DNA of 64,000 bases from Bacteroidales bacterium (lineage in GTDB: Bacteria > Bacteroidota > Bacteroidia > Bacteroidales > UBA932), in assembly GCA_017443025.1 (NCBI GenBank), contig JAFSPG010000001.1, positions 62,001 through 126,000 of the forward strand, given 5' to 3'. The position numbers and the translations under genes are program-made. The first letter of the stretch is position 1. Each line of letters opens with the position of its first letter. This document shows positions 1 to 64,000 of the stretch, piece by piece. Under the pieces are notes generated by a model that was not told the DNA's origin, searched no databases, and saw only the letters and a list, made by a program, of their open reading frames with translations.

Positions 1-1049
1 CAGCAACTTATACTATCTCCGGCGTACAGCCTCACGACGGTTCGCTCGAGTATCCTTACACCGCTTCCGAGGCCCGCGATCTGGCTCTCAACGGAGATAC
101 CGGCACATATTATATTACCGGTACCGTTACAAAGGTTCAGAACCAGTTCAGCGCCGGTTATGGCACCGCCAACTTCTGGATTGACGAAAATGGCGTAGCC
201 GAAGATGTATTTGAAGGATATAAAATCAAATACTTCGACGACGTCGCCTGGGTTGAAGGCAACAGACTTATGGAAGTTGGTGATGTAGTTATCATCAATG
301 GTACGCTTACTGTTTACAAATCAAGCATCGCTGAAACCAGCAGCGGCCACCTTGTATCCATTAACGGCACCACCAAGGGTCTGCACGCCGGTTCACTGTC
401 AGCATCACCCGACAACGACAACAAGCAGATTACAGTCACCTGGGGCGCAGCCACCGGAACCGACAGCGCTGTCAGCTACGCAGTTACCTGCGGCGACCAA
501 AACTACAACGCTTCTGCTGCCGGCAGCCATACCTTCACAATGGCCGACTACGGCTCATACGACGTTAGCGTTGTAGCTACAGCCGCCGATGCCTTCTCCG
601 CCACCGCCACGACAACTGCCATATTGAGTGATCCCAGCTCCGGCGGCGACGAGACCACCGAAGAGATTACCACCGGCACATTCAGCGGCGACGCGAACAG
701 TTTGTCGATGACAACTACCTCCGGTATTACTATCTCTCAGCTTAAGAATGGTGGAACTAACTGCAACACCAACTACAATACGGTCAGCACCTTGAGAGTT
801 TACCGTGCAAACCAGATACAGTTCACTGGCAAGACCTTCAAGAAGGTTGAGATGTACTATACCGGTACCTATTCCGGCGCAAGCTGGACTGTAGCTAATG
901 GCGGCGGCACCGTTACCATCGACACATCGAACAAGAAGGTCGTTTGGGAGAATACAGGTGGCGCCACAACCGTAACTCTCCAGAATTCAACCGCCAGCGG
1001 TACCAATACCCAGCTGAGAACCACCAAGTTCGTCATAACCTACGAATGA
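1..1049 (+). CDS. Secreted multidomain surface protein, upstream half of a split nuclease (5' end outside window)
   Basis: The reading frame is open from base 3, so the gene starts before the window and the ATG at 270 is internal. Visible in order are an OB-fold-like segment (bases 40-320, containing YTASEARDLAL and YYITGTV), an immunoglobulin/PKD-like beta domain (about 390-620), and a Ser/Thr-rich beta domain ending KFVITYE. The frame stops at a TGA (1047-1049). The same frame then continues without another stop through a Gly-rich linker (GGSGGGTSGGQ) into the Fn3 and nuclease domains of the next entry. I read the two as one protein interrupted by a nonsense codon, in which a Gly GGA became TGA. 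Repeated beta domains of this kind are usual in secreted Bacteroidota enzymes. The signal peptide would lie upstream of the window. Confidence 0.75.
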   Translation, partial: ATYTISGVQPHDGSLEYPYTASEARDLALNGDTGTYYITGTVTKVQNQFSAGYGTANFWIDENGVAEDVFEGYKIKYFDDVAWVEGNRLMEVGDVVIINGTLTVYKSSIAETSSGHLVSINGTTKGLHAGSLSASPDNDNKQITVTWGAATGTDSAVSYAVTCGDQNYNASAAGSHTFTMADYGSYDVSVVATAADAFSATATTTAILSDPSSGGDETTEEITTGTFSGDANSLSMTTTSGITISQLKNGGTNCNTNYNTVSTLRVYRANQIQFTGKTFKKVEMYYTGTYSGASWTVANGGGTVTIDTSNKKVVWENTGGATTVTLQNSTASGTNTQLRTTKFVITYE

Positions 1050-1124
1050 GGAGGATCCGGAGGCGGAACCTCCGGGGGCCAGGAGGCCACAGCTACTGTA
1101 ACTACCGCCGCTTCTCCTACGGAA

Positions 1125-2531
1125 GTGAGTTCGACAGGGGCAACCCTGTCGGGCTCCTTCACCGGAGAAACCGGAACAATTTCTGAGACGGGCTTCTATT
1201 ACGGAGCCACTCAGGGGAACCTTGACAACAAGGCTTCCACGGGTAGTACGACCTCACCATTCAGCAAGGCCATATACGGCCTTAATGCGAACACTACTTA
1301 TTATTACAAGGCATACGTCGTAGAGTACAACGAGTCCACCTCCTCCAATGAGGAGCGCCCCGGCAGCATCGTGTCCTTCAAGACCAAAGCCGTTGCCACC
1401 GCCACGGTCAGCAACGCAGAGGCCACGTCCATAGGTAACACCGGTGCGAGCCTGAACGGCAGCTATTCCGGCGCCACCGGGACCATCAATGCCGCCGGCT
1501 TCTATTATGGAACCAGCTCCGGAAATCTTGCCAACAAAGTGACCGCCACAGGTACCCAGACTCCTTTCAGCGTGGCGCTCAGTGGTCTCACCAAGAACAC
1601 GACGTATTACTTCAAAGCCTACGTTGAAGAGTACAACGAGAACTCAGGAGAAAACGAGGAGCGGCTGGCTTCCGGTACCCTGAGCTTTACAACCACCGAT
1701 TTGACTCCTCAGGTAGCAGAAGGGTGGTTGGAACTCCCGGCGATTACAGGCAATGAAGATTTCGTGGGCAAGTTCTACGGAAGCGGGGCAAGCACCGGCT
1801 CTAACCGTAACTACAGCTACAACTACAATTATACCTACTACGCATCGCTTTGGGTAGCTTATCCTCTATGCGGAACTCACAAGAGCGGTAGCGCCTCAAC
1901 TTCGAGCTGGCGATATAATCCCAACATCGCCAACAACAAGCAGGTAAATATAGTCAGCAACAGTTACGGCACGATGTATAACGCTTCTTCCTATGCACGC
2001 GGGCACCAGTGCCCCAACGCCAGCCGAAAGAGCGACGATACGATGAATCTCCACACCTACTACTCTACCAACCAGACCCCTCAGCTTCAGAATAAATTCA
2101 ACGGAAGCATCTGGGGCTCCCTGGAGGGTGCGGTAAGAAGTCTGGTAAGCAGTGCGACCGATTCAGTGTACGTGGCTACCGGCCCCGTTTTCCGCAAGGT
2201 CGGAGGCAGTGAGACCATTTCATATCTCACCGGAGCTTCCAGCAACGCCAATCCTCAAAGCCTGCCTATCCCGAACTACTACTGGAAGGCAGTACTTAAG
2301 GTCAAGCGTAACGGTAACGGCGAGATTACAAGTGCTTCGACAATCGGATTCTGGTTTGATCACCGGGAATACACGACAAACGAAAAATACAGCGATTTTA
2401 CAGTTAGCGTCGATCAGATAGAGGCCTGGACAGGTCTGGACCTGTTCGCCAATCTTCCCGGCTCGAATACCTCCGGAATCGAGCAATCCGCGGAATCCAA
2501 TTCATCGTGGACCACTTTCCAGAATTTCTAA
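1125..2531 (+). CDS. Fn3-like domains plus DNA/RNA non-specific endonuclease, downstream half of the split gene
   Basis: The given start is a GTG at 1125, but the frame is open back to the TGA at 1047. Two near-duplicate Fn3-like repeats (each with a GFYYG core, and NTTYYYKAYV or NTTYYFKAYV) are followed by a DNA/RNA non-specific endonuclease (NUC1/His-Me finger) domain. That domain carries the motif ARGHQCPNA, with the presumed catalytic His, then an Asn-containing segment (YYSTNQTPQLQNKFN) and ATGPVF. The family hydrolyses single- or double-stranded DNA and RNA with a metal ion. This half has no signal peptide of its own, so if it were made separately it would probably not be exported. It is either part of a pseudogene or reached by readthrough. 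A rho-independent hairpin follows at once. Confidence 0.8.
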   Translation: MSSTGATLSGSFTGETGTISETGFYYGATQGNLDNKASTGSTTSPFSKAIYGLNANTTYYYKAYVVEYNESTSSNEERPGSIVSFKTKAVATATVSNAEATSIGNTGASLNGSYSGATGTINAAGFYYGTSSGNLANKVTATGTQTPFSVALSGLTKNTTYYFKAYVEEYNENSGENEERLASGTLSFTTTDLTPQVAEGWLELPAITGNEDFVGKFYGSGASTGSNRNYSYNYNYTYYASLWVAYPLCGTHKSGSASTSSWRYNPNIANNKQVNIVSNSYGTMYNASSYARGHQCPNASRKSDDTMNLHTYYSTNQTPQLQNKFNGSIWGSLEGAVRSLVSSATDSVYVATGPVFRKVGGSETISYLTGASSNANPQSLPIPNYYWKAVLKVKRNGNGEITSASTIGFWFDHREYTTNEKYSDFTVSVDQIEAWTGLDLFANLPGSNTSGIEQSAESNSSWTTFQNF

Positions 2532-2552
2532 ATGACGGAAACTCCAATACAA

Positions 2553-2590
2553 TAAGCGCTGACCGATTCGATTGGCCAGCGCTTAATTTT
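2553..2590 (+). terminator. Rho-independent terminator between the nuclease gene and pssA (bidirectional)
   Basis: A 12-pair stem with one mismatch (arms 2553-2564 and 2574-2585, core AAGCGCTGACC) and a 9-base loop is followed by a T-rich run. It sits between two convergent genes, and the pssA stop codon lies directly after it. The stem core is shared with the gapA terminator at 8351-8378. Confidence 0.85.
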
Positions 2591-2591
2591 T

Positions 2592-3296
2592 TTATCTTAT
2601 CACGATGTTCAAGAGAATGTAGAAGGAGAATCCCAGCAGCGGGATGGCCGACCAGCCGATTCCGCTTAGCAGTACTCCTGCTGCGATAATGACTAGGGCA
2701 ACGAGGAATGCGATGCGCTTGACAGCCGTTTTCCTGTCGGCTTTGTCGCCGCCGCCAAGTTTAAGTGCGAACATAGGAATATTGCACACCATCAGCACTC
2801 CGAGAATAACAGCCACGAGGGGCATAAACCAGGGAGCCTTGAGAAGCGGCACAAAGTAGCAGATGTTTGACGTGCTCATGAAATGGCAGAGCGAACCTGC
2901 TATGATTGCCGCGGCCGGCGAAGGCAGCCCTATGAAGGAGTTGTGCTGACGCTCGTCTATATTGAATTTGGCGAGCCTGAGGGCGGCAAATACCGCAAAA
3001 AGAAGCGGCACAAACTCTATAGGGCAGTTGCAGCGGTTAGCCGTAGCAAACATCATTATTGCCGGCAGCACGCCGAAGTTGACCATATCGCTAAGCGAAT
3101 CGAGCTGCTTGCCAATCTCCGAATAAGCCTTGAGAATACGGGCTGCAAGGCCGTCCATAAAATCGAAGACTGAGGCAAGAAGCATCAGCAGGAAAGCATA
3201 ATCCACATGCCCCCTCAAAGCGGCAATCACTCCCAGAACCCCGCAGAGGAGGTTCATGGAAGTGATAGCGTTGGGAATCATTTTAACTATCCGCAT
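2592..3296 (-). CDS. pssA: CDP-diacylglycerol--serine O-phosphatidyltransferase
   Basis: This membrane enzyme condenses CDP-diacylglycerol with L-serine to give phosphatidylserine, the precursor of phosphatidylethanolamine. The CDP-alcohol phosphotransferase signature is complete: D48-G49-x2-A52-R53-x8-G62-x3-D66-x3-D70. About six hydrophobic segments surround it, and 234 residues is normal for this type. The start codon overlaps the stop of the upstream peptidase gene by one base (TAATG), so translation is probably coupled. No phosphatidylserine decarboxylase gene is seen next to it. Confidence 0.93.
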   Translation of the reverse strand: MRIVKMIPNAITSMNLLCGVLGVIAALRGHVDYAFLLMLLASVFDFMDGLAARILKAYSEIGKQLDSLSDMVNFGVLPAIMMFATANRCNCPIEFVPLLFAVFAALRLAKFNIDERQHNSFIGLPSPAAAIIAGSLCHFMSTSNICYFVPLLKAPWFMPLVAVILGVLMVCNIPMFALKLGGGDKADRKTAVKRIAFLVALVIIAAGVLLSGIGWSAIPLLGFSFYILLNIVIR

Positions 3297-4522
3297 TATT
3301 TAATTCCGAGTTTTTTCTTGAGTTCCTTGGGAAGAGCGTCCTTATGAAGCATTATGTCGAGAACTTTACCGCGGCAGAAGGCGTCGGACATATACCAGAG
3401 GCCCTTGTACTTGCCGGTTTCGCCCCAGGAGTTCTTAATCATCAGGTATTTGCCTCCGAACTGGTCGGTAGCGATGCCGTAAGCGTGCATACCGTGGTCG
3501 TCGGTGGTGGTCTTCTCGTCAAAGGTCTTCTGGCGGAATTCCTGATCGGGCTTAAGTTCCTTGGGAGCTTCAACAGCCTTGGGTGCTTCCTTGGGCTTTG
3601 CTTCGCCATCTTTGCCTACCCAGCGTTCCTGGTCGCTGCCGGCGGCCGGGGCAGCCTTGATCTCCTTGGGGTCAAGCAGCAAGGCCGTGCCTGTGCGGAG
3701 GAAGCCGCTTTCGCTCACGTCGCCGCCCCAAGTAGCTGTATAGCCGTTCTCGATGGCTTTATAGAGCACGTCCATAAGCTCGTCGATAGGAACGTTGTAA
3801 GCTTCGTCGATGCGCCAGTTATCAGCCACCTCGACTGCAAACTTCGTGTAGAAGGGATGGTGAGTGAAGGAAGTGAGAGTTACGTAATCGTCGGCGTTGA
3901 GCTTGAAGGAATCGCGGTAAGAAGCGGGTGTCCAGCTCTTGCCCTTGTATTCGAACTGCTCGGGAATCTGTCCGAGGTACTCGGCGAGGAAGGCCTTGAA
4001 GCCACGGAGCCAGGCTGTGGAGAGCTTGCGGCCAGGATTCTTGGCCACAGCATCTACGTAAGCCTTGGCAATAGCTGCAAGCTCGGCGTGAGCGTGCTTC
4101 TCGCTGCCATAATTAAGGCCGGGCATAACCTCGTTGGGCACCAGGCCGTGATCTTTCATCACGTGATGAACGGCATCTTCGCACTGGCTGCCCTGTGCAA
4201 AGCACAGCTTGCCGTCAACGCGGACATATTTCTCGGCGCGCTCTGCGTAGGAGTGGCTCACTATAAACATCTCTGAGAAGTCGGGATAATCCTCTTCTTT
4301 AAGTTTATTGATTCTGATGGCTTCCGACTCAAGGAAGGAGATTGCCGAGAAGCACCAGCAGGTGCCTGAACTAGCCTGATTCTTAACGGAGGTGATAGGG
4401 TTTTCCTTGACAACGGTGAAGGTGAGATTCGGGTCGGGTGCTTTAGGCTGCCTCTGGGCGTTGGCCTGGACGGAAAGCACGGTGGTAGCGACGGCTGCGA
4501 GGAGAATGCTTTTCTTTATCAT
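3296..4522 (-). CDS. Exported C1-family cysteine peptidase (bleomycin hydrolase/aminopeptidase C-like)
   Basis: A papain-superfamily peptidase of 408 residues. Residues 1-22 form a signal peptide ending ANA-Q, so it acts in the periplasm or outside the cell, unlike cytosolic PepC. Papain-fold catalytic residues are visible: Gln49 and Cys55 in NQASSGTCWCFS, His346 in HGMHAYG, and Asn364 in KNSWG. A charged insertion rich in Lys, Glu and Pro (about residues 290-325) separates the two halves of the fold. It is the first gene of a two-gene unit with pssA. The likely promoter lies in 4523-4600, where the minus strand has TACTTTCG, one mismatch from the usual -7 box. Aminopeptidase versus endopeptidase activity cannot be told from the sequence. 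Confidence 0.88.
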   Translation of the reverse strand: MIKKSILLAAVATTVLSVQANAQRQPKAPDPNLTFTVVKENPITSVKNQASSGTCWCFSAISFLESEAIRINKLKEEDYPDFSEMFIVSHSYAERAEKYVRVDGKLCFAQGSQCEDAVHHVMKDHGLVPNEVMPGLNYGSEKHAHAELAAIAKAYVDAVAKNPGRKLSTAWLRGFKAFLAEYLGQIPEQFEYKGKSWTPASYRDSFKLNADDYVTLTSFTHHPFYTKFAVEVADNWRIDEAYNVPIDELMDVLYKAIENGYTATWGGDVSESGFLRTGTALLLDPKEIKAAPAAGSDQERWVGKDGEAKPKEAPKAVEAPKELKPDQEFRQKTFDEKTTTDDHGMHAYGIATDQFGGKYLMIKNSWGETGKYKGLWYMSDAFCRGKVLDIMLHKDALPKELKKKLGIK

Positions 4523-4609
4523 TTTTTTAGGTTTTGTTGTCGTTTATATGCCGATTGTTACGGCGCAATTATGCGAAAGTAGGCTTTTTTTATTATTTTT
4601 ACAACGAAT

Positions 4610-5230
4610 ATGAAGGATATTTTATACATACATGGCATGGGAGGCGGAGAAGACAGCCGCATCCCCTCCATTTTGAAGGAGATTCTCCCCGAAGAGATAC
4701 GCCTCACCATCAGGACGTACAACTTCGACCCGGAGCTTGGGAGGGAGCAGATTCTGGGATGGTATGACGAAATCAAGCCGGACCTTGTCATCGGCGAATC
4801 ACTCGGAGCGCTGCAGGCCCTCAGGCTGCCCGACGGGCCGAAACTGTTCGTTTCGCCTTCTCTCGGTGCCGCCCGCCTTCTTAATTTCTTCGCCTGGCTC
4901 TCAGTCATCCCCGGCATCACTCCCCTTCTCGACAAGATATACCGTCCTACCCGCCCAGGGCGACAGGAGTTGCACTTCATCCGTAAAACTTTAAGGAAAT
5001 ATCCGGCCCACAGCAAGGCGGCCCTTGAAGCCCCGAACACCAATGTCTTCGCCTTCTTCGGCACCCGCGACCATTATCGCCGGATGGGAGTAGTGAGCGT
5101 TCGTAAATGGCGGAAGCGCTTCGGAGACACCTATCAGATATACGAAGGGACGCATTTCATGGAAGAGGAATACGTACGCACCATCCTTTTGAATAAGATA
5201 CAAAAAATACTAATTTTGCAGAATCTGTAA
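4610..5230 (+). CDS. Small alpha/beta hydrolase (YqiA/UPF0227-like esterase)
   Basis: The 206 residues form a minimal alpha/beta-hydrolase. The N-terminal strand leads into HGMGGG (oxyanion region), the nucleophile elbow is GESLGA with Ser64, the likely acid is Asp154 in GTRDHYR, and the likely His is His182 in YEGTHF. The length and the position of these residues fit the YqiA-type esterases. The physiological substrate is unknown. It is transcribed with the downstream lipoprotein gene, with a 14-base gap, and divergently from the C1 peptidase gene. Confidence 0.75.
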   Translation: MKDILYIHGMGGGEDSRIPSILKEILPEEIRLTIRTYNFDPELGREQILGWYDEIKPDLVIGESLGALQALRLPDGPKLFVSPSLGAARLLNFFAWLSVIPGITPLLDKIYRPTRPGRQELHFIRKTLRKYPAHSKAALEAPNTNVFAFFGTRDHYRRMGVVSVRKWRKRFGDTYQIYEGTHFMEEEYVRTILLNKIQKILILQNL

Positions 5231-5244
5231 GAATCAATGATATT

Positions 5245-6369
5245 ATGATAAAGAATCTGATTCGTCTGGGAATTTTCGCCGCATTGCTGGCAGCCTGTAA
5301 TAGCGGCGAAACATCATATCATCAGCTTGGCCTGTACTCCAGGTATCTGCTATCCGATACCACGGTGACTGATTTCCGCATTCTTTCTTCCTGCGGTAAA
5401 TACGGGCGTATGGGAAAGATTTATGTGCTCGGCGAGCCCGAAGAAGTGCTTGAGATTTCGTCTTACCTGCTGACAAGCGACCACTTCAACAATATCAACG
5501 GCCGTAATGTCCCCGATGGCCTTGTAGATTTCGCGGGAGAAGATTTCTGCGCTGTCCTCGATAATCTCCATACCCCTTATGCTAACCTTTTATCCGGGGA
5601 TATGAAGGATTCGCTCATTGCTGCGTCAATCAGGAATTTCATTGCGGCAGTCGACAGCACCTACTATCTCAACATCTACGACATTGAAAAGCTTGGCCGT
5701 AAGATACCTGCAAAGATGGTGGTTCTAGCCTCTGCGCCTACGGCAGCATACGGATATTTCGACATTGACTCCCTCTGCGACATTGCAGGTTGCAATGTAC
5801 GGCTGATTACTCCCCTGCACGCAATGCTCGACCAGTCCTGGGCTCAGCACGGCAAAGGGCTTAACCTTGCAGTATGGACTAGCGATTCCACCGGACTTTC
5901 AGGCGTTTACGCCGAGGTTATGGCTCACGAGAAGCGCCTCCGCGCCGATGACGCGGCGGATTATACAGTTATTTCTCCTGATGCCGCAGCCCCCGACGCC
6001 ATGTCGGCATTCCTGGATTTCATGCGCAAATATCGCAGTTCTAAGGCAGACAAGAAGCTTTCTTCCATAATCGTCGACGACTGGGATGCCGATATTACAG
6101 CGCTTCGTGAAGCAGCAGAATCGGTAAAGACACTCTCCCACGACAGCCTTATCACCTACAAGTCGCTTATGCAGGACGATTTCGATATCATCGGCAAACG
6201 AGATGCCGTAGTAAAGGCTTGTTTCAGTCAGATGCGCGAGCATAATCTCTTTACCCATCGCATCTCCTATCCGACGGTGGAAACATATCATACCGAAGCC
6301 TCTCGTAGCGGCTCTTTCATGCTTGTAGGAGGAAAGGATAATTCAAAGAAGAAAAGTGAGCGAGAATAA
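5245..6369 (+). CDS. Hypothetical lipoprotein
   Basis: A 374-residue protein beginning with a lipoprotein signal peptide. The lipobox LLAAC places the lipidated Cys at residue 18, so it is predicted to be anchored in the membrane and to face the periplasm or surface. The mature part alternates alpha and beta segments, with no catalytic motif that I recognise. A periplasmic binding-protein-like fold is possible (VVLASAPTAAYGYFDID and a later TVISPD strand), but this is weak. The C-terminus is highly charged. Its last 14 bases overlap the start of the exonuclease gene, so the two are co-transcribed. Confidence 0.7.
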   Translation: MIKNLIRLGIFAALLAACNSGETSYHQLGLYSRYLLSDTTVTDFRILSSCGKYGRMGKIYVLGEPEEVLEISSYLLTSDHFNNINGRNVPDGLVDFAGEDFCAVLDNLHTPYANLLSGDMKDSLIAASIRNFIAAVDSTYYLNIYDIEKLGRKIPAKMVVLASAPTAAYGYFDIDSLCDIAGCNVRLITPLHAMLDQSWAQHGKGLNLAVWTSDSTGLSGVYAEVMAHEKRLRADDAADYTVISPDAAAPDAMSAFLDFMRKYRSSKADKKLSSIIVDDWDADITALREAAESVKTLSHDSLITYKSLMQDDFDIIGKRDAVVKACFSQMREHNLFTHRISYPTVETYHTEASRSGSFMLVGGKDNSKKKSERE

Positions 6370-7000
6370 GTTTATAAAGTGTGTTACGCCTGAGGAGATA
6401 GCTGCCCTTCCGCTTGCTGCGTTCGAAGGTGAAATTACCGTAATAGATAGTCCCGGCAAGGAATTCGACAGTGCCATCAGGTATCTGAAAGGGAAAAAGA
6501 TGCTTGGGTTCGATACTGAATCGAGGCCGAGTTTCAGCGCTCACCAGCCTCATTACGGGGTGTCATTGCTTCAGCTCAGCGGCTCCGAAAGGGCTTTTCT
6601 CTTCAGAGTCAAAACTTTGGGCATGCTGAAGGAACTATGCTCCATCCTCTCTTCTCCTCATATCCTCAAGATAGGTGCAGCCGTGACTGATGATATCCGG
6701 GGCCTCCAGAAATACCGCAATTTCAGGGCGAAGGGCTTTGTTGACCTTCAGCAGATAGTATGGGAATGGGGCATCCTCGACAAAAGCGTCAAGAAGATGT
6801 CGGCAATCATTCTCGGGCTGAGGATTTCCAAGAGTCAGCAGCTTTCCAACTGGGAGGCCGAAACCCTTACCGAGGCTCAGTTAAGATATGCCGCCACGGA
6901 TGCCTGGGTATGCCGTGAGATGTATAAAAGGCTTCTCGCCACCGACAAGCACCCTCTTACTCCCGAGGAGATGCATCCAATATTGAATCAAGAAGTGTAG
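6356..7000 (+). CDS. 3'-5' exonuclease, RNase D/DEDDy type
   Basis: A single DEDD exonuclease domain of 214 residues without the HRDC domain of full RNase D. The motifs are visible: ExoI GFDTE, ExoII in KIGAAVTDD, and ExoIII YAATDAW with the Tyr-x3-Asp of the DEDDy subgroup. Such stand-alone domains occur in many Bacteroidota and are assumed to trim RNA or DNA 3' ends with two metal ions. The start is a GTG at 6356, inside the end of the lipoprotein gene. A copy of a short dispersed repeat follows its stop. Confidence 0.85.
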   Translation: MSENKFIKCVTPEEIAALPLAAFEGEITVIDSPGKEFDSAIRYLKGKKMLGFDTESRPSFSAHQPHYGVSLLQLSGSERAFLFRVKTLGMLKELCSILSSPHILKIGAAVTDDIRGLQKYRNFRAKGFVDLQQIVWEWGILDKSVKKMSAIILGLRISKSQQLSNWEAETLTEAQLRYAATDAWVCREMYKRLLATDKHPLTPEEMHPILNQEV

Positions 7001-7003
7001 CCT

Positions 7004-7040
7004 TGTCATTTCGACCGAACACAGTGAGTGGAGAAATCTT
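7004..7040 (+). repeat. 37-base dispersed repeat, copy 1
   Basis: The sequence begins TGTCATTTCGACCGA and ends GTGGAGAAATCTT. The same 37-base element lies in opposite orientation at 49408-49444, differing mainly in the centre. Both copies are in short gaps just upstream of a gene start. Confidence 0.75.
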
Positions 7041-7057
7041 AAAAGACCATTTATATC

Positions 7058-8248
7058 ATGAAAATATATCTTAAAAAAGGCCGCGAGGAATCACTGCTGC
7101 GTTTTCATCCCTGGGTTTTTTCAGGGGCCATAGCCCAGATAGTCGGCAATCCGGCAGAAGGCGACATAGTTCAGGTCTTTGCCTCCGACGGCAGCTTCCT
7201 GGCGATAGGCCATTACCAGATTGGCTCCATCGCGGTAAGGGTGCTGAGTTTCGATTCTGAAAGCCTGTCGGCTGATTTCTGGGAACGCCGACTCGCAGAG
7301 GCCCTGTCGGTGCGCACGGCCTGTGGCATCGCCCGCGAAGGCGTGACCAATTGCTATCGCCTTGTTTACGGCGAGGGCGACGGCCTGCCCGGCCTCATTG
7401 TGGATTATTACGACGGCGTTTGCGTGATGCAGGCCCATTCAGTGGGAATGTTCCGCGCCAAAAAGCAGATTTGCCAGGCACTGCAAAAGATATACGGCCC
7501 CACACTCAAGGCAGTGTACGACAAGAGCTCCGGCACTGCTCCTTTCAAGGCCGGGCTGGATTTGGTAGATGGTTACCTTTACCGCGCCGAAGGTTTCTCG
7601 GACGACGAGCAGGAAGTCCTCGAGGGCGGGCACCGCTTCCTCGTAAACTGGACTGAAGGCCAGAAGACAGGCTTCTTCCTCGACCAGAGGGAGAACCGCG
7701 CCCTTGTGGAGCAGTTCTCCGCCGGGCGCAATGTACTGAACCTTTTCTGCTACACCGGAGGCTTCTCCATCTACGCCCTCGGAGCCGGCGCCGTTCACGT
7801 AGATTCCGTCGACAGCTCAGCCAAGGCCATGTCGATGGTCGACAAGAATGTGGCCCTTAACGGCTTCGACGCCTCAAGGCATACTTCCTATTGCGCCGAC
7901 GCCATCGCCTTCCTGCGCGATGTACCGGAGGGAAAATACGACCTCATGATAGTCGACCCGCCGGCATTCGCCAAGCACCGCGGTGCCCTGTCGAATGCCC
8001 TGCGCGCCTACCAGCGGCTCAATGCCGCCGCAATCTCAAAGGTAGCTCCGGGAGGATTCGTCTTTACATTCAGCTGCTCGCAGGTCGTTGATCGGGAGGC
8101 CTTCGCTCTGGCCGTATTCTCCGCTGCCGCGCAGACCGGCCGCCGCGTCCGTATCCTCGACCGCCTCCTGCAGCCCGCCGACCATCCGGTCAACATCTAT
8201 CACCCCGAAGGAGAATACCTCAAGGGGCTGCTCCTCTACGTCGAATAG
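7058..8248 (+). CDS. rlmI: 23S rRNA (cytosine) methyltransferase, RlmI family
   Basis: A class I SAM-dependent methyltransferase of 396 residues, the same length as E. coli RlmI, which makes m5C1962 in 23S rRNA. An N-terminal PUA-like RNA-binding segment (HPWVFSGAI, about residues 1-75) is followed by an intermediate domain and the Rossmann methyltransferase domain. Motif I is LFCYTGGFS, motif IV is VDPPAFAK, and the Cys motif FSCSQ follows. The Cys in FSCS is the expected catalytic residue. Family assignment is firm; the exact rRNA position is inferred from the homologue. It is probably transcribed alone. Confidence 0.88.
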   Translation: MKIYLKKGREESLLRFHPWVFSGAIAQIVGNPAEGDIVQVFASDGSFLAIGHYQIGSIAVRVLSFDSESLSADFWERRLAEALSVRTACGIAREGVTNCYRLVYGEGDGLPGLIVDYYDGVCVMQAHSVGMFRAKKQICQALQKIYGPTLKAVYDKSSGTAPFKAGLDLVDGYLYRAEGFSDDEQEVLEGGHRFLVNWTEGQKTGFFLDQRENRALVEQFSAGRNVLNLFCYTGGFSIYALGAGAVHVDSVDSSAKAMSMVDKNVALNGFDASRHTSYCADAIAFLRDVPEGKYDLMIVDPPAFAKHRGALSNALRAYQRLNAAAISKVAPGGFVFTFSCSQVVDREAFALAVFSAAAQTGRRVRILDRLLQPADHPVNIYHPEGEYLKGLLLYVE

Positions 8249-8252
8249 AGTT

Positions 8253-8334
8253 CAGCGGTGCATAAAACCCATGTTTTTGCACTGCAGGACGGCAAAACCT
8301 GTTGCAGCGGTGCATAAAACCTATATTTTTGCAC
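8253..8334. repeat. Two tandem 30-base palindromic units
   Basis: Nearly identical 30-base units at 8253-8282 and 8305-8334 (CAGCGGTGCATAAAAC at the start, TTTTTGCAC at the end) lie 52 bases apart. Each can fold into a hairpin by pairing GGTGC with GCACC and AAAA with TTTT. They fill the gap between two convergent genes and look like a REP-like extragenic element. Confidence 0.6.
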
Positions 8335-8344
8335 CGGAGTACAT

Positions 8345-8378
8345 AAAAAAGAGCGCTGGCCAATTGCGGTCAGCGCTC
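8345..8378 (-). terminator. Rho-independent terminator of gapA
   Basis: An 11-pair stem (arms 8351-8361 and 8368-8378) with a short loop is followed on the minus strand by six T. The stem core AGCGCTG is the same as in the terminator at 2553-2585. Confidence 0.85.
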
Positions 8379-8401
8379 TAAGTATAGGTTTTAGTTAAGC
8401 A

Positions 8402-9418
<1,017 letters not shown>

Positions 9419-9459
9419 TTAAACAGTTAAATTTCAATAAAGCGTTTATCAAAATCGTG

Positions 9460-9487
9460 CAAAATTAGCCAAAATATCATACCTTTG
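9460..9487. promoter_or_regulatory. Divergent promoters of gapA and surE
   Basis: The minus strand has TAATTTTG (9460-9467), driving gapA. The plus strand has TACCTTTG (9480-9487), driving surE. Both match the Bacteroidota -7 consensus TAnnTTTG and lie only 12 bases apart, so the two polymerases would compete for the site. Confidence 0.7.
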
Positions 9488-9519
9488 CAAGTAATTAAAT
9501 ATAAATTTTCAACAGTCGG

Positions 9520-10389
9520 ATGAACAGCGGTATCTTACTCAAAATTCTCATTTCCAACGATGACGGCTACGCCTCACGCGGCCTCCATACTCTGGCCAAC
9601 ATAATGGCCTCCTTCGGAGACGTTACGGTAGTGGCACCTAAGTACCATCAGAGCGCAATGTCGATGGCCGTTTCGCTCGGAATGAAGAAACTCGCATACA
9701 AGCCCCTGCCGGAAGAAGCCCCGGGCGACTGGTCATATCTTGACGCCACCCCGGCGAGTTGCATCAAATTCGGGCTCGAGTACAAATATCCCAACAGGAA
9801 CCCCGATGTAGTCGTCACGGGCATAAACCACGGCTCCAACGCCGGTACGGCCGCCAACTATTCGGCCACCCTCGGAGCCGCCGACGAAGGCGCCCTCAAC
9901 GGAATCCGCTCCATCGGCGTGAGCATTCAGGATTTCAGCCCGGAGGCCGACCTAAGCGGCGTTGAAAAGTATTTCCCGGATATCTTCCGCTTCCTGATGG
10001 AAAACTGGCCCGACGATGTGTATGGGCTGGTTTATAACGTGAATTTCCCGAAGCTCCCCGCCGACAAGATAAAGGGCATCCGCATCACCCGTCAGGGCCG
10101 CGGCCACTGGGAGAAGGAATACATGCCCTGGGACAACGAAACTCTCGGCAACTATTTCGTGTTTTCAGGCAGCGACTTCAAGAAGACCGACCTTCACCTC
10201 GAAGAGGGTGAGTCGGCTTATATGATGGTGGGTACTTTCTTTGACGATGAGGCTCCGGAAGAGGACCAGGCCGACCACAGAAACTGCGACGACGGCTGGA
10301 TAACCATCACCCCCAACACCATCGACCGCACAAATTACGCCGAGAAGGAACGTCTCACGCGCCTCCTCGCCCAAAAGCCAATCATTTAG
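9520..10389 (+). CDS. surE: 5'/3'-nucleotidase SurE
   Basis: A metal-dependent nucleoside monophosphatase. The hallmark ISNDDG (Asp14, Asp15) lies at the N-terminus, followed by VVAPKYHQSAMS and a GTAANYSATLGAA segment of the active site. At 289 residues it is slightly longer than the E. coli enzyme. The short N-terminal extension (MNSGILL) leaves an internal start possible, but no alternative ATG precedes the first strand. It is followed one base later by lpxB. Confidence 0.93.
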   Translation: MNSGILLKILISNDDGYASRGLHTLANIMASFGDVTVVAPKYHQSAMSMAVSLGMKKLAYKPLPEEAPGDWSYLDATPASCIKFGLEYKYPNRNPDVVVTGINHGSNAGTAANYSATLGAADEGALNGIRSIGVSIQDFSPEADLSGVEKYFPDIFRFLMENWPDDVYGLVYNVNFPKLPADKIKGIRITRQGRGHWEKEYMPWDNETLGNYFVFSGSDFKKTDLHLEEGESAYMMVGTFFDDEAPEEDQADHRNCDDGWITITPNTIDRTNYAEKERLTRLLAQKPII

Positions 10390-10390
10390 A

Positions 10391-11557
10391 ATGAAGTACT
10401 ACATCATAGCAGGCGAAGCTTCAGGCGACCTTCACGGCTCCAATCTGATGAAGGGCCTGTACGCCAAGGACCCCGAGGCTGACATCCGCTTCTGGGGAGG
10501 CGCCCTGATGAATGCCGTGGCAAAGGCCAACCGTCCGGAGGCCGATGCGATGGCGCATGATTACAACGAAGGCGCCGTCATGGGCTACTCGCAGGTCATA
10601 CTGAAGGCCGGCACCCTGCTCTGCAACATCCGCCGTTGCAAGGAAGATATCTCCGCCTGGAATCCCGATGTAGTCATCCTCATAGACTATCCCGGCTTCA
10701 ACCTTAAAATCGCAAAATACGCCCACGAAAAGGGCTTTAAGGTATTCTGGTACATCGCCCCGAAGGTATGGGCTTCGAGGGAGGGCCGCATCAAGAAAAT
10801 CAAGAAGTACGTCGACCGCCTCTATATCATCTTCCCCTTCGAAATAGAATATTTCGAGAAGAAGGAGATTCCCTTCACCTACGCCGGCAATCCTCTCATC
10901 GATGCCATCGACGGCGACTCCCCTACCACTCGGGAGCAGTTCCTTAGGGATGCAGGACTCGAAGACAGGCCCATCATCGCCCTTCTGGCAGGCTCACGAA
11001 GGAACGAAGTTTCGCTTACAATGCCGGTGCTCGAGGATGTGGTAAAAAAGATGAAGGCTACTCCTGAATATGCCGATTACCAGTTCGTAGTAGCCGGAGC
11101 ACCTTCAAGAAAGCCCGAGGACTACATCACCAAGAACCCTTCCGGAGAGATTAGAATAGTCTTCGGGAAGACGCACGATATCCTCCGCTACGCCAGGGCT
11201 GCCGTCGTGAACTCCGGCACCGCCTCTCTGGAGGCCGCCCTAATCGGCACACCTCAGGTAGTGGTGTACAAGATGAGTAAGCTCACCTTCGAAATTGCAA
11301 AAAGAATCATCTGCATAGACACCATCAGCCTGGCCAACCTTATTGCCGGCCGCAAGATATTCAGGGAATTCGTACAGTACGACTGCAACCCTGAAAAAAT
11401 CAGCGAGGAGCTTGTACGCCTTACCGGCGACGAAGCCTATCGCGCCGCAATGGCTGAAGACTATGCACTTGTTAGGAAATTGCTCGGCGGCAGCGGTGCT
11501 TCACAGGCCGTAGCCACCGCAATGATTAAGGAACTTACTTCTGCGAAGAAGTCTTGA
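10391..11557 (+). CDS. lpxB: Lipid-A-disaccharide synthase
   Basis: Condenses UDP-2,3-diacylglucosamine with lipid X to form the lipid A disaccharide, which shows a Gram-negative outer membrane. The 388-residue GT19 protein has the N-terminal GEASGDLHG, the central FWYIAPKVWASREGR, LLAGSRRNEV, and the C-terminal NSGTASLEAALIGTPQVVVYK. It is co-transcribed with surE. Its 3' end overlaps the 3' end of the convergent antiporter gene by 23 bases, so no separate terminator fits. Confidence 0.95.
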   Translation: MKYYIIAGEASGDLHGSNLMKGLYAKDPEADIRFWGGALMNAVAKANRPEADAMAHDYNEGAVMGYSQVILKAGTLLCNIRRCKEDISAWNPDVVILIDYPGFNLKIAKYAHEKGFKVFWYIAPKVWASREGRIKKIKKYVDRLYIIFPFEIEYFEKKEIPFTYAGNPLIDAIDGDSPTTREQFLRDAGLEDRPIIALLAGSRRNEVSLTMPVLEDVVKKMKATPEYADYQFVVAGAPSRKPEDYITKNPSGEIRIVFGKTHDILRYARAAVVNSGTASLEAALIGTPQVVVYKMSKLTFEIAKRIICIDTISLANLIAGRKIFREFVQYDCNPEKISEELVRLTGDEAYRAAMAEDYALVRKLLGGSGASQAVATAMIKELTSAKKS

Positions 11558-13541
11558 GCGCCTCTCCGAACTCTTCGATACCGGAGTCGGTAGCGACAAT
11601 CTGAACCACATCCCCGGCAATAATCTTATCGGACGCCCTCGGGAAGTCTACCCGTTCGTGCCCGCGGGTAATCGCCACCACGTGAACCCCGAAGCGGTTG
11701 CCGAGATTCAGCTCCGACAGCATCTTGCCATCCCATTCCGGATCGGTTGGAATTGTAAAGTCAGCAAAATGCAACTCATGCGATATAAGAGTATTGACAT
11801 TGTCAGTGTGAGCCGTACCCTTTAATTCGTCGCTGAGGTCGCGGGCCTTCATGTTATTGCGGAAGGTATTCTCTATCCTTATTGACTGCTTGCGCACGGA
11901 GCGGCTGCTCACAAGGAGAACGACCGCGCCGAAAGCGATGAGGAACACCGGAATGCCCGAAAGCTGGAATAACTTGAAGAGCACGAAAAGCAGGAAGCCC
12001 ATCGCCACGAAAATCCTCACTAAGACCATTCCCACGAGGGCTGGACGCATCACTCTGCTATATGCCCAGATACTGCTGAATTCCGTAGAGAAAGTCCTGC
12101 GAATCAAGATTGAATAAAGGAATGGCGACATTACGGCCACTATCAGCAGGGCTGCTACAATATGGCCCGTTATACCCGGAATCCATCCGGTCACAAGCGG
12201 CACCAGCCAGTTGAACGAAATCATCAACAGGGCTATGCAGATTATGGAATGAATCAGTATAACCTTTACAAAATCCGATATGTATTTACGGGTATCGCTC
12301 TTGTCGGAGGGAGTGTCGTCGCCGCCGCTGGCATAGCGGTCTAGCATGCCTTTGAGCCAGGCCGGGAGATGCCGGTCGAGGAACCTGTATGCGGGCTCCG
12401 ACAACCTTATCATATATGGCGTAATGAAGATGGTGATGACCGACACCGCAACTACTATTGGATAGAGGAAATCGCCTGTAACTCCCAGCGAGAGGCCGAG
12501 GCCTGCGATGATGAAGGCGAACTCACCTATCTGGGTGAGCGAGAATCCGCAGCTGACGGCCGTCTTGAGCGGCTTTCCGGAAATCAAAACACCGATTGTA
12601 GCGAAGGTCGACTGCCCAACTACCACGGCAAGGGTAATAACAAGAATCGGGACTGCATACTGGACTATCATAGCCGGATCCACCATCATGCCGACTGACA
12701 CGAAGAAGATGGCCCCAAAGAGGTCTTTTACAGGCTTTACCAGCTTGTCTATCTGTTCGGCCTCGACGGTTTCCGCCAGGATGGAGCCCATAATAAAGGC
12801 TCCGAAGGCGGCCGAGAAGCCCATGGCCGCTGCAAATACGACCATTCCGAAGCAAAGGCCGAGCGACACCACGAGAAGGGTTTCGCCGCTCATCAGTTTA
12901 CGCGCTTTGCGAAGGATGATCGGGATGAGAAAGAGGCCCACCAGGAACCACAGAATCAAGAAGAATCCGAGTTTGGCTATGCTCTCGACCATCTCGACTC
13001 CGTCGACGCTGTTGCTGACGGCAATTGTCGACAAGAGAACCATCAGCACAACTGCAAGTATATCCTCAAGAATAAGGATGCTCATCACCAGGCCGGCAAA
13101 CTGTTTCTTCAGAAGGCCGAGGTCGTCGAAGGCCTTGTAAATGATTGTAGTCGATGACATTGCAATCATACCACCGAGGAAGATGGCATCCATTCTCGAC
13201 CATCCGAAGGCAGTACCCACGATGAAGCCCACGAATGTCATCCCGAAGATAATCACGAGGGCCGTAACCATGGCCGGCCCGCCGACCTTGAAAATTTTCT
13301 TTATGCTGAATTCAAGACCGAGGGCGAACAGGAGGAATATTACTCCGATATCAGACCAAAGGTGGATGTTGGCAGTATCGACCACCGATGGCAGCAGGCC
13401 GAAGTGCGGACTGGCCAGAAAGCCGGCGACGATGTATCCGAGCACGAGCGGCTGGCCCAGCTTCTTGAAAAGAAGGGTCATCACTCCGGCGCAGATAAGC
13501 ATCAGCGCAAGGTCTGCAATCAATGGGGCAAGGTCTGACAT
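11535..13541 (-). CDS. Monovalent cation:proton antiporter, CPA2/Kef type, with TrkA-C domain
   Basis: A 668-residue membrane protein. Roughly 12 hydrophobic helices (residues 5-400) form a Na+/H+ exchanger domain, with the conserved start LGQPLVLGYIVAGFL. A second hydrophobic block (about 425-550) precedes the C-terminal TrkA-C regulatory domain (IPTDPEWDGKMLSELNL to the end). There is no NAD-binding RCK-N Rossmann domain, unlike KefB/KefC. Its role is K+ or Na+ exchange for protons at the inner membrane; the ion cannot be assigned. It is the last gene of the minus-strand run DUF349-yidC-YggS-antiporter, starting 9 bases after the previous stop. Confidence 0.88.
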   Translation of the reverse strand: MSDLAPLIADLALMLICAGVMTLLFKKLGQPLVLGYIVAGFLASPHFGLLPSVVDTANIHLWSDIGVIFLLFALGLEFSIKKIFKVGGPAMVTALVIIFGMTFVGFIVGTAFGWSRMDAIFLGGMIAMSSTTIIYKAFDDLGLLKKQFAGLVMSILILEDILAVVLMVLLSTIAVSNSVDGVEMVESIAKLGFFLILWFLVGLFLIPIILRKARKLMSGETLLVVSLGLCFGMVVFAAAMGFSAAFGAFIMGSILAETVEAEQIDKLVKPVKDLFGAIFFVSVGMMVDPAMIVQYAVPILVITLAVVVGQSTFATIGVLISGKPLKTAVSCGFSLTQIGEFAFIIAGLGLSLGVTGDFLYPIVVAVSVITIFITPYMIRLSEPAYRFLDRHLPAWLKGMLDRYASGGDDTPSDKSDTRKYISDFVKVILIHSIICIALLMISFNWLVPLVTGWIPGITGHIVAALLIVAVMSPFLYSILIRRTFSTEFSSIWAYSRVMRPALVGMVLVRIFVAMGFLLFVLFKLFQLSGIPVFLIAFGAVVLLVSSRSVRKQSIRIENTFRNNMKARDLSDELKGTAHTDNVNTLISHELHFADFTIPTDPEWDGKMLSELNLGNRFGVHVVAITRGHERVDFPRASDKIIAGDVVQIVATDSGIEEFGEALKTSSQK

Positions 13542-13550
13542 ATCATTCTA

Positions 13551-14201
13551 TTATTTTGAGGAATAATCCCTCTCTCCGAAGATGGCTGTGCCGATTCGGA
13601 CGATAGTGGCATCGTATTCAAGGGCTATCTTCCAGTCGGATGACATTCCTATGCTAAGCTCCCTGATTTCGGGATGATGAGTCTCGAGCCGTCTCTTTAT
13701 ATTCCTTATTTTCTCGAAATCGGAGCGGATAATACTTTCATCCGAAGTATTTGTCGCCATCCCCATAAGGCCGCAGATGGACAAGCCCTCGTAGTTCTCT
13801 GCGAGAATCCCGGGCAGTTCTTCCTCAAGGAAGCCCTGCTTGCTTTCCTCGCTGGCGATATGCACTTCGAGAAGAATATTGACCCTCTGCTTGTTCTCTA
13901 TCCCCCACTTGTCAATGGCCTCGAGCAGATGAAGGGAATCCACCGATTCCACCATATCCACGTATGGGAGAACCATCTTTAGCTTATTGGTCTGGAGATG
14001 GCCGATAAAGTGCCAGCGAATATCTTTCGGGAGGGCCTCAGCCTTGGCCTTGAGCTCTTGCGGACGGCTCTCGCCAAAAAGGAGATGTCCCGCACGGTAA
14101 AGCTCCATGATGGCTTCAGCCGGGTGAAATTTGGAAACTGCCACCAAGTTTACGCAAGGTGGCAGCTCACTTAATATCTTGTTTAACCTATCTTCTGGCA
14201 T
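13551..14201 (-). CDS. YggS-family PLP-homeostasis protein
   Basis: A single alanine-racemase-like TIM barrel of 216 residues. The PLP-binding Lys24 lies in AVSKFHP, with GESRPQE, WHFIGHLQTNK and the C-terminal SIGMSSDWKIAL phosphate-binding region. Members bind pyridoxal phosphate, lack clear catalytic activity and keep vitamin B6 and amino acid pools balanced. Its first 14 bases overlap the end of yidC. Confidence 0.92.
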   Translation of the reverse strand: MPEDRLNKILSELPPCVNLVAVSKFHPAEAIMELYRAGHLLFGESRPQELKAKAEALPKDIRWHFIGHLQTNKLKMVLPYVDMVESVDSLHLLEAIDKWGIENKQRVNILLEVHIASEESKQGFLEEELPGILAENYEGLSICGLMGMATNTSDESIIRSDFEKIRNIKRRLETHHPEIRELSIGMSSDWKIALEYDATIVRIGTAIFGERDYSSK

Positions 14202-16029
14202 TGCGCTGTTGTTGCATACGCTGGGCTTCTTCCAGCCTCTTCTGCCATTTGCTCTTTGGCAGAGGCTTGCCCTCAGTAGCCTTCAGGCGGGCATATACAT
14301 CCTCGGGCTTTACAACCCACTTGCGGATGATGAAGGTCTCTATCATAGTGATGATGTTCGAAAGCAGATAGTAGTAGCTAAGACCTGACGAGAGGCTGTT
14401 ACAGATAAAGAACATCATCACGGGCATAAAGTAGAAGGTCATCATGCGCATCATCTTTCCGTTGGCGTCGTTGCTGACCATAGAGCCGGAGGTGAGCTTT
14501 GTGAAGAAGAACATCGACACGGCCATCAGGAGGGCAAAGAGGGAGATATGGTCTCCCAGCAGAGGGATGCCGCCGGGGAAGGTGAGGAAGGAATCGTATG
14601 CGCTGAGGTCTTCGGCCCAGAGGAAGGGCTGCTGACGCAGCTCGATAGAAGCCGGGAAGAAACGGAACATGGCCCACAGAATCGGGAACTGGAGGAGCAT
14701 AGGGAGACAACCGCCCATCATATTGGCTCCTGCCCGCTTGTAAAGGGCCATCGTCTCCTGCTGTTTCTTCATTGCGTCTTCCTGCTTGGGATACTTGGCG
14801 TTGATTTTCTCGACCTCGGGGCGCAGAATCTGCATCTTTGCCGAGGATATGAGGGATTTATATGCCAGCGGGAACACCACTATCTTGATGAACAGGGTCA
14901 TCAGAAGGATGATGATACCGAAGTTCAGGTCGAAGCCCTTGAGGAAGTTGAACACAGGGATGATTACGTACTTCGTAAAGATTCCGATGATACTTCCGCC
15001 CAGAGGAATTGTCTTCTCGTAATGCTGTCCGAGGGCCTTCATTCCGTTGTAGCTGTTGGGGCCGAAATAAAATTCGTGCTCCCAGGAGGTCTTGCCGCGA
15101 AGCTCCTTGCGAAGCAGGGAGCGGCCGTACATCAGGTGTACATCGTTATCTTTTTCGTCGGCGAAGACGGTGCTGAGTTCACCTTCGTCCCAGTTGTCCA
15201 GGGCACGGAAGATGGCCGAGAAGAACTGCTGGTGATATGCCACCCAGGAGATGTTTCCGCGGACTTTCTTGGCCTCGCTGCGGCCCTTGGCATATTCCTC
15301 GGGGCTGTCGCTGCCGGGCTCGAGATAAGCCGAGAGCGAATACTGGGCTTCATTGCGGAAGCCTTTCTCCATACGGGGGATGTTGACGTTCCACTCGATG
15401 TCGTAAGAATATACGTTGCGGGCAATCTCAAGTCCTTCGAAGGAGAGGGTGTTCCTAACCTGATATCCGTCGAGGGTATAGGCCTGCTCGATATAGCCTC
15501 CGTTTGAGAACGGGAGTCTCATCACTACTGAAGAATCAGTCTGTGAGGCAATCTGGAAGGTGAAATCCTTGGTGCTTACAAGCTCTCCGGCGAAAAGTTT
15601 TACGTTGTACTCGCTCTGTCCGTCGCGGAAGAGGTAGAGGTCGGACTTGTCGTAATTCTTGTAATCCTTGATGCGGGCTGAATAAGGCTGGCCGCCACGG
15701 GTCGTGAAGGCAACCTCCAGAAGGTCGTTCTGCAGGGTGATGAACTCGGCATCCTGGGCCTTTGCTCCGGCAAGAGCGGCGTCCTGAATCTCAGGTTCCT
15801 TCACTTCCTGAACCTTGGGCTCTTCGTAAAGCCCGGCGTCCTTGAGGGAGTCAATCCTTACCTGCTCAAGGGAATCGCGGAGCATCTGTTCTGCCAGCTG
15901 GGCCCTTGCTATGGCCTCCTGCTGGCGCACATAGGCCTGCTGCTTTTCAATCTGCTTGGACTGGAAAAACATGAAGCCTACCATGATAGCTCCGATGAGT
16001 ACCCAGCCTATAATGTTGTTTTTCTTCAT
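14188..16029 (-). CDS. yidC: Membrane protein insertase YidC
   Basis: Inserts and folds inner-membrane proteins with SecYEG or alone. The 613 residues comprise an N-terminal membrane anchor (IIGWVLIGAIMVGFMFF), a large periplasmic beta domain (about residues 70-350) and the five-helix insertase core (LLMTLFIKIVVFPLAYKSL, GCLPMLLQFPILWAMFRFF, FYFMPVMMFFICNSLSSGLSYYYLLSN). The basic Gln/Arg-rich tail is typical of the phylum. It lies 25 bases downstream of the DUF349 gene. Confidence 0.96.
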   Translation of the reverse strand: MKKNNIIGWVLIGAIMVGFMFFQSKQIEKQQAYVRQQEAIARAQLAEQMLRDSLEQVRIDSLKDAGLYEEPKVQEVKEPEIQDAALAGAKAQDAEFITLQNDLLEVAFTTRGGQPYSARIKDYKNYDKSDLYLFRDGQSEYNVKLFAGELVSTKDFTFQIASQTDSSVVMRLPFSNGGYIEQAYTLDGYQVRNTLSFEGLEIARNVYSYDIEWNVNIPRMEKGFRNEAQYSLSAYLEPGSDSPEEYAKGRSEAKKVRGNISWVAYHQQFFSAIFRALDNWDEGELSTVFADEKDNDVHLMYGRSLLRKELRGKTSWEHEFYFGPNSYNGMKALGQHYEKTIPLGGSIIGIFTKYVIIPVFNFLKGFDLNFGIIILLMTLFIKIVVFPLAYKSLISSAKMQILRPEVEKINAKYPKQEDAMKKQQETMALYKRAGANMMGGCLPMLLQFPILWAMFRFFPASIELRQQPFLWAEDLSAYDSFLTFPGGIPLLGDHISLFALLMAVSMFFFTKLTSGSMVSNDANGKMMRMMTFYFMPVMMFFICNSLSSGLSYYYLLSNIITMIETFIIRKWVVKPEDVYARLKATEGKPLPKSKWQKRLEEAQRMQQQRNARR

Positions 16030-16054
16030 TTAATCTTCCTTTTTCTTTGGGAAA

Positions 16055-17638
16055 TTACTCCTTGGGGGCCTCGGCTGCCTGGGCGGCATCCTCAATCTGA
16101 CGAATCTTGGCCTCGAGGGTGGCAAGCTCGGCTTTTACAGACTCGATACGCTCCTGGAACTGCTTTATAAGCGGTTCGGAGTTCTTGGAGGCGGCGAAGA
16201 AGCCGATATTGTTCTCGTAGGTATCGAGGTCCTGCTGCAGACGGTTGTACTGCTGAATGAGTTTCTCTTTTTCAGATACTACGGGGCGCTGGAGCCTTCC
16301 ACCGTTCTGCGGGCGTGACCTGCGCTTTGCAGCCTCTGCCTTGAAGTTCTCTTCCTTGCGTCCGAAGAATTCGTCGCAGGCGGCACGGAACCTCTTCCAG
16401 AGGGCATCTGCCTTCTTGCGGGGCACTGCGCCGATTCCCTTCCACTGCTTCTGGAGCTCGATGAAGGCCTCGGTGGTCTTCTTCCACTCGCTGCTGTCTT
16501 TCAGGGCCTCTGCCTTTTCGATGATGGCCATCTTGAGGTCGACGTTGGCCGACATGCTGTCTTTGTACTCCGAATAGTAGATGCGCTTGCGCTCGAAGAA
16601 TTTGTCGTTGGCGGCGCGGAAGCGGTCATAGACCTTCTGGTTTTCCTTCTTGGTGGCATAACCAATCTTCTTCCACTCCTTCTGAATCTCTTCGATTTCC
16701 TTGGTGAGGGTGCTCCACTGGTTGGGGCTGATTTCCTCGCGGGAGGCGATTTCCTCGACCTTCTCGCAGAGGGCCTTCTTGGCCTCGAGGTTCTCGGCCT
16801 GCTTTTCCTTCTGGCCCTCGAAGAAAGCCTGATAGTTCTTGTTTATCTTGGCTGTAGCGGCTTTGAAGCGCTCCCAGATTTGTTCGCGGTACTCCTTGGC
16901 TACGGGGCCGAATTCCTTCCACTGCTCGTGGAGTTTCTGGAGCTCCTTGAAGGCGTCGATTACGTTCTCGTCCTCGGAGAGTTTCTCGGCTTCTTCGCAG
17001 AAGGCTTCCTTGGCTTCGAGGTTCTTCTTGAAGTCGAGGTCGCGCATGTCGCGGTTGAGCTGGACCTTGTCGTAGAACTGCTCTACATAGAACTGATATG
17101 TGTCGTTCAAATCCCTGAAGGCCGTTGCCGGAACTGGGCCGATTTCGCGCCAGCGGGCTTGAATCTCGCGGAAGGCGGGGAAGACGGAAGATACGTCCTC
17201 GTGGTCGGCGAGGAGCTGCTTGAGGTCTTCGATTACAGCCTGCTTGCGGATGAGATTGTCGGAGCGTTCGGCGTCCATCTTGCGATTATACTCGGCTTTT
17301 TCCTTCTTGAAGGTATTGTAAAGCGACTTGAAACCATTCTCCACGGCCTCGAAAACATTGTTCGGAGCGGCCTCCGAGTCAGCTTCGGCGGCTTCCTCTT
17401 CAGGGGCATACTCAGCTTTGTCCTTCGACAGCTTCTTATAGAATGCCGATTTGATGGCCTCTGCCTCCTTGGCACGTTTCATCCTGTCTTCGTCCGACAT
17501 AAGTTTTTCGAAGAGAATGGAAAGCTCGCCGAGAGACATTTCTGAATAATTCACCTCAGGGGTTGTGGTTTCGGGTACATCCGGAGTAGCCTCGACAGGA
17601 ACTTGAGAAATTGCTCCGGGATTCAGTTCTTCGTTCAT
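16055..17638 (-). CDS. DUF349-repeat protein
   Basis: A cytosolic, highly charged, largely helical protein of 527 residues. At least four DUF349-type repeats are visible by their recurring Trp-[RK]-x-[IF]-G core: WREIGPVP, WKEFGPVA, WKKIGYAT and WKGIGAVP. A C-terminal coiled coil follows (YNRLQQDLDTYENNIGFF). The function of DUF349 is not established. The gene leads the yidC transcription unit, and the -7 box TATATTTG (minus strand, 17668-17675) lies 30 bases upstream of the ATG. Confidence 0.88.
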   Translation of the reverse strand: MNEELNPGAISQVPVEATPDVPETTTPEVNYSEMSLGELSILFEKLMSDEDRMKRAKEAEAIKSAFYKKLSKDKAEYAPEEEAAEADSEAAPNNVFEAVENGFKSLYNTFKKEKAEYNRKMDAERSDNLIRKQAVIEDLKQLLADHEDVSSVFPAFREIQARWREIGPVPATAFRDLNDTYQFYVEQFYDKVQLNRDMRDLDFKKNLEAKEAFCEEAEKLSEDENVIDAFKELQKLHEQWKEFGPVAKEYREQIWERFKAATAKINKNYQAFFEGQKEKQAENLEAKKALCEKVEEIASREEISPNQWSTLTKEIEEIQKEWKKIGYATKKENQKVYDRFRAANDKFFERKRIYYSEYKDSMSANVDLKMAIIEKAEALKDSSEWKKTTEAFIELQKQWKGIGAVPRKKADALWKRFRAACDEFFGRKEENFKAEAAKRRSRPQNGGRLQRPVVSEKEKLIQQYNRLQQDLDTYENNIGFFAASKNSEPLIKQFQERIESVKAELATLEAKIRQIEDAAQAAEAPKE

Positions 17639-17667
17639 AGATACGATGTTTAGTTATGTATAGATTG

Positions 17668-17675
17668 CAAATATA
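17668..17675 (-). promoter_or_regulatory. Promoter -7 box of the DUF349-yidC-YggS-antiporter unit
   Basis: The minus strand reads TATATTTGC, a perfect TAnnTTTG box 30 bases upstream of the start codon. On the plus strand a weaker box (GACTTTTG, about 17707-17714) could serve trmD. Confidence 0.6.
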
Positions 17676-17737
17676 CTTATTTTTTTGATTTCTTGTTTTT
17701 CTTTCCGACTTTTGCAGCAGCAATATCATTCCTGCCT

Positions 17738-18412
17738 ATGCGCATTGACATTCTTACAGTTGTTCCCGAACTCCTCGAGAGTCCCCTCGCCCATTCGATT
17801 CCCGGCCGTGCCGTCAAGAAAGGCCTGGTGGAGATTCATATTCACAATCTCCGCGAATACGGTCTGGGGCCCCGCAAGAATGTCGACGACTACAGCTATG
17901 GCGGCGACGCAGGCATGGTAATGATGGTCGAGCCCGTCGATAAAATGATTTCCGCTCTCAAAGCTGAGCGCGACTACGACGAGGTGATTTATATGTCGCC
18001 CGACGGAGAAATCCTCTCGCAGGGCATCGCCAACGAATTGTCTCTGAAGAAGAACATAATCATTCTCTGCGGCCACTACAAGGGCATAGACGAGCGAATC
18101 CGCGAGCACTTGGTTACCCGCGAGATTTCTGTCGGCGACTATGTGGTGAGCGGCGGAGAGATTCCGGCTGCCCTGCTCGCCGACGCCATAATCCGCCTGC
18201 TGCCAGGCGCCCTTACCGACGAGACTTCCGCCCTGAGCGACAGCTTCCAGGACGGGCTGGTCTCCCCTCCCGTATACACCCGTCCGGCCGACTACAATGG
18301 CTGGAAGGTTCCGGATGTCCTGCTCAGCGGCAATCCCAAACTCATCTCGGCCTGGCAGGACGAGCAGGCCCTCGCCCGCACCCGCTCCCGCCGCCCCGAA
18401 CTCCTCAAGTAG
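17738..18412 (+). CDS. trmD: tRNA (guanine37-N1)-methyltransferase
   Basis: Makes m1G37 in tRNAs, preventing +1 frameshifts. This is a SPOUT-fold enzyme of 224 residues starting [13 protein letters not shown]. It has the [10 protein letters not shown] substrate loop, the knot motif [12 protein letters not shown], and [12 protein letters not shown] chose the ATG at 17738 because the ATG at 17693 would add 15 hydrophobic residues foreign to the family and lies upstream of the likely promoter. A palindromic repeat and a terminator follow. Confidence 0.95.
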
Positions 18413-18420
18413 CCCGAGTT

Positions 18421-18560
18421 CACCGGCGCGGACGTCCCTCCGAATGGGACGTCTGCACCGGTAATGTTCTTCTGCCTTCGCGAAGAGGGAAAAAGTTTTC
18501 TCGGGCAGAAAAATGCCCTCGAAACTCTTTTCCCCTCTTCTCCACCATCCCCACGCACAG
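18421..18560 (-). repeat. Dispersed repeat, left copy of an inverted pair (palindrome plus tail)
   Basis: Bases 18445-18560 are, on the opposite strand, almost identical to 22085-22200 over 116 bases; only a few substitutions are visible. The end next to trmD (18421-18461) is an imperfect palindrome in which GACGTCCC pairs with GGGACGTC. The tail contains the alternating segments GGGGAAAAGAG and GAGAAAACTTTTTCCCTC. It encodes nothing convincing. Confidence 0.85.
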
Positions 18561-18570
18561 GGATAATAAA

Positions 18571-18604
18571 ACGAAGGCCGCGGGGAGCGACCTTCGTTTT
18601 TAGG
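18571..18604. terminator. Bidirectional terminator between trmD and rnpB
   Basis: ACGAAGG (18571-18577) pairs with CCTTCGT (18591-18597), with a GC-rich interior. T runs follow on both strands, so it can end trmD transcripts on one side and RNase P RNA on the other. Confidence 0.8.
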
Positions 18605-18920
18605 GATGAAGCGGAACCGTAAGCCGGTTTCTGTTTTGTTCTGTCATTTATCTTCGCGACCTACCCCCTGGCAATCGGGCGGGCAACCCTCAGCTGCCAG
18701 TATATTTGGTTTTGCAGGCCCTGACGCCGTACCCCGGCGGCATCGCTGACGCCGGTCGTGGGCTCTTGCCCCACGTTTTCACCCTTACCTTTCGGCGGTT
18801 GTTTTCTGTTACGGGCGGTATAAAATCACTTCTATCTGCGCTTTCCGCAGCAGGGTGCCCTGTCCTGTCCGGACTTTCCTCACATCTAAAACCGATGCGC
18901 GACAGATCGTTCCGCTTGCG
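18605..18920 (-). ncRNA. rnpB: RNase P RNA (bacterial class A)
   Basis: The catalytic RNA that removes tRNA 5' leaders. On the minus strand the universally conserved GAGGAAAGTCCGG occurs near the 5' end (about 18868-18880), and GGTAAGGGTGAAA is present in the middle. The ends close as helix P1: AGCGGAAC (18909-18916 on the plus strand, read in reverse) pairs with 18610-18617. The roughly 316-base length is normal for the type. A -7 box lies just upstream (18925-18932, minus) and a terminator just downstream. Confidence 0.95.
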
Positions 18921-18924
18921 GGGG

Positions 18925-18952
18925 CAAAGTTAAGGGATTTTTCTTACATTTG
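18925..18952. promoter_or_regulatory. Divergent promoters of rnpB and the glutamine cyclotransferase gene
   Basis: The minus strand has TAACTTTG (18925-18932), immediately before the RNase P RNA 5' end. The plus strand has TACATTTG (18945-18952), only 8 bases before the ATG at 18961. The plus-strand transcript would therefore have almost no leader. Confidence 0.65.
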
Positions 18953-18960
18953 CATCCGTT

Positions 18961-19728
18961 ATGCGAAGACTTGCGCTCATACTCCTTTCATTTGCCGCCA
19001 TCCTGGCTGCGACTTCCTGCGCGGATGCCGCCGTCAAAAGATACAAGGCCGTGGCCGTAAAGTCGTATACCCACGACGATGGAGCCTATACGCAGGGCCT
19101 GTTTTTCAACGACGGCAAGTTGTACGAGAGCACTGGCGTAAAGGGTGAATCATCTTTCCGGAGGGTTCAGCTCGGGACCGGAGAAGTCGAAAAGAAGATT
19201 GATTTCGCCAAAAGATATTTTGTCGAAGGTTCGGTTATGCTCGGAGGCAATCTTTATCTCCTTACCTGGACCAATAACGTCGCCTTCATCTATGACGCCG
19301 AAACCTTGAAATTCAAGCAGGCTTATACCTTTCCCCGCGAGGGATGGGGCCTTACTACCGACGGCAACAGCCTCATTGCCAGCGACGGCTCTGCCAAACT
19401 TTTTTTTATGGACGGGAAGTTCCAGACTCAGCGGACCGTTACCGTAAAACTGGACGGCCGAAAGATTTCCCTCCTGAATGAACTGGAGTATATCGATGGA
19501 AAGATTTGGGCAAACGTATATACATCGGATATAATACTGATTATCAATCCTTCGGACGGACGCGTAGAGGCAACTGTCGATTGTTCCGATCTGCTGCCAG
19601 AGCATCTTCGCGATGAGCGCACTGACGTCCTCAACGGAATAGCTTTCAATCCGGAGGATGGCAAGATTTATCTTACCGGCAAGTACTGGAAGAGACTTTT
19701 TGAGATTAAACTGGAAGAATTAAAATAA
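18961..19728 (+). CDS. Glutaminyl-peptide cyclotransferase (plant/bacterial beta-propeller type), exported
   Basis: Converts N-terminal glutamine of peptides to pyroglutamate with release of ammonia. The 255-residue protein has a signal peptide with a lipoprotein-like end (LAATSCAD, Cys20) and repeated propeller blades of the glutamine cyclotransferase family: YTQGLFF near the start, EGWGLTTDG, LIASDGSAKL, LNELEYIDGKIWANVY and LNGIAFNPEDGKIYLTGKYW. It is predicted to be a periplasmic or lipid-anchored enzyme. A TPP riboswitch begins directly after its stop but belongs to the next gene. Confidence 0.88.
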   Translation: MRRLALILLSFAAILAATSCADAAVKRYKAVAVKSYTHDDGAYTQGLFFNDGKLYESTGVKGESSFRRVQLGTGEVEKKIDFAKRYFVEGSVMLGGNLYLLTWTNNVAFIYDAETLKFKQAYTFPREGWGLTTDGNSLIASDGSAKLFFMDGKFQTQRTVTVKLDGRKISLLNELEYIDGKIWANVYTSDIILIINPSDGRVEATVDCSDLLPEHLRDERTDVLNGIAFNPEDGKIYLTGKYWKRLFEIKLEELK

Positions 19729-19729
19729 C

Positions 19730-19826
19730 AAGCGGGGGTACCGGCCCGGCCGGTTGAGAGATACCCAAGGAACCTGATCCGGTTAATACCGGCGTAGGGA
19801 GGCTTGAACCTCGGCGCGAAAGCGCA
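19730..19826 (+). promoter_or_regulatory. TPP riboswitch (THI element)
   Basis: The aptamer core is unmistakable: GCGGGGGTACC, GGTTGAGAGATACCC, GAACCTGATCCGGTTAATAC and CGGCGTAGGGA in order (about 19732-19800). A short GCGC-GAAA-GCGC hairpin (19814-19825) and an ACCCC that could compete with the GGGGGT of the first helix lie between the aptamer and the start codon at 19850. No T-run terminator is visible, so control is more likely at translation initiation. High thiamine pyrophosphate should turn the downstream receptor off. Confidence 0.97.
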
Positions 19827-19849
19827 CCCCTTGCATAAAGAACATCATT

Positions 19850-22081
19850 ATGCGAGGATTATTTTTTTTATCAGCATTCATTTTTGCCTCGGCGACGGCC
19901 GTGGCAGGAGCTCCGGAAGATGAGGTTCTGCAGCTCGACAGCGTGGTAGTCAGTTCCACAAGAGCCGACAAGAAAGCACCTGTAACTTATTCATTTATAG
20001 GAAAAGACGAACTGCGCGCCGCTCCGGCCACTGCATCCGTGCCTATGGTGTTGGAACTACAGCCATCCGTTGTTACCTATAACGAAGGCGGAAACGGTCT
20101 CGGCTACTCCTGGATGACGATTCGCGGCTCCAAGGGTTCGCAGATTAACGTCACGCTCAACGGCGTCACACTCAACGACGCCGAGAGCCAGGAAGTGTTC
20201 TGGGTAAACATCCCGGCTCTTTCGTCGCTCGTAACCTCAATCCAGCTGCAACGCGGCCTCGGCACCACTGCCGGCGGCAGCGGCGCCTTCGGCGCGAGCG
20301 TCAACATGAACACCGCGATGATGAATCCTGAGGAATTCAGGCAGATATCCCTCTCGTCCGGCTCATGGAACACCCTGATGCGGACCGTCGCCGTGGGCAC
20401 CGGCCTGTCGAAGTCGGGCTTTTATTCGAATTATGCAATTTCCAAGGGTGACACCGACGGATATATCCGCAACGGCAAGGTAAAATCGCTTTCTGCCTTC
20501 GCCTCCGCAGGATGGCTTGGCGAGCACAATTCCCTGAGGCTGACCTGGCTTTACGGCGACCAGCGCAGCGGTATCACCTGGGACGGCATTTCGCCGGAGC
20601 AGTACAAAGAAGACCGTCGGCAGAACAATGCGGGGGCATACACTGATTCCTTCGGCAATACAAGGTACTACGACAATCAGATCGACCGTTACCGCCAGCA
20701 TCACGTCCAACTTAACTGGACACATGATTTCGGGGCTGGACTCACCTGGTCGAATACCCTGAATTATACCCGCGGCGACGGTTATGACGAATACTACGGA
20801 GCCCGCGACGTAACCTTCTTCGGGGCCTTCGGCTTCCCTGGAACCATGACCGGCCAGGACGGCCTCCAGTATGAAAATTCCGACATGATTTACCGCAAGA
20901 AGATGGGCAACGACTTCTTCCTTGCAAAGTCAGATATCTCATGGAAAGGCCCGAGATTCTCTCTGACCGGCGGCGTGAGCCTCTCCAAATACGTAGGCGA
21001 CCAGTGGGGTGACGTCCTGTGGTCGGATGTCCTCGGCAAGGATTGGGACTACAGGAATTTCAATTCCGCCAAGACCTGGTACAGCCACAAGGGCCGCAAA
21101 TGGGATGGCTCCGCCTTTTTGAGGGCTGAATACTTCCTCACCGATGCGCTCACAGCTTACGCCGACATTCAGCTTCGCCATATTGATTATTCCCTGAAGG
21201 GGCGCGACGAGGATTTCCCTTCAACCGGAGCGCTTATGGATTTTAAGCGCAAATGGACCTTCTTCAATCCCCGCGGCGGACTGTCGTGGGAGATTTCTCC
21301 TTCGCACAGGATTTACGGAAGCGTTTCCGTGGGGCATAGGGAGCCCGGGCGCGGCGACATTAAGGAAAATATCAAGGGTAGTGTTAATCCCATCCGTCCC
21401 GAAAGGATGACGGATATTGAGCTCGGATACAGCTACTCCGGGAAGAAGTTCTCCGCCTCGGCCACGGTTTATCTGATGGAATACCGCGACATCCTGCTCG
21501 AGACCGGCAAACTCAGCCCCGAGGGCTATGCACTCAAGGAAAACCTGCCCGAAGGGTACCGGCGAGGCATTGAGGTCGCAGCCGCCTGGCAGCCCTGCAA
21601 GGGCCTGCGGCTCGACGCTAACGCCACGCTCAGCACCAATAAAATCAAGGATTATACAGCCTGGATTCCATATTCGGATTACTCCGGTCAGGCCTCGGTG
21701 CATTACGGAAAGACGGATATGCTGCTCTCGCCCTCACTCCTTGGTATGATGCGGGCCAGCATCCAGCCATTTAAAGATGGCATCTCGCTAAGCCTCTCCG
21801 CCAAATACGTCGGAAAGCAGTACATCGACAACACCATGCGCTCACTGATGAAGATTCCCGCCCGCTGCACCCTGGATCTGTCGCTATCGAAGAAGTATAT
21901 GCTCAGAGGAAACACCATCGAGGTTACAGGATACATCTACAACCTGCTGAATCACAAGTATTTTGCCTCCGGATGGCGATACGAAACGGTCGACCCCGCC
22001 ACAGGCGAAATCCAATCCTTCATCGGAATCTACCCCCAGGCCCCCATCAACTGGTCCATCAAAGTCTCCTATACCTTCTGA
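19850..22081 (+). CDS. TonB-dependent outer-membrane receptor, predicted thiamine uptake
   Basis: The 743-residue outer-membrane transporter has a signal peptide (cleaved near AVAG-A, residue 20), a TonB-box-like stretch (DSVVVSSTR), a plug domain (about 45-160, with VLELQPSVVTYN, IRGSKGSQINVTLNGV and QRGLGTTAGGSGAFGASVNM) and a beta-barrel that ends in the canonical aromatic VSYTF. The substrate is inferred from the TPP riboswitch directly upstream. Riboswitch-controlled receptors of this kind are the known thiamine-responsive outer-membrane proteins of Bacteroidetes. No inner-membrane thiamine transporter follows; the next gene is convergent and the gap contains only repeats. Confidence 0.92.
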   Translation: MRGLFFLSAFIFASATAVAGAPEDEVLQLDSVVVSSTRADKKAPVTYSFIGKDELRAAPATASVPMVLELQPSVVTYNEGGNGLGYSWMTIRGSKGSQINVTLNGVTLNDAESQEVFWVNIPALSSLVTSIQLQRGLGTTAGGSGAFGASVNMNTAMMNPEEFRQISLSSGSWNTLMRTVAVGTGLSKSGFYSNYAISKGDTDGYIRNGKVKSLSAFASAGWLGEHNSLRLTWLYGDQRSGITWDGISPEQYKEDRRQNNAGAYTDSFGNTRYYDNQIDRYRQHHVQLNWTHDFGAGLTWSNTLNYTRGDGYDEYYGARDVTFFGAFGFPGTMTGQDGLQYENSDMIYRKKMGNDFFLAKSDISWKGPRFSLTGGVSLSKYVGDQWGDVLWSDVLGKDWDYRNFNSAKTWYSHKGRKWDGSAFLRAEYFLTDALTAYADIQLRHIDYSLKGRDEDFPSTGALMDFKRKWTFFNPRGGLSWEISPSHRIYGSVSVGHREPGRGDIKENIKGSVNPIRPERMTDIELGYSYSGKKFSASATVYLMEYRDILLETGKLSPEGYALKENLPEGYRRGIEVAAAWQPCKGLRLDANATLSTNKIKDYTAWIPYSDYSGQASVHYGKTDMLLSPSLLGMMRASIQPFKDGISLSLSAKYVGKQYIDNTMRSLMKIPARCTLDLSLSKKYMLRGNTIEVTGYIYNLLNHKYFASGWRYETVDPATGEIQSFIGIYPQAPINWSIKVSYTF

Positions 22082-22084
22082 CCA

Positions 22085-22292
22085 CTGTGCGTGGGGATGG
22101 TGGAGAAGAGGGGAAAAGAGTTTCGAGGGCATTTTTCTGCCCGAGAAAACTTTTTCCCTCTTCGCGACGGCAGAAGAACATTACCGGCGCAGACGTCCCA
22201 GAAAGTGGGACGACCGCGCCAATTTTGGCGTTTTTCGGTGCAGACGTACTATTCGGAGGGACGTCTGCACCGATGGGGATGATGGAGAAGAG
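22085..22292 (+). repeat. Dispersed repeat, right copy of the inverted pair, with extra palindromes
   Basis: Bases 22085-22200 match 18445-18560 in inverted orientation over 116 bases. They run into a palindrome (about 22183-22220, GACGTCCCA against TGGGACG). A second related palindrome follows at 22235-22272 (CGGTGCAGACGT against ACGTCTGCACCG), and then 18 bases that restart the unit (GGGGATGATGGAGAAGAG). This fills the whole gap after the receptor gene. Confidence 0.8.
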
Positions 22293-22305
22293 TAATACCG
22301 TGGGC

Positions 22306-22710
22306 TTATATTCTCTTGATGTAGGCGAAGGGCGGGTAGGTGCGGACGATTTCTTTGACTGAAGCATTGAACCAAGCCTCCATCTGAGGACGTCCGAGGC
22401 AGTTGTTGACGTGATATTTGGCCGAGAGATTATATGGGGCAACCAATTCAAATTCCACGTAATCAGGGAGAGCGATGCGCTCTTTGGAAATCCTAAGGTC
22501 TATGCACAATTCCTTCTCCCCGTTCGCCAGAATATCGAGAACATCATTCTCCGCCCCGCAAGACATAACTTTGCAGAAGTCGTGATCCATTTCATCGTAG
22601 TAATGCTCCTGGAAAGGCTTGTAGAAGGGTTTTACATCAACAAGTTTCCAGAGTTTTCCGATGTACTTGGTGAGCGAGAGAGTGTAGTTTTTGGTGTTGG
22701 AGTTGTTCAT
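22306..22710 (-). CDS. Hypothetical protein
   Basis: A 134-residue protein of no family that I recognise, predicted soluble, with a mixed alpha/beta pattern and many aromatic residues (LWKLVDVKPFYKPFQ, HYHVNN-like KYHVNNCLG). It is the last gene of the accessory minus-strand run, 102 bases after the previous stop, so it may belong to the island operon or be separate. Confidence 0.55.
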   Translation of the reverse strand: MNNSNTKNYTLSLTKYIGKLWKLVDVKPFYKPFQEHYYDEMDHDFCKVMSCGAENDVLDILANGEKELCIDLRISKERIALPDYVEFELVAPYNLSAKYHVNNCLGRPQMEAWFNASVKEIVRTYPPFAYIKRI

Positions 22711-22812
22711 AAGCTGATACTAATTATTGGTTTGCGGTAAGAAAGACGTAATCTCCCGCAAAATCTATCACTCCAACAAAAAAATCAGAAAAAAATGAGA
22801 CGGCCGGAAAGA

Positions 22813-24219
22813 TTATCTGTGAATACGGTGATAATCGCCATAATCCTCCAGAAAACAGAAAGAAACATTCTTTTCGAAGCTCTGCAAGGGATATCCCTTG
22901 CTCTCGGCATAATCCAGGATAATCTTCTTGTCGTCATCTGTCAATATCGACATAACCGACAAAACTTCCCTTGTGAGTTGCACTATATCTTCCAGGATTT
23001 CCAACTCTAAATTAAACAAGCGTTCTTTCAGGGCATCCGGGATATCCATATCCTCACATCGCTCCAGAAGAGCTGGATCAGCCTCTACCGCAGCCACAAG
23101 CGCCGACCTTTTCAAGAACCCTCTCCACGAAAGTTCCGGTTCTTCTGACAAAGCAACATTGTATAATCTGCGGAGTTCCTCGTCCCCTTTTGAAGAACGG
23201 AACTTTTCTATCTGCTCTGCAAGCCAGGGATTAAGAGGACGGACTTTCCCAGGTATCATAAAAAATTGGCTTTTATGATGGCCGGCCATAAATTCATCCA
23301 GCGTCACGCCGATATTCTCAATATCTATCTTCAGTTCCACCTGACTATTAAGAAGCGTTTGAAAATCCTCATTATGAGTTTCCAAGTCAGCAATCATGAG
23401 CATTCCTTCATCAGATGAACTCAGATATTCTCCGGCGGTAGTATTTCTCAGGGGACAATCTTGCTCAAATATATCTATAACCGCCCTCAAGGCCTCCCAG
23501 TATACGAATCGCACGTCACTGACAGGCATCTTAGGCTTATCGACTCTCGGCTCGATGCAAAGCCAGGCACAGCACTTCCCATAGGCATTAAAAAAATTCT
23601 CCGCGGCATTGAAAAATTCCCTATAGTCATCCGGCTTCCAGTCGCTGTCCAGAAAGATAGGCTGAATTGTATCAAATTCCTGCTGACGAATATCTTCTTT
23701 ATCAAAATGGCCATAAAGGCGATAATACTCATTAAACCACTCATCCCTCAACGTAGGACGTGCGATATTGAAGACATGCGAAGAGCCGGGCGAAGGAATG
23801 GTCCAGAATCCGTACGCAATCGAAAGTTTTGTCGTCCTCCCCGAATAACTCTTAAGTTCAATGCCCAGCCCGGCAAGATATCTAATGACTTCTTGTTTTG
23901 CCCGTTCATCATCGGCGCAAATGACGTCCAGTTCTTCCTTTGTAATCTGAAGCAAGTCATACAGCGAATCCACTCCTGTCCAATAAAGGAGGTCTTTTGT
24001 CTCAGGAGAAAAAGGCAGCAATACAAGAGACTTCCGATAGAACGGCTCCTGGTGCAGATGCATTAGCAGATAACTTCTGGTCAAAAAATCCTGCCAGGAG
24101 AGGTTCTCATCCTCGAGGCAAGACTTTTTATACCACTCCCGCATATACACTTCACTGCGGCTCCCCTGATATCGCCGGATTATTTCCTCCAGCCAGGGAT
24201 TCAAAGGAAAGTTATTCAT
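22813..24219 (-). CDS. Protein with two RNA-polymerase-alpha-CTD-like helix-hairpin-helix modules
   Basis: The 468-residue soluble protein contains an internal duplication. Residues 6-124 and 330-447 each have an NPWL start, a helical region with SW-x2-FL-x-R, and a module that aligns by eye with the RNA polymerase alpha C-terminal domain. In the first copy GVDSLYDLLQITKEELDVI is followed by ALGLGIEL-like YLAGLGIELKS. In the second, ILEDIVQLTREVLSVM is followed by AESKGYPLQS. The middle (about 130-320) is not recognised. The start codon lies one base after the stop of the sigma-like gene, so the two are translationally coupled. The alpha-CTD fold binds DNA and activators, so a transcription role is likely but inferred. 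Protein-protein HhH modules of another kind are the alternative. Confidence 0.7.
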   Translation of the reverse strand: MNNFPLNPWLEEIIRRYQGSRSEVYMREWYKKSCLEDENLSWQDFLTRSYLLMHLHQEPFYRKSLVLLPFSPETKDLLYWTGVDSLYDLLQITKEELDVICADDERAKQEVIRYLAGLGIELKSYSGRTTKLSIAYGFWTIPSPGSSHVFNIARPTLRDEWFNEYYRLYGHFDKEDIRQQEFDTIQPIFLDSDWKPDDYREFFNAAENFFNAYGKCCAWLCIEPRVDKPKMPVSDVRFVYWEALRAVIDIFEQDCPLRNTTAGEYLSSSDEGMLMIADLETHNEDFQTLLNSQVELKIDIENIGVTLDEFMAGHHKSQFFMIPGKVRPLNPWLAEQIEKFRSSKGDEELRRLYNVALSEEPELSWRGFLKRSALVAAVEADPALLERCEDMDIPDALKERLFNLELEILEDIVQLTREVLSVMSILTDDDKKIILDYAESKGYPLQSFEKNVSFCFLEDYGDYHRIHR

Positions 24220-24220
24220 A

Positions 24221-25279
24221 CTATTCGGTCTTGCTGATTATCACGCAGTGGCAGTTGGAATCTGCCCAGGCATCGAGGAAATGAGCAACCTTGACGGTTA
24301 ACGGGACAGGACCGAAGGCAGGGTCGAACAGAGAGACTTCGTCCCATTCGGGATTTACTGTCAGGACCACGACGCAGTGATCCACTATACCGCCGGCGAG
24401 AATGTCTTCCAGCTTTTCTTCGACGGGATTGCCAATCAGCTCTCCCCCATCGACGGCCGCAATCACCCGCTTGCCTTCCTCAAGGGCCTTTTTGATATCC
24501 TCAAGCGAAGCACCCTTCTTCTTCTCCACCTTCAATCCCAGAGCCTCGGCCGTATTGCCCAAATCCTGAAGACGTGCGCCTTCTTCTGTAATCCAGCCGC
24601 GGCCGAGCGCAAGCTCGTGCAATTCCGACAAGGACTTGTGGATACCGAAGCAATGCAGGATATACTGTTCGCAGCGGATGGAGCACAGGGAATCTCCCCT
24701 GGTCTGGGCCACACGGATGATTTTAGCCAACTTCTTGAGAGCCCGCATCTTGATATTATAGAGATTGTCCTTCTTGATACCGGTGAGTTTCTCCAGGTCG
24801 TCGAAACTCATTCCTTCGATGACGTGCTTCTCAAGAATCATCCTGTAGTTAGGATTATCTATCTGGTCCAGTATGGCGGCAACTCTCATGTCTTCTTCCT
24901 CTTCCCTCTCGCGGGCAGATTTCTCGGATGTGTCGTCTATAATCTTTTTGGCTTTATTTAATAGACTCTCCTGCGACCCCTTTTCTATCACATCCTGACG
25001 TTTTTTCTCGAGTTTGATTCTTGACATGAAGAAATTGCGGGCCACAGACTTAAGCCACATATAAATGCTGGAGCGCCCTTCGAACATACGGAGCCGCCGC
25101 GCATTATCGGACATGATATGAAGATAAAGCTCGTTTACCAATTCATCATAATCGGCACCATCCGGATACAAATCTCTGATGACGGAATAGAACAACGGCG
25201 TACACCTCGAAAAGAAGAAATCCCGCGTTATCTTTTCGTCCCGGGCAATCAGCCCCTCGATGATTTCCTTGTCTGTCAT
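24221..25279 (-). CDS. Sigma-70-like factor fused to a C39-like cysteine peptidase domain
   Basis: The 352 residues fall into two parts. The N-terminal half resembles an ECF-type sigma factor. A sigma-2-like region (about 17-88) has FEGRSSIYMWLKSVARNFF, where region 2.3-2.4 is expected. A highly charged linker follows, then a sigma-4-like helix-turn-helix (about 145-186, MSFDDLEKLTGIKKDNLYNI). The C-terminal half (about 195-350) resembles bacteriocin-processing C39 peptidases: Cys199 in LCSIRCEQYILHCFG, His301 in VDHCVVVL, Asp319 in LFDPAFG. All three triad positions are present. It is coupled to the alpha-CTD-like gene and lies downstream of membrane protein genes. Proteolytic control of the sigma part or of a partner is inferred. 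An inactive ligand-binding C39 fold is possible. Confidence 0.8.
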   Translation of the reverse strand: MTDKEIIEGLIARDEKITRDFFFSRCTPLFYSVIRDLYPDGADYDELVNELYLHIMSDNARRLRMFEGRSSIYMWLKSVARNFFMSRIKLEKKRQDVIEKGSQESLLNKAKKIIDDTSEKSAREREEEEDMRVAAILDQIDNPNYRMILEKHVIEGMSFDDLEKLTGIKKDNLYNIKMRALKKLAKIIRVAQTRGDSLCSIRCEQYILHCFGIHKSLSELHELALGRGWITEEGARLQDLGNTAEALGLKVEKKKGASLEDIKKALEEGKRVIAAVDGGELIGNPVEEKLEDILAGGIVDHCVVVLTVNPEWDEVSLFDPAFGPVPLTVKVAHFLDAWADSNCHCVIISKTE

Positions 25280-25329
25280 ATTATGAATGCCATCTATCGA
25301 TTAATACAGCCAATGAGCCATACCGCCCT

Positions 25330-26142
25330 TTATATGCAGTTTACGTATGTCTTATATCGATACCTGATCATTTTATCTTCTATTTCTTTAAGATTTAAGC
25401 TGCATGATTTTTCATTAATAAGATTGTCATAAAACGCCCAATCTCCCGTTCGATCAGGTATAACAATGCTGTTGTCCATCTTACCCTCTTTTTCATACTT
25501 AGGAATTCGTTCGCTATCCATATAGTATTCGTAAATATACTTTCCAATACTATCTTCAGATAGCCTCATATACCTACTATTTGCATAACGGATTAACTCT
25601 TTAGAAATACGCTTCGAGCGTGTCATTATGTCATCAAGATCGCTTAGTTTTATGGATTTTAAAGATCTTGAACCAGTAAAATGTTTTTCGGCTTCAAGAG
25701 CAGAAATGTTATAATTTCTCAATTTTACACGGATGCTATGTAACATCTCATAATTTTTTGCCTTAAAACTGAGTTGTTGCAACTCAATATCAGAGTCTAA
25801 GACACAATATCTCTGAAGAATCCCTTTAGGAATAGTAGCGTTTGGTACATCTAACCTAATCTTAATTGCTTCAGAAATCACGTTATTGATGAAAAGATGC
25901 CTGATGAGATCCTGAATGATTCTTTTCTGGCATTTCCTTCCCACAACAAATTTGCGTACTTCTATCATAAAGACGCCTAGGCCAATAATCGTGATGATTG
26001 ATGCGACAAATGAGAACCATGTCACCCATCCAGAAAAACCAGCTAAGGTATCTGTATTTTTGGATATCTCCTGAACCGTATTCAGTAAAGAATCGACAAC
26101 CTCTTTTGAAGGTAGGCCAGTATCAATATTACTTATAACCAT
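25330..26142 (-). CDS. Hypothetical single-pass membrane protein
   Basis: A 270-residue protein with one clear transmembrane helix (about residues 41-62, WFSFVASIITIIGLGVFMI) preceded by a short polar segment. The roughly 205-residue Lys/Arg-rich, mostly helical domain behind it is probably cytoplasmic. No enzymatic motif is recognised. The gene is strikingly AT-rich with A/T-ending codons, unlike the sigma-like gene 50 bases downstream. It lies between a Nudix-type membrane gene and the sigma-like gene on one strand. Confidence 0.65.
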   Translation of the reverse strand: MVISNIDTGLPSKEVVDSLLNTVQEISKNTDTLAGFSGWVTWFSFVASIITIIGLGVFMIEVRKFVVGRKCQKRIIQDLIRHLFINNVISEAIKIRLDVPNATIPKGILQRYCVLDSDIELQQLSFKAKNYEMLHSIRVKLRNYNISALEAEKHFTGSRSLKSIKLSDLDDIMTRSKRISKELIRYANSRYMRLSEDSIGKYIYEYYMDSERIPKYEKEGKMDNSIVIPDRTGDWAFYDNLINEKSCSLNLKEIEDKMIRYRYKTYVNCI

Positions 26143-26222
26143 AACAAATGATTATTAAATTATCCTGAAGACTTGGACCAAGATCAAACCGCGGACTTAG
26201 GGGTTTTAGAGTTACACTAATA

Positions 26223-27659
26223 TCAATCTTCAACTTCAGCACCTCGACTTAAATCAATACAATCTCCCGGCTTTGGTTTTTGTTGAAGAAAAGCTTGGGC
26301 ATACAAGTAATTGCATGTTGCTTCTGTGGATAAATAAGCGGAGGAAAATAAACTCTTTCTGAACTCGAGTTTTCCCAAAGATTTTTTGAAGCATTTATAG
26401 AGCACCCTCTCATCAATCCATTCAGTTCGTATCAAAAAAAACATCATCGGCTTTCCACCCCTAAGCGTCTCCCGCATGAAAGCCAACGGAATAATTTCAA
26501 ACTTCTTGCTCTTGTATAAACACTTATTCTTACGAGGGGAATTGCCCTCTTTCTTATCATCTAAAACTTCCATCTTAATCCTCTCAAAACATTTTTCGGG
26601 CTCATATAAGTCACTAGCTACACCTGTCTCCTCAAAAAATTCACGCGCAATTTCCCATTTTAAGAAATCGACAAGATTATCGTCGATAAATATACCATCC
26701 TTTGGGCATTCTATATCCCCAGCCGGAGTGCCTAACCTATTCGCATATACTCCTACTTCATTAACTCGCGGCAATAGATAGAACCTTCTGTCTTTTGGGC
26801 TGTTGGTGTCTTTACCATCCAAACACCAGATTGCAGATACTCCTATCACATTGGCAAGTCGGGATTCTTTAAAATCAACAAAAGTTTTTCTACCTCCCAT
26901 CTCGATTTCTCTCATTGAAGTATCTACTCCCTTCACTGTTATAGGATAATCCAGAGATAGATTAGTTCGTATTTGAGCGAAATAGCACGTCTTTTCTAAC
27001 GAGCAGCGATACAAGTCATTGGATTTCTTTTCAAATTCTTTCAATCTTGGATGTGCGCCATTAAAAGTTTTCGGTTTAGACTTAAGCACTTCTTTTAAAA
27101 CAGGTTCCGTAGCAGATACTAACTCCGGTGACAAGAGTGCATTTATGAGCTCTTGCTCAGTTTTAACATCCGCATTAGAGACATTCTTCGGGTCTATCTC
27201 AATTTTAGCTTTAGGATTACTGATAAAGTTTATCATTTCCTGATATGGAATAATAATTTCCCTTCTTCCATTTACATCTCGAATTGTCATCTTACGCATT
27301 TGAGATGTGCCGTAGATATCATATAGAAACCTCCCCGACAATTGGTAAGTCTCTTCTGCTTCCCGAAAATCAGTTTTTGCAATTCTCTCGTTAAGACTCC
27401 CTGAAGTTAATAAAAAGTTAACTCGGAATGATTTTGACCTCCATTTACGGTAGTTTGAACGTATCCCACGAAAAATTGTAATCAGACCAACTAGCGATGT
27501 GATTATTGCAGCTATAAATCCAATAATCGCTGCTATATGGCTAAAACTGATGGATGAAACAGAAAGATTATCGACCGAAATGGAGTCGATTTGAGCATTT
27601 ACCGAAAACGGCAACAGGAATATGACAAATAGTACTGATAGAATAACTTTCATACACAA
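26223..27659 (-). CDS. Membrane-anchored Nudix-fold protein
   Basis: The 478-residue protein has a probable signal peptide (residues 1-22, ending VNA-Q), a transmembrane helix (about 42-64), a central domain of unknown type (about 80-265) and a Nudix-like domain (about 270-430). The Nudix region has LGTPAGDIE, as in ADP-ribose-type Nudix enzymes, then a helix REFFEETGV (339-347). That is a perfect second half of the GX5EX7REUXEEXGU box, with metal-ligand Glu340, Glu343 and Glu344; the first half is disturbed by an insertion. Hydrolysis or binding of a nucleotide derivative is likely, but the substrate is unknown. The gene is AT-rich. It starts 32 bases after the stop of the ATPase gene. Confidence 0.7.
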   Translation of the reverse strand: MCMKVILSVLFVIFLLPFSVNAQIDSISVDNLSVSSISFSHIAAIIGFIAAIITSLVGLITIFRGIRSNYRKWRSKSFRVNFLLTSGSLNERIAKTDFREAEETYQLSGRFLYDIYGTSQMRKMTIRDVNGRREIIIPYQEMINFISNPKAKIEIDPKNVSNADVKTEQELINALLSPELVSATEPVLKEVLKSKPKTFNGAHPRLKEFEKKSNDLYRCSLEKTCYFAQIRTNLSLDYPITVKGVDTSMREIEMGGRKTFVDFKESRLANVIGVSAIWCLDGKDTNSPKDRRFYLLPRVNEVGVYANRLGTPAGDIECPKDGIFIDDNLVDFLKWEIAREFFEETGVASDLYEPEKCFERIKMEVLDDKKEGNSPRKNKCLYKSKKFEIIPLAFMRETLRGGKPMMFFLIRTEWIDERVLYKCFKKSLGKLEFRKSLFSSAYLSTEATCNYLYAQAFLQQKPKPGDCIDLSRGAEVED

Positions 27660-27691
27660 ATATATACAATTTCTTTATCTAAAAGCTTGCA

Positions 27692-28813
27692 TCACATTCC
27701 CTCCAGCCACCTGGAGAAGAAGACATTATACACACAATAGCTGCTGCCGGCGAGAGTTTTGGTCTCCAGGAGGAGTTCTTTCTCAAGGAGGGAGTTCATC
27801 AGGCGGGTTGCGGTTGATGGCGCTCCAAGGTGGTATTTCTGAAGGAATGCTGAGCTTGTAGGCTCCGTCACAGTGTCTTCTTTGGCGACCGCTATCAGGA
27901 AGTCCCATTGCTTGACTGTCAGATAGTTGCGACGCTCAAGAAAGGTATCGGTATACTCCCTGAGAATAGTATCTGCAGCAACTAGGACGTCAACCATGGT
28001 AGCTTCTTTTTTAACTAATTGGAAAACGCGGTTACATAGCATCTGCGTATAGTAAGTATGGCAACGCGTCCACTCCAAAATGTAGTCGATAGCCTCAGCA
28101 GAAATGCTCTTTTTCTGCTCCTTGAATTGCCTGTCGATAAATTCAGCATAGGACTGACGATTTATCTTGTCGATAGAATATACGGATGCACTCTCGTAGA
28201 AAGGGCTGTGCTCGGCCGTGAACATCTCGGCAATCATATGCTTTTTGCTCCCGGAGAAAATAAACTGCACATTCTTCAGAGGCTGAATATAGGTTCTAAG
28301 CAGGGCTTCCATTGAAACACCCTCATATTCGCGGACCTGCTGGAATTCATCGATTGCCAGAATGACCTTCTGAGGACGACTGTCAAGATAGTCGAGCAAG
28401 GCCTTCAAGGAATAACGGCGCTCTGCGTCTGTCTGGAAGGTGAAAGAAATCTGCGGATTACCGCTCAGAGGATCCTGGCTTAATACCGGACGCAGGCTAC
28501 CAAGGGCCTTGAAAAAGTTCTTGATAGCAGATTCCTTTTTCAGTGTCCGGGAAATTGCCTCCGCAAGCAAGGCTATGAAATCATCGGCATTCCGTGAAGA
28601 ATAGATATCCACATAGTAAAGCTCAACCTTGGCTTTTTTGGCTTGAAGCACATCAAAAACATGATAAATCAAGCCCGTTTTGCCATAGCGTCTCGGCGAA
28701 ATTAATGCCACATTTGAGCCGTTTTCGAGGTAGTTAACCAGGTCTTCGGTCTCCTTTTCACGGTCGCAAAAATATTGGGCAGGAGTATGTGGGGTCAAGA
28801 AAAACGGATTCAT
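27692..28813 (-). CDS. P-loop ATPase of the archaeal-ATPase/STAND-like family
   Basis: A 373-residue protein with Walker A in SPRRYGKTGLI (Lys45, Thr46), Walker B ILAIDEFQQV, sensor FIFSGSKKH and a C-terminal winged-helix-like segment (WDFLIAVAKEDTVTEPTSSAFLQKYHLGAP). This architecture is very common in Bacteroidota, usually as single genes of unknown role. It is AAA-like and signal-transducing in related families. It has its own promoter with a palindrome (28831-28869) and may lead the six-gene run down to 22306. Confidence 0.85.
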   Translation of the reverse strand: MNPFFLTPHTPAQYFCDREKETEDLVNYLENGSNVALISPRRYGKTGLIYHVFDVLQAKKAKVELYYVDIYSSRNADDFIALLAEAISRTLKKESAIKNFFKALGSLRPVLSQDPLSGNPQISFTFQTDAERRYSLKALLDYLDSRPQKVILAIDEFQQVREYEGVSMEALLRTYIQPLKNVQFIFSGSKKHMIAEMFTAEHSPFYESASVYSIDKINRQSYAEFIDRQFKEQKKSISAEAIDYILEWTRCHTYYTQMLCNRVFQLVKKEATMVDVLVAADTILREYTDTFLERRNYLTVKQWDFLIAVAKEDTVTEPTSSAFLQKYHLGAPSTATRLMNSLLEKELLLETKTLAGSSYCVYNVFFSRWLEGM

Positions 28814-28830
28814 AAGCGCTCAATTTTTCG

Positions 28831-28869
28831 CAAAAGTAATGAATAATTTTGATTTCGCAAAATGCGAAA
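28831..28869 (-). promoter_or_regulatory. Promoter of the ATPase gene with overlapping palindromic operator
   Basis: The minus strand has TTG (28858-28860), a 19-base spacer and TACTTTTG (28831-28838), an exact Bacteroidota promoter. The palindrome TTTCGCA-AAA-TGCGAAA (28853-28869) overlaps the -33 element, the expected place for a repressor. The ATG follows 18 bases after the -7 box. Confidence 0.7.
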
Positions 28870-28891
28870 CGCATAGTGCGCAATAATAATC

Positions 28892-29083
28892 CTAAATATA
28901 TTTGAATGCCAGCAATTCAATTGATAGGCGCATATTCTTAATCAGATTTATCAGAGTGGTTGTATCACGAAGACGATCCTTTCCAAAAACTCGTTTACAT
29001 AATTGCCAACTGTGAAATCTGTATCCCACAAGCCCATATTCGCCCAACAAGGCTAGAGCCACTTGTTTGAAAAGCAGATTACA
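28892..29083 (-). pseudogene. Possible gene remnant in the 442-base gap between the two island halves
   Basis: The gap 28814-29255 holds no complete gene. On the minus strand one frame is open for 63 codons (29083 down to the TAG at 28892-28894). It has no ATG start and includes LALLGEYGLVGYRFHSWQL and INLIKNMRLSIELLAFKYI. It reads like the end of a decayed helical protein, but I recognise no family. The rest of the gap is AT-rich and featureless apart from the ATPase promoter. Confidence 0.25.
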
Positions 29084-29255
29084 TTAACTTAGTAATTCTC
29101 CGTATTCACAAGCGCATCTATCTCCGGCAAAACGGGCATGTCGCAAAGTTTAAGCGTGATAATAAGGTTGTGCTACTTTCTGGCATCTGCTATTTCATTG
29201 TATTTCAGAGCGAAGTGAAGGCAAAAACTATTTGACGGTTGATCTTCGCCCATAG

Positions 29256-31850
29256 TTACCTATGTATTGGTTCAGTTTGAACCAATACCAAACTCTCTTC
29301 TTGCTTTTCTTCGCGAATCAATGCTAGTTGAAGTGAGTAAATATCAAGAGCAGAAATCTTATTTCTATTCTCTCGATGACTAATGAACCTTACTAGGGCA
29401 TTAATAACATCGGTGGACTGTCCTGTTAACAAAATAACTGAGCTTTGATTCAACGGTTCAATAAATTCAGAGTATATATTGGTCTCCTTATGAACGTTTA
29501 CAATATTGACGTTATCAACATCAAATCTATTTGCGCGAACAATCCAATAATAATTGTTTTGGTAATGAAACAGATCTAGTGGTCTATATGATGGCGCACT
29601 GCCTTCTTCAACGTTTAATTGATTTGAAAGCGATGCGAATTTATATTTCAACAAGCCAGTCTTTGATATCGAGAAGCATTTACTAAGACTAGTAACCTTC
29701 TTCTCTGTGAAAGAAGATTCGAATCTTAGAACTGGCGACACTAATTTCTTTGTAAACAAATATCTCTTGTTTTTATCTGTCAGTTCGACCGAAAGATATA
29801 CACTGAGTTTATCATCCGAGGAACTATAAAAAACAGGTATTTCCCTAAAATATAGCTTTTTCTCGAGACTGGATGAATCAGAAACACGCATCTGATAAAA
29901 ACTAATTGGTTCCTCCGTATGATTCTTTGCCCCTTCTCTCCTTGTTTTACAATACGGAGCATTAATCAGTTCCAACTCATTTAAGGGCTTTGTGAGTGTA
30001 GTCTTATCAGAATCTGGGATGCAACCAAAGTACATTCCTTCAAAAAGGCCCTTGTCTATATTCGCAGAGGTAGATTGTATGACAGTTGCATCTCCACCCC
30101 ACTGCGGGACCAATGGTTTAAATAATCGGTATGCTCGGTATTTACGTGTCGTTTTTAAATTACGAGTTTTAATTTTATGGATAACTTTGATGATTATCGA
30201 TAGAATCATGTTTACGAATAGAGTAACCCCGCCACCAACAATAAAATCAGGCTGTTCTAGCGGACTTTTCTTGGACACAAGTGCAAAGTATAAAAAAAAT
30301 GCCACTGACACAATGTAGTTAATCACAAGAATGAATCCTTTAGATAATCTACGGTTCCGAAGTACAAACCGTTGATAAAGTAACGGTGTGAAGCTCTCCC
30401 AATTCTCACAGAATGCATCATTCTTAGTATTTCTGAAAAACCATTTACGGTAAACATCGGCATCAATATGGAATTTCGGCATCTTGGCTACCATCAATTC
30501 TTTAATCTCCATGTATTTATCTTGACCAGGATACATCCTGGCCTGCTCGAGTGGCATACACGAGGAAAAATCAACGTAACACGCTAATCCGATTTCACCC
30601 TCATCGCACACAACAGAGAAATCTTGAAACACAAAGCCACATCTGCTTTCAACCAAATCTTGAGATACACCTAATTCTTCTTCTATGCCGCGTGAGACAC
30701 ATTTTTTTAAGTCATATTTGTCGGATTTCTCCTGCTGATCAGTTTTAGAGAAAGACTCATTAACTGGCACATGGATTTTTGACTCTCGGCACCTCTCTAT
30801 TCTACCATTACGCAAAGCTAGTAGCACACCATTTTCCCCGTTTGCTTGCTTCCCATAAACGACGATATCAATTCCGACAGATGAAAAAAGAAATTTTAAA
30901 GATTCGACGAGTAGTTCTTTCTCAATTTCGGACGCATAATTAAGTCGTCTTATTATTATTTGAAAATTCTCTTTATACTGCTTGTCAAGAAAAATATCCT
31001 TAAATACTTTAAAAGTGAAATGGTCAGTGAGATAGATTTTGAGAGATAAAATGCCCTTGTTTAAGTCATATCCAGAAACGCCGATTTTATCGCCTATAAA
31101 ATTAATGCTGTTATCGGATTCCATTGATTCACTAACCGCATTAATATGCTTCATTATGCTTGACAATGAATAAGGTTCCTGTAGCAAATAATCACAAATA
31201 TGATTGTCCTCAATATAAAATAACTCCTTGCTGACAATTTTTTTCTCAATAAAATCATTAATCTTCTGTTTAAGACCCTCATAATAGGATACGATACGAG
31301 AGTTACGTTCCTTTTCTATATCATCTTTATCAAGAATAGGCAGTCGGTCTTCATAACTCAATTCATTATTGTTCCTATCAACATGCGTCGCGAAATAAAT
31401 CTCATCAGGAGAATTAAACGAAGAATTAACACTTGACGGCAGCACTTCTTTGATTTTATGTGAAATGATTCCAACCAAGCCCTTAGTATCTCTTTTTAAT
31501 GGTCTGTGTTCCCAAATCATTGCAAATAATGCAAAAAGTGAAAGCAGCAAAAAGAGCAAATAACTATTATTCCACGGCATCGTGAAAAGATCGAAAAAGA
31601 ATAATAGTATTCCCAGAATAAAGAGAATCAGCATAAGCAGTTGAAAGAACTCAGTTATTTTAGGATTATGCATATTCTCAGACACTTTTTCGCTTTTACC
31701 TCGCTTTAAGTATTTATTAAGAGAATAGAGCCAACTATCTTCCCACCATTGTAATAGAAATCGTACAAAATAGGCGGCAAGAACAGTACTAATTGCGCCG
31801 ATAATCAAGAGGTGAAGATTATTCTGAATATACTCTATAAATTCCCGCAT
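29256..31850 (-). CDS. Large multi-pass membrane protein with a degenerate Nudix-like domain
   Basis: An 864-residue protein. Hydrophobic helices lie at about 11-33, 69-90 and 97-113, and a second pair at about 505-525 and 537-556. Between them (about 325-430) is a Nudix-like domain: GVLLALRNGR, then RGIEEELGV (387-395) where REUXEEXGU is expected. Glu391 and Glu392 are kept, but the first Glu is Gly388 and the G-x5-E half is missing, so metal-dependent hydrolysis is doubtful. The C-terminal 300 residues are not recognised. Codon use is AT-rich. The gene starts 11 bases after the stop of the triple-AAA gene and must be co-transcribed with it. Ligand sensing is inferred. Confidence 0.65.
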   Translation of the reverse strand: MREFIEYIQNNLHLLIIGAISTVLAAYFVRFLLQWWEDSWLYSLNKYLKRGKSEKVSENMHNPKITEFFQLLMLILFILGILLFFFDLFTMPWNNSYLLFLLLSLFALFAMIWEHRPLKRDTKGLVGIISHKIKEVLPSSVNSSFNSPDEIYFATHVDRNNNELSYEDRLPILDKDDIEKERNSRIVSYYEGLKQKINDFIEKKIVSKELFYIEDNHICDYLLQEPYSLSSIMKHINAVSESMESDNSINFIGDKIGVSGYDLNKGILSLKIYLTDHFTFKVFKDIFLDKQYKENFQIIIRRLNYASEIEKELLVESLKFLFSSVGIDIVVYGKQANGENGVLLALRNGRIERCRESKIHVPVNESFSKTDQQEKSDKYDLKKCVSRGIEEELGVSQDLVESRCGFVFQDFSVVCDEGEIGLACYVDFSSCMPLEQARMYPGQDKYMEIKELMVAKMPKFHIDADVYRKWFFRNTKNDAFCENWESFTPLLYQRFVLRNRRLSKGFILVINYIVSVAFFLYFALVSKKSPLEQPDFIVGGGVTLFVNMILSIIIKVIHKIKTRNLKTTRKYRAYRLFKPLVPQWGGDATVIQSTSANIDKGLFEGMYFGCIPDSDKTTLTKPLNELELINAPYCKTRREGAKNHTEEPISFYQMRVSDSSSLEKKLYFREIPVFYSSSDDKLSVYLSVELTDKNKRYLFTKKLVSPVLRFESSFTEKKVTSLSKCFSISKTGLLKYKFASLSNQLNVEEGSAPSYRPLDLFHYQNNYYWIVRANRFDVDNVNIVNVHKETNIYSEFIEPLNQSSVILLTGQSTDVINALVRFISHRENRNKISALDIYSLQLALIREEKQEESLVLVQTEPIHR

Positions 31851-31861
31851 ACAAATTCAAT

Positions 31862-34840
31862 TTAAAATCCTATCTTTCCTTTGCGGCTGTCCCATTTGAA
31901 GGTCGCGATGTCGGAGAGCTGGACCTCGTGGGCCTTGGGAGGCTCTGGGAGGGCGCTTTCGCGGAGGATGACCTGCTGGTAGATGGCGCGCGACATAAGT
32001 TTCATTGTTCTTGCGCTGGCGCCGGTGGAGGAGCAAAGAGCCTTGAGATATGCGCGTATGTGCTTTTCGGCGTCGGGGCTGAAGCTTACTCCGTACTTTT
32101 CAAGACACTGGCAGAGAATCTGGAAGAGTTCATCTTGAGTGAAATCCTTGAAGACCAGCGTATGGTCGAATTCATATACACCGGAATCGTAAAGCTGCTC
32201 AGCCAAATTCGCGTTGGGCGCATCAAGTTCGGCCAGAATCAGGGCGCACTCCCCACCTACCTCTACGGTCAGTTCCTTGACCTTAAGGCGTATCTGCTCG
32301 ATAATACGCCCATAGCCGTCGCTGAACTTGGGGTCATCCATATCGATGAAGATGAGGCCGTTGCAGGCTTTCTTCACCGCTTCCTTTAGCACTTCGTCGC
32401 AGTTGTAGTCGGAGACTCCGAATAATCTCTCGCCCCTGATTTGAGTAATGTGGCTGTTGGAAATCAGGCGCATGCCCCTAAGGATACCTGCCATTATTTC
32501 AGCCACGGTACTCTTTCCCGTGCCGCTATTGCCGATGAAGCGCCAGCTCAGGAGGCCTTTACCGACGTATGGCTCCCCTATCGAATGCAGGTAACGGGCC
32601 GACTGTACAAAGTTGTGGATGGCTTTCTTGACTCCGTCTAGCCCGGCAAGTGAATCCATGCGGGCAAGTGCGGCGTCGATGGCGACATCGTCAAATACGG
32701 CATCCTTCAATGATTTATCGACGACGACATCCTCCGGGAGGATGGTGCTGAGGTCTTCTTTTGTCGGATTAGCGAGCTTGGCAGTCCTGGTGCCAATAGT
32801 AGCCATAATCTCATTCTGGATAAGATTGGACATGAAGCGGCCGTTTCCGAAACGAGGCGACGGTTTGTCGGATTCCTCACGGATGATGGCCCTCATATTC
32901 TCAATGGCTCCGTCCGTCATGGTAAAGCCCTGCTTGCGAATCATCAGCTTGCCTATTTCCAAAAGCTCATCGCTGGTGTAATCTTCAAAGTTGAAGACAT
33001 TGGGGAAACGGCTTTCTATGCCCTCGTTACTCTCCAGAAGCTTTTTCATAGGGGCCGTATATCCGGCCAGGATAACCACCATATCCACATTGTCCTTACC
33101 CAGCTCGGTAAGCAGTGAATCCATGACGATATGTCCGAAATCTCTTTCTCCCTCACCGACAAGCTGATAAGCCTCGTCGATGAAGAGGATGTTACCACGG
33201 GCCCGGGCAAGGAGTTTCCTCATCTTTAATTCAGTCTCACCGATGTACTGCCCCACCAGCTTGCTCTTTTCGGTATGGATGACATGGCCGCCAGACAGGA
33301 TACCCCAGGAGGCGAAAACACGGCCGATGATATCGGCGACGGTTGTTTTGCCGGTTCCGGGGTTGCCGAGGAAGGCCATGTGCAGACGCGGCATATTGGT
33401 TGGCAAGCCCATTTCCATACGACGGCTGGCAAGTTTTATGGCTTCAAGATAGTCCTTGACTTTTTTCTTGATTGTATCCATTCCGATGAGCTCGTCGAGC
33501 TCAGCCATGGCATCACCGCCGCTGTTGCCAAGGGTCGGAATATCCTCTGGCATAACCAGCTCCAGCTGATCTTTGGAAGGCGACGGAATACCGCTCAGAC
33601 GATTGTACATCGCGGGGATGATGGAGTCGTCGAAGAGGCTCTTCACGAGCAGTGAATTCTGGAATCCGGGGCCACGGCGGTTGTACTTGTGGAGGATATA
33701 CATCTCAAGCTTTTGCCGGGCTTCGCCGGAGAGTTTGACATTACTCTCCGAGCAGCACCGGTCAACTACACTAAAGAGTTCCTCGGGCTTTAAATCTTCA
33801 AAGTATATGGGGTCAGCAAGATGTTGTTTGAGGTCGGGATGGGCCGAGAGAAGGTACTCCATTCCATCCGGCTCGCCTACAAGGATAGTAACAGATTTCT
33901 TAAAATCGGATTTTTCGGCAAGAGCTTCTACCAGTTCATTGACAATATGCCCCTCCTGTTCAAGGCCGGGGCTCTTGGGCTGGGTTGAATTCAGATCGTC
34001 AACCCCTTTAATCACAAGTACTCCGCCCCGGGCATTTGAAACAGCGATATTAATACCGGTTTCGGCTCCCGAAACATACTCTGTAGTGATTTCTTCCCTT
34101 TCAATCAGCCCAAGCGATTTGTAAAGCTTGGCCATCAGTTCAAGCGCCTTGGTTTTTCCGGTGCCCGGATTGCCGATAAAGGCAGTATGCAAAACCGGAG
34201 GGTTGGCTTTCAATCCGACATCTGCACGCATCTGACCGACTTTACAGCGGTTTGCTACCTCATTCATTCGAGCCTTGAAATTTTCCAATCCACTGCATTC
34301 GTTGATAGTTTTCAGCACTTCGTCCGCTGCCTGGAAATCGAATTCAAATGATTCTTCCCCGTTAAGCGGCCACGGCCCTTCGATGGTAATCTGATGCTCG
34401 ACAATATTCTCGCCGTCTTTCTGAAGGATGATTTGCAGCGTATCCGTCTCCCTGCGACCTATCATGTAGCCTTCGCCCATAAGTTCGGTAGTCAGGAATG
34501 GAGCCATATGCAGGCGGTTTCCGTCGCGGAACAAAGAGATGTTGTTCTGATTAAACCAGGCCTCCTTCTTATTGCGGCCATTATTAGTCTTGACGATAAG
34601 ATGAAGTTCGCTTTGCTCCTCGACGTCAGGAATCTCGACATCGATATGGATATACTGACCTTCGGCCGGAACAAGACTGCTGATTAGGCTCTCTACAAGA
34701 AATTCATTGCGGGAATCATTTGAGTCGCAGTATAAACGATAACCTCCTGTGCAAACAGAGTTTATTTCCTCCTTACCGCCACCGGCTATAAACTCTTCCA
34801 GGATACTCTCAAGATCAGAATGGGTTGGCTTCTTTGTCAT
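31862..34840 (-). CDS. Triple AAA+ ATPase of the CbxX/CfqX (SpoVK/EccA-like) type
   Basis: The 992 residues contain an N-terminal beta-rich domain (about 30-160) and three AAA+ modules. The Walker A motifs are GNPGTGKT (223-230), GNPGTGKT (492-499) and GNSGTGKS (770-777). Only the middle module has a standard Walker B (ILFIDEA, 551-557) together with QYIGET and an arginine-bearing IESRFP. The first has VLVIKGVDD and the third LIFIDMDD, so hydrolysis there is probably reduced. CbxX-type ATPases remodel or unfold protein partners (Rubisco activase CbbX, EccA of type VII secretion). Base composition resembles the core genome more than the Nudix genes. It leads the operon with the 864-residue membrane protein. 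Confidence 0.88.
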   Translation of the reverse strand: MTKKPTHSDLESILEEFIAGGGKEEINSVCTGGYRLYCDSNDSRNEFLVESLISSLVPAEGQYIHIDVEIPDVEEQSELHLIVKTNNGRNKKEAWFNQNNISLFRDGNRLHMAPFLTTELMGEGYMIGRRETDTLQIILQKDGENIVEHQITIEGPWPLNGEESFEFDFQAADEVLKTINECSGLENFKARMNEVANRCKVGQMRADVGLKANPPVLHTAFIGNPGTGKTKALELMAKLYKSLGLIEREEITTEYVSGAETGINIAVSNARGGVLVIKGVDDLNSTQPKSPGLEQEGHIVNELVEALAEKSDFKKSVTILVGEPDGMEYLLSAHPDLKQHLADPIYFEDLKPEELFSVVDRCCSESNVKLSGEARQKLEMYILHKYNRRGPGFQNSLLVKSLFDDSIIPAMYNRLSGIPSPSKDQLELVMPEDIPTLGNSGGDAMAELDELIGMDTIKKKVKDYLEAIKLASRRMEMGLPTNMPRLHMAFLGNPGTGKTTVADIIGRVFASWGILSGGHVIHTEKSKLVGQYIGETELKMRKLLARARGNILFIDEAYQLVGEGERDFGHIVMDSLLTELGKDNVDMVVILAGYTAPMKKLLESNEGIESRFPNVFNFEDYTSDELLEIGKLMIRKQGFTMTDGAIENMRAIIREESDKPSPRFGNGRFMSNLIQNEIMATIGTRTAKLANPTKEDLSTILPEDVVVDKSLKDAVFDDVAIDAALARMDSLAGLDGVKKAIHNFVQSARYLHSIGEPYVGKGLLSWRFIGNSGTGKSTVAEIMAGILRGMRLISNSHITQIRGERLFGVSDYNCDEVLKEAVKKACNGLIFIDMDDPKFSDGYGRIIEQIRLKVKELTVEVGGECALILAELDAPNANLAEQLYDSGVYEFDHTLVFKDFTQDELFQILCQCLEKYGVSFSPDAEKHIRAYLKALCSSTGASARTMKLMSRAIYQQVILRESALPEPPKAHEVQLSDIATFKWDSRKGKIGF

Positions 34841-34868
34841 AAAGGGTGTTATTTAGCTTGCTGAAAGA

Positions 34869-34876
34869 CAAATATA
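34869..34876 (-). promoter_or_regulatory. Promoter -7 box of the triple-AAA operon
   Basis: The minus strand reads TATATTTG 28 bases upstream of the ATG. No TTG lies at the usual 19-20 base spacing, so the upstream element is weak. The rest of 34841-35014 is AT-rich with no other feature. Confidence 0.5.
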
Positions 34877-35014
34877 AATAATATACGCAAGAAAGACATC
34901 AATTCGGGTAAAATCTATCCTTTTGACAGAAATATTTATGAATGTTATAGATATGAATCCCCAGCGTCTTTATTGAGCAACTTTTCCCGAGTTCATTGAA
35001 ATAATTCAGTTGTT

Positions 35015-35494
35015 ATGACAAAATCTTATCAACTTGTGGCCTGGACCGACAAAGGACAGGTCAAAATGCTTCCATGTGAAGTAAATGCGCTTATCAGCGA
35101 GTCTCAGGCTAAGATTGACCGCTTGATCGACGGTATCCGCTTCGATACATATAACGAGGTGTCTGACATTCTGGAAGTATGCGGGGCATACGAACAACTC
35201 GGAATCAGCCTTCTGAATCTGAGCAAAATCGATGAGGCCTTCCGGCAGTTTGCAAAAGCGGCCGAATGCTGCTGCACCTGTGGCAACAACTGGGAGGATT
35301 TCGAAGACTACGAAAGCCTCTGCCCGCCGCTGCGCGAAGAGTTTTACGCGATGTACGACCGATGCAAGAATCTGGTCCGCCAATATCCTCAGCTCCGCCA
35401 CGCCTGGAACGAAAGCGGCCTCTCGGATTACCTCAGCTGGGTTAAGCAGAAAAATAGGTGGCTCAAGGCCGAGTACGGCTACAGCGGCTTATAA
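35015..35494 (+). CDS. Hypothetical protein, TPR-like
   Basis: A 159-residue soluble helical protein. The central segment (about 55-85, ILEVCGAYEQLGISLLNLSKIDEAFRQFAKAAE) looks like one or two TPR units. A cluster of Cys (ECCCTCG, 85-91) follows, which could bind a metal but lacks a standard spacing. No family is recognised. It lies between the island and the queC leader, on the opposite strand to the island. Confidence 0.55.
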   Translation: MTKSYQLVAWTDKGQVKMLPCEVNALISESQAKIDRLIDGIRFDTYNEVSDILEVCGAYEQLGISLLNLSKIDEAFRQFAKAAECCCTCGNNWEDFEDYESLCPPLREEFYAMYDRCKNLVRQYPQLRHAWNESGLSDYLSWVKQKNRWLKAEYGYSGL

Positions 35495-35511
35495 CTTTGT
35501 AAAATAATAGT

Positions 35512-35629
35512 TATCTTTGCGGGCGGACGATTGACCGCGAAAGCCGACTTTGGCTCCCGAAAAGAGAGGGGACCCACAAAGTGGGGAGGATCGGCGCCGC
35601 GGAGCAATCGCCGCCCGCAGAACAAATAT
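35512..35629 (+). promoter_or_regulatory. Promoter and strongly folded 5' leader of the queCDE operon (candidate cis-regulatory RNA)
   Basis: A -7 box TATCTTTG (35512-35519) places the transcript start close to a long hairpin. The arms 35519-35539 and 35598-35618 pair over 19 base pairs in three blocks (8, 6 and 5) separated by a bulged A and an A/GA internal loop. Inside, GCCGA (35543-35547) pairs with TCGGC (35591-35595). The apex holds a CCCAC-AAA-GTGGG hairpin (35573-35585) and a CUCCC/GGGG segment that can pair in two ways. The folded RNA ends 11 bases before the queC ATG. It does not look like the short preQ1-I aptamer. Riboswitch function is inferred from position. Confidence 0.6.
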
Positions 35630-36271
35630 ATGAAAGGCTTACTTATTTATTCGGGAGGAATGGACAGCACGGTGCTGCTGTACAAGTACCGCAGCGAGAT
35701 TGCACTTGCCGTCACCTTTACATATGGTGCACGGCAGGACGAGGCGCAGACCGCCTGCGCCGAGGCGAACTGCAGGAAGCTCGGCATAGAGCATCTGATC
35801 ATTCCCCTCGAATTCATCGGGCAGTACTTCCAGAGCAGCATTCTCAAGGGCGGAGCCGATATTCCCCACGAAGACTACGGCGAAGGCAATATGAAGAGTA
35901 CGGTGGTACCCTTCCGCAACGGCATCATGCTTTCCGTAGCCGTTGGCCTGGCCGAGAGCCGCGGGCTCGATACCGTGCTGATAGCCAATCACTCCGGCGA
36001 CCACTCCATCTACCCCGACTGCCGGCCCGGCTTCATTAAAGCCATCAGTAAAGCGGCCACGGAAGGAACCTATGAGGGCGTCGTCGTGGCCTCGCCCTTC
36101 TGCAATATGACAAAGCGCGAAATAGCCCTCGAAGGCAAGGCCCTCGGCGTGCCCTTCGAGCAGAGCTATTCCTGCTACGAAGGCCGCCCTAAGCACTGCG
36201 GCACCTGCGCAACCTGCCGCGAGCGCAAGGAAGCCCTGCAAGGCTTCGACCCCACTGAATACGAAGAATAA
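35630..36271 (+). CDS. queC: 7-cyano-7-deazaguanine synthase
   Basis: Converts 7-carboxy-7-deazaguanine, ammonia and ATP to preQ0 in queuosine synthesis. The 213 residues begin MKGLLIYSGGMDSTVLL with the PP-loop SGGMDS. The C-terminal zinc site has four Cys in CYEGRPKHCGTCATC. I use the ATG at 35630. The frame is open upstream to an ATG at 35531, but that would translate the folded leader and add 33 residues foreign to the family. Confidence 0.95.
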   Translation: MKGLLIYSGGMDSTVLLYKYRSEIALAVTFTYGARQDEAQTACAEANCRKLGIEHLIIPLEFIGQYFQSSILKGGADIPHEDYGEGNMKSTVVPFRNGIMLSVAVGLAESRGLDTVLIANHSGDHSIYPDCRPGFIKAISKAATEGTYEGVVVASPFCNMTKREIALEGKALGVPFEQSYSCYEGRPKHCGTCATCRERKEALQGFDPTEYEE

Positions 36272-36276
36272 AAGAT

Positions 36277-36609
36277 ATGTACTACGTTAGCAAAAGACTC
36301 GAGATATCCTCGGCCCACAGCCTCAACCTCTCCTACGAGAGCAAATGCGAAGCCCTCCACGGGCACAACTGGATTGTAGTCGTGCACTGCAAATCCAAGA
36401 CGCTCAACGCCGACGGAATGGTATCCGACTTCACCACAATCAAGAAGAAAATCTCCGGAGCCCTCGACCACCGCAACCTCAACGAAATCTTCGACTTCAA
36501 TCCCACCGCAGAAAACATCGCCAAGTGGATATGCGACCAGATTGAGAACTGCTACAAAGTCGAAATCTGGGAATCGGAAAGCAACAAAGCCGCCTACGAA
36601 AAAGACTGA
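36277..36609 (+). CDS. queD: 6-carboxy-5,6,7,8-tetrahydropterin synthase
   Basis: The second enzyme of preQ0 synthesis, acting on dihydroneopterin triphosphate. The 110 residues carry the zinc ligands His14, His28 and His30 (SSAHSL, LHGHNW) and the catalytic Cys24 in SKCEALHGH. LDHRNLNE and the C-terminal WESESNKAAYE complete the pattern of the PTPS family. It starts 5 bases after queC. Confidence 0.95.
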   Translation: MYYVSKRLEISSAHSLNLSYESKCEALHGHNWIVVVHCKSKTLNADGMVSDFTTIKKKISGALDHRNLNEIFDFNPTAENIAKWICDQIENCYKVEIWESESNKAAYEKD

Positions 36610-36610
36610 A

Positions 36611-37180
36611 ATGAAGTCTTATCTGGTTAACGAGATATTCTACTCTTTCCAGGGCGAAGGTTTCTGGACCGGAATTCCGGCCCTCTTTCTTCGCCTTGCT
36701 CTCTGCAACCTCAAATGCCCCTTCTGCGACACTGATTTCTCTGCCTCGACGCCGATGACGGCAGAAGAGATATTGTCTTCGCTGGGGAAATCATCCAAAG
36801 ACTGCCGTACCGTCGTCCTGACCGGCGGAGAACCGGCACTACAGACAGACGAAGCCTTGATTAAAGTCCTCCACAAAGCAGGATACACCATCCATATCGA
36901 GACAAACGGCACCAAAGCCCTTCCGGAAGGAATCGACTGGATTACCCTCAGCCCCAAGTCCGACTGGCTGAAAGACGCCGAGCCGGTCATAACCGAGGCT
37001 GACGAGTTGAAACTCGTTTACACCGGCCAGAATCCTGAGCGTTGGCTCAGCTTCAACGCAAAACATTTCTTCCTGCAGCCCTGCTCGCAGAAAAACACAT
37101 CCGAGGTGCTCGCTTATATTCTTGAACACCCCGGATGGAGATTAAGTCTTCAGACTCACAAGTATTTCGGATTCCGCTGA
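36611..37180 (+). CDS. queE: 7-carboxy-7-deazaguanine synthase
   Basis: A radical SAM enzyme that contracts the carboxy-tetrahydropterin ring to CDG. The 189 residues begin MKSYLVNEIFYSFQGEG, and the [4Fe-4S] motif is C32-x3-C36-x2-C39 (CNLKCPFC), followed by LTGGEPALQ. I chose the ATG at 36611, one base after the queD stop; an earlier in-frame ATG at 36542 lies inside queD. No queF or tgt is in the window, so later steps are encoded elsewhere. It is convergent with the next gene, with a gap of three bases. Confidence 0.94.
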   Translation: MKSYLVNEIFYSFQGEGFWTGIPALFLRLALCNLKCPFCDTDFSASTPMTAEEILSSLGKSSKDCRTVVLTGGEPALQTDEALIKVLHKAGYTIHIETNGTKALPEGIDWITLSPKSDWLKDAEPVITEADELKLVYTGQNPERWLSFNAKHFFLQPCSQKNTSEVLAYILEHPGWRLSLQTHKYFGFR

Positions 37181-37183
37181 TTC

Positions 37184-37945
37184 CTATTTTCCAACGGCCT
37201 TGAGCCTGCTCCTCAAATAATTGGAGAAATCCGTTCCGCCGGCATCGTCGGAAGCGGCAAGCCATTCGGAAGAAAGATTGTAATCGCCCATCACATAGAA
37301 AGCGACAGCGACATTGTATGCGGCGCAGGCGCGGCGCAGACCGCTTTTTCCCTTGGCAAGAGCCATCCAGAGCTTTATAGCCTCGTGCCACTTCATGTTA
37401 TAAGCGGCCTTGGCGGGGGCGTCCCATTCTGAAGAATCGTAGTAATACAGGACGATGGTTTCAGTTGCCCAGGTGGAAAGGAAGGAATCGAAGTCGAGGG
37501 TAGGATTGGCAGTGTAAACCTTGACGGTATCGGTCTTTGCCATTGAATCGTAAACGCAGAGGCGGGCAGCCTGCGACTTGGCAGAGCCGTCGAGAAGGAA
37601 GATGACATCTTTGTCGGTATCCATCACAAGGTTTACGAGAGTATCACGGCTCGCATAATCGGCGGCCGGATTGACCGACAGATTATAAAGCCCTACGACG
37701 GACTCTCCGCCAAAATAATCCTTTTCGAGAGATGCCGCAAACTCTTCGGCCATTTCACGGGCGCGGGCGGTGTCCTTGGGTGCAGCCACATAGACTATGC
37801 CCATCGATTTACCGGAAAGGTTGTAACCGGACGGAGATGGCCTCCTCAGCTGAAGATCCATCGAAAAGAACTGCGGAGAGCAGGATACTGCCAGGGCAAA
37901 CAGGCCAAGGCAAAGCATTACCGGATAAAGCAAATTCTTCTTCAT
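37184..37945 (-). CDS. Lipoprotein, DUF6340-like
   Basis: The 253-residue predicted lipoprotein has a lipobox ALAVSC (Cys22). The mature start (LRRPSPSGYNLSGKSMGIVYVA) resembles a Bacteroidota lipoprotein family that I associate with DUF6340; this name is tentative. The C-terminal half looks like helical TPR pairs (YNMKWHEAIKLWMALAKG, YNVAVAFYVMGDYNLSSEWL). The start is at 37945 because AGGAGGA, a rare good Shine-Dalgarno for this organism, sits a few bases upstream. An upstream in-frame start would overlap rimO. Confidence 0.7.
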   Translation of the reverse strand: MKKNLLYPVMLCLGLFALAVSCSPQFFSMDLQLRRPSPSGYNLSGKSMGIVYVAAPKDTARAREMAEEFAASLEKDYFGGESVVGLYNLSVNPAADYASRDTLVNLVMDTDKDVIFLLDGSAKSQAARLCVYDSMAKTDTVKVYTANPTLDFDSFLSTWATETIVLYYYDSSEWDAPAKAAYNMKWHEAIKLWMALAKGKSGLRRACAAYNVAVAFYVMGDYNLSSEWLAASDDAGGTDFSNYLRSRLKAVGK

Positions 37946-37953
37946 ATTTCCTC

Positions 37954-39276
37954 CTATTCCAAAACGGCCTGACATTCCCCGAGAAGGTCATATTCATCGG
38001 CCGAAACAATTTTCACATCAAGGAATTTCCCGACCATTGCGGAGCCGTCGGAGCCCATCTGCGGAGTCATCTTCACGAGGATTTCTCCGTCCACCTCGGG
38101 ACTCTCGAACTGGCTGCGGCACACGAGGATACCATCGTCGGTGCAGGCATCGACAAGCACCTTGACAGTTCTCCCGACGCGGGTCTGGTTGTATGCAAAT
38201 GATATACCACGCTGCACCTCCATAAGGCGGGCAAGGCGGCTTTTCTTAGTTCGCGGCGTAACGCTGTCGCGGAGATTGGCCGCGCCATAGGTTCCCTCCT
38301 CCTCGGAGTAGGTAAATGCACCAAGCCTTTCGAACTTAGCCTCGCGGACAAAATCCAGCAGAGCCTCGAACTCGGCCCTGCCTTCGCCGGGATGGCCCAC
38401 CATCATAGTCGTACGGAGTACGATTCCCGGCACCTTCGCCCGAATCGTCTTTACCAGAGACTTCGTCCATTCCATATCGACTCCGCGGCGCATGGCGCCA
38501 AGAACGGGGTCGGCGACGTGCTGGAGCGGAATGTCGAGATACTTGCAGAGCTTGGGATTGTTTTGCATCTCATCCAGGACATCCTCCGGGAAATCCGCAG
38601 GATAGGAATAGTGGATTCGAATCCACTCTATCCCGGGGATTGAGGAGAGAAGGCGGAGCAGATCTGCGAGCGAGCGCCGCCGGTACAGGTCGAGGCCGTA
38701 AAAAGTGGTATCCTGTGCAATCAGGATTAGTTCGCGGACTCCCCTTTCGGCCAGAGCCCTGGCCTCCTGCTCGAGCACTTCCATCGGCACTGAACGATGT
38801 CTGCCACGGATAAGCGGAATGGCGCAGTAGGAGCAGCGGCGGTCACAGCCTTCCGAAATCTTCAGGAAGGCATAGGAAGGGTGTCCTTCTACGAATCGTG
38901 CCGATTCAGGCGCGGGCCCCACGCCCAGCGCCTTGAGGACCGGGGCAAGCTCACGCGCCCCGAACCATCCATCCACCTCCGGAATCAGCCCCGGAAGTTC
39001 ATCCTTATATCTCTGCGAGAGGCAGCCGAAGACGAGAAGCTTCCCAACGGAGCCCTCTTTCTTCCGGCCTACCGCATCGAAAATCGCCTGAATGGATTCT
39101 TCCTTGGCATCGCCGATAAAGCCGCAGGTATTAATGAGCAGGACGTCGACCTTGGCGTCGCTTTCCGCCTCAGGCACAATCTCGTAACCCTCCTGCGCAC
39201 TGGCAAGAAGGTGGGATGTGTCCACCGTATTCTTGGAACATCCCAGAGTAATTACCTGAAGACGGGGCTTTTTCAT
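37954..39276 (-). CDS. rimO: Ribosomal protein S12 methylthiotransferase
   Basis: A radical SAM enzyme that adds a methylthio group to a conserved Asp of ribosomal protein S12. The 440 residues comprise an N-terminal MTTase domain with Cys13, Cys51 and Cys85 for the auxiliary cluster. A radical SAM domain follows with C144-x3-C148-x2-C151 (CDRRCSYC), and a C-terminal TRAM domain (about 375-440). RimO is favoured over MiaB by the ITLGCSKN start. It is followed by the DUF6340-like lipoprotein gene after 8 bases. Confidence 0.95.
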   Translation of the reverse strand: MKKPRLQVITLGCSKNTVDTSHLLASAQEGYEIVPEAESDAKVDVLLINTCGFIGDAKEESIQAIFDAVGRKKEGSVGKLLVFGCLSQRYKDELPGLIPEVDGWFGARELAPVLKALGVGPAPESARFVEGHPSYAFLKISEGCDRRCSYCAIPLIRGRHRSVPMEVLEQEARALAERGVRELILIAQDTTFYGLDLYRRRSLADLLRLLSSIPGIEWIRIHYSYPADFPEDVLDEMQNNPKLCKYLDIPLQHVADPVLGAMRRGVDMEWTKSLVKTIRAKVPGIVLRTTMMVGHPGEGRAEFEALLDFVREAKFERLGAFTYSEEEGTYGAANLRDSVTPRTKKSRLARLMEVQRGISFAYNQTRVGRTVKVLVDACTDDGILVCRSQFESPEVDGEILVKMTPQMGSDGSAMVGKFLDVKIVSADEYDLLGECQAVLE

Positions 39277-39714
39277 TTATTTGGCTTCTGCTTCGGCCTT
39301 ACGGTCTTCGTCGGTCATGAAATCGAGCGAAGCGTGTTTCTTGAGAAGGTTGTACCAGAGAACGACCTTGCGCATATGGGACACGTAAAAGCGATTGGCA
39401 TCGTAATCCGGAACGGCCTTGGCAAAAAGCTCGCGGAGTTCATCGTCGGAGGCCTTGGCGGAAGGGGCGTCCTTTTCGCCGAGGGCGGCTTTGAGCTTGA
39501 GGAATACCTCGCTGAGCTTCATCTCTCCTTCGTCGGTATAAATGGAGATGTCTTCGAGGGAAGTAATCTTGCTGCGGACGTTAAGGCAGGTCCTTGAATC
39601 GTCGGCCAGATTACGGGCGATGGCGCCGTTGCGGGCCTGAGCAATATATTCGAAAAGACCTCCGTTACCTGAAACGGAAAGAATTTTTGTGAGATCGGTT
39701 TTCTTTGTAGCCAT
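39277..39714 (-). CDS. DUF5606 family protein
   Basis: A small protein of 145 residues, conserved in Bacteroidota and of unknown function. It starts MATKKTDLTKILSVSGNGGLFEYIAQ, a pattern I associate with DUF5606. The ATG at 39714 is preferred over one at 39741. A -7 box (TATATTTG, minus strand 39746-39753) within the end of coaE would place the transcript start at about 39739, after the upstream ATG. Its stop codon directly precedes the rimO start. Confidence 0.75.
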   Translation of the reverse strand: MATKKTDLTKILSVSGNGGLFEYIAQARNGAIARNLADDSRTCLNVRSKITSLEDISIYTDEGEMKLSEVFLKLKAALGEKDAPSAKASDDELRELFAKAVPDYDANRFYVSHMRKVVLWYNLLKKHASLDFMTDEDRKAEAEAK

Positions 39715-39727
39715 AGTTATGATGTTT

Positions 39728-40321
39728 TTATTTATTTCCAAACTGCAAATATAATGAATTCAGGGCAGATTCAACCTGGCTGCGCAGATTCTCAAGGCCT
39801 GAATCATTGCGGACGACGGCTCCGGCCGCGGCCCCGGCCAGATTCCTCTGGCTGGCCATGCGGCGGCGTACATCCTCGGCAGATATGCCGTCACGGCCGC
39901 AAACCCGCGCGATTCGCTCTTCCTCCGGAGCATCCACGAAGATGATGAAGTCAAAAATATCCTTGAAGACGGGCTTCTCGAAGGCGATGGCCGATTCCAT
40001 AGCCGAATATGCCGAATCAAACCCGTTCTGCCAGGAACGGAAGTCCTTCAGAAGGGCAGGATATACGATGGCCTCGAGGCGTTCCAGGCTGGCGGAAGAG
40101 GAAAAGACGATTTTTGAGAGAACCGTCCTGTTTACTCCTTCCGGCGTGAGTACTTCCTGCCCGAAAGCCTCTGCAACACTGCTCCGCAGGGCTATATCTT
40201 CGCGGTACAGGCGATGTACGGCGGAATCGCTGTCATAAACCGGGATACCGGATTCCGACAAGACACGAGAAACTTCGGTCTTGCCGCTGCCGATACCACC
40301 TGTAACCAAAATGGTTACCAT
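39728..40321 (-). CDS. coaE: Dephospho-CoA kinase
   Basis: Phosphorylates the 3' hydroxyl of dephospho-CoA in the last step of CoA synthesis. With the ATG at 40321 it starts MVTILVTGGIGSGKTEVSR, with the P-loop at residues 8-15. VYDSDSAVHRLY and the IVFVDAPEEERIARVCGRDG lid region match the family. The length is 197 residues. The start codon overlaps the YbbR gene stop by 7 bases. An ATG six codons earlier is possible. Confidence 0.93.
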   Translation of the reverse strand: MVTILVTGGIGSGKTEVSRVLSESGIPVYDSDSAVHRLYREDIALRSSVAEAFGQEVLTPEGVNRTVLSKIVFSSSASLERLEAIVYPALLKDFRSWQNGFDSAYSAMESAIAFEKPVFKDIFDFIIFVDAPEEERIARVCGRDGISAEDVRRRMASQRNLAGAAAGAVVRNDSGLENLRSQVESALNSLYLQFGNK

Positions 40322-41286
40322 AGAGTAACCTCCATACAATCAAAGACTTCCGGCTCGAGAGAAACCGAAAGGACGCCATCGTGCAGATTGTCGATACGCC
40401 CGACACACTGCCCCTGCAAAGAGGTTCGGAAGTCGTTGTAATCGACATATACGGACACCTGCTTCATTTCGGCAGAAACCGGGAAACGGCAGCGCATTAC
40501 CACACGGGCGGTTGAAGGATAAACGATAAGATTCTTGCCCTGCGGAACCCCGCGGACCTCCACCGGAAGCTCCGAAACCAGCTCGACATATCTGACTACG
40601 TCGAAGCTGTAGTCGACCTTCTCGACAGAGTACCTCAGCCCCTGCATCTTTTGCAGACTGACGGAGGAAAAATACTTCGAATTGACTCCGGAGGGCGAAA
40701 TAGTTTCGGTTTTAACCGACGTAAGCGTCTTCAGAAGCGCAGGGTCTCCGAAGACAGTGACGGAATCAGGGTCGCATTCAATATCCCCCACTCTCACGTA
40801 CTGCGGGCTGCAGGAGATGTCGGATACCGGCTCTACCGGAAGAACACGGCTGTCCTGATAGGGAAAACGGAAAAGCAGGGTATCCGAGAGGAAGGCCTCA
40901 ACGGTAACTCCGTCTCCGAAAATACTGGAGGCAGCATTCTTTAGACCTGCGACCGTAACATAGAACAAGTCGCCTCCCTTCGGGTGCAGGTCAGATGGTG
41001 AAAAAGTAACGGGAACCGGAAGCTCCCTTTCCTTACGCGAAAGGCGAATCATCCGATATCCCGTACTGCGGCAGTCGGCCTTTACAAGGGCCGGCGAAGA
41101 TGCCCTGAAAGCGTGCCCGGGCAGGTTGCACTGGGCCACGACAGGCACCGACACAATATCCCGGTAATTTAGCGAAAGATTGTGAATCAGCCATATACCA
41201 AAGGACAGCAGAAGGGCCATGACGAAAACCGCCAGGTCCCTTCCGCCGAAGCCTTTTTCTCCTTCACTGCCGCTCCGGAGTTTCAT
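40315..41286 (-). CDS. YbbR-domain (CdaR-like) membrane-anchored protein
   Basis: A 323-residue protein with one N-terminal transmembrane helix (about 19-35, LAVFVMALLLSFGIWLI), followed by YbbR-like beta repeats outside the membrane (for example DIECDPDSVTVFGDPALLKTL). In Firmicutes CdaR regulates diadenylate cyclase. In Bacteroidota the gene is typically found between yajC and coaE, as here, and no cyclase gene is adjacent, so its role is open. Confidence 0.8.
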   Translation of the reverse strand: MKLRSGSEGEKGFGGRDLAVFVMALLLSFGIWLIHNLSLNYRDIVSVPVVAQCNLPGHAFRASSPALVKADCRSTGYRMIRLSRKERELPVPVTFSPSDLHPKGGDLFYVTVAGLKNAASSIFGDGVTVEAFLSDTLLFRFPYQDSRVLPVEPVSDISCSPQYVRVGDIECDPDSVTVFGDPALLKTLTSVKTETISPSGVNSKYFSSVSLQKMQGLRYSVEKVDYSFDVVRYVELVSELPVEVRGVPQGKNLIVYPSTARVVMRCRFPVSAEMKQVSVYVDYNDFRTSLQGQCVGRIDNLHDGVLSVSLEPEVFDCMEVTLW

Positions 41287-41292
41287 CGGATA

Positions 41293-41646
41293 CTATTTCT
41301 GGGTGTCTGAGAAATCCTTTACCAGGGAAGCCTTGGCAACGCGGAGTTTGGTCTCGCCGTCGACCTTGATGAGGACGCTGGCTTCTTCGACCTGATCGAC
41401 AGTGCCATAGATACCGCCGGCAGTCACGACTTTGTCGCCTTTCTTGAGGCCGTCGCGGAACTTCTGGAGTTCCTTCTGCTGCTTGCGCTGGGGACGGATC
41501 ATGAAGAACCACATGACGCCGAAGATGAGGAGAAGCATGATCCACATCATTCCGCCGCCCTGGGGTGCGGGCTGGGCACCTTCGCCGGCAGCTGCGGGAG
41601 CAGCCATTTCGGCGCCGGCCTGAAGAAGAGTAAGTAAGTTAATCAT
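41293..41646 (-). CDS. yajC: Preprotein translocase subunit YajC
   Basis: A 117-residue accessory subunit of the SecDF-YajC complex. One transmembrane helix (about 34-53, MMWIMLLLIFGVMWFFMI) is followed by RPQRKQQKELQKFRDGLKKGDKVVTAGGIYG, the family core. The N-terminus is rich in Ala, Gly and Pro. Confidence 0.94.
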   Translation of the reverse strand: MINLLTLLQAGAEMAAPAAAGEGAQPAPQGGGMMWIMLLLIFGVMWFFMIRPQRKQQKELQKFRDGLKKGDKVVTAGGIYGTVDQVEEASVLIKVDGETKLRVAKASLVKDFSDTQK

Positions 41647-41676
41647 CGTTATAAAATTTAATTAAGTATTTGATTA

Positions 41677-42618
41677 TTAAATAGTCCTTCCGTTTTCACG
41701 GGCAAGTTTGTCGAGTAGTCCGTTGACAAAGCCCGCACTCTTGGGAGAGCAGTAGAACTTGGAAATCTCGACATATTCATTAATCGATACCCTGACGGGA
41801 ATGTCGGGGAAATTGTCGATTTCAGCCATCGCACAGGCTATCAATGCCATGTCCGAAGAGAAAAGGCGGTCCTTGTCCCAGTCCGGTACCATAGTGACTA
41901 CCTTTTCGAAATACTTTTCATATCCTGCAAGTGCGCAGCTGAGGAGCTTGAGGGCAAAATCCTTGTCGCTCGTCATAGTCGCCCCGGGATTCTTTTTCAG
42001 GATTATGTCGCTCTGATAAAGCTCGGGCAGGCGCCAGGGCTTTCCGGATGCCATGTCGTCCATGGTACGGCAGCACCAGGTAAGAGCATAGCCGATATCG
42101 TCGGTCCAAAGGATGGAAAGTTCTTCGAGAATCGCCTCCAGAGCGGCATTATCTTCGAATTCCCTCTCGAAGATGGTCTTGAAAAGGCGGCAGTCGCCGG
42201 CGAGGGTATTCTCCCCCTTGCGGAGATAATCAGCGTAGTAATCGCTTGCTGAAACGGCATCGAAGAGGTCGCGGATGAAGATGTCGAACCTTTCCCAGGA
42301 GAGTTTCTTGCGCTCGAGAAGCTTCTGAAAATCGATATCTTCGGCCAGAATCGGGGCAAGGAGATTGTTTACGAAGGTTTCGTTGGGATGAAGTTCCTCC
42401 TCTGTGGGAGCGAACTTGCCACGTGCCGCTTCAATCCTGGATTTCGCCTCGGCGGTAAGGGGCTGGATGACAGCCATCATCAGGAGGTAAAGGTCGCGGG
42501 TGGCTTCGCACGAGGCTTCGAACATTTTCTTCGCATCTTTCTGTGAGAGCTCGCCCGTAACTGCGTATCCATAAATGATTTTGAAGGCTTTAACCCTTAG
42601 AATCCGTCTGTTCAGCAT
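41677..42618 (-). CDS. nusB: Transcription antitermination factor NusB (long form)
   Basis: An RNA-binding protein that joins NusE at boxA of rRNA operons. The typical NusB helical core occupies the C-terminal half (DMALIACAMAEIDNFPDIPVRVSINEYVEISKFY, then SAGFVNGLLDKLARE). The N-terminal extension starting MLNRRILRVKAFKIIYGY gives 313 residues, the long form usual in Bacteroidota. A -7 box TATATTTG (minus, 42640-42647) lies upstream; it leads nusB-yajC-YbbR-coaE. Confidence 0.93.
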   Translation of the reverse strand: MLNRRILRVKAFKIIYGYAVTGELSQKDAKKMFEASCEATRDLYLLMMAVIQPLTAEAKSRIEAARGKFAPTEEELHPNETFVNNLLAPILAEDIDFQKLLERKKLSWERFDIFIRDLFDAVSASDYYADYLRKGENTLAGDCRLFKTIFEREFEDNAALEAILEELSILWTDDIGYALTWCCRTMDDMASGKPWRLPELYQSDIILKKNPGATMTSDKDFALKLLSCALAGYEKYFEKVVTMVPDWDKDRLFSSDMALIACAMAEIDNFPDIPVRVSINEYVEISKFYCSPKSAGFVNGLLDKLARENGRTI

Positions 42619-42639
42619 AATATTTTGAAAAATTTCTCA

Positions 42640-42677
42640 CAAATATAGTCGCATTTTCACAAATTTCATTAAATTTG
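42640..42677. promoter_or_regulatory. Divergent promoters of nusB and the DUF3276 gene
   Basis: TATATTTG on the minus strand (42640-42647) faces nusB. TAAATTTG on the plus strand (42670-42677) faces the DUF3276 gene at 42709. Both fit TAnnTTTG. Confidence 0.65.
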
Positions 42678-42708
42678 ACAATTATTATTGAAAAATTTAG
42701 GTTGAGAT

Positions 42709-43038
42709 ATGTACAGAGATGATTACGACGGCAGCTTTTCCCGGGACAAACTGGGAGAGGATGTGTATTCAAAGCCGGTGAGAGCCGGAAAACGAACGTA
42801 TTTCTTTGACGTTAAGGCTACTAAAGGTCGCCGCGACTTCTTCCTGACCATCACCGAGAGCAAACGCCGCACCGAATCCGACGGAAGGTTCTCTTTCGAC
42901 AAGCACAAGATTTTCCTCTACAAGGAAGATTTTGACAAGTTTGCCGAAGGTTTGCAGGAGGTTGTGGATTATATCCGTAACAACTGCCTCAGCGGCGAAG
43001 GTTCCAACATTCAAAGCGATTCTGTTGACGAGTTTTAA
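42709..43038 (+). CDS. DUF3276 (PUR-domain) nucleic-acid-binding protein
   Basis: A 109-residue single PUR-type domain. The core is KRTYFFDVKATKGRRDFFLTITESKR, then FDKHKIFLYKEDFDKFAEGL. PUR domains bind single-stranded DNA or RNA as dimers. The family is common in Bacteroidota and is thought to act as a general RNA/DNA binder. It is followed 3 bases later by the amidohydrolase gene. Confidence 0.85.
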   Translation: MYRDDYDGSFSRDKLGEDVYSKPVRAGKRTYFFDVKATKGRRDFFLTITESKRRTESDGRFSFDKHKIFLYKEDFDKFAEGLQEVVDYIRNNCLSGEGSNIQSDSVDEF

Positions 43039-43041
43039 CGT

Positions 43042-44313
43042 ATGAGGGCCATTCTGCTTAAAAACATCGCGCTGGACGGTTCTCAAAAGGACATTTTAAT
43101 CAAAGACGGCATTATCGCCGACATCTGCGCGCCTGAGGGTGCGGGGGCTGACATAACCCCCGACGCCGAGATAGTTGATTGTAGAGGAAAGGCAGCGTTC
43201 CCCGGTTTCATCAACATGCATACCCACGCCGGAATGGCTCTGATGCGCGGGATGCAGGAAGATGTCAACTTCCAGGTATGGATCGACAATGTCTGGAAGA
43301 TGGAGAAAGGCATTGACCCCGACTTCATCTACTGGAGCACGAAAGCGGCCGCCCTGGAAATGATAAAGACAGGCACCACCACCTTCAACGACCAGTACTG
43401 GTTCATCCCTGATGCCCACAGAGCGGTCGCGGAAATGGGAATCAGCCCGGTATTTTCCTATGTCTTTCTCGACGGCGGCGATGCCTCCAAGGCCGAAAGG
43501 CAGAAAGACGAGTTCCTTAGCCTCTACGAGCAGTCGCTTTCCTGGAAAGACGATGCCAAACTCATCGTCACCTTCCACGCCGTCTACTCAGTAAGCGAAG
43601 AACTGATTGTCTGGGCCGCGGAATTCGCCCGCAAGCACAATCTCCTGCTTCACGCCCATCTCAGCGAAACAAGGAGTGAAGTTGAAAACTGCAAGGCCTC
43701 CCACGGAGGGCTCTCCCCCGTCGAGTACCTCGACCGCCTCGGCATACTCGGCCCCGACCTCATCGCAGCCCACACCCTGTGGCTCTCCGATAACGACATC
43801 CGTCTTCTCGGCGAGCATAAAGTCAACTGTGTCCATAACATAAATTCAAACCTCAAACTAGCGTCGGGATACCAGTTCAAGTATCAGGAACTGCGTGATG
43901 CCGGCGCCAATGTCTGCCTAGGAACCGACGGCTGCGCCTCTTCGAACAACCTCGACATGCTCGAGGCCATGAAAACATCAGCCATCGTCCAGAAAGCCTG
44001 GAGAGATGACCCTACGGCCATGCCTCTCGAAGAACTTGCCGCCGCCGCAACGATTAACGGTGCCCGCGCCCTGCACCTGAACACCGGAGAAATCGCCGTC
44101 GGCAAACGCGCCGACATCCTGATTGTCGACACCGACAACAGTTTCTTCCTCTCGCCCGCCCCCTTCCTCGCCAACTTCGTTTACTCGGCCCACAGCGACT
44201 GCATCGATTCAGTAATCGCAGGAGGCCGTTTCGTAATGAAGCACCGCATAGTCACCGGAGAGAAGGAAATCCTTGAAGGCGCCAGGACAGTATTGTACAA
44301 AATCAAACCATAA
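43042..44313 (+). CDS. Amidohydrolase, MTA/SAH deaminase-like
   Basis: The 423-residue metal-dependent amidohydrolase of the TRZ/ATZ-MtaD group has metal ligands in MHTHAG (first HxH), HAHLSET, HTLWL and the Asp of LGTDG. It most probably deaminates 5'-methylthioadenosine or S-adenosylhomocysteine (or adenosine) to the inosine form. This fits the purine nucleoside phosphorylase gene 26 bases downstream, which could then split the inosine product. Other aryl-amine substrates cannot be excluded. Confidence 0.82.
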
Positions 44314-44339
44314 TAAACTTCATAAGCACATATAACACA

Positions 44340-45173
44340 ATGGATCAGAGAGTTGAAAGAATTTATAACGCAGCCGATTATATAAAGGGAATCCTTGAGC
44401 CTAAGGGGCTTAAACCTACTGTGGGTATCGTTCTCGGAAGCGGCCTCGGCAAGCTCGCCGAGCTCATCGAGAATCCTACTGTTATCCCGTACAAAGACAT
44501 TCCCTGGTTCCCGTTGTCAACGGCCATCGGCCATAAGGGCAACTACATCGTAGGTACCCTCGGAGGCAAGACGGTCATAGCGATGCAGGGCCGCGTACAC
44601 TATTACGAGGGCTATACGATGGAGCAGGTAACCATGCCAATCAGGGTAATGAAGGTGGTCGGAATCACCCATCTGTTCGTATCCAATGCCGCCGGCGGCG
44701 TAAACTACGACTACCACCTCGGGGACCTGATGATTATCAAAGACCACATCAATCACATCCCCAATCCCCTCGTAGGCCCCAACATGGCTGAATTCGGCCC
44801 CCGTTTCCCCGACATGACAAGGCCTTACGACCTCGAGCTCATCAAAAAGGCCGAGAAGATTGCGGCCGAGCTCGACATCAAAGTACACAAGGGAGTTTAC
44901 TTCGGAGGCACGGGGCCCACTTATGAAACCCCGGCCGAATACAAGTTCATCCGCATCATCGGCGGCGACGTTACCGGCATGTCCACCATCCCGGAGGTTA
45001 TCATCGCCAGGCATATGGACGTCAAGGTATTCGGTATGTCGGTGGTAACCAACGAGGCCCACGACCACTACGCCGAAGATTACGTGAACGACGGCGACGA
45101 TGTCATCGCAGCAGCGAACGCCGCAGCCGACAAGATGGCCAAGATATTCGTCCGCCTTCTTGAATCAATCTAA
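44340..45173 (+). CDS. Purine nucleoside phosphorylase (trimeric type I)
   Basis: Cleaves inosine and guanosine with phosphate to base plus ribose-1-phosphate. The 277 residues show the PNP-I/MTAP fold: [60 protein letters not shown] places Asn at the 6-oxopurine-recognition site, so it is a PNP rather than an MTA phosphorylase. It is probably co-transcribed with the deaminase gene for purine salvage. Confidence 0.94.
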
Positions 45174-45181
45174 TTTTTTTG

Positions 45182-45189
45182 TAAATTTG
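45182..45189 (+). promoter_or_regulatory. Promoter -7 box of the coiled-coil/zapA unit
   Basis: TAAATTTG lies 25 bases upstream of the ATG at 45215. It sits right behind the PNP stop codon. Confidence 0.55.
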
Positions 45190-45214
45190 CGCCGATTAGA
45201 CCGAACGTAACGCT

Positions 45215-45487
45215 ATGCTTGAAGATCTGAGGACATATTTTGAGCGGCTCGTCGCCCTTTACGAGGGGCAGAAAGCCGAGTGCAGCAGGCTGTCCGCAGA
45301 GCTCGAAAGCAGCAAGCTTGAACGCGAGGCCTTGTCGGAAAAGATAAAAGGGCTGGAAAGGGAGATAGATAACCTTAAACTGACCCATGCTTTCAGTACC
45401 CCGGAAGGCGGAAACCACGTCGCCCGGGAGAAGATAGAGAAGATGATAAGGCAGCTGGACAAATGCATAGCCCAGCTTGAACAATAA
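45215..45487 (+). CDS. Small coiled-coil protein upstream of zapA
   Basis: The 90 residues are nearly all heptad-patterned helix (ECSRLSAELESSKLEREALSEKIKGLEREIDNLK). A short break (FSTPEGGN) precedes a second amphipathic helix. No enzymatic domain is present. It resembles ZapB-like division coiled coils in size and composition. Its position 11 bases upstream of zapA suggests a division role, which is inference. Confidence 0.7.
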   Translation: MLEDLRTYFERLVALYEGQKAECSRLSAELESSKLEREALSEKIKGLEREIDNLKLTHAFSTPEGGNHVAREKIEKMIRQLDKCIAQLEQ

Positions 45488-45498
45488 AACGGAGTTCG

Positions 45499-45783
45499 AT
45501 GGACCAACGGATTACGATACGCATCGCCGACAAAGACTACGCTCTAAAGGCAAGTTCCCCCCAGCAGGAGGAACTTATCAGGCGTGCCGCAGCCTCCATC
45601 AACAGAAAAATTGCCGCATTCTCGGAAAAATATCCAGGCAAGGAGATGGTCGACATCCTGTCGTTTGTCGCCCTCAACGAAGCCATGGGTTCTTTTGGCG
45701 CACAACAGTCGGTTGACGCCGTAAAAGCTGAAGCAGAGTCATTGCTAAAAGACATATCGTCTTACCTCGACAGCTCCAAGTAG
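45499..45783 (+). CDS. zapA: Cell division protein ZapA
   Basis: Cross-links FtsZ protofilaments at the division ring. The 94 residues form a ZapA globular domain (ITIRIADKDYALKAS, then EELIRRAAASINRKI) followed by a coiled coil. The MVDILSFVALNEA helix is typical of the family. It is followed by 6S RNA, the same order as zapA-ssrS in gammaproteobacteria. Confidence 0.9.
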   Translation: MDQRITIRIADKDYALKASSPQQEELIRRAAASINRKIAAFSEKYPGKEMVDILSFVALNEAMGSFGAQQSVDAVKAEAESLLKDISSYLDSSK

Positions 45784-45789
45784 AGGAAT

Positions 45790-45972
45790 AAATACCGCCG
45801 CCCTGCCGGCTGAAAACAACAGTTCTTCAACGAACAGGGTAGTTTATCCCGTGGAAGGCGGGCCTGAACCGGCATAAGCCGGTCTGCCTCAAGGCAGCGC
45901 AGGATTACTGAAACCGGGATGGCCCCAAATCTTGCAATATAGATTTTTCTGACCTTACGGCGGCGGTTTTTT
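45790..45972 (+). ncRNA. ssrS: 6S RNA
   Basis: Binds housekeeping RNA polymerase as a promoter mimic. Evidence is structural and positional. The roughly 180-base gap between zapA and rny holds no ORF. The ends pair over nine bases (ACCGCCGCC at 45794-45802 with GGCGGCGGT at 45959-45967), inner GC-rich arms flank a looser centre, and the 3' arm ends in six T like a terminator. I assign it from the long closed rod and the zapA neighbour; I could not match the central bubble base by base. Confidence 0.72.
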
Positions 45973-45994
45973 AACTATATATAAAAACAACGAT

Positions 45995-47539
45995 ATGACA
46001 ACTGTTTTAGCATTGGTTATCGGAGCCGCAGCAGGCGGCGCGGTATCACTTGGAGCCTACGCAATCGTGAGGAAGATTGTTCTCGGCAGCCGTAAGGCAA
46101 GCATCATCGAAGAAGCCGAGAAAGAAGGAGAGAACATCAAGAAGGAAAAGATACTCCAGGCCAAGGAAAGATTCCTCCAGCTCAAAAGCGAGCACGACAA
46201 ATACGTAAACGAAAAGAACGCTCAAATCCGCGAGACCGAATCCCGCCTCAAGCAGAAGGAAAACACACTCAATCAGCAGAGCGGAGAGCTCCAGAAGAAG
46301 ATTCACGAGAATGAAAATATCAAGAGCTCCCTCAACGGCCAGCGCGAGAGTCTCGAGCGCAAGAGCAAGGAACTCGACGAACTCAAAGCCGGAGTGAACA
46401 AGCAGATTGAAAGCATAGCCGGACTTTCCGCCGCCGACGCCAAGGCCCTCCTCATGGAGAATATGAAAGCCGAGGCCAGGACGGAAGCTGCCGCTTACAT
46501 CAACGATACAATGGACGAGGCTCGCCTTAACGCAGCCCGCGAAGCCAAGAGAATAGTAATTTCAACGATTCAGAGGACTGCCGCCGAAACGGCCATCGAA
46601 AATGCCGTCACCTCCTTCCCTATCGACAACGATGAGATAAAAGGTCGCATCATCGGCCGTGAGGGCCGCAACATCCGCGCCCTGGAGGCCGCCACCGGAG
46701 TTGAAATCGTGGTTGACGACACTCCCGACGCCATCCTCCTTTCTGCCTTCGACCCTGTGCGCCGTGAAGTAGCCCGCCTGGCCCTTCACCAGTTGGTCGT
46801 TGACGGCCGTATCCATCCGGCCCGCATCGAGGAAGTCGTAGCCAAGGTCCAGAAGCAGCTCGAAGAAGAGATGCTCGAAACCGGTAAACGCACCTGCATA
46901 GACCTCGGAATCCACGGCATGCATATTGAGCTTGTCAAGCTCATCGGCCGAATGAAATACCGTTCATCCTACGGACAGAACCTTCTGCAGCACGCCCGCG
47001 AGGTGGCCAATATCAGTGCGATAATGGCCTCCGAACTTGGCCTCAACGCCAAGATGGCCAAGCGCGCCGGCCTCCTTCACGATATCGGAAAAGTCTCCGA
47101 TGAAGACCCCGAACTGCCGCACGCCCTTCTCGGTGCCAAGCTGGCCGAGATGTACAAGGAGCGTCCCGAGATTTGCAACGCCATAGGTGCGCACCACGAG
47201 GAAATGGAGATGACCACCATCATCGCCCCTATCGTGCTTGTGGGTGATGCCATTTCCGGCGCCCGTCCCGGTGCCCGCCGCGAAGTCATCGAATCCTACA
47301 TCAAGAGGCTCAAAGGTATGGAAGACCTTGCCAGCAGCTATCCCGGCGTCACTAAGAGCTATGCCATCCAGGCCGGCCGCGAACTCCGCGTAGTTGTCGG
47401 AGCCGAGGAAGTCTCCGACGAGCAGGCCGCCGATCTCTCCGGACAGATTGCCCAGAAGATTCAGAACGAGATGACATATCCCGGACAGGTCAAGATTACT
47501 GTTATCCGCGAAACCCGCGCTGTAGCTTACGCAAAATAA
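45995..47539 (+). CDS. rny: Ribonuclease Y
   Basis: A membrane-anchored endoribonuclease that starts mRNA decay. The 514 residues comprise an N-terminal transmembrane helix (3-25), a long coiled coil (about 30-190), a KH domain (about 205-270, [17 protein letters not shown]) and an HD domain with the metal ligands in LLHDIGK and GAHHEE. Length and order match the family. Confidence 0.96.
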
Positions 47540-47543
47540 GTAG

Positions 47544-49409
47544 ATGAAAAAGCTCTTCGCATACTTCACTTCGTTTCTGGCCCTGGCAGTTTTCCAGGCC
47601 GGAGCACAGTCGGTCAAATGGTCCGCAGCCTTTTCTTTCGACGGCGGCTCAGGTGAGGCGGAGCTTGTCTTCTCCGGCACCGCCGCAGAGGGCTATCATA
47701 TTTACGACGTCACAGACCAATATAGCGCACCTTACATAGAATTCACCCTTCTTGAAGGATGCAAGAAAATAGGCAGCCTTTATTGCAAGACCGAAGCTGA
47801 AGCGGGCGAGAACGGAGAAAAGATTCTTCAAGGAAGCTTCCAACTGGCCCAAAAAATTGAGTTAACTTCAGGCGAAGGCGCCGTCAAGGCTGCCGGAACC
47901 ATCTCCTGGATTGCCTGCTCCGGCCATATGTGCGGCTCTCCCGAAGACTGGGAGTTCAGCATCGAGGCCGCTGCGCCGGCAGAGAGTGACGGAAACCTCT
48001 GGGCCCTGATAATCGAGGCCATACTCTGGGGCTTTGCAATGCTCCTTACTCCCTGCGTATTCCCGATGATTCCGATGACGGTTTCATTCTTCCTTAAGAA
48101 CGGAGCCGCTGCGGCAGGGCGCTTCAAGGCCTTGATGTACGGAGTCTTCATTATCCTGCTATATACCGTCCCGATTTCCATCATCATAGGCCTTACCTGG
48201 CTGATAGGCGGAGAGGCAGTAACTGCAGACATTTTCAACTGGCTCGCTACGCACTGGATTCCGAACGTGATATTCTTCGCGGTATTCCTGATTTTCGCGC
48301 TGTCGTTCTTCGGGGCCTTCGAAATCACACTTCCCTCGAAGCTTGTCAACAAGAGCGACGCCAAGTCCGACCAAAAGGGGCTTGCAGGAGTATTCTTCAT
48401 GGCTCTCACCCTCGTGCTGGTATCATTCTCATGCACAGGGCCAATAGTCGGAACCGTCCTTATAAAATCCACCCAGGGAGAGTTCTGGGCTCCGATGGTA
48501 ACGATGCTAGCCTTCTCGGCTGCCTTCGCCTTCGGCTTCACCCTCTTCGCCCTCTTCCCTACTATTCTGAAGAACGGTCCCTGGCTTAATTCCGTAAAGG
48601 TTGTATTCGGCTTCCTCGAACTGGCCTTCGGCCTCAAGTTCCTCAGCGTCGCCGACCAGACCTATCACTGGCACCTCCTCGACCGCGAAGTTTACCTTGC
48701 AATATGGATAGTGATTTTTGCCCTGCTCGGATTCTACCTGCTCGGCAAAATCCGCTTCAAATACGACGAAAAAGTCGAGCATATAGGCATCGTAAGGCTT
48801 GGTCTGGCAATAGCCAGCTTCGCATTTACCGTATATATGCTTCCGGGGATGTGGGGCGCTCCGCTCAAGGGAATCTCGGGGTATCTGCCTCCGCTTGAAA
48901 CCCAGGATTTCATAATGGGGCAGGGCGCGGCAGGGCCGAAGGCCGCCGTCGCCTCAAGGTACGATTTGAGGCTCCCATTAGGACTGGACGGATACTTCAC
49001 AATCGAGGAAGGGCTCGAAGCTGCCAAGGCGCAGGATAAGCCGGTATTCATCGATATCACCGGACACGGCTGCGTCAACTGCCGCGAGATGGAGCAGCGG
49101 GTTCTCTCCGACGAAAGGATTCTCGGCCTTCTGCGCGACAAATTCATAGTCGTAGCCCTTTACACCGACGACAAAACTTCCCTCCCCGAATCCGAGTGGC
49201 TTACCACCAAAAACGGCAAGGTTCTCAAGGACATCGGGCGCGTCAATTCATATATAGTGCGTGAGCGCTTCGGGGTTGCGGCCCAGCCCAACTACACGAT
49301 TCTCGACAAGGAAGGAAAGCAGCTCGTTCCGGTGCGCGGATACAACCTCAGCGTAGAAGATTACGAGGCCTTCCTGCAGAAAGGCCTGGAGGCATTTTAC
49401 AATAAATAA
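47544..49409 (+). CDS. dsbD: Thiol:disulfide interchange protein DsbD-like
   Basis: Moves reducing power from cytosolic thioredoxin to the periplasm. The 621 residues comprise a signal peptide (1-21, ending AGA-Q), an N-terminal beta domain with two Cys (WIACSGHMCG), and a DsbD transmembrane domain of about eight helices (LLTPCVFPMIPMTVSFF and SCTGPIVGT hold the two membrane Cys). A C-terminal thioredoxin domain has GCVNCREM as CxxC. It starts 4 bases after the rny stop. Confidence 0.93.
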   Translation: MKKLFAYFTSFLALAVFQAGAQSVKWSAAFSFDGGSGEAELVFSGTAAEGYHIYDVTDQYSAPYIEFTLLEGCKKIGSLYCKTEAEAGENGEKILQGSFQLAQKIELTSGEGAVKAAGTISWIACSGHMCGSPEDWEFSIEAAAPAESDGNLWALIIEAILWGFAMLLTPCVFPMIPMTVSFFLKNGAAAAGRFKALMYGVFIILLYTVPISIIIGLTWLIGGEAVTADIFNWLATHWIPNVIFFAVFLIFALSFFGAFEITLPSKLVNKSDAKSDQKGLAGVFFMALTLVLVSFSCTGPIVGTVLIKSTQGEFWAPMVTMLAFSAAFAFGFTLFALFPTILKNGPWLNSVKVVFGFLELAFGLKFLSVADQTYHWHLLDREVYLAIWIVIFALLGFYLLGKIRFKYDEKVEHIGIVRLGLAIASFAFTVYMLPGMWGAPLKGISGYLPPLETQDFIMGQGAAGPKAAVASRYDLRLPLGLDGYFTIEEGLEAAKAQDKPVFIDITGHGCVNCREMEQRVLSDERILGLLRDKFIVVALYTDDKTSLPESEWLTTKNGKVLKDIGRVNSYIVRERFGVAAQPNYTILDKEGKQLVPVRGYNLSVEDYEAFLQKGLEAFYNK

Positions 49410-49444
49410 GATTTCTCCACTCGCTTCGCTCGGTCGAAATGACA
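49408..49444 (-). repeat. 37-base dispersed repeat, copy 2
   Basis: It is the inverted match of 7004-7040, with a perfect inner palindrome (CGAGCGAAGCGAG) that copy 1 has lost. It lies between dsbD and the 5'-nucleotidase gene and touches the dsbD stop codon. Confidence 0.75.
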
Positions 49445-49458
49445 GTTTCTTTTATAAA

Positions 49459-51207
49459 ATGAAAATATTCCCTTTAATTCTCGTCGCAGCAGTTTCGGTT
49501 TCCTGCGGGCGTAGTATCGCCGACGGAAGCTATGAACTTCACGTTCTTTCGACGAACGACGTTCACGGAGCCTGGTTCGACTCAACATATACGGGCGGGC
49601 ACATCAGGAATTCCCTTTTTGCTGCAAATCACTACATCGACAGCGTCAGGGCCGCGGCCGGAGCATCATCAGTACTCCTGATTGACGCTGGCGACTGCCT
49701 TCAGGGCGACAATGCCGCCTACTATTATAATTATGTAGATACCCTCTCGCCGCATCTTTATCCGAGAATAGCCCGGTATATGAAGTACGATGCCATTGCA
49801 GTGGGCAATCACGATATCGAGACGGGGCATAAGGTTTACGACCGCGTGGCAAAGGAGCTCCACGAAGCCGGAATCCCCTTCCTCGGAGCAAATGCCGTCC
49901 GCAACGATAACGGCAAGTCCTATTTCCCGGAATATGCAATCATTGAAAAGGGCGGGCTTAAAGTTGCCGTTCTAGGATACGGCAATGCCAACATAGATGC
50001 CTGGCTCGCCGAAGAAATCTGGAGCGGAATGACCTTTGGGCTTATCAGGAAAAGGATTCAGGAAGATGTCGACCGCATAAAATCCAAGGAGAAACCCGAC
50101 GTAATGATAGTCGTGATGCATTCAGGTACCGGCAGCGGAGACGGCCTGTCCCGCGAGAGCGAAGCCCTGGACGCCTTCAACTCCGTGAAGGGCGTGGACT
50201 TCCTGCTCTGCGGCCACGACCACAGGCCAGTTGTCATAACCCGCGACTCCACCTGCCTTCTCAATTCCGGCAGCCATTGCCGCTACATCGCCCACGGCAT
50301 CCTGAACCTTGAAGTCAAGGACGGAAAAATTGCGGAAAAGAAATTCAGCAGCGAACTCATCAAAGTGGGCCGGGAAAAGGCCGACACCGCCATGCGGAGC
50401 GCCTTCGCACCCGAATTCAAAGCCGTAAAGGCCTTCTCCTGCAGGGAAATCGGTCAGCTGAACGTACCGCTTGTCATACCCTCGGCCTACAGGGGAATGA
50501 GCGAATATATCAATCTCCTGCACACCGTCTGCCTGGAGGCGAGCGGAGCCGACATCTCCATGGCCGCTCCCCTCACCTACAAAGGAAGCATCGAGGCCGG
50601 AACGCTGATTTACAACGACCTCTTCAAGATTTATCCATTCGAAAACCAGCTTTATGTAGTCAGGATGACTGGGGCCGAAATCAAGAATTATCTCGAAAAA
50701 TCATACGACAACTGGATCAACACCATTTCATCCTCAAAAGACCATCTGCTGAAAATAAGGCAGAGGGATGATGCCCGCACAGGGCAGAAGGGCTGGTCCT
50801 TCGTCAACCGTTCCTACAACTTCGACTCCGCCGGAGGTCTATTCTATTCGGTAGGCGTAACCAAACCCTTCGGGCAGAGAATCCATATCTCCGGAACGGC
50901 CGGAGGGGAATTATTCCTTCCCGACAAGGAGTATACCGTCGCACTTACCTCCTACAGGGCCAACGGTGGCGGAGGCCTGCTCCGCGAAGGCGCAGGAATC
51001 GATACGGACAGGATTGAAGAAAGGATTGTAGCCAGATATCCCGAAATCAGGGAGCTGGTATATCAATATATCCTGAAGAACGGTTCCATCGAAAAGGACG
51101 CCATAGGAAATACAGGTTTGATAGGCGCCTGGAGTTTCGTTCCTTCAGCGCTGGCAGACTTCGTCCTTAGCAAGGACATGGAGTTGCTTTTCCCCTCAAA
51201 GAAATAA
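49459..51207 (+). CDS. 5'-nucleotidase/UDP-sugar hydrolase-type lipoprotein
   Basis: The 582-residue enzyme has a lipoprotein signal (VSVSC, Cys16) followed by a calcineurin-type metallophosphatase domain (STNDVHG, DAGDCLQGD, VGNHDIE, VMHSGTGSG, LLCGHDH) and a C-terminal 5'-nucleotidase domain (about 330-560, with SYNFDSAGG-like NFDSAGGLFY). It is predicted to release phosphate and nucleosides from nucleotides outside the inner membrane. It ends 8 bases from the convergent ffh stop. Confidence 0.9.
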   Translation: MKIFPLILVAAVSVSCGRSIADGSYELHVLSTNDVHGAWFDSTYTGGHIRNSLFAANHYIDSVRAAAGASSVLLIDAGDCLQGDNAAYYYNYVDTLSPHLYPRIARYMKYDAIAVGNHDIETGHKVYDRVAKELHEAGIPFLGANAVRNDNGKSYFPEYAIIEKGGLKVAVLGYGNANIDAWLAEEIWSGMTFGLIRKRIQEDVDRIKSKEKPDVMIVVMHSGTGSGDGLSRESEALDAFNSVKGVDFLLCGHDHRPVVITRDSTCLLNSGSHCRYIAHGILNLEVKDGKIAEKKFSSELIKVGREKADTAMRSAFAPEFKAVKAFSCREIGQLNVPLVIPSAYRGMSEYINLLHTVCLEASGADISMAAPLTYKGSIEAGTLIYNDLFKIYPFENQLYVVRMTGAEIKNYLEKSYDNWINTISSSKDHLLKIRQRDDARTGQKGWSFVNRSYNFDSAGGLFYSVGVTKPFGQRIHISGTAGGELFLPDKEYTVALTSYRANGGGGLLREGAGIDTDRIEERIVARYPEIRELVYQYILKNGSIEKDAIGNTGLIGAWSFVPSALADFVLSKDMELLFPSKK

Positions 51208-51215
51208 GGACTCCG

Positions 51216-52538
51216 CTATCTGCGGAAGCCCTTCATTTTCTGCATCAGATTACCGGTCATTGCCGTCTTCATCATCTTTCTAGTTCCTTCGAACTGCTTG
51301 ATTAGGCGGTTGACTTCGGCTATGTTTGTGCCCGAGCCGTCCGCGATTCTCTTGCGGCGGCTGCCGTTAATGGCATCCGGGTGCTCCCTCTCGTAGGGAG
51401 TCATCGACATTATGATGGCCTCTACGCTCTTGAAGGCATCGTTGTCCATATCGACGTCCTTCAAGGCCTTGCCTACACCGGGAATCATTGAAGCGAGGTC
51501 CTTGATGTTGCCCATCTTCTTGACCTGCTGAATCTGCTCGTAGAAGTCGTTGAAGGTAAACTGGTCCTTGGCGAGTTTCTTCTTGAGTTCGCGGGCCTGC
51601 TTTTCGTCGAACTGCTGCTGGGCCTTCTCCACGAGCGAAACGACATCGCCCATACCGAGGATGCGGTCGGCGATACGGTCGGGGTGGAAGATATCGAGGG
51701 CCTCCATCTTTTCTCCGGAGGAAACGAACTTGATGGGCTTGCCTACGACAGCCTTGATGCTGAGAGCCGCACCGCCGCGAGTATCACCGTCCATCTTGGT
51801 AAGGACCACTCCGTCGAAGTCGAGCCTGTCGTTGAAGGCCTTGGCCGTCTCGACGGCATCCTGGCCGGTCATGGCATCGACGACGAAGAGGGTTTCCTGA
51901 GGGTTGACGGCCTTGTGGAGGGCGGAGATTTCATTCATCAGCTCCTCATCTACGGCAAGGCGGCCGGCGGTATCGATGATAACTACGGAATAACCTTCGG
52001 TCTTGGCCGTCTTGATGGCTTTGTCGGCAATCTTGATAGGGTCTTTCTCGCCTTCGATTGTGAACACAGGCACTTCAACCTGTTCTCCGAGAACTTTCAG
52101 CTGTTCGATGGCAGCGGGGCGGAAAGTATCGCAGGCCGCGAGCATTACCTTCATTCCCCTGCGGCTCTTGATATGCAGGGCGAGCTTTCCTGAGAAAGTA
52201 GTCTTACCAGAACCGTTAAGACCGGCTACAAGGATGACGGCCGGACTGCCCTTGAGGTTGATATCGCTGGCATTGCTGCCCATGAAGGCGGCAAGTTCGT
52301 CGTGGACGATCTTGACCATCTGCTGCTGCGGCTTGACAGCAGTAAGCACGTTCTGGCCGATGGCTTCCGACTTGACGCGGTCGCAGAAGTCCTTGGCCAC
52401 TCGGTAGCTGACATCAGCGTCGAGCAGGGCCTTGCGTATATCCTTGACAGTTTCGGAAATATTGATTTCGGTGATTTTGCCTTCACCGCGAAGTATCTTG
52501 AACGACCTCTCCAGCCTTTCACTCAGATTCTCAAACAT
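51216..52538 (-). CDS. ffh: Signal recognition particle protein Ffh
   Basis: Targets nascent membrane proteins to the translocon as a GTPase with SRP RNA. The 440 residues comprise an N domain (MFENLSERLERSFK), a G domain (GLNGSGKTTFSGKLA, DTFRPAAIEQL, DTAGRLAVDEEL, TKMDGDTRGGAAL) and an M domain rich in Met. I chose the ATG at 52538. An in-frame ATG at 52571 lies upstream of the -7 box (TAAATTTG, minus 52559-52566) and adds 11 residues foreign to the family. Confidence 0.96.
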   Translation of the reverse strand: MFENLSERLERSFKILRGEGKITEINISETVKDIRKALLDADVSYRVAKDFCDRVKSEAIGQNVLTAVKPQQQMVKIVHDELAAFMGSNASDINLKGSPAVILVAGLNGSGKTTFSGKLALHIKSRRGMKVMLAACDTFRPAAIEQLKVLGEQVEVPVFTIEGEKDPIKIADKAIKTAKTEGYSVVIIDTAGRLAVDEELMNEISALHKAVNPQETLFVVDAMTGQDAVETAKAFNDRLDFDGVVLTKMDGDTRGGAALSIKAVVGKPIKFVSSGEKMEALDIFHPDRIADRILGMGDVVSLVEKAQQQFDEKQARELKKKLAKDQFTFNDFYEQIQQVKKMGNIKDLASMIPGVGKALKDVDMDNDAFKSVEAIIMSMTPYEREHPDAINGSRRKRIADGSGTNIAEVNRLIKQFEGTRKMMKTAMTGNLMQKMKGFRR

Positions 52539-52558
52539 AAAGCCTTTCCAATTTTTTG

Positions 52559-52588
52559 CAAATTTAATCAAAAAAATCTCTAATTTTG
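52559..52588. promoter_or_regulatory. Divergent promoters of ffh and the deoxyhypusine-synthase-like gene
   Basis: TAAATTTG (minus, 52559-52566) faces ffh. TAATTTTG (plus, 52581-52588) faces the gene at 52673, giving it a leader of about 80 bases with no clear fold. Confidence 0.65.
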
Positions 52589-52672
52589 TGTTTTGTGACC
52601 GCAGCGCGGGAATTTACTTGATTATTCAGCGCCGGCCGAGTTTAAATATTTGGTTTATAACTATTCGGAAAA

Positions 52673-53647
52673 ATGGAAAAAGGACCTGTATCACAGTTCA
52701 TTACCCATCACTATCGCCACTTCAATTCCGCAGCTCTCATCGACGCTGCCAAGGCTTACGAAGACCTTCTGAACAAGGGTGGCAAGATGTTTCTCGCAAT
52801 GGCCGGCGCGATGAGTACGGCCGAGCTCGGACTTTCCCTCGCCGAGATGATTCGCCAGGACAAAATCGCTTTTGTCTGCTGCAGCGCCAACAACCTTGAG
52901 GAAGACATCATGAATCTCGTGGCCCACTCCCACTATTACAGGGTGCCCGGCTACCGCGATCTCACCCCCAAGCAGGAGCAGGAGCTTCTCGACAACCACT
53001 ACAACCGTGTCACCGACACCTGCATCCCCGAAGAGGAAGCATTCCGTCGTCTTGAAAAACACCTTGTAGAGGTATGGGACAAAGCCAAGGCCGAAGGCAA
53101 GCGCTATCTTCCCTACGAATTCATCTATCAGATGATTCGCAGCGGCGTTCTGGAGCAGTACTACGAGATTGACCCCAAGGACAGCTGGGTCGTGGCCGCC
53201 TGTGAGAAGAATATCCCCATCATCTGCCCTGCCTGGGAAGACTGCACCACCGGCAATATCTTCACGGCACACGTAATCCGCGGCGAATATGATCCGCATA
53301 TGGTTATCCAGGGCGTAGAGGTAATGATGTTCCTCGTAGACTGGTACAAGAAGAATTCCGCAGGCGCTGGAGTCGGCTTCTTCCAGATTGGCGGCGGTAC
53401 CGCCGGCGACTTCCCCATCTGCTGCGTTCCGATGATGGAGCAGGACCTCGGCTGGACCGGAACTCCCCTCTGGGCATACTTCTGCCAGATTTCCGACTCC
53501 ACCACTTCATACGGTTCCTATTCCGGCGCCGTTCCCAACGAAAAGATTACTTGGGGCAAGCTCGCCCCCGAAACTCCTAAGTTCATAGTAGAATCCGACG
53601 CCACAATCGTAGCGCCGCTGATTTTCGCCTATGTACTTGGCTGGTAA
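52673..53647 (+). CDS. Deoxyhypusine synthase family enzyme
   Basis: A 324-residue protein of the NAD-dependent deoxyhypusine synthase fold. The family lysine is Lys291 in NEKITWGK, and the NAD-binding region includes GGGTAGDFP and YGSYSGAVP. Archaea and eukaryotes use the enzyme to modify eIF5A. Bacteria lack eIF5A, and bacterial homologues are thought to move the aminobutyl group between polyamines, as in homospermidine formation. The substrate here is inferred. The 3' end overlaps the next gene by 17 bases. Confidence 0.9.
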   Translation: MEKGPVSQFITHHYRHFNSAALIDAAKAYEDLLNKGGKMFLAMAGAMSTAELGLSLAEMIRQDKIAFVCCSANNLEEDIMNLVAHSHYYRVPGYRDLTPKQEQELLDNHYNRVTDTCIPEEEAFRRLEKHLVEVWDKAKAEGKRYLPYEFIYQMIRSGVLEQYYEIDPKDSWVVAACEKNIPIICPAWEDCTTGNIFTAHVIRGEYDPHMVIQGVEVMMFLVDWYKKNSAGAGVGFFQIGGGTAGDFPICCVPMMEQDLGWTGTPLWAYFCQISDSTTSYGSYSGAVPNEKITWGKLAPETPKFIVESDATIVAPLIFAYVLGW

Positions 53648-54113
53648 AAACCTTTACGGCATATTCAGGGTCTCCCCCGCTGTCAGACTATTCCTGTTTG
53701 GAGCGGAGGGGACTCCTGCTTACGCCATAAAGAAAGCTGGCAGGAAAAGACATTCAGAGCCCGATTATGACGCCATTCACGAAGCCGTCAACCTCTGGAT
53801 TTCGAGACGTAGCGCCCGTAATGCCGATTTCACCATCGACGAAGTCTCGCGTGGAGCCCTCGTCAGCATCAGCGACCTCAGCCGCTATTTCCGTTTCTAT
53901 CTTAACAAGGACTTCCGTACCTGGAAGCTCGACCTCCGCATCAACGAGGTAATGGAAGAACTCCTTATCAACCAGAGAGATACCGTATCCGTCATTGCAC
54001 GGAAACTGGGCTTTGTGGACATTTCAAATTTCCACCGGAGATTTAAACAAATCGCGGGATGCACCCCCTTCCAATGGCGAAGCAGCGGAGGACATCCCGG
54101 ATTCGAAAACTGA
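53631..54113 (+). CDS. AraC-type helix-turn-helix protein
   Basis: A 160-residue protein with a C-terminal AraC/XylS DNA-binding domain (about 60-150: two HTH units, FTIDEVSRGALVSISDLSRYF and DTVSVIARKLGFVDISNFHRRFKQIAGCTPFQWR). The N-terminal 50 residues are basic and too short for a ligand-binding domain. The start at 53631 overlaps the preceding gene by 17 bases. A later start is possible, because the first 30 residues are weakly conserved in pattern. A regulator of the polyamine-like neighbour is plausible but unproven. Confidence 0.78.
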   Translation: MYLAGKNLYGIFRVSPAVRLFLFGAEGTPAYAIKKAGRKRHSEPDYDAIHEAVNLWISRRSARNADFTIDEVSRGALVSISDLSRYFRFYLNKDFRTWKLDLRINEVMEELLINQRDTVSVIARKLGFVDISNFHRRFKQIAGCTPFQWRSSGGHPGFEN

Positions 54114-54125
54114 CCTTTTCGGCCT

Positions 54126-55631
54126 CTATTGATGGGCCGGACGAAGCAGGTCAAGAACCACCTTTACAGGATTGAAAGTTTCGAGCGGAACCTCTACGAA
54201 CAGAGTGTTCCAGTCGCTCATTGCGCCGTTCCACAGGCCCGGAAGCTCCAGGGCCTTCAGCTCGCGGCCCTGATAGCTCTTCGAGCTGATGAAGCCGGCA
54301 TCCTCATCCACATACTCGGGCAGATTGAATTTCTCGCCTTTGTAGTTGCGGAGGCAGCAGACCAGGTCAACAGGGTTGAAATGCGTGACTTCCTTCATTA
54401 TGAAACCGTACTGAGGGTCCTGCTTGTTGATCTGGACGCTCTCGAGTATCTGAAGGTTCGAAGAACCGTCTTTGCCGGAAATGATGAAGGGACCGCCGCC
54501 GGGCTCGCCTTCGTTGCGGACCATTCCGCAGACGCGAATCGGACGGTTGAGCTTGGCGCGGATAAGGTTGAAACGGTCCATCGGATTGGTGCAGAGCGGC
54601 AGCTGAATGCAGAGTTCACGGTCGAGGAAGGACTCTGCCCTGTCGCACAGGGCACGGGCATTTGCCGAAAGAGGATTCGGCTCGGCGTCAAACTCACGGA
54701 GGAAGTCGAAAATCTCATCCCTCAGCTGCAGGGCCTTGCCCATCAGAACCTTTTTATAACGTGCGGTAAGAGGAAGCATCCTCTCCTGCGAAACATTGTC
54801 GATATTCTTTATGGATACCAGTTCCTCTTCAATCTGGTTGAGATTGTGAATCAGGGCTCCGTGGCCGGCCGGGCGGAACAGAAGGCGTCCTTCGTCGGTG
54901 CGGAAAGGCTTGTTGGATGCATCCACGGCGATGGTATCGGTGGATTTGTCCTGATAGGTAAACCTTACATTGTAGCGGACTCCGTAACGGGCTTCGTATT
55001 CCTTGCGAACCTTGGCAAAGGCTTCTTCAAAAAGATTACGGTGCTCCGGAGAGATGGTGACGGTAAGGCTCACCGAACCGTCGGCGTTACGCATATAGTT
55101 CTGTGCCTCGACAAGATGCTCGGCAAAAGCTGTACGGACTTCTTCGGGGTAACGATGGAAGTCAAGTACTCCTTTGGGTTTCGAGCCATAGGCAAGACCT
55201 TTGTCGGTAAGAAGCTTCTCGGCTACATCCTTCACGTAATCAGGCGTGGAGGATGGTTTCCCGAACAGTTCCTCGCGGTAGAAGGCGAATTTTTCAATTT
55301 GCGCGGCAAGGCGGCAAACTGGAGCATCTTCCGGAAGAGACTCGCCTGCTTTAAGTTTTTCCAGGCCGGAGAAAATATCCTTGAACATTCTGGAAGCCGC
55401 ACCGGAGGCGGGAACGAACTTGCATTTTCCGGCCACCGGGGCTGTATCGGCGTATTTCACGGCTTCGTCGGCCTCGGCATCCGAAAGCACCTTGATACCC
55501 CTCTGTGGAGTGGCGGCACCGACAATCTTCATCCACGGAAAGCCTTTCTTGAATCTTTCCACCTGTGCCTCAGCGGTCTTTTCGGGAATCCCGAGACCTG
55601 AGAGCTGATTGAGATCTTCTTGAGAGAACAT
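54126..55631 (-). CDS. DUF4301 family protein, nucleotidyltransferase-like
   Basis: A 501-residue protein found widely in Bacteroidota. FVPASGAASRMFKD (about 69-82) resembles the nucleotide-binding start of sugar nucleotidyltransferases (GAGxGxR-like), and later GHGALIHNLNQI and VCGMVRNEGEPGGGPF look like active-site loops. The function is unassigned. The start is at 55631: a TATATTTG box (minus, 55656-55663) lies 25 bases upstream, and the in-frame ATG at 55679 would be before the transcript start. Confidence 0.82.
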   Translation of the reverse strand: MFSQEDLNQLSGLGIPEKTAEAQVERFKKGFPWMKIVGAATPQRGIKVLSDAEADEAVKYADTAPVAGKCKFVPASGAASRMFKDIFSGLEKLKAGESLPEDAPVCRLAAQIEKFAFYREELFGKPSSTPDYVKDVAEKLLTDKGLAYGSKPKGVLDFHRYPEEVRTAFAEHLVEAQNYMRNADGSVSLTVTISPEHRNLFEEAFAKVRKEYEARYGVRYNVRFTYQDKSTDTIAVDASNKPFRTDEGRLLFRPAGHGALIHNLNQIEEELVSIKNIDNVSQERMLPLTARYKKVLMGKALQLRDEIFDFLREFDAEPNPLSANARALCDRAESFLDRELCIQLPLCTNPMDRFNLIRAKLNRPIRVCGMVRNEGEPGGGPFIISGKDGSSNLQILESVQINKQDPQYGFIMKEVTHFNPVDLVCCLRNYKGEKFNLPEYVDEDAGFISSKSYQGRELKALELPGLWNGAMSDWNTLFVEVPLETFNPVKVVLDLLRPAHQ

Positions 55632-55675
55632 GGTGTATTCAGTTTTAGTGTCTTGCAAATATATGTAAATATGTG

Positions 55676-56716
55676 TCAATAATCAAGATAAAATTCGCGG
55701 CGGTATCTGTATTCCTTTCGCATCCTTTCGAAATCGCCGGGATTGATGCGGAGAAGGAAGTCGTCCGTGAATACAGGATAATTATATGAAAGCATCGAGG
55801 CAATCTCACCCTGGCTGAGACCGAGCAGCGACAGCTTGACGGATTCGGCCTCTGGCACATCCTTGGGAGGATAGAATTCGTAAAGCTGGCTCATTCCGAG
55901 CACGCGGGCAACAGCCCTTACAGCCGCCGCTGTGGCATTCTGCTTTCCCTGATATGAATAACCGGCGATGTGCGGCGTAGCTATGTCCACGACATCGAGG
56001 AGAGCCCTATTGATGTCCGGCTCGTTTCTCCAGGTATCGATGATGGTGGCCCCGAGATGGGGAATTGCCTCCAGCAGGGCGGCCTCGTCGACGACCTCTC
56101 CCCTGCTGGCATTGATGAAGATGGCGCCTTTTTTCATCTTCTTGAAAAAGACGCGGCCGGCCATGTCGCGGGTGGAGTCATCGAGCGGAACGTGAAGCGT
56201 GACGATATCCGACTGCCTTAGAAGCTCTTCGAGGGTACAGAACTCGTAGGGGCCTTCGATGGCGGCCCTCGGAGGGTCGCAGAGAACGGTTCTGAAGCCG
56301 AGCGACTCCAGGGCCATCTTTACTCGCCCGCCCACGTGGCCGACACCGATGATGCCGACCGTCTTCCTGCGAAGGTCGATGTTCTTCCTCGATGCCACAC
56401 CGTAAAGGGCGCAGAGCACGTATCCCATCACTCCTCCCGCATTGCAGCCGGGCGCATTCCTGACAATGATTCCCTTGCTTCCGCACCACTTGAGGTCAAT
56501 GTGGTCAGTGCCAATCGTGGCCGAAGAGACAACTTTTACTTTTGAACCTTCAAGAAGATTCTCGTCGCAGATTGTTCGGGTTCTGACGATGATGGCGTCT
56601 GCGTCTTTAACGGCTTCCCTGTCGATTTTTTCTGCAGGAAGATACTCCACATCGGCGTAAGGTTCGAAAACGCCTTCGAGAAAAGGGATTGCTTTATCTG
56701 CTACTATCCTGCTCAT
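55676..56716 (-). CDS. pdxB: Erythronate-4-phosphate dehydrogenase
   Basis: An NAD-dependent 2-hydroxyacid dehydrogenase of the DXP-independent-start vitamin B6 pathway. The 346 residues show GIIGVGHVGGRV (NAD site), the catalytic Arg in NASRGEVVDE, the Glu in WRNEPDIN and the His in TPHIAGYSYQGK, plus the C-terminal PdxB dimer region. I use the ATG at 56716, which overlaps the upstream stop as TGATG. The GTG one codon earlier is less likely. Confidence 0.92.
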   Translation of the reverse strand: MSRIVADKAIPFLEGVFEPYADVEYLPAEKIDREAVKDADAIIVRTRTICDENLLEGSKVKVVSSATIGTDHIDLKWCGSKGIIVRNAPGCNAGGVMGYVLCALYGVASRKNIDLRRKTVGIIGVGHVGGRVKMALESLGFRTVLCDPPRAAIEGPYEFCTLEELLRQSDIVTLHVPLDDSTRDMAGRVFFKKMKKGAIFINASRGEVVDEAALLEAIPHLGATIIDTWRNEPDINRALLDVVDIATPHIAGYSYQGKQNATAAAVRAVARVLGMSQLYEFYPPKDVPEAESVKLSLLGLSQGEIASMLSYNYPVFTDDFLLRINPGDFERMRKEYRYRREFYLDY

Positions 56717-57063
56717 CACTGAAGAACTATTCCTTTAATGAAACTGATTTTAGGGTCGTCGGGAGAAAACAGGGAATCATCCTTCAGAATCTCATTGATT
56801 TCACAGACGAGTTCCTCGCGGCGGAAAAAGAGCTGCTGCCGCAGCATCGACGACGATATATAACAGTATAATATATTGTTTTTCAAATATTTGCGCGTAG
56901 TGTACGGAGCCGCTCCGCTGATGGCATCCCAGGCCGCGAATATCCTCTGCTCGTTGAGCCCTGACGCCAGCTTCATCTCCTTGATGAAGGCATCCACGAG
57001 ATAATCCATCCCGACGGCTTCTCGCCGGGCAAGTCTGGCGTTGTTGTCATTCTTGAGAGCCAT
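56716..57063 (-). CDS. DUF721 (DciA-like) protein
   Basis: The 115 residues form a single DUF721 domain with RIFAAWDAISGA, TRKYLKNNILYCYISSSMLRQQL and EINEIL. DUF721/DciA proteins help load replicative helicase in many bacteria. Its position next to recF supports a link to replication. It starts 4 bases after the recF stop. Confidence 0.85.
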   Translation of the reverse strand: MALKNDNNARLARREAVGMDYLVDAFIKEMKLASGLNEQRIFAAWDAISGAAPYTTRKYLKNNILYCYISSSMLRQQLFFRREELVCEINEILKDDSLFSPDDPKISFIKGIVLQ

Positions 57064-57067
57064 CTTC

Positions 57068-58171
57068 CTAGAGATTCTGGGTTTGGAACGAGCCGTCGGA
57101 GGTTTCGATATACACTCTGTCGGATGTGACGGTGTCGACTATCGACTGGAGACGCACCTTGTTGCAGTCGGTAATGAAAATCTGGCCGAAATCCTTGCCC
57201 GCCACCATGCCGATAAGGTTCGACACCCTTTCCATGTCGAGCTTGTCGAAAACGTCGTCAAGAAGGAGAATGGGCGGGAAGCCATACGTCGAACGCATCA
57301 GTTCGTACTGGGCGAATTTTAGCGCCACGAGGAAGGATTTCTGCTGCCCCTGGGAGCCTCCTGTCCTGATCGGATGGCCTCCGAGGCTGAAGAGAAAATC
57401 ATCCCTCTGAATACCTGCAGAGGTATATCCGAGGGCGATATCTTTGTCGATGCTCGCGTGAAGTATGTCTTCAAGGGGGGCCTTGTCGAGGTCAGAGAGA
57501 TATTTTATGCCGATGGTTTCCTTACCTCCGGAAATGAGTTTATAATACTCAGAGGCGAGCGGGGCGATGCCTTCCACGAATTTGGCGCGGGCCTCGTGAA
57601 TTCCGGCGGCGAGGGCCGACATCCTCGTAGCGAGGACGTCAAGCAAAGAGTGGTCGGGCGACTGCTCCTTGAGGAGTTTGTTTCTCTGGGCAAGGAAACG
57701 GCCATACTGCTGAATGTCAGACAGATACTTCGGGCTCATCTGCGACAGTACTCCATTCACGAACTTGCGGCGGAATTCGCCGGACTCACTGACCAGCGCG
57801 GTATCGGATGGCGAGACGAGTACTACCGGAAGCAGGCCGATATGGTCAGCCGCCCGTTGGCAGGCCTTGCCGTCGCGGCGGATTTTCTTCTCGAGCCCTT
57901 CGCCCACCTGAATGGTGAATTTCGACACCATGCCGTCGGGCATAGAGTAGGTTCCGGTGATGGTGAACTGCTTGGTTCCATAACGGAAATTCTGCCTGTC
58001 GCTGCTCTGGAAGGCGCTTTTTGTCATCGACAGATAATAGATTGCGTCGATAAGATTGGTCTTCCCTTCTCCGTTGTTGCCGGAGATGCAGTTTATGTTG
58101 GGAGAAAACTCCAGCTGGGCGGAAGCTATGTTCCGGAAATCCCCGATTATTATCTTCTCAAGTATAGCCAT
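57068..58171 (-). CDS. recF: DNA replication and repair protein RecF
   Basis: An SMC-like ATPase that loads RecA at gaps. The 367 residues have Walker A at about 31-38 (GNNGEGKT), the signature TGGSQGQQKSFLVALKFAQ and Walker B PILLLDDVFDKLD. A -7 box TAACTTTG (minus, 58179-58186) lies only 7 bases before the ATG, so the mRNA has little or no leader. Confidence 0.95.
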   Translation of the reverse strand: MAILEKIIIGDFRNIASAQLEFSPNINCISGNNGEGKTNLIDAIYYLSMTKSAFQSSDRQNFRYGTKQFTITGTYSMPDGMVSKFTIQVGEGLEKKIRRDGKACQRAADHIGLLPVVLVSPSDTALVSESGEFRRKFVNGVLSQMSPKYLSDIQQYGRFLAQRNKLLKEQSPDHSLLDVLATRMSALAAGIHEARAKFVEGIAPLASEYYKLISGGKETIGIKYLSDLDKAPLEDILHASIDKDIALGYTSAGIQRDDFLFSLGGHPIRTGGSQGQQKSFLVALKFAQYELMRSTYGFPPILLLDDVFDKLDMERVSNLIGMVAGKDFGQIFITDCNKVRLQSIVDTVTSDRVYIETSDGSFQTQNL

Positions 58172-58178
58172 AACACTA

Positions 58179-58235
58179 CAAAGTTATTAATTATTCCCAT
58201 CAAATTGCGCGATAATTATATTTTTTGTATTTTTG
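58179..58235. promoter_or_regulatory. Divergent promoters of recF and the TPR-protein gene
   Basis: TAACTTTG on the minus strand (58179-58186) faces recF. On the plus strand TTG (58205-58207), a 20-base spacer and TATTTTTG (58228-58235) face the TPR gene, whose true ATG is at 58287. Confidence 0.7.
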
Positions 58236-58286
58236 CAGGCTATTTGCCCGATGGGCTGTTTATTGAAAATAAAAAATCTAGATATT

Positions 58287-58976
58287 ATGGCAAAAGAAAA
58301 CCTCAAAGAACAGGAAAAGCTCCAGCAGGAAAAAGTCGCTGAAAGCATTTCCAAAGTTGACGCATTCTTCAACGAGAACAAAAAGACCATCACCTCAATC
58401 CTTTGCTGCCTCGTAGTGCTCGGACTCGGCATCCTCGCCTATCAGCACTTCGTCCGCGCTCCCAAGATTGCCGAAGCTCTCGCCCAGTCTTATCAGGCCC
58501 AGGCCGCTTTTGACAAAGGCGAATTCGAGCTCGCTCTCAAAGGCGACGGCAACACCCTCGGATTCGAGCAGGTAATTGAAGATTACGGCAGCGCCGCCGG
58601 CGAGTCCGTTTTTCTTTATGCTGGTCTTTGCGAACTGCAGCTCGGCAACTACGAGAACGCCATCAATTTCCTCGACAAATATGAAGGCGATGATACCATC
58701 CTCGCAGCCAGGGCAATTTCAGCCAAGGCCGATGCCTATTCAGCCCTCGAGAACTACGACAAAGCCATCGCCCTTTACAACGATGCCGCAAAGAAAGCCG
58801 ACAACGCTTACGCTGCCGAGTATCTCCTGAAGGCCGCCGTCGTCTGCGAAGAGACCGGCAACACCGCAAAGGCCCTCGAGACCTACAAACTGATTAAGGA
58901 CCAGTATCCTATGACCAGAGAAGGCCAGACCATCGACAAATACATTTCCAGAATCGAGAACGCACCTGCCAAATAG
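58287..58976 (+). CDS. Membrane-anchored TPR protein (YfgM/Tol-Pal-type organisation)
   Basis: The 229 residues comprise a short charged cytosolic segment, one transmembrane helix (about 36-56, ITSILCCLVVLGLGILAYQHF) and four or so TPR units (FLYAGLCELQLGNYENAINFLDK, AKADAYSALENYDKAIALYND, KAAVVCEETGNTAKALETYK). The family is common in Bacteroidota and is thought to scaffold periplasmic proteins. The ATG at 58233 would lie within the promoter, so 58287 is used. It is followed by yebC after 6 bases. Confidence 0.85.
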   Translation: MAKENLKEQEKLQQEKVAESISKVDAFFNENKKTITSILCCLVVLGLGILAYQHFVRAPKIAEALAQSYQAQAAFDKGEFELALKGDGNTLGFEQVIEDYGSAAGESVFLYAGLCELQLGNYENAINFLDKYEGDDTILAARAISAKADAYSALENYDKAIALYNDAAKKADNAYAAEYLLKAAVVCEETGNTAKALETYKLIKDQYPMTREGQTIDKYISRIENAPAK

Positions 58977-58982
58977 TCAATT

Positions 58983-59741
58983 ATGGGAAGAGCTTTTGAA
59001 TTCCGCAAGGAAAGGAAAATGAAAAGATGGGGTCACATGGCCCGCGTCTTCACCAAACTCGGAAAGGAAATCACCATCGCCGTAAAGCAGGGAGGCCCTG
59101 ACGTAGTCGGCAACCCCCGTCTCAGAGCCCTCATGGCCGAGGCCCGCGCCGAGCAGATGCCCAAGGAGAACATCGAGCGCGCCATCAAGAAGGCCACCGA
59201 CAAAACCCTCGGAGATTTCAAGGAAATCGTATATGAGGGATACGGCCCCTTCGGTATCGCCTATCTCGTAGAGACCGCCACCGACAACAACACCCGTACG
59301 GTCGCCAACGTCCGTTCCTACTTCACCAAGTGCGGCGGCTCGCTCGGAACCAGCGGCAGCGTGGCCTTCATGTTCGACCACAAGTGCGTGTTCCGCATCA
59401 AGGAAGATCCCGCCAAGCCCATCGACATCGATGAACTCGAGCTTGAGCTGATCGACTACGGCGCTGAAGATGTATTCAAGCAGGAAATCGAGGACGAAGA
59501 CGAGAACGTTACCGTCGAAATCTGCATATACGGCGATTACACCGCCTACGGAGCTCTTCAGAAATACATCGAGGAAAACGGTTACGACCTTGTTTCCGGC
59601 GGTTTCGAGCGCATCCCCAACGTGGAGCTCAAGGATGTAACTCCGGAGCAGCGCGCAACCCTTGACAAGCTCACGGGGCTGTTGGAGGACGACGAAGACG
59701 TCACCAACGTTTACACCACGGCAAAGCCCGCAGAAGAATAA
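58983..59741 (+). CDS. yebC: YebC/PmpR family protein
   Basis: The 252-residue three-domain protein starts MGRAFEFRKERKMKRWGHMARVFTKLGKEI and contains GGPDVVGNPRLR and AEQMPKENIERAIKKA, then YEGYGPFGIA. The family binds DNA in some species. Recent work links members to ribosome stalling at proline stretches, so a translation role is as likely as transcription. A terminator follows. Confidence 0.93.
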   Translation: MGRAFEFRKERKMKRWGHMARVFTKLGKEITIAVKQGGPDVVGNPRLRALMAEARAEQMPKENIERAIKKATDKTLGDFKEIVYEGYGPFGIAYLVETATDNNTRTVANVRSYFTKCGGSLGTSGSVAFMFDHKCVFRIKEDPAKPIDIDELELELIDYGAEDVFKQEIEDEDENVTVEICIYGDYTAYGALQKYIEENGYDLVSGGFERIPNVELKDVTPEQRATLDKLTGLLEDDEDVTNVYTTAKPAEE

Positions 59742-59760
59742 ATTGAACGGATAATCAGGG

Positions 59761-59787
59761 AAAGACGAAGCTTCGGGCTCCGTCTTT
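59761..59787 (+). terminator. Rho-independent terminator after yebC
   Basis: AAAGACG (59761-59767) pairs with CGTCTTT (59780-59786) around a CUUCGGG-type loop, with T residues behind. It sits just before the decarboxylase operon, whose ATG is 9 bases later. Confidence 0.7.
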
Positions 59788-59795
59788 TCTATGAA

Positions 59796-61370
59796 ATGAC
59801 AAAGACTATGTCAATACAGCAAGACAATATCCAGAAACTGGTTGAACGCAGGGCCAAGGCCCGCCTGGGCGGCGGTGAGAAACGCATCGAAGCCCAGCAC
59901 CAGAAAGGGAAGAAAACCGCCCGCGAGAGAATAGCCCTCCTGCTCGACGAAGGCAGCTTCGAAGAGTTCGACATGTTCGTACAGCACCGCTGCACCAACT
60001 TCGGGATGGACAAACAGCATTTCGACGGCGACGGCGTCGTAACCGGCTGCGGCACCATTGCTGGCCGCCCCGTTTACGTTTTCGCCCAGGATTTCACCGT
60101 GTCGGGAGGTTCTCTTTCGAAGACTATGTCCGAGAAAATCTGCAAGGTAATGGACATGGCCCTCAAGAACGGCGCTCCCTGCATCGGCATCAATGATTCC
60201 GGCGGCGCCCGCATCCAGGAAGGCATCGACTCCCTGGCCGGCTTCGGCGAAATCTTCGAGCGCAACATCCTTTCTTCGGGCGTAGTGCCCCAGATTTCCG
60301 GAATCTTCGGTCCCTGCGCAGGCGGAGCCGTTTACTCCCCCGCCCTCACCGACTTCACCCTCATGGTCAAGAATACCTCCTACATGTTCCTTACCGGCCC
60401 TGCCGTAGTAAAGAGCGTTACCGGAGAAGAAGTCGACCAGGAGCACCTCGGAGGCGCCAGCGTCCACGCTACCAAGAGCGGTGTGGCCCATTTCGCCGCA
60501 GAGAACGAGGATGAAGCCATCGAGACCATCAAGACTCTCCTCTCCTACATTCCCCAGAACAACATGGAGGAGGCTCCGGTGGTGCCGACCAACGATCCTG
60601 TTTCCCGCGTGGATGACAGCCTCAACGAGATTATCCCCGACAATCCCAATAAAGCCTACGATATGTACAAGGTCATCGGCGCCATCGTCGATGACGGCAA
60701 GTTCTTCGAGGTTCACCAGGGATTCGCAAAGAATATCATCGTGGGCTTCGCCCATATGAACGGCCGCAGCGTAGGTATCGTCGCCAACCAGCCCAACATG
60801 CTGGCCGGCGTGCTCGATATCAACGCCTCCCGAAAGGCCTCACGCTTCGTCCGCTTCTGCGACGCCTTCAATATTCCGCTGGTAACTCTGGTGGATGTTC
60901 CAGGCTTCCTTCCCGGAACTCAGCAGGAGTACGGAGCCATCATCTCCAACGGAGCTAAACTGCTCTACGCCTATGGCGAGGCTACAGTTCCCAAGGTTAC
61001 CGTTACCCTTCGCAAGTCCTACGGCGGCGCACATATCGTGATGAGCTGCAAGCAGCTCCGCGGTGACATCAACTACGCCTGGCCTTCGGCTCAGATTGCC
61101 GTTATGGGAGCAGACGGAGCCGTTAACATCCTCTATGCCAAGGATTTGAAGAGCACCGAGGACCCTGCCGAGCAGGCCGCAATCAGGGATGCCAAGAAGA
61201 AGGAATACGAAGAGCTGTTCAACAATCCTTACCGTGCCGCCGAGAAAGGCTACATCGACGATGTGATTGAGCCGCGCAACACCCGTTTCCGCGTAATCCG
61301 CGCCCTCGAGATGCTTGCAGGCAAGAAACAGAACATCCCTGCCAAAAAGCACGACAATCTTCCTCTTTAA
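59796..61370 (+). CDS. mmdA: Methylmalonyl-CoA decarboxylase carboxyltransferase subunit alpha
   Basis: The biotin-dependent carboxyltransferase (524 residues) removes the carboxyl group of (S)-methylmalonyl-CoA and passes it to biotin. It has the acetyl-CoA carboxyl transferase fold: [49 protein letters not shown] and GGAHIVMS. The genes for OadG, biotin carrier and OadB follow in order, so the decarboxylase reading is better than propionyl-CoA carboxylase. The ATG at 59808 (residue 5) is an alternative start. It works in the succinate-to-propionate route. Confidence 0.92.
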
Positions 61371-61385
61371 TTACTGCGCCTACAG

Positions 61386-62291
61386 ATGAAAAGATTTATA
61401 ACAGTCATCTTGCTCGCCGCCTTCTGCCTCGTGGCAAAGGGCCAGAACGTCTCCGACATGATTATTTCGGAGATTCTGCCCGTGCCCGACAGCACCGGCA
61501 TCAGGGATGATTTCGGGCGCCAGACCGGATGGATCGAGCTTATGAACACTTCCCAGGGGACGGTTCTCCTGGGCGGCTGCCATCTGACCGACGATCTGTC
61601 CGACCTGAAGAAAAGCCTTATTCCCAAGAGCGACAGCCGTGCACAGGTAGGCCCCAGACAGGTTGCCCTGTTCTTTGCGAGCGGCCGTGGCGCCGATGGC
61701 ACCTTCTACGCCAATTTCGAAGTCCGCAAGGGCTCTACTGTATATCTTATCAGCAACGACGGCCGTACAGTCATCGACTCGCTTGCAATTCCGGCCGACC
61801 TTCCCGACGGAAAGTCCATTGCAAAGTTCGCAAACGATGCCAAGAAGATGGATTTCCAGCCGGTATGGCCTTCCGAGCCCAGCCCGATGATAGTCAACGG
61901 CAGCGGCGAACAGCTCAGCAACGCCCAGATAATGGCCGAGAAGGACCCGTTTGGTATAGTTCTTACGGTTGTATCGGTTTCGGTCGTATTCGTGGCTCTT
62001 GCAGTGCTCTGGTTCCTGTTCTCTTCGCTGTTCAAGGATAAGAAAGACAAGAAGGCCCCGGCTCCAAAGAAAGTGAAGGCCGGCGAAGTCAGCCCCGAGG
62101 TTGCCCTTGCAATTGCAATGGCGCTTGAGGCCGAGGCTGGCGGAGACGACGAAGCCGCGATAGCCATGGCCCTGCACCTTTACCTTACTGACTGCATCCA
62201 CGACCAGGAGAGTTTCGTGCTCACCATCAGGCCTTCCGGCCCCACGCAGTGGAACGACAAGCAGCAGACATTCAGACAATTGCCCAGATAA
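61386..62291 (+). CDS. Lamin-tail domain fused to OadG-like gamma subunit
   Basis: The 301 residues comprise a signal peptide (1-19), a lamin-tail-like beta domain (about 20-165: ISEILPVP, GWIELMN, LGGCHLTDD), one transmembrane helix (189-213) and a cytosolic tail with VALAIAMALEAE and the terminal RQ-x-PR. The helix and tail match OadG-type gamma subunits, which hold the decarboxylase complex to the membrane. The extra exported domain is unlike the short OadG of proteobacteria. It starts 15 bases after mmdA. Confidence 0.85.
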   Translation: MKRFITVILLAAFCLVAKGQNVSDMIISEILPVPDSTGIRDDFGRQTGWIELMNTSQGTVLLGGCHLTDDLSDLKKSLIPKSDSRAQVGPRQVALFFASGRGADGTFYANFEVRKGSTVYLISNDGRTVIDSLAIPADLPDGKSIAKFANDAKKMDFQPVWPSEPSPMIVNGSGEQLSNAQIMAEKDPFGIVLTVVSVSVVFVALAVLWFLFSSLFKDKKDKKAPAPKKVKAGEVSPEVALAIAMALEAEAGGDDEAAIAMALHLYLTDCIHDQESFVLTIRPSGPTQWNDKQQTFRQLPR

Positions 62292-62302
62292 TAATCAGAA
62301 GT

Positions 62303-62743
62303 ATGAAACAATATAAATTCAAAATCTCCGGTAAGGAGTACAACGTGACCATAGAGTCCGTCGAAAACAAAATCGCAAAGGTTAACGTAAACGGCAATGC
62401 CTACGAAGTTGAGCTTGAGAACGAAGTAGCTCCCGCTCCGGCTTCCGCCGCTGCACCTGTTGCCGCTGCTCCTTCAGCCGCCCCGGCACCCGCCGCTGCC
62501 GCACCTGCGGCAAAGCCTGCCTCCGCCGCCGGCGTAAAGGTTACTTCCCCGCTCCCGGGCGTTATCATCGAGGTTTCCGTCAAGGAAGGCCAGGCTGTGA
62601 AGGCCGGCCAGAAAGTAGCCGTCATCGAGGCCATGAAGATGGAAAATGAGATTACCGCCTCTCAGGACGGTACAATCTCCGCCATCCACGTAAACAAGGG
62701 TGATTCAGTGCTTGAGGGCGCAGATATAGTTTCCATAGCATAA
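62303..62743 (+). CDS. Biotin carboxyl carrier subunit of the decarboxylase
   Basis: The 146 residues comprise a small N-terminal domain (MKQYKFKISGKEYNVTIE), an Ala/Pro-rich swinging linker (about 43-75) and a biotinyl domain with the target Lys112 in EAMKMENE. It carries the carboxyl group from MmdA to the membrane beta subunit. The ATG at 62303 is used; an earlier in-frame ATG at 62249 lies inside the OadG gene. Confidence 0.94.
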   Translation: MKQYKFKISGKEYNVTIESVENKIAKVNVNGNAYEVELENEVAPAPASAAAPVAAAPSAAPAPAAAAPAAKPASAAGVKVTSPLPGVIIEVSVKEGQAVKAGQKVAVIEAMKMENEITASQDGTISAIHVNKGDSVLEGADIVSIA

Positions 62744-62749
62744 TCCGAT

Positions 62750-63895
62750 ATGGATCAGATTATCAGTAGTTTGCAGCAGTTCTGGCAGTTCACTGGCTTT
62801 GCCAACGTGGCCTGGCAGAATCTGGTCATGATTGCTATCGGAATCGGTTTCATCACCGTGGCAATCCTGAAGGAGTGGGAGCCTCTTCTGCTTGTTCCCA
62901 TCGGTTTCGGCATGATACTGGGCAACATTCCCATGTTCCCCGGCCTGAACATCGGCATTTACGAGAATGGTTCCGTGCTTAACACTCTGTATCAAGGAGT
63001 TAAGCAGGGATGGTATCCGCCTCTCATATTCCTTGGAATTGGCGCCATGACTGACTTTTCTGCGCTAATATCCCAGCCTCGGTTGATCCTGATCGGCGCC
63101 GCCGCGCAGATAGGCATCTTCGGCGCCTATCTGCTGGCCTTGTCGGCAGGTTTCCTGCCGAACGAGGCCGGTGCTATCGGCATCATCGGCGGCGCCGACG
63201 GCCCTACAGCCATCTTCCTGTCCTCGAAGCTTGCACCGGACCTGATGGGAGCCATCGCCGTATCGGCATATTCCTATATGGCCCTCGTCCCCGTCATCCA
63301 GAGGCCTATAATGCTGGCCCTCACGAATAAGAAAGAACGTCTGATAAAGATGCCTACGCCTCGTCAGGTCGGCCAGAAGGAAAAAATGATCTTCCCTATC
63401 GTAGGCTTCCTGACAACTGCATTCATCGTGCCTTCAGGCCTGCCGCTGCTGGGTATGCTCTTCTTCGGTAACTTACTGAAAGAGAGCGGAGTAACCCGCC
63501 GTCTCGCCGAGACCGCACGCGGTCCGCTCGTGGACGTCGTGACCATACTCATCGGACTTACTGTAGGTGCATCCACCCAGGCTGACAAATTCCTCAGCGG
63601 TAAATCACTGCTGATTTTCGGCCTCGGTCTGCTTTCCTTCGTAATCGCTACTTCCTGCGGAGTCCTCTTCGTGAAGTTCATCAACCTCTTCATCAAGAAT
63701 CCCGCAAAGAAGATTAACCCGCTGATTGGTAACGCAGGCGTTTCCGCAGTGCCCGACAGCGCCCGTGTATCCGAAGTTGTAGGCCGCGAGTTCGACAAGA
63801 ACAACCACCTTCTGATGCACGCGATGGGTCCGAACGTAGCAGGAGTGATCGGCTCGGCCGTCGCCGCCGGTATCCTCCTCAGCTTCCTCGGATAG
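62750..63895 (+). CDS. oadB: Na+-transporting decarboxylase subunit beta
   Basis: A membrane subunit that decarboxylates carboxybiotin and exports Na+. The 381 residues contain about ten helices and the conserved GGADGPTAIFLSSKLAP, with Asp and Ser in the expected ion path, then FGNLLKESGVTRRL and the C-terminal MGPNVAGVIGSAVAAG. It is the last gene of mmdA-OadG-BCCP-oadB, which couples propionate formation to a sodium gradient. Confidence 0.95.
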   Translation: MDQIISSLQQFWQFTGFANVAWQNLVMIAIGIGFITVAILKEWEPLLLVPIGFGMILGNIPMFPGLNIGIYENGSVLNTLYQGVKQGWYPPLIFLGIGAMTDFSALISQPRLILIGAAAQIGIFGAYLLALSAGFLPNEAGAIGIIGGADGPTAIFLSSKLAPDLMGAIAVSAYSYMALVPVIQRPIMLALTNKKERLIKMPTPRQVGQKEKMIFPIVGFLTTAFIVPSGLPLLGMLFFGNLLKESGVTRRLAETARGPLVDVVTILIGLTVGASTQADKFLSGKSLLIFGLGLLSFVIATSCGVLFVKFINLFIKNPAKKINPLIGNAGVSAVPDSARVSEVVGREFDKNNHLLMHAMGPNVAGVIGSAVAAGILLSFLG

Positions 63896-63903
63896 CAATC
63901 AGC

Positions 63904-63923
63904 GCAGTTTTCGCAAAAACTGC
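63904..63923 (+). terminator. Hairpin after the decarboxylase operon
   Basis: GCAGTTTT (63904-63911) pairs with AAAACTGC (63916-63923) around a four-base loop, 9 bases after the oadB stop. The run of T is inside the stem, not behind it, so efficiency is uncertain. Confidence 0.55.
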
Positions 63924-63932
63924 AAAAGATAC

Positions 63933-63962
63933 TTGCAAATACGAAAAAACTTCGTACCTTTG
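63933..63962 (+). promoter_or_regulatory. Promoter for a gene beyond the window
   Basis: TTG (63933-63935), a 19-base spacer and TACCTTTG (63955-63962) form a full Bacteroidota promoter. The transcribed 38 bases that remain contain no start codon in a convincing frame. Confidence 0.7.
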
Positions 63963-64000
63963 CAATCCCAAAACGGGTAAATCCCGCAGGGAAATGGGGT

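Follow-up and report, generated by a model that had tools for sequence, protein, structure and literature searches.

What does a cysteine-peptidase-type domain do on the chain of a sigma factor? The question is raised by a gene on the minus strand of a Bacteroidales contig (JAFSPG010000001.1), at positions 24221..25279 of the window, by which we mean the whole analysed stretch of 64,000 nucleotides. The gene has an ATG start and no internal stops, and encodes a protein of 352 aa. An earlier note had described the product as an ECF-type sigma factor followed by a C39-like peptidase with an intact catalytic triad, and had offered a transcription switch as its possible role.

The two halves of the fusion protein

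In a profile search, residues 19-186 of the protein matched TIGR02937 (sigma70-ECF) with an E value of 7e-18, which exceeds the cut-off and bears out the proposed ECF sigma-2/sigma-4 arrangement. Region 2 (residues 23-90; 25010..25213, minus strand) and the helix-turn-helix of region 4 (residues 143-184; 24728..24853, minus strand) lie within this match and were also hit by Pfam Sigma70_r2 and Sigma70_r4_2, both scoring under the gathering threshold. The profile search matched no sigma region beyond these two. Regions 2 and 4 were found without regions 1.1 and 3, as is required of an ECF (group IV) factor. Searching the PDB with the window protein alone recovered only sigma chains (best E 0.11) and no C39 chain.

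The C39-like cysteine-peptidase domain occupies residues 197-350 (24230..24691, minus strand; borders taken from alignments). Peptidase_C39 matched residues 198-256 with 20.3 bits, the Pfam cut-off being 22, and Peptidase_C39_2 gave a weak match to residues 197-321. A homologue at locus L021 passed the Peptidase_C39 cut-off (27.8 bits, E 2.4e-6). The significant scores that the earlier note had expected were thus obtained for the sigma half and, for the C39 half, in this homologue, the window protein itself remaining sub-threshold. A profile of 23 homologous domains matched the "putative C39-like peptidase" 3erv in the PDB (E 3.8e-7), more weakly the AziU3/Azi29 chains (E about 4e-4), and also the C39 peptidase of a bacteriocin transporter (E 0.007). 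With a profile built from five fused proteins, the PDB yielded no C39 chain at 0.01. The gene at 24221-25279 encodes an ECF sigma factor joined directly to a C39-like cysteine-peptidase domain. Judged from sequence, neither half is spurious, the evidence for the C39 half coming from its family.

Cys199 (codon 24683..24685), His301 (24377..24379) and Asp319 (24323..24325, all on the minus strand) were located exactly where the earlier note had placed them and follow the C39 order. The cysteine was kept in 36 of 36 homologues with an alignment reaching its column and the histidine in 38 of 38, while the third residue was Asp in 34 of 38 and Asn in four. These counts were taken from 39 rows (38 without one repeat), the later finds L094 and L095 being outside them, and the cysteine count leaves out an ordinary C39 protein (L045) and a 113-aa fragment (L059), whose alignments stop short of the Cys column. 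Among 23 rows chosen as divergent, eight columns were invariant, two of which are this Cys and this His. Their retention across the homologues argues for a functional site.

In classical C39 peptidases a Gln six residues ahead of the Cys forms the oxyanion hole. This Gln was absent from all nine fused proteins found, the window protein having a Gln at -7 only, and was present in eight of 36 homologues, all within one other clade, two members of which lack it. An intact triad is therefore not equivalent to an intact classical C39 site. The Cys-His-Asp set claimed earlier stands and the oxyanion Gln does not accompany it, so that we refer to the domain as C39-like and to its peptidase activity as putative, despite the conserved Cys and His. 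The missing Gln would fit binding better than catalysis.

The domain resembles the double-glycine C39 peptidases of bacteriocin ABC exporters in its family, by profile, and in its Cys-His-Asp order. Unlike them it is attached to a sigma factor, lacks the Gln at -6 and has no recognised exporter gene in its operon. Among the eight operon proteins scanned by profile no ABC exporter was recognised, and the sole ABC_tran match was a 22-residue P-loop stretch within a triple-AAA protein. The lack of a recognised exporter, together with that of the Gln, rules out a plain bacteriocin-type C39 peptidase. Being fused to a sigma factor, the domain is presumably cytosolic.

An AlphaFold2 model made with four alignment rows was of low confidence (mean pLDDT 65, pTM 0.42). 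The sigma half was helical and the elements of the C39 half came in the expected order, a helix and then strands, with His301 opening one strand (301-309) and Asp319 directly following another (314-318). Segments with pLDDT below 50 were 67-69, 97-132, 186-196 and 278-299. In such folds the catalytic cysteine is usually found at the start of a helix. The single helix that the model draws from 170 to 210, across the low-confidence linker and Cys199, departs from this and is not to be trusted.

A profile of five fused proteins was searched against 400 genomes of the same genus, of which 34 matched at E 1e-10. The full-length fusion was found in one open frame in nine of the 400, including the window's own, and stop codons were absent from all nine genes. 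Its intact occurrence in nine genomes rules out an assembly chimera. Over 36 pairs the median pN/pS was 0.31 for the sigma half and 0.26 for the C39 half, ratios that are crude, given the almost saturated synonymous sites (median pS about 0.73). Invariant positions among the nine proteins numbered 57 of 188 in the sigma half and 65 of 164 in the C39 half, and both halves look constrained. The fused proteins formed a single clade in the C39 tree (36 rows, excluding L045 and L059; support 100/99) and in the sigma tree (42 rows; 100/100), and the non-fused L055 and L057 were nearest to them in the former (84/91). By coordinates and gene content, G735, one of the nine, is the same stretch as L021, a Bacteroidales metagenome assembly from roe-deer omasum; L091 also corresponds to L021. 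A viral origin was dropped, as none of the 183 stretches that matched a pattern in one scan of a viral collection was confirmed. The plasmid search matched one record, an Anabaena C39 protein without a sigma half.

Non-fused relatives and neighbouring genes

The C39-domain profile matched nine of 200 genomes of the genus, 14 of 393 at the order level (E 1e-5) and three of 395 at the phylum level (E 1e-12). The window's genome is included in all three counts and the ordinary C39 protein L045 in the second. The 39 C39 rows comprised nine fused proteins, 21 with an adjacent sigma gene and nine without one. Adjacency was defined as a sigma gene between a 35 nt overlap and a 22 nt gap, and 15 of the 21 pairs overlap. 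Among the nine rows failing this rule, L055 and L064 have a sigma gene within 600 nt, L045 is the ordinary C39 protein and L059 the fragment.

In the 21 pairs, the C39 protein has 66 to 158 residues N-terminal to the Cys. Profile scans gave a weak zf-HC2 match in five of nine non-fused C39 proteins (best E 0.008, all under the cut-off), and zf-HC2 was absent from the other four and from the C39 proteins of L022 and L004. An H-x3-C-x2-C motif was seen by eye in those of L044 and L094. The N-terminal segment looks similar to an anti-sigma domain. In the fused chain Cys199 lies 15 residues past the region-4 match, a distance which implies that the anti-sigma-like segment is gone, and the fusion looks like a sigma/regulator pair merged into one chain with that segment lost. 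Since the two halves are neighbouring genes in several relatives, the peptidase-like part probably controls the timing of the switch. The transcription switch suggested in the earlier note is carried part of the way by these pairs, in which the C39 domain sits in an anti-sigma-like partner gene beside the sigma gene; this takes the suggestion beyond guesswork.

Further domains were present C-terminal of C39 in the non-fused proteins. A RyR domain was detected in three of 11 scanned (L022, L004 and L035; E 1e-32 to 6e-30) and was recognised by eye in further ones, among them L029, L031, L033, L034, L040 and L042, and some proteins have zinc ribbons. Neighbouring genes included dynamin-like GTPases (by eye in L032, L036, L038, L039, L094 and L095, annotated in L023), TIR-like proteins (by eye in L022 and L044) and an M48 peptidase (by profile in L034).

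In the window, eight minus-strand genes run from 34840 to 22306 and presumably form one operon. The run is headed by a triple-AAA (CbbX/SpoVK-like) ATPase identified by profiles (31862..34840), homologues of which lie beside the fusion in L083, L084 and L091. It is followed by an 864-aa protein (29256..31850) with a hydrophobic stretch seen by eye, an ATPase_2 family ATPase assigned by profile (27692..28813; homologue beside the fusion in L091), a 478-aa protein (26223..27659) and a 270-aa protein (25330..26142) with a hydrophobic stretch by eye and homologues in L075 and L141. Next come the sigma-C39 gene and, one base downstream of it, a gene for a 468-aa protein to which no function was assigned (22813..24219; homologue near the fusion in L077). 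The last is a small companion gene of 134 aa (22306..22710), two of whose eight members show a weak resemblance to DUF6717 (best E 0.007). NUDIX-box-like stretches (REFFEETGV and RGIEEELGV) were noticed by eye in the 478-aa and 864-aa proteins and had no profile match. An alpha-CTD-like reading of the 468-aa protein, made by eye only, was abandoned for want of profile support. No CRISPR protein was found among the eight operon proteins scanned by profile. A PADLOC defence system was likewise discarded: neither the fusion nor the C39 protein of L022 was matched, and the hits obtained were AAA ones in the triple-AAA protein and a single weak one in the 864-aa protein (E 0.0017).

The 134-aa companion gene was found beside eight of the nine fusions, the exception being that of genome G158, and, among 151 genomes sampled from the genus, in three, each of which also has the fusion (G000, G004 and G142). 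The triple-AAA gene was contained in the stretch taken at four of nine fused loci (the window, L083, L084 and L091), and the remaining neighbours vary (SH3, NYN, ATPase). Divergent from the operon is an ORF of 159 aa (35015..35494, plus strand), here called the YQLVAWT gene, which was recognised by eye in five more of the nine fused loci (L075, L083, L084, L086 and L091).

A conserved and apparently structured leader RNA of about 60 nt was observed ahead of YQLVAWT genes or of a small gene preceding them. Its sites are L115 4995-, L075 5443-, L083 9303+, L086 12306+, L133 8003+, L134 12061+, L136 434+, L139 2955+ and L141 7690-. RNAalifold, run on nine sequences, gave 16 pairs, three of them with changes on both sides, and no Rfam family reached its gathering threshold in L115, L075 or L083. 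The YQLVAWT gene of the window has only the last part of the leader, TTCATTGAAATA at 34992. An upstream-peptide reading of the leader was replaced by that of a structured RNA.

Candidate promoter motif

A candidate ECF promoter, GATAGAT-N14-[C/T]GTCTTT, was first noticed by eye in intergenic stretches. It occurs twice in the window, both times on the minus strand: at 22742..22769, where GATAGA precedes the 134-aa gene by 59 nt and is paired with CGTCTTT, and at 34892..34919, where it precedes the triple-AAA gene heading the run by 79 nt and is paired with TGTCTTT. The exact-spacing pattern (GATAGA-N15-[ACT]GTCTT) had 14 matches in 177 kb from the nine fused loci and none in 147 kb from twelve loci at which relatives are not fused. 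When the spacing was varied from 8 to 25, the other values gave no match or one, except for 16 with seven in fused loci; the latter was dropped, as five of the seven lie inside the sigma-C39 gene.

The 134-aa genes provided upstream stretches outside the set in which the motif was first noticed. The core GATAGA-N16-GTC was present in eight of eight, 50-62 nt before the ATG, two having CGTCTA in place of CGTCTT. For L086 and L091 an internal ATG was used, because the start assigned mechanically to the ORF overlapped or adjoined the motif. Dinucleotide shuffles produced it in a mean of 0.001 of the eight companion genes, and never in more than one of them over 2000 rounds, odds that are overstated since the fused loci share descent and their matches are not independent. 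The near-saturated synonymous sites of the sigma-C39 genes imply, on the other side, that unconstrained DNA should have diverged.

Four of six copies of the triple-AAA gene had the motif (the window, L083, L084, and L139 with a spacing of 16), and those of L091 and L115 did not. A search of all of G000 found the exact pattern four times and a reversed-pattern control twice. Two of the four matches are those of the window, ahead of the AAA gene and of the 134-aa gene, and the other two belong to a second locus with another triple-AAA gene, a YQLVAWT gene and a metallophosphoesterase gene. A slightly looser pattern yielded 19 matches in eight of the nine fused genomes, of which 15 were either no more than about 11 kb from the fusion or at the second G000 locus, while the other four were inside ORFs and were taken as background. 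The 196 non-fused genomes in the sample of 200 from the genus had 76 matches, about 0.4 per genome. Two paralogous triple-AAA genes of one genome (31862-34840 in the window and L115 6486-9779) both lie near YQLVAWT genes and candidate GATAGAT promoters.

Among the YQLVAWT genes, nine of 15 cases examined had the motif within 520 nt. Four of these nine belong to genomes lacking any detected fusion or C39 relative (G005, G098, G054 and G053, assemblies given as 83-95 % complete), so another factor may read the motif. Six matches from non-fused genomes, chosen as the most consensus-like, were opened; three were before YQLVAWT genes (G005, G053 and G098) and three elsewhere. In G158 the fusion is present, and both the 134-aa gene and a motif of the system's type are absent at the locus. 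The motif was found directly before the sigma-C39 gene in none of the nine fused loci; at three of them (those of the window, L083 and L084) a motif-bearing AAA gene is located upstream of it. That this sigma factor reads GATAGAT-N14-CGTCTTT is a good hypothesis.

A putative one-chain switch and its alternatives

We put it at slightly better than an even chance that the protein is a one-piece ECF sigma switch, in which the C39 domain replaces a separate regulator and the active-site cysteine has a role in sensing or processing. Through its regions 2 and 4 the sigma half would contact RNA polymerase and GATAGAT-N14-CGTCTTT promoters, chief among them that of the 134-aa companion gene. Some genomes would have a further target in the triple-AAA gene, which precedes the sigma gene on its strand, giving positive feedback. 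The C39-like domain would restrain the sigma half in cis, within the same chain, and would retain its Cys and His for engaging a signal. A peptide or small ligand could serve as this signal, as could an event at the cysteine that is either chemical or proteolytic, and engagement of the signal at the C39 site would release the sigma half. The presence of the domain in the regulator's place in two architectures suggests that it restrains the sigma factor and that an event at the cysteine lifts or changes this restraint. We infer both the inhibition in cis by the C39 domain and the sensing at Cys199; as the fusion has no anti-sigma-like segment, the inhibition has no sequence support of its own. 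A narrower version, in which a signal acting at the C39 cysteine through cleavage or a covalent intermediate switches the attached sigma on, with feedback on its own genes, can be held only tentatively.

The C39 domain might instead cut its own chain upon a signal, most simply in the short linker between region 4 and Cys199, and so release or destroy the sigma factor. We regard this as unlikely. The Cys and His kept throughout, with Asp or Asn as third residue, agree with self-processing, as does a linker that is short and poorly modelled (pLDDT below 50 at 186-196), and protease control of sigma factors is known, for example from Csx29 and the inhibitor of CASP-sigma (PMC10028731). However, the Gln at -6 is gone in every fused protein, the linker appears to run into the active-site helix, which would make a cut in cis awkward, no conserved double-glycine site was found in the linker by eye, and in the non-fused relatives the C39 domain is on a chain other than that of the sigma factor. 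Somewhat less probable again is an enzyme acting in trans, the sigma factor being constitutive or conventionally controlled and the C39 domain modifying another protein, such as the 134-aa companion, or carrying out non-proteolytic chemistry. The latter is known from AziU3-type relatives, whose chains the family profile also matched, and the companion gene was confined to fused genomes in the genus sample. Against this, the fused genome G158 has no companion at its locus, and the repeated occurrence of C39 in the position of the anti-sigma gene argues for a regulatory role.

The least probable of these alternatives, and an improbable one, is a ligand-binding or docking module with a C39 fold and no chemistry, comparable to other non-catalytic C-terminal extensions of ECF factors. 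The missing Gln and the change from Asp to Asn in four of 38 homologues would be in line with it. Asn can, however, replace Asp in papain-like enzymes, and the retention of Cys and His at about 30 % identity is unexpected for a dead site. In favour of such a module, the ECF C-terminal extensions described in PMC8999054 are SnoaL, cysteine-rich, TPR, WD40 and anti-sigma-like domains, some of them thought to be fused anti-sigma factors. The fusion is like these proteins in having a C-terminal domain in place of a separate anti-sigma factor, and differs from them in that its extension is of the cysteine-peptidase type with a Cys-His-Asp set. The sigma-C39 architecture is a variant of this ECF-with-extension kind that was not found described in the open-access literature. 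A sigma-C39 fusion was named in no title or abstract opening among the matches listed from that literature, and the words C39 and peptidase are absent from the main text of an ECF review (PMC8103513).

Other known systems share parts of this arrangement. CalpL-CalpT-CalpS consists of three proteins, and differs from the fusion in its Lon-type protease, its cyclic-nucleotide input and the separation of its components. The likeness is that a protease controls a transcriptional response, there in type III CRISPR (PMC12751052). The closest published mechanism that we found appears to be CASP-sigma, in which the CRISPR-linked protease Csx29 is described as cutting an ECF inhibitor and the sigma motif lies in its own locus (PMC10028731). 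Like the fusion, this type III-E system (CASP-sigma/Csx30/Csx29, DiCASP) has an ECF sigma factor with a protease-linked partner and a promoter motif in its own locus; its protease is a separate TPR-CHAT protein that is activated by target RNA and cuts a separate inhibitor (PMC10028731), whereas in the fusion the cysteine-peptidase-like domain is on the sigma chain. Predicted neighbourhoods of EACC2, caspase and ECF sigma genes likewise combine sigma genes with peptidases, there predicted to self-activate, and with variable conflict-type gene sets (PMC8195603). They differ in having a caspase rather than C39, linked genes rather than a fusion, and other adaptor domains, and the word C39 is absent from the main text of that TRADD-N paper (PMC8195603).

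The fusion and its relatives show a way of wiring a cysteine-peptidase-type domain to transcription, which takes the form of an anti-sigma-like partner gene in roughly 3 % of the genomes sampled from the order and of a single chain in one genus. The family of sigma factors with anti-sigma-like C39 proteins may be the more general finding. The promoter motif offers a ready reporter, which makes the question of a self-contained protease-sigma switch testable. At some loci of non-fused relatives the surrounding gene sets are reminiscent of conflict or defence systems, with RyR and M48 detected by profile and dynamin-like and TIR-like proteins noticed by eye.

Two further groups of loci were observed. 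A second C39-like group, in which the Gln at -6 is kept (L032, L036, L038, L039, L094, L095 and L023, the last being the Anabaena plasmid NC_019428.1), adjoins dynamin-like GTPase genes, the stretch containing a sigma gene in some cases and none in others, and is possibly a separate conflict system. In L003, L018 and L019, related sigma genes were found with no C39 gene in the stretch, beside a sub-threshold SIR2-like protein and, by eye, TIR-like, channel-RCK-like and CHAT-like proteins. Such neighbours point to a broad association of this sigma family with gene sets of that type.
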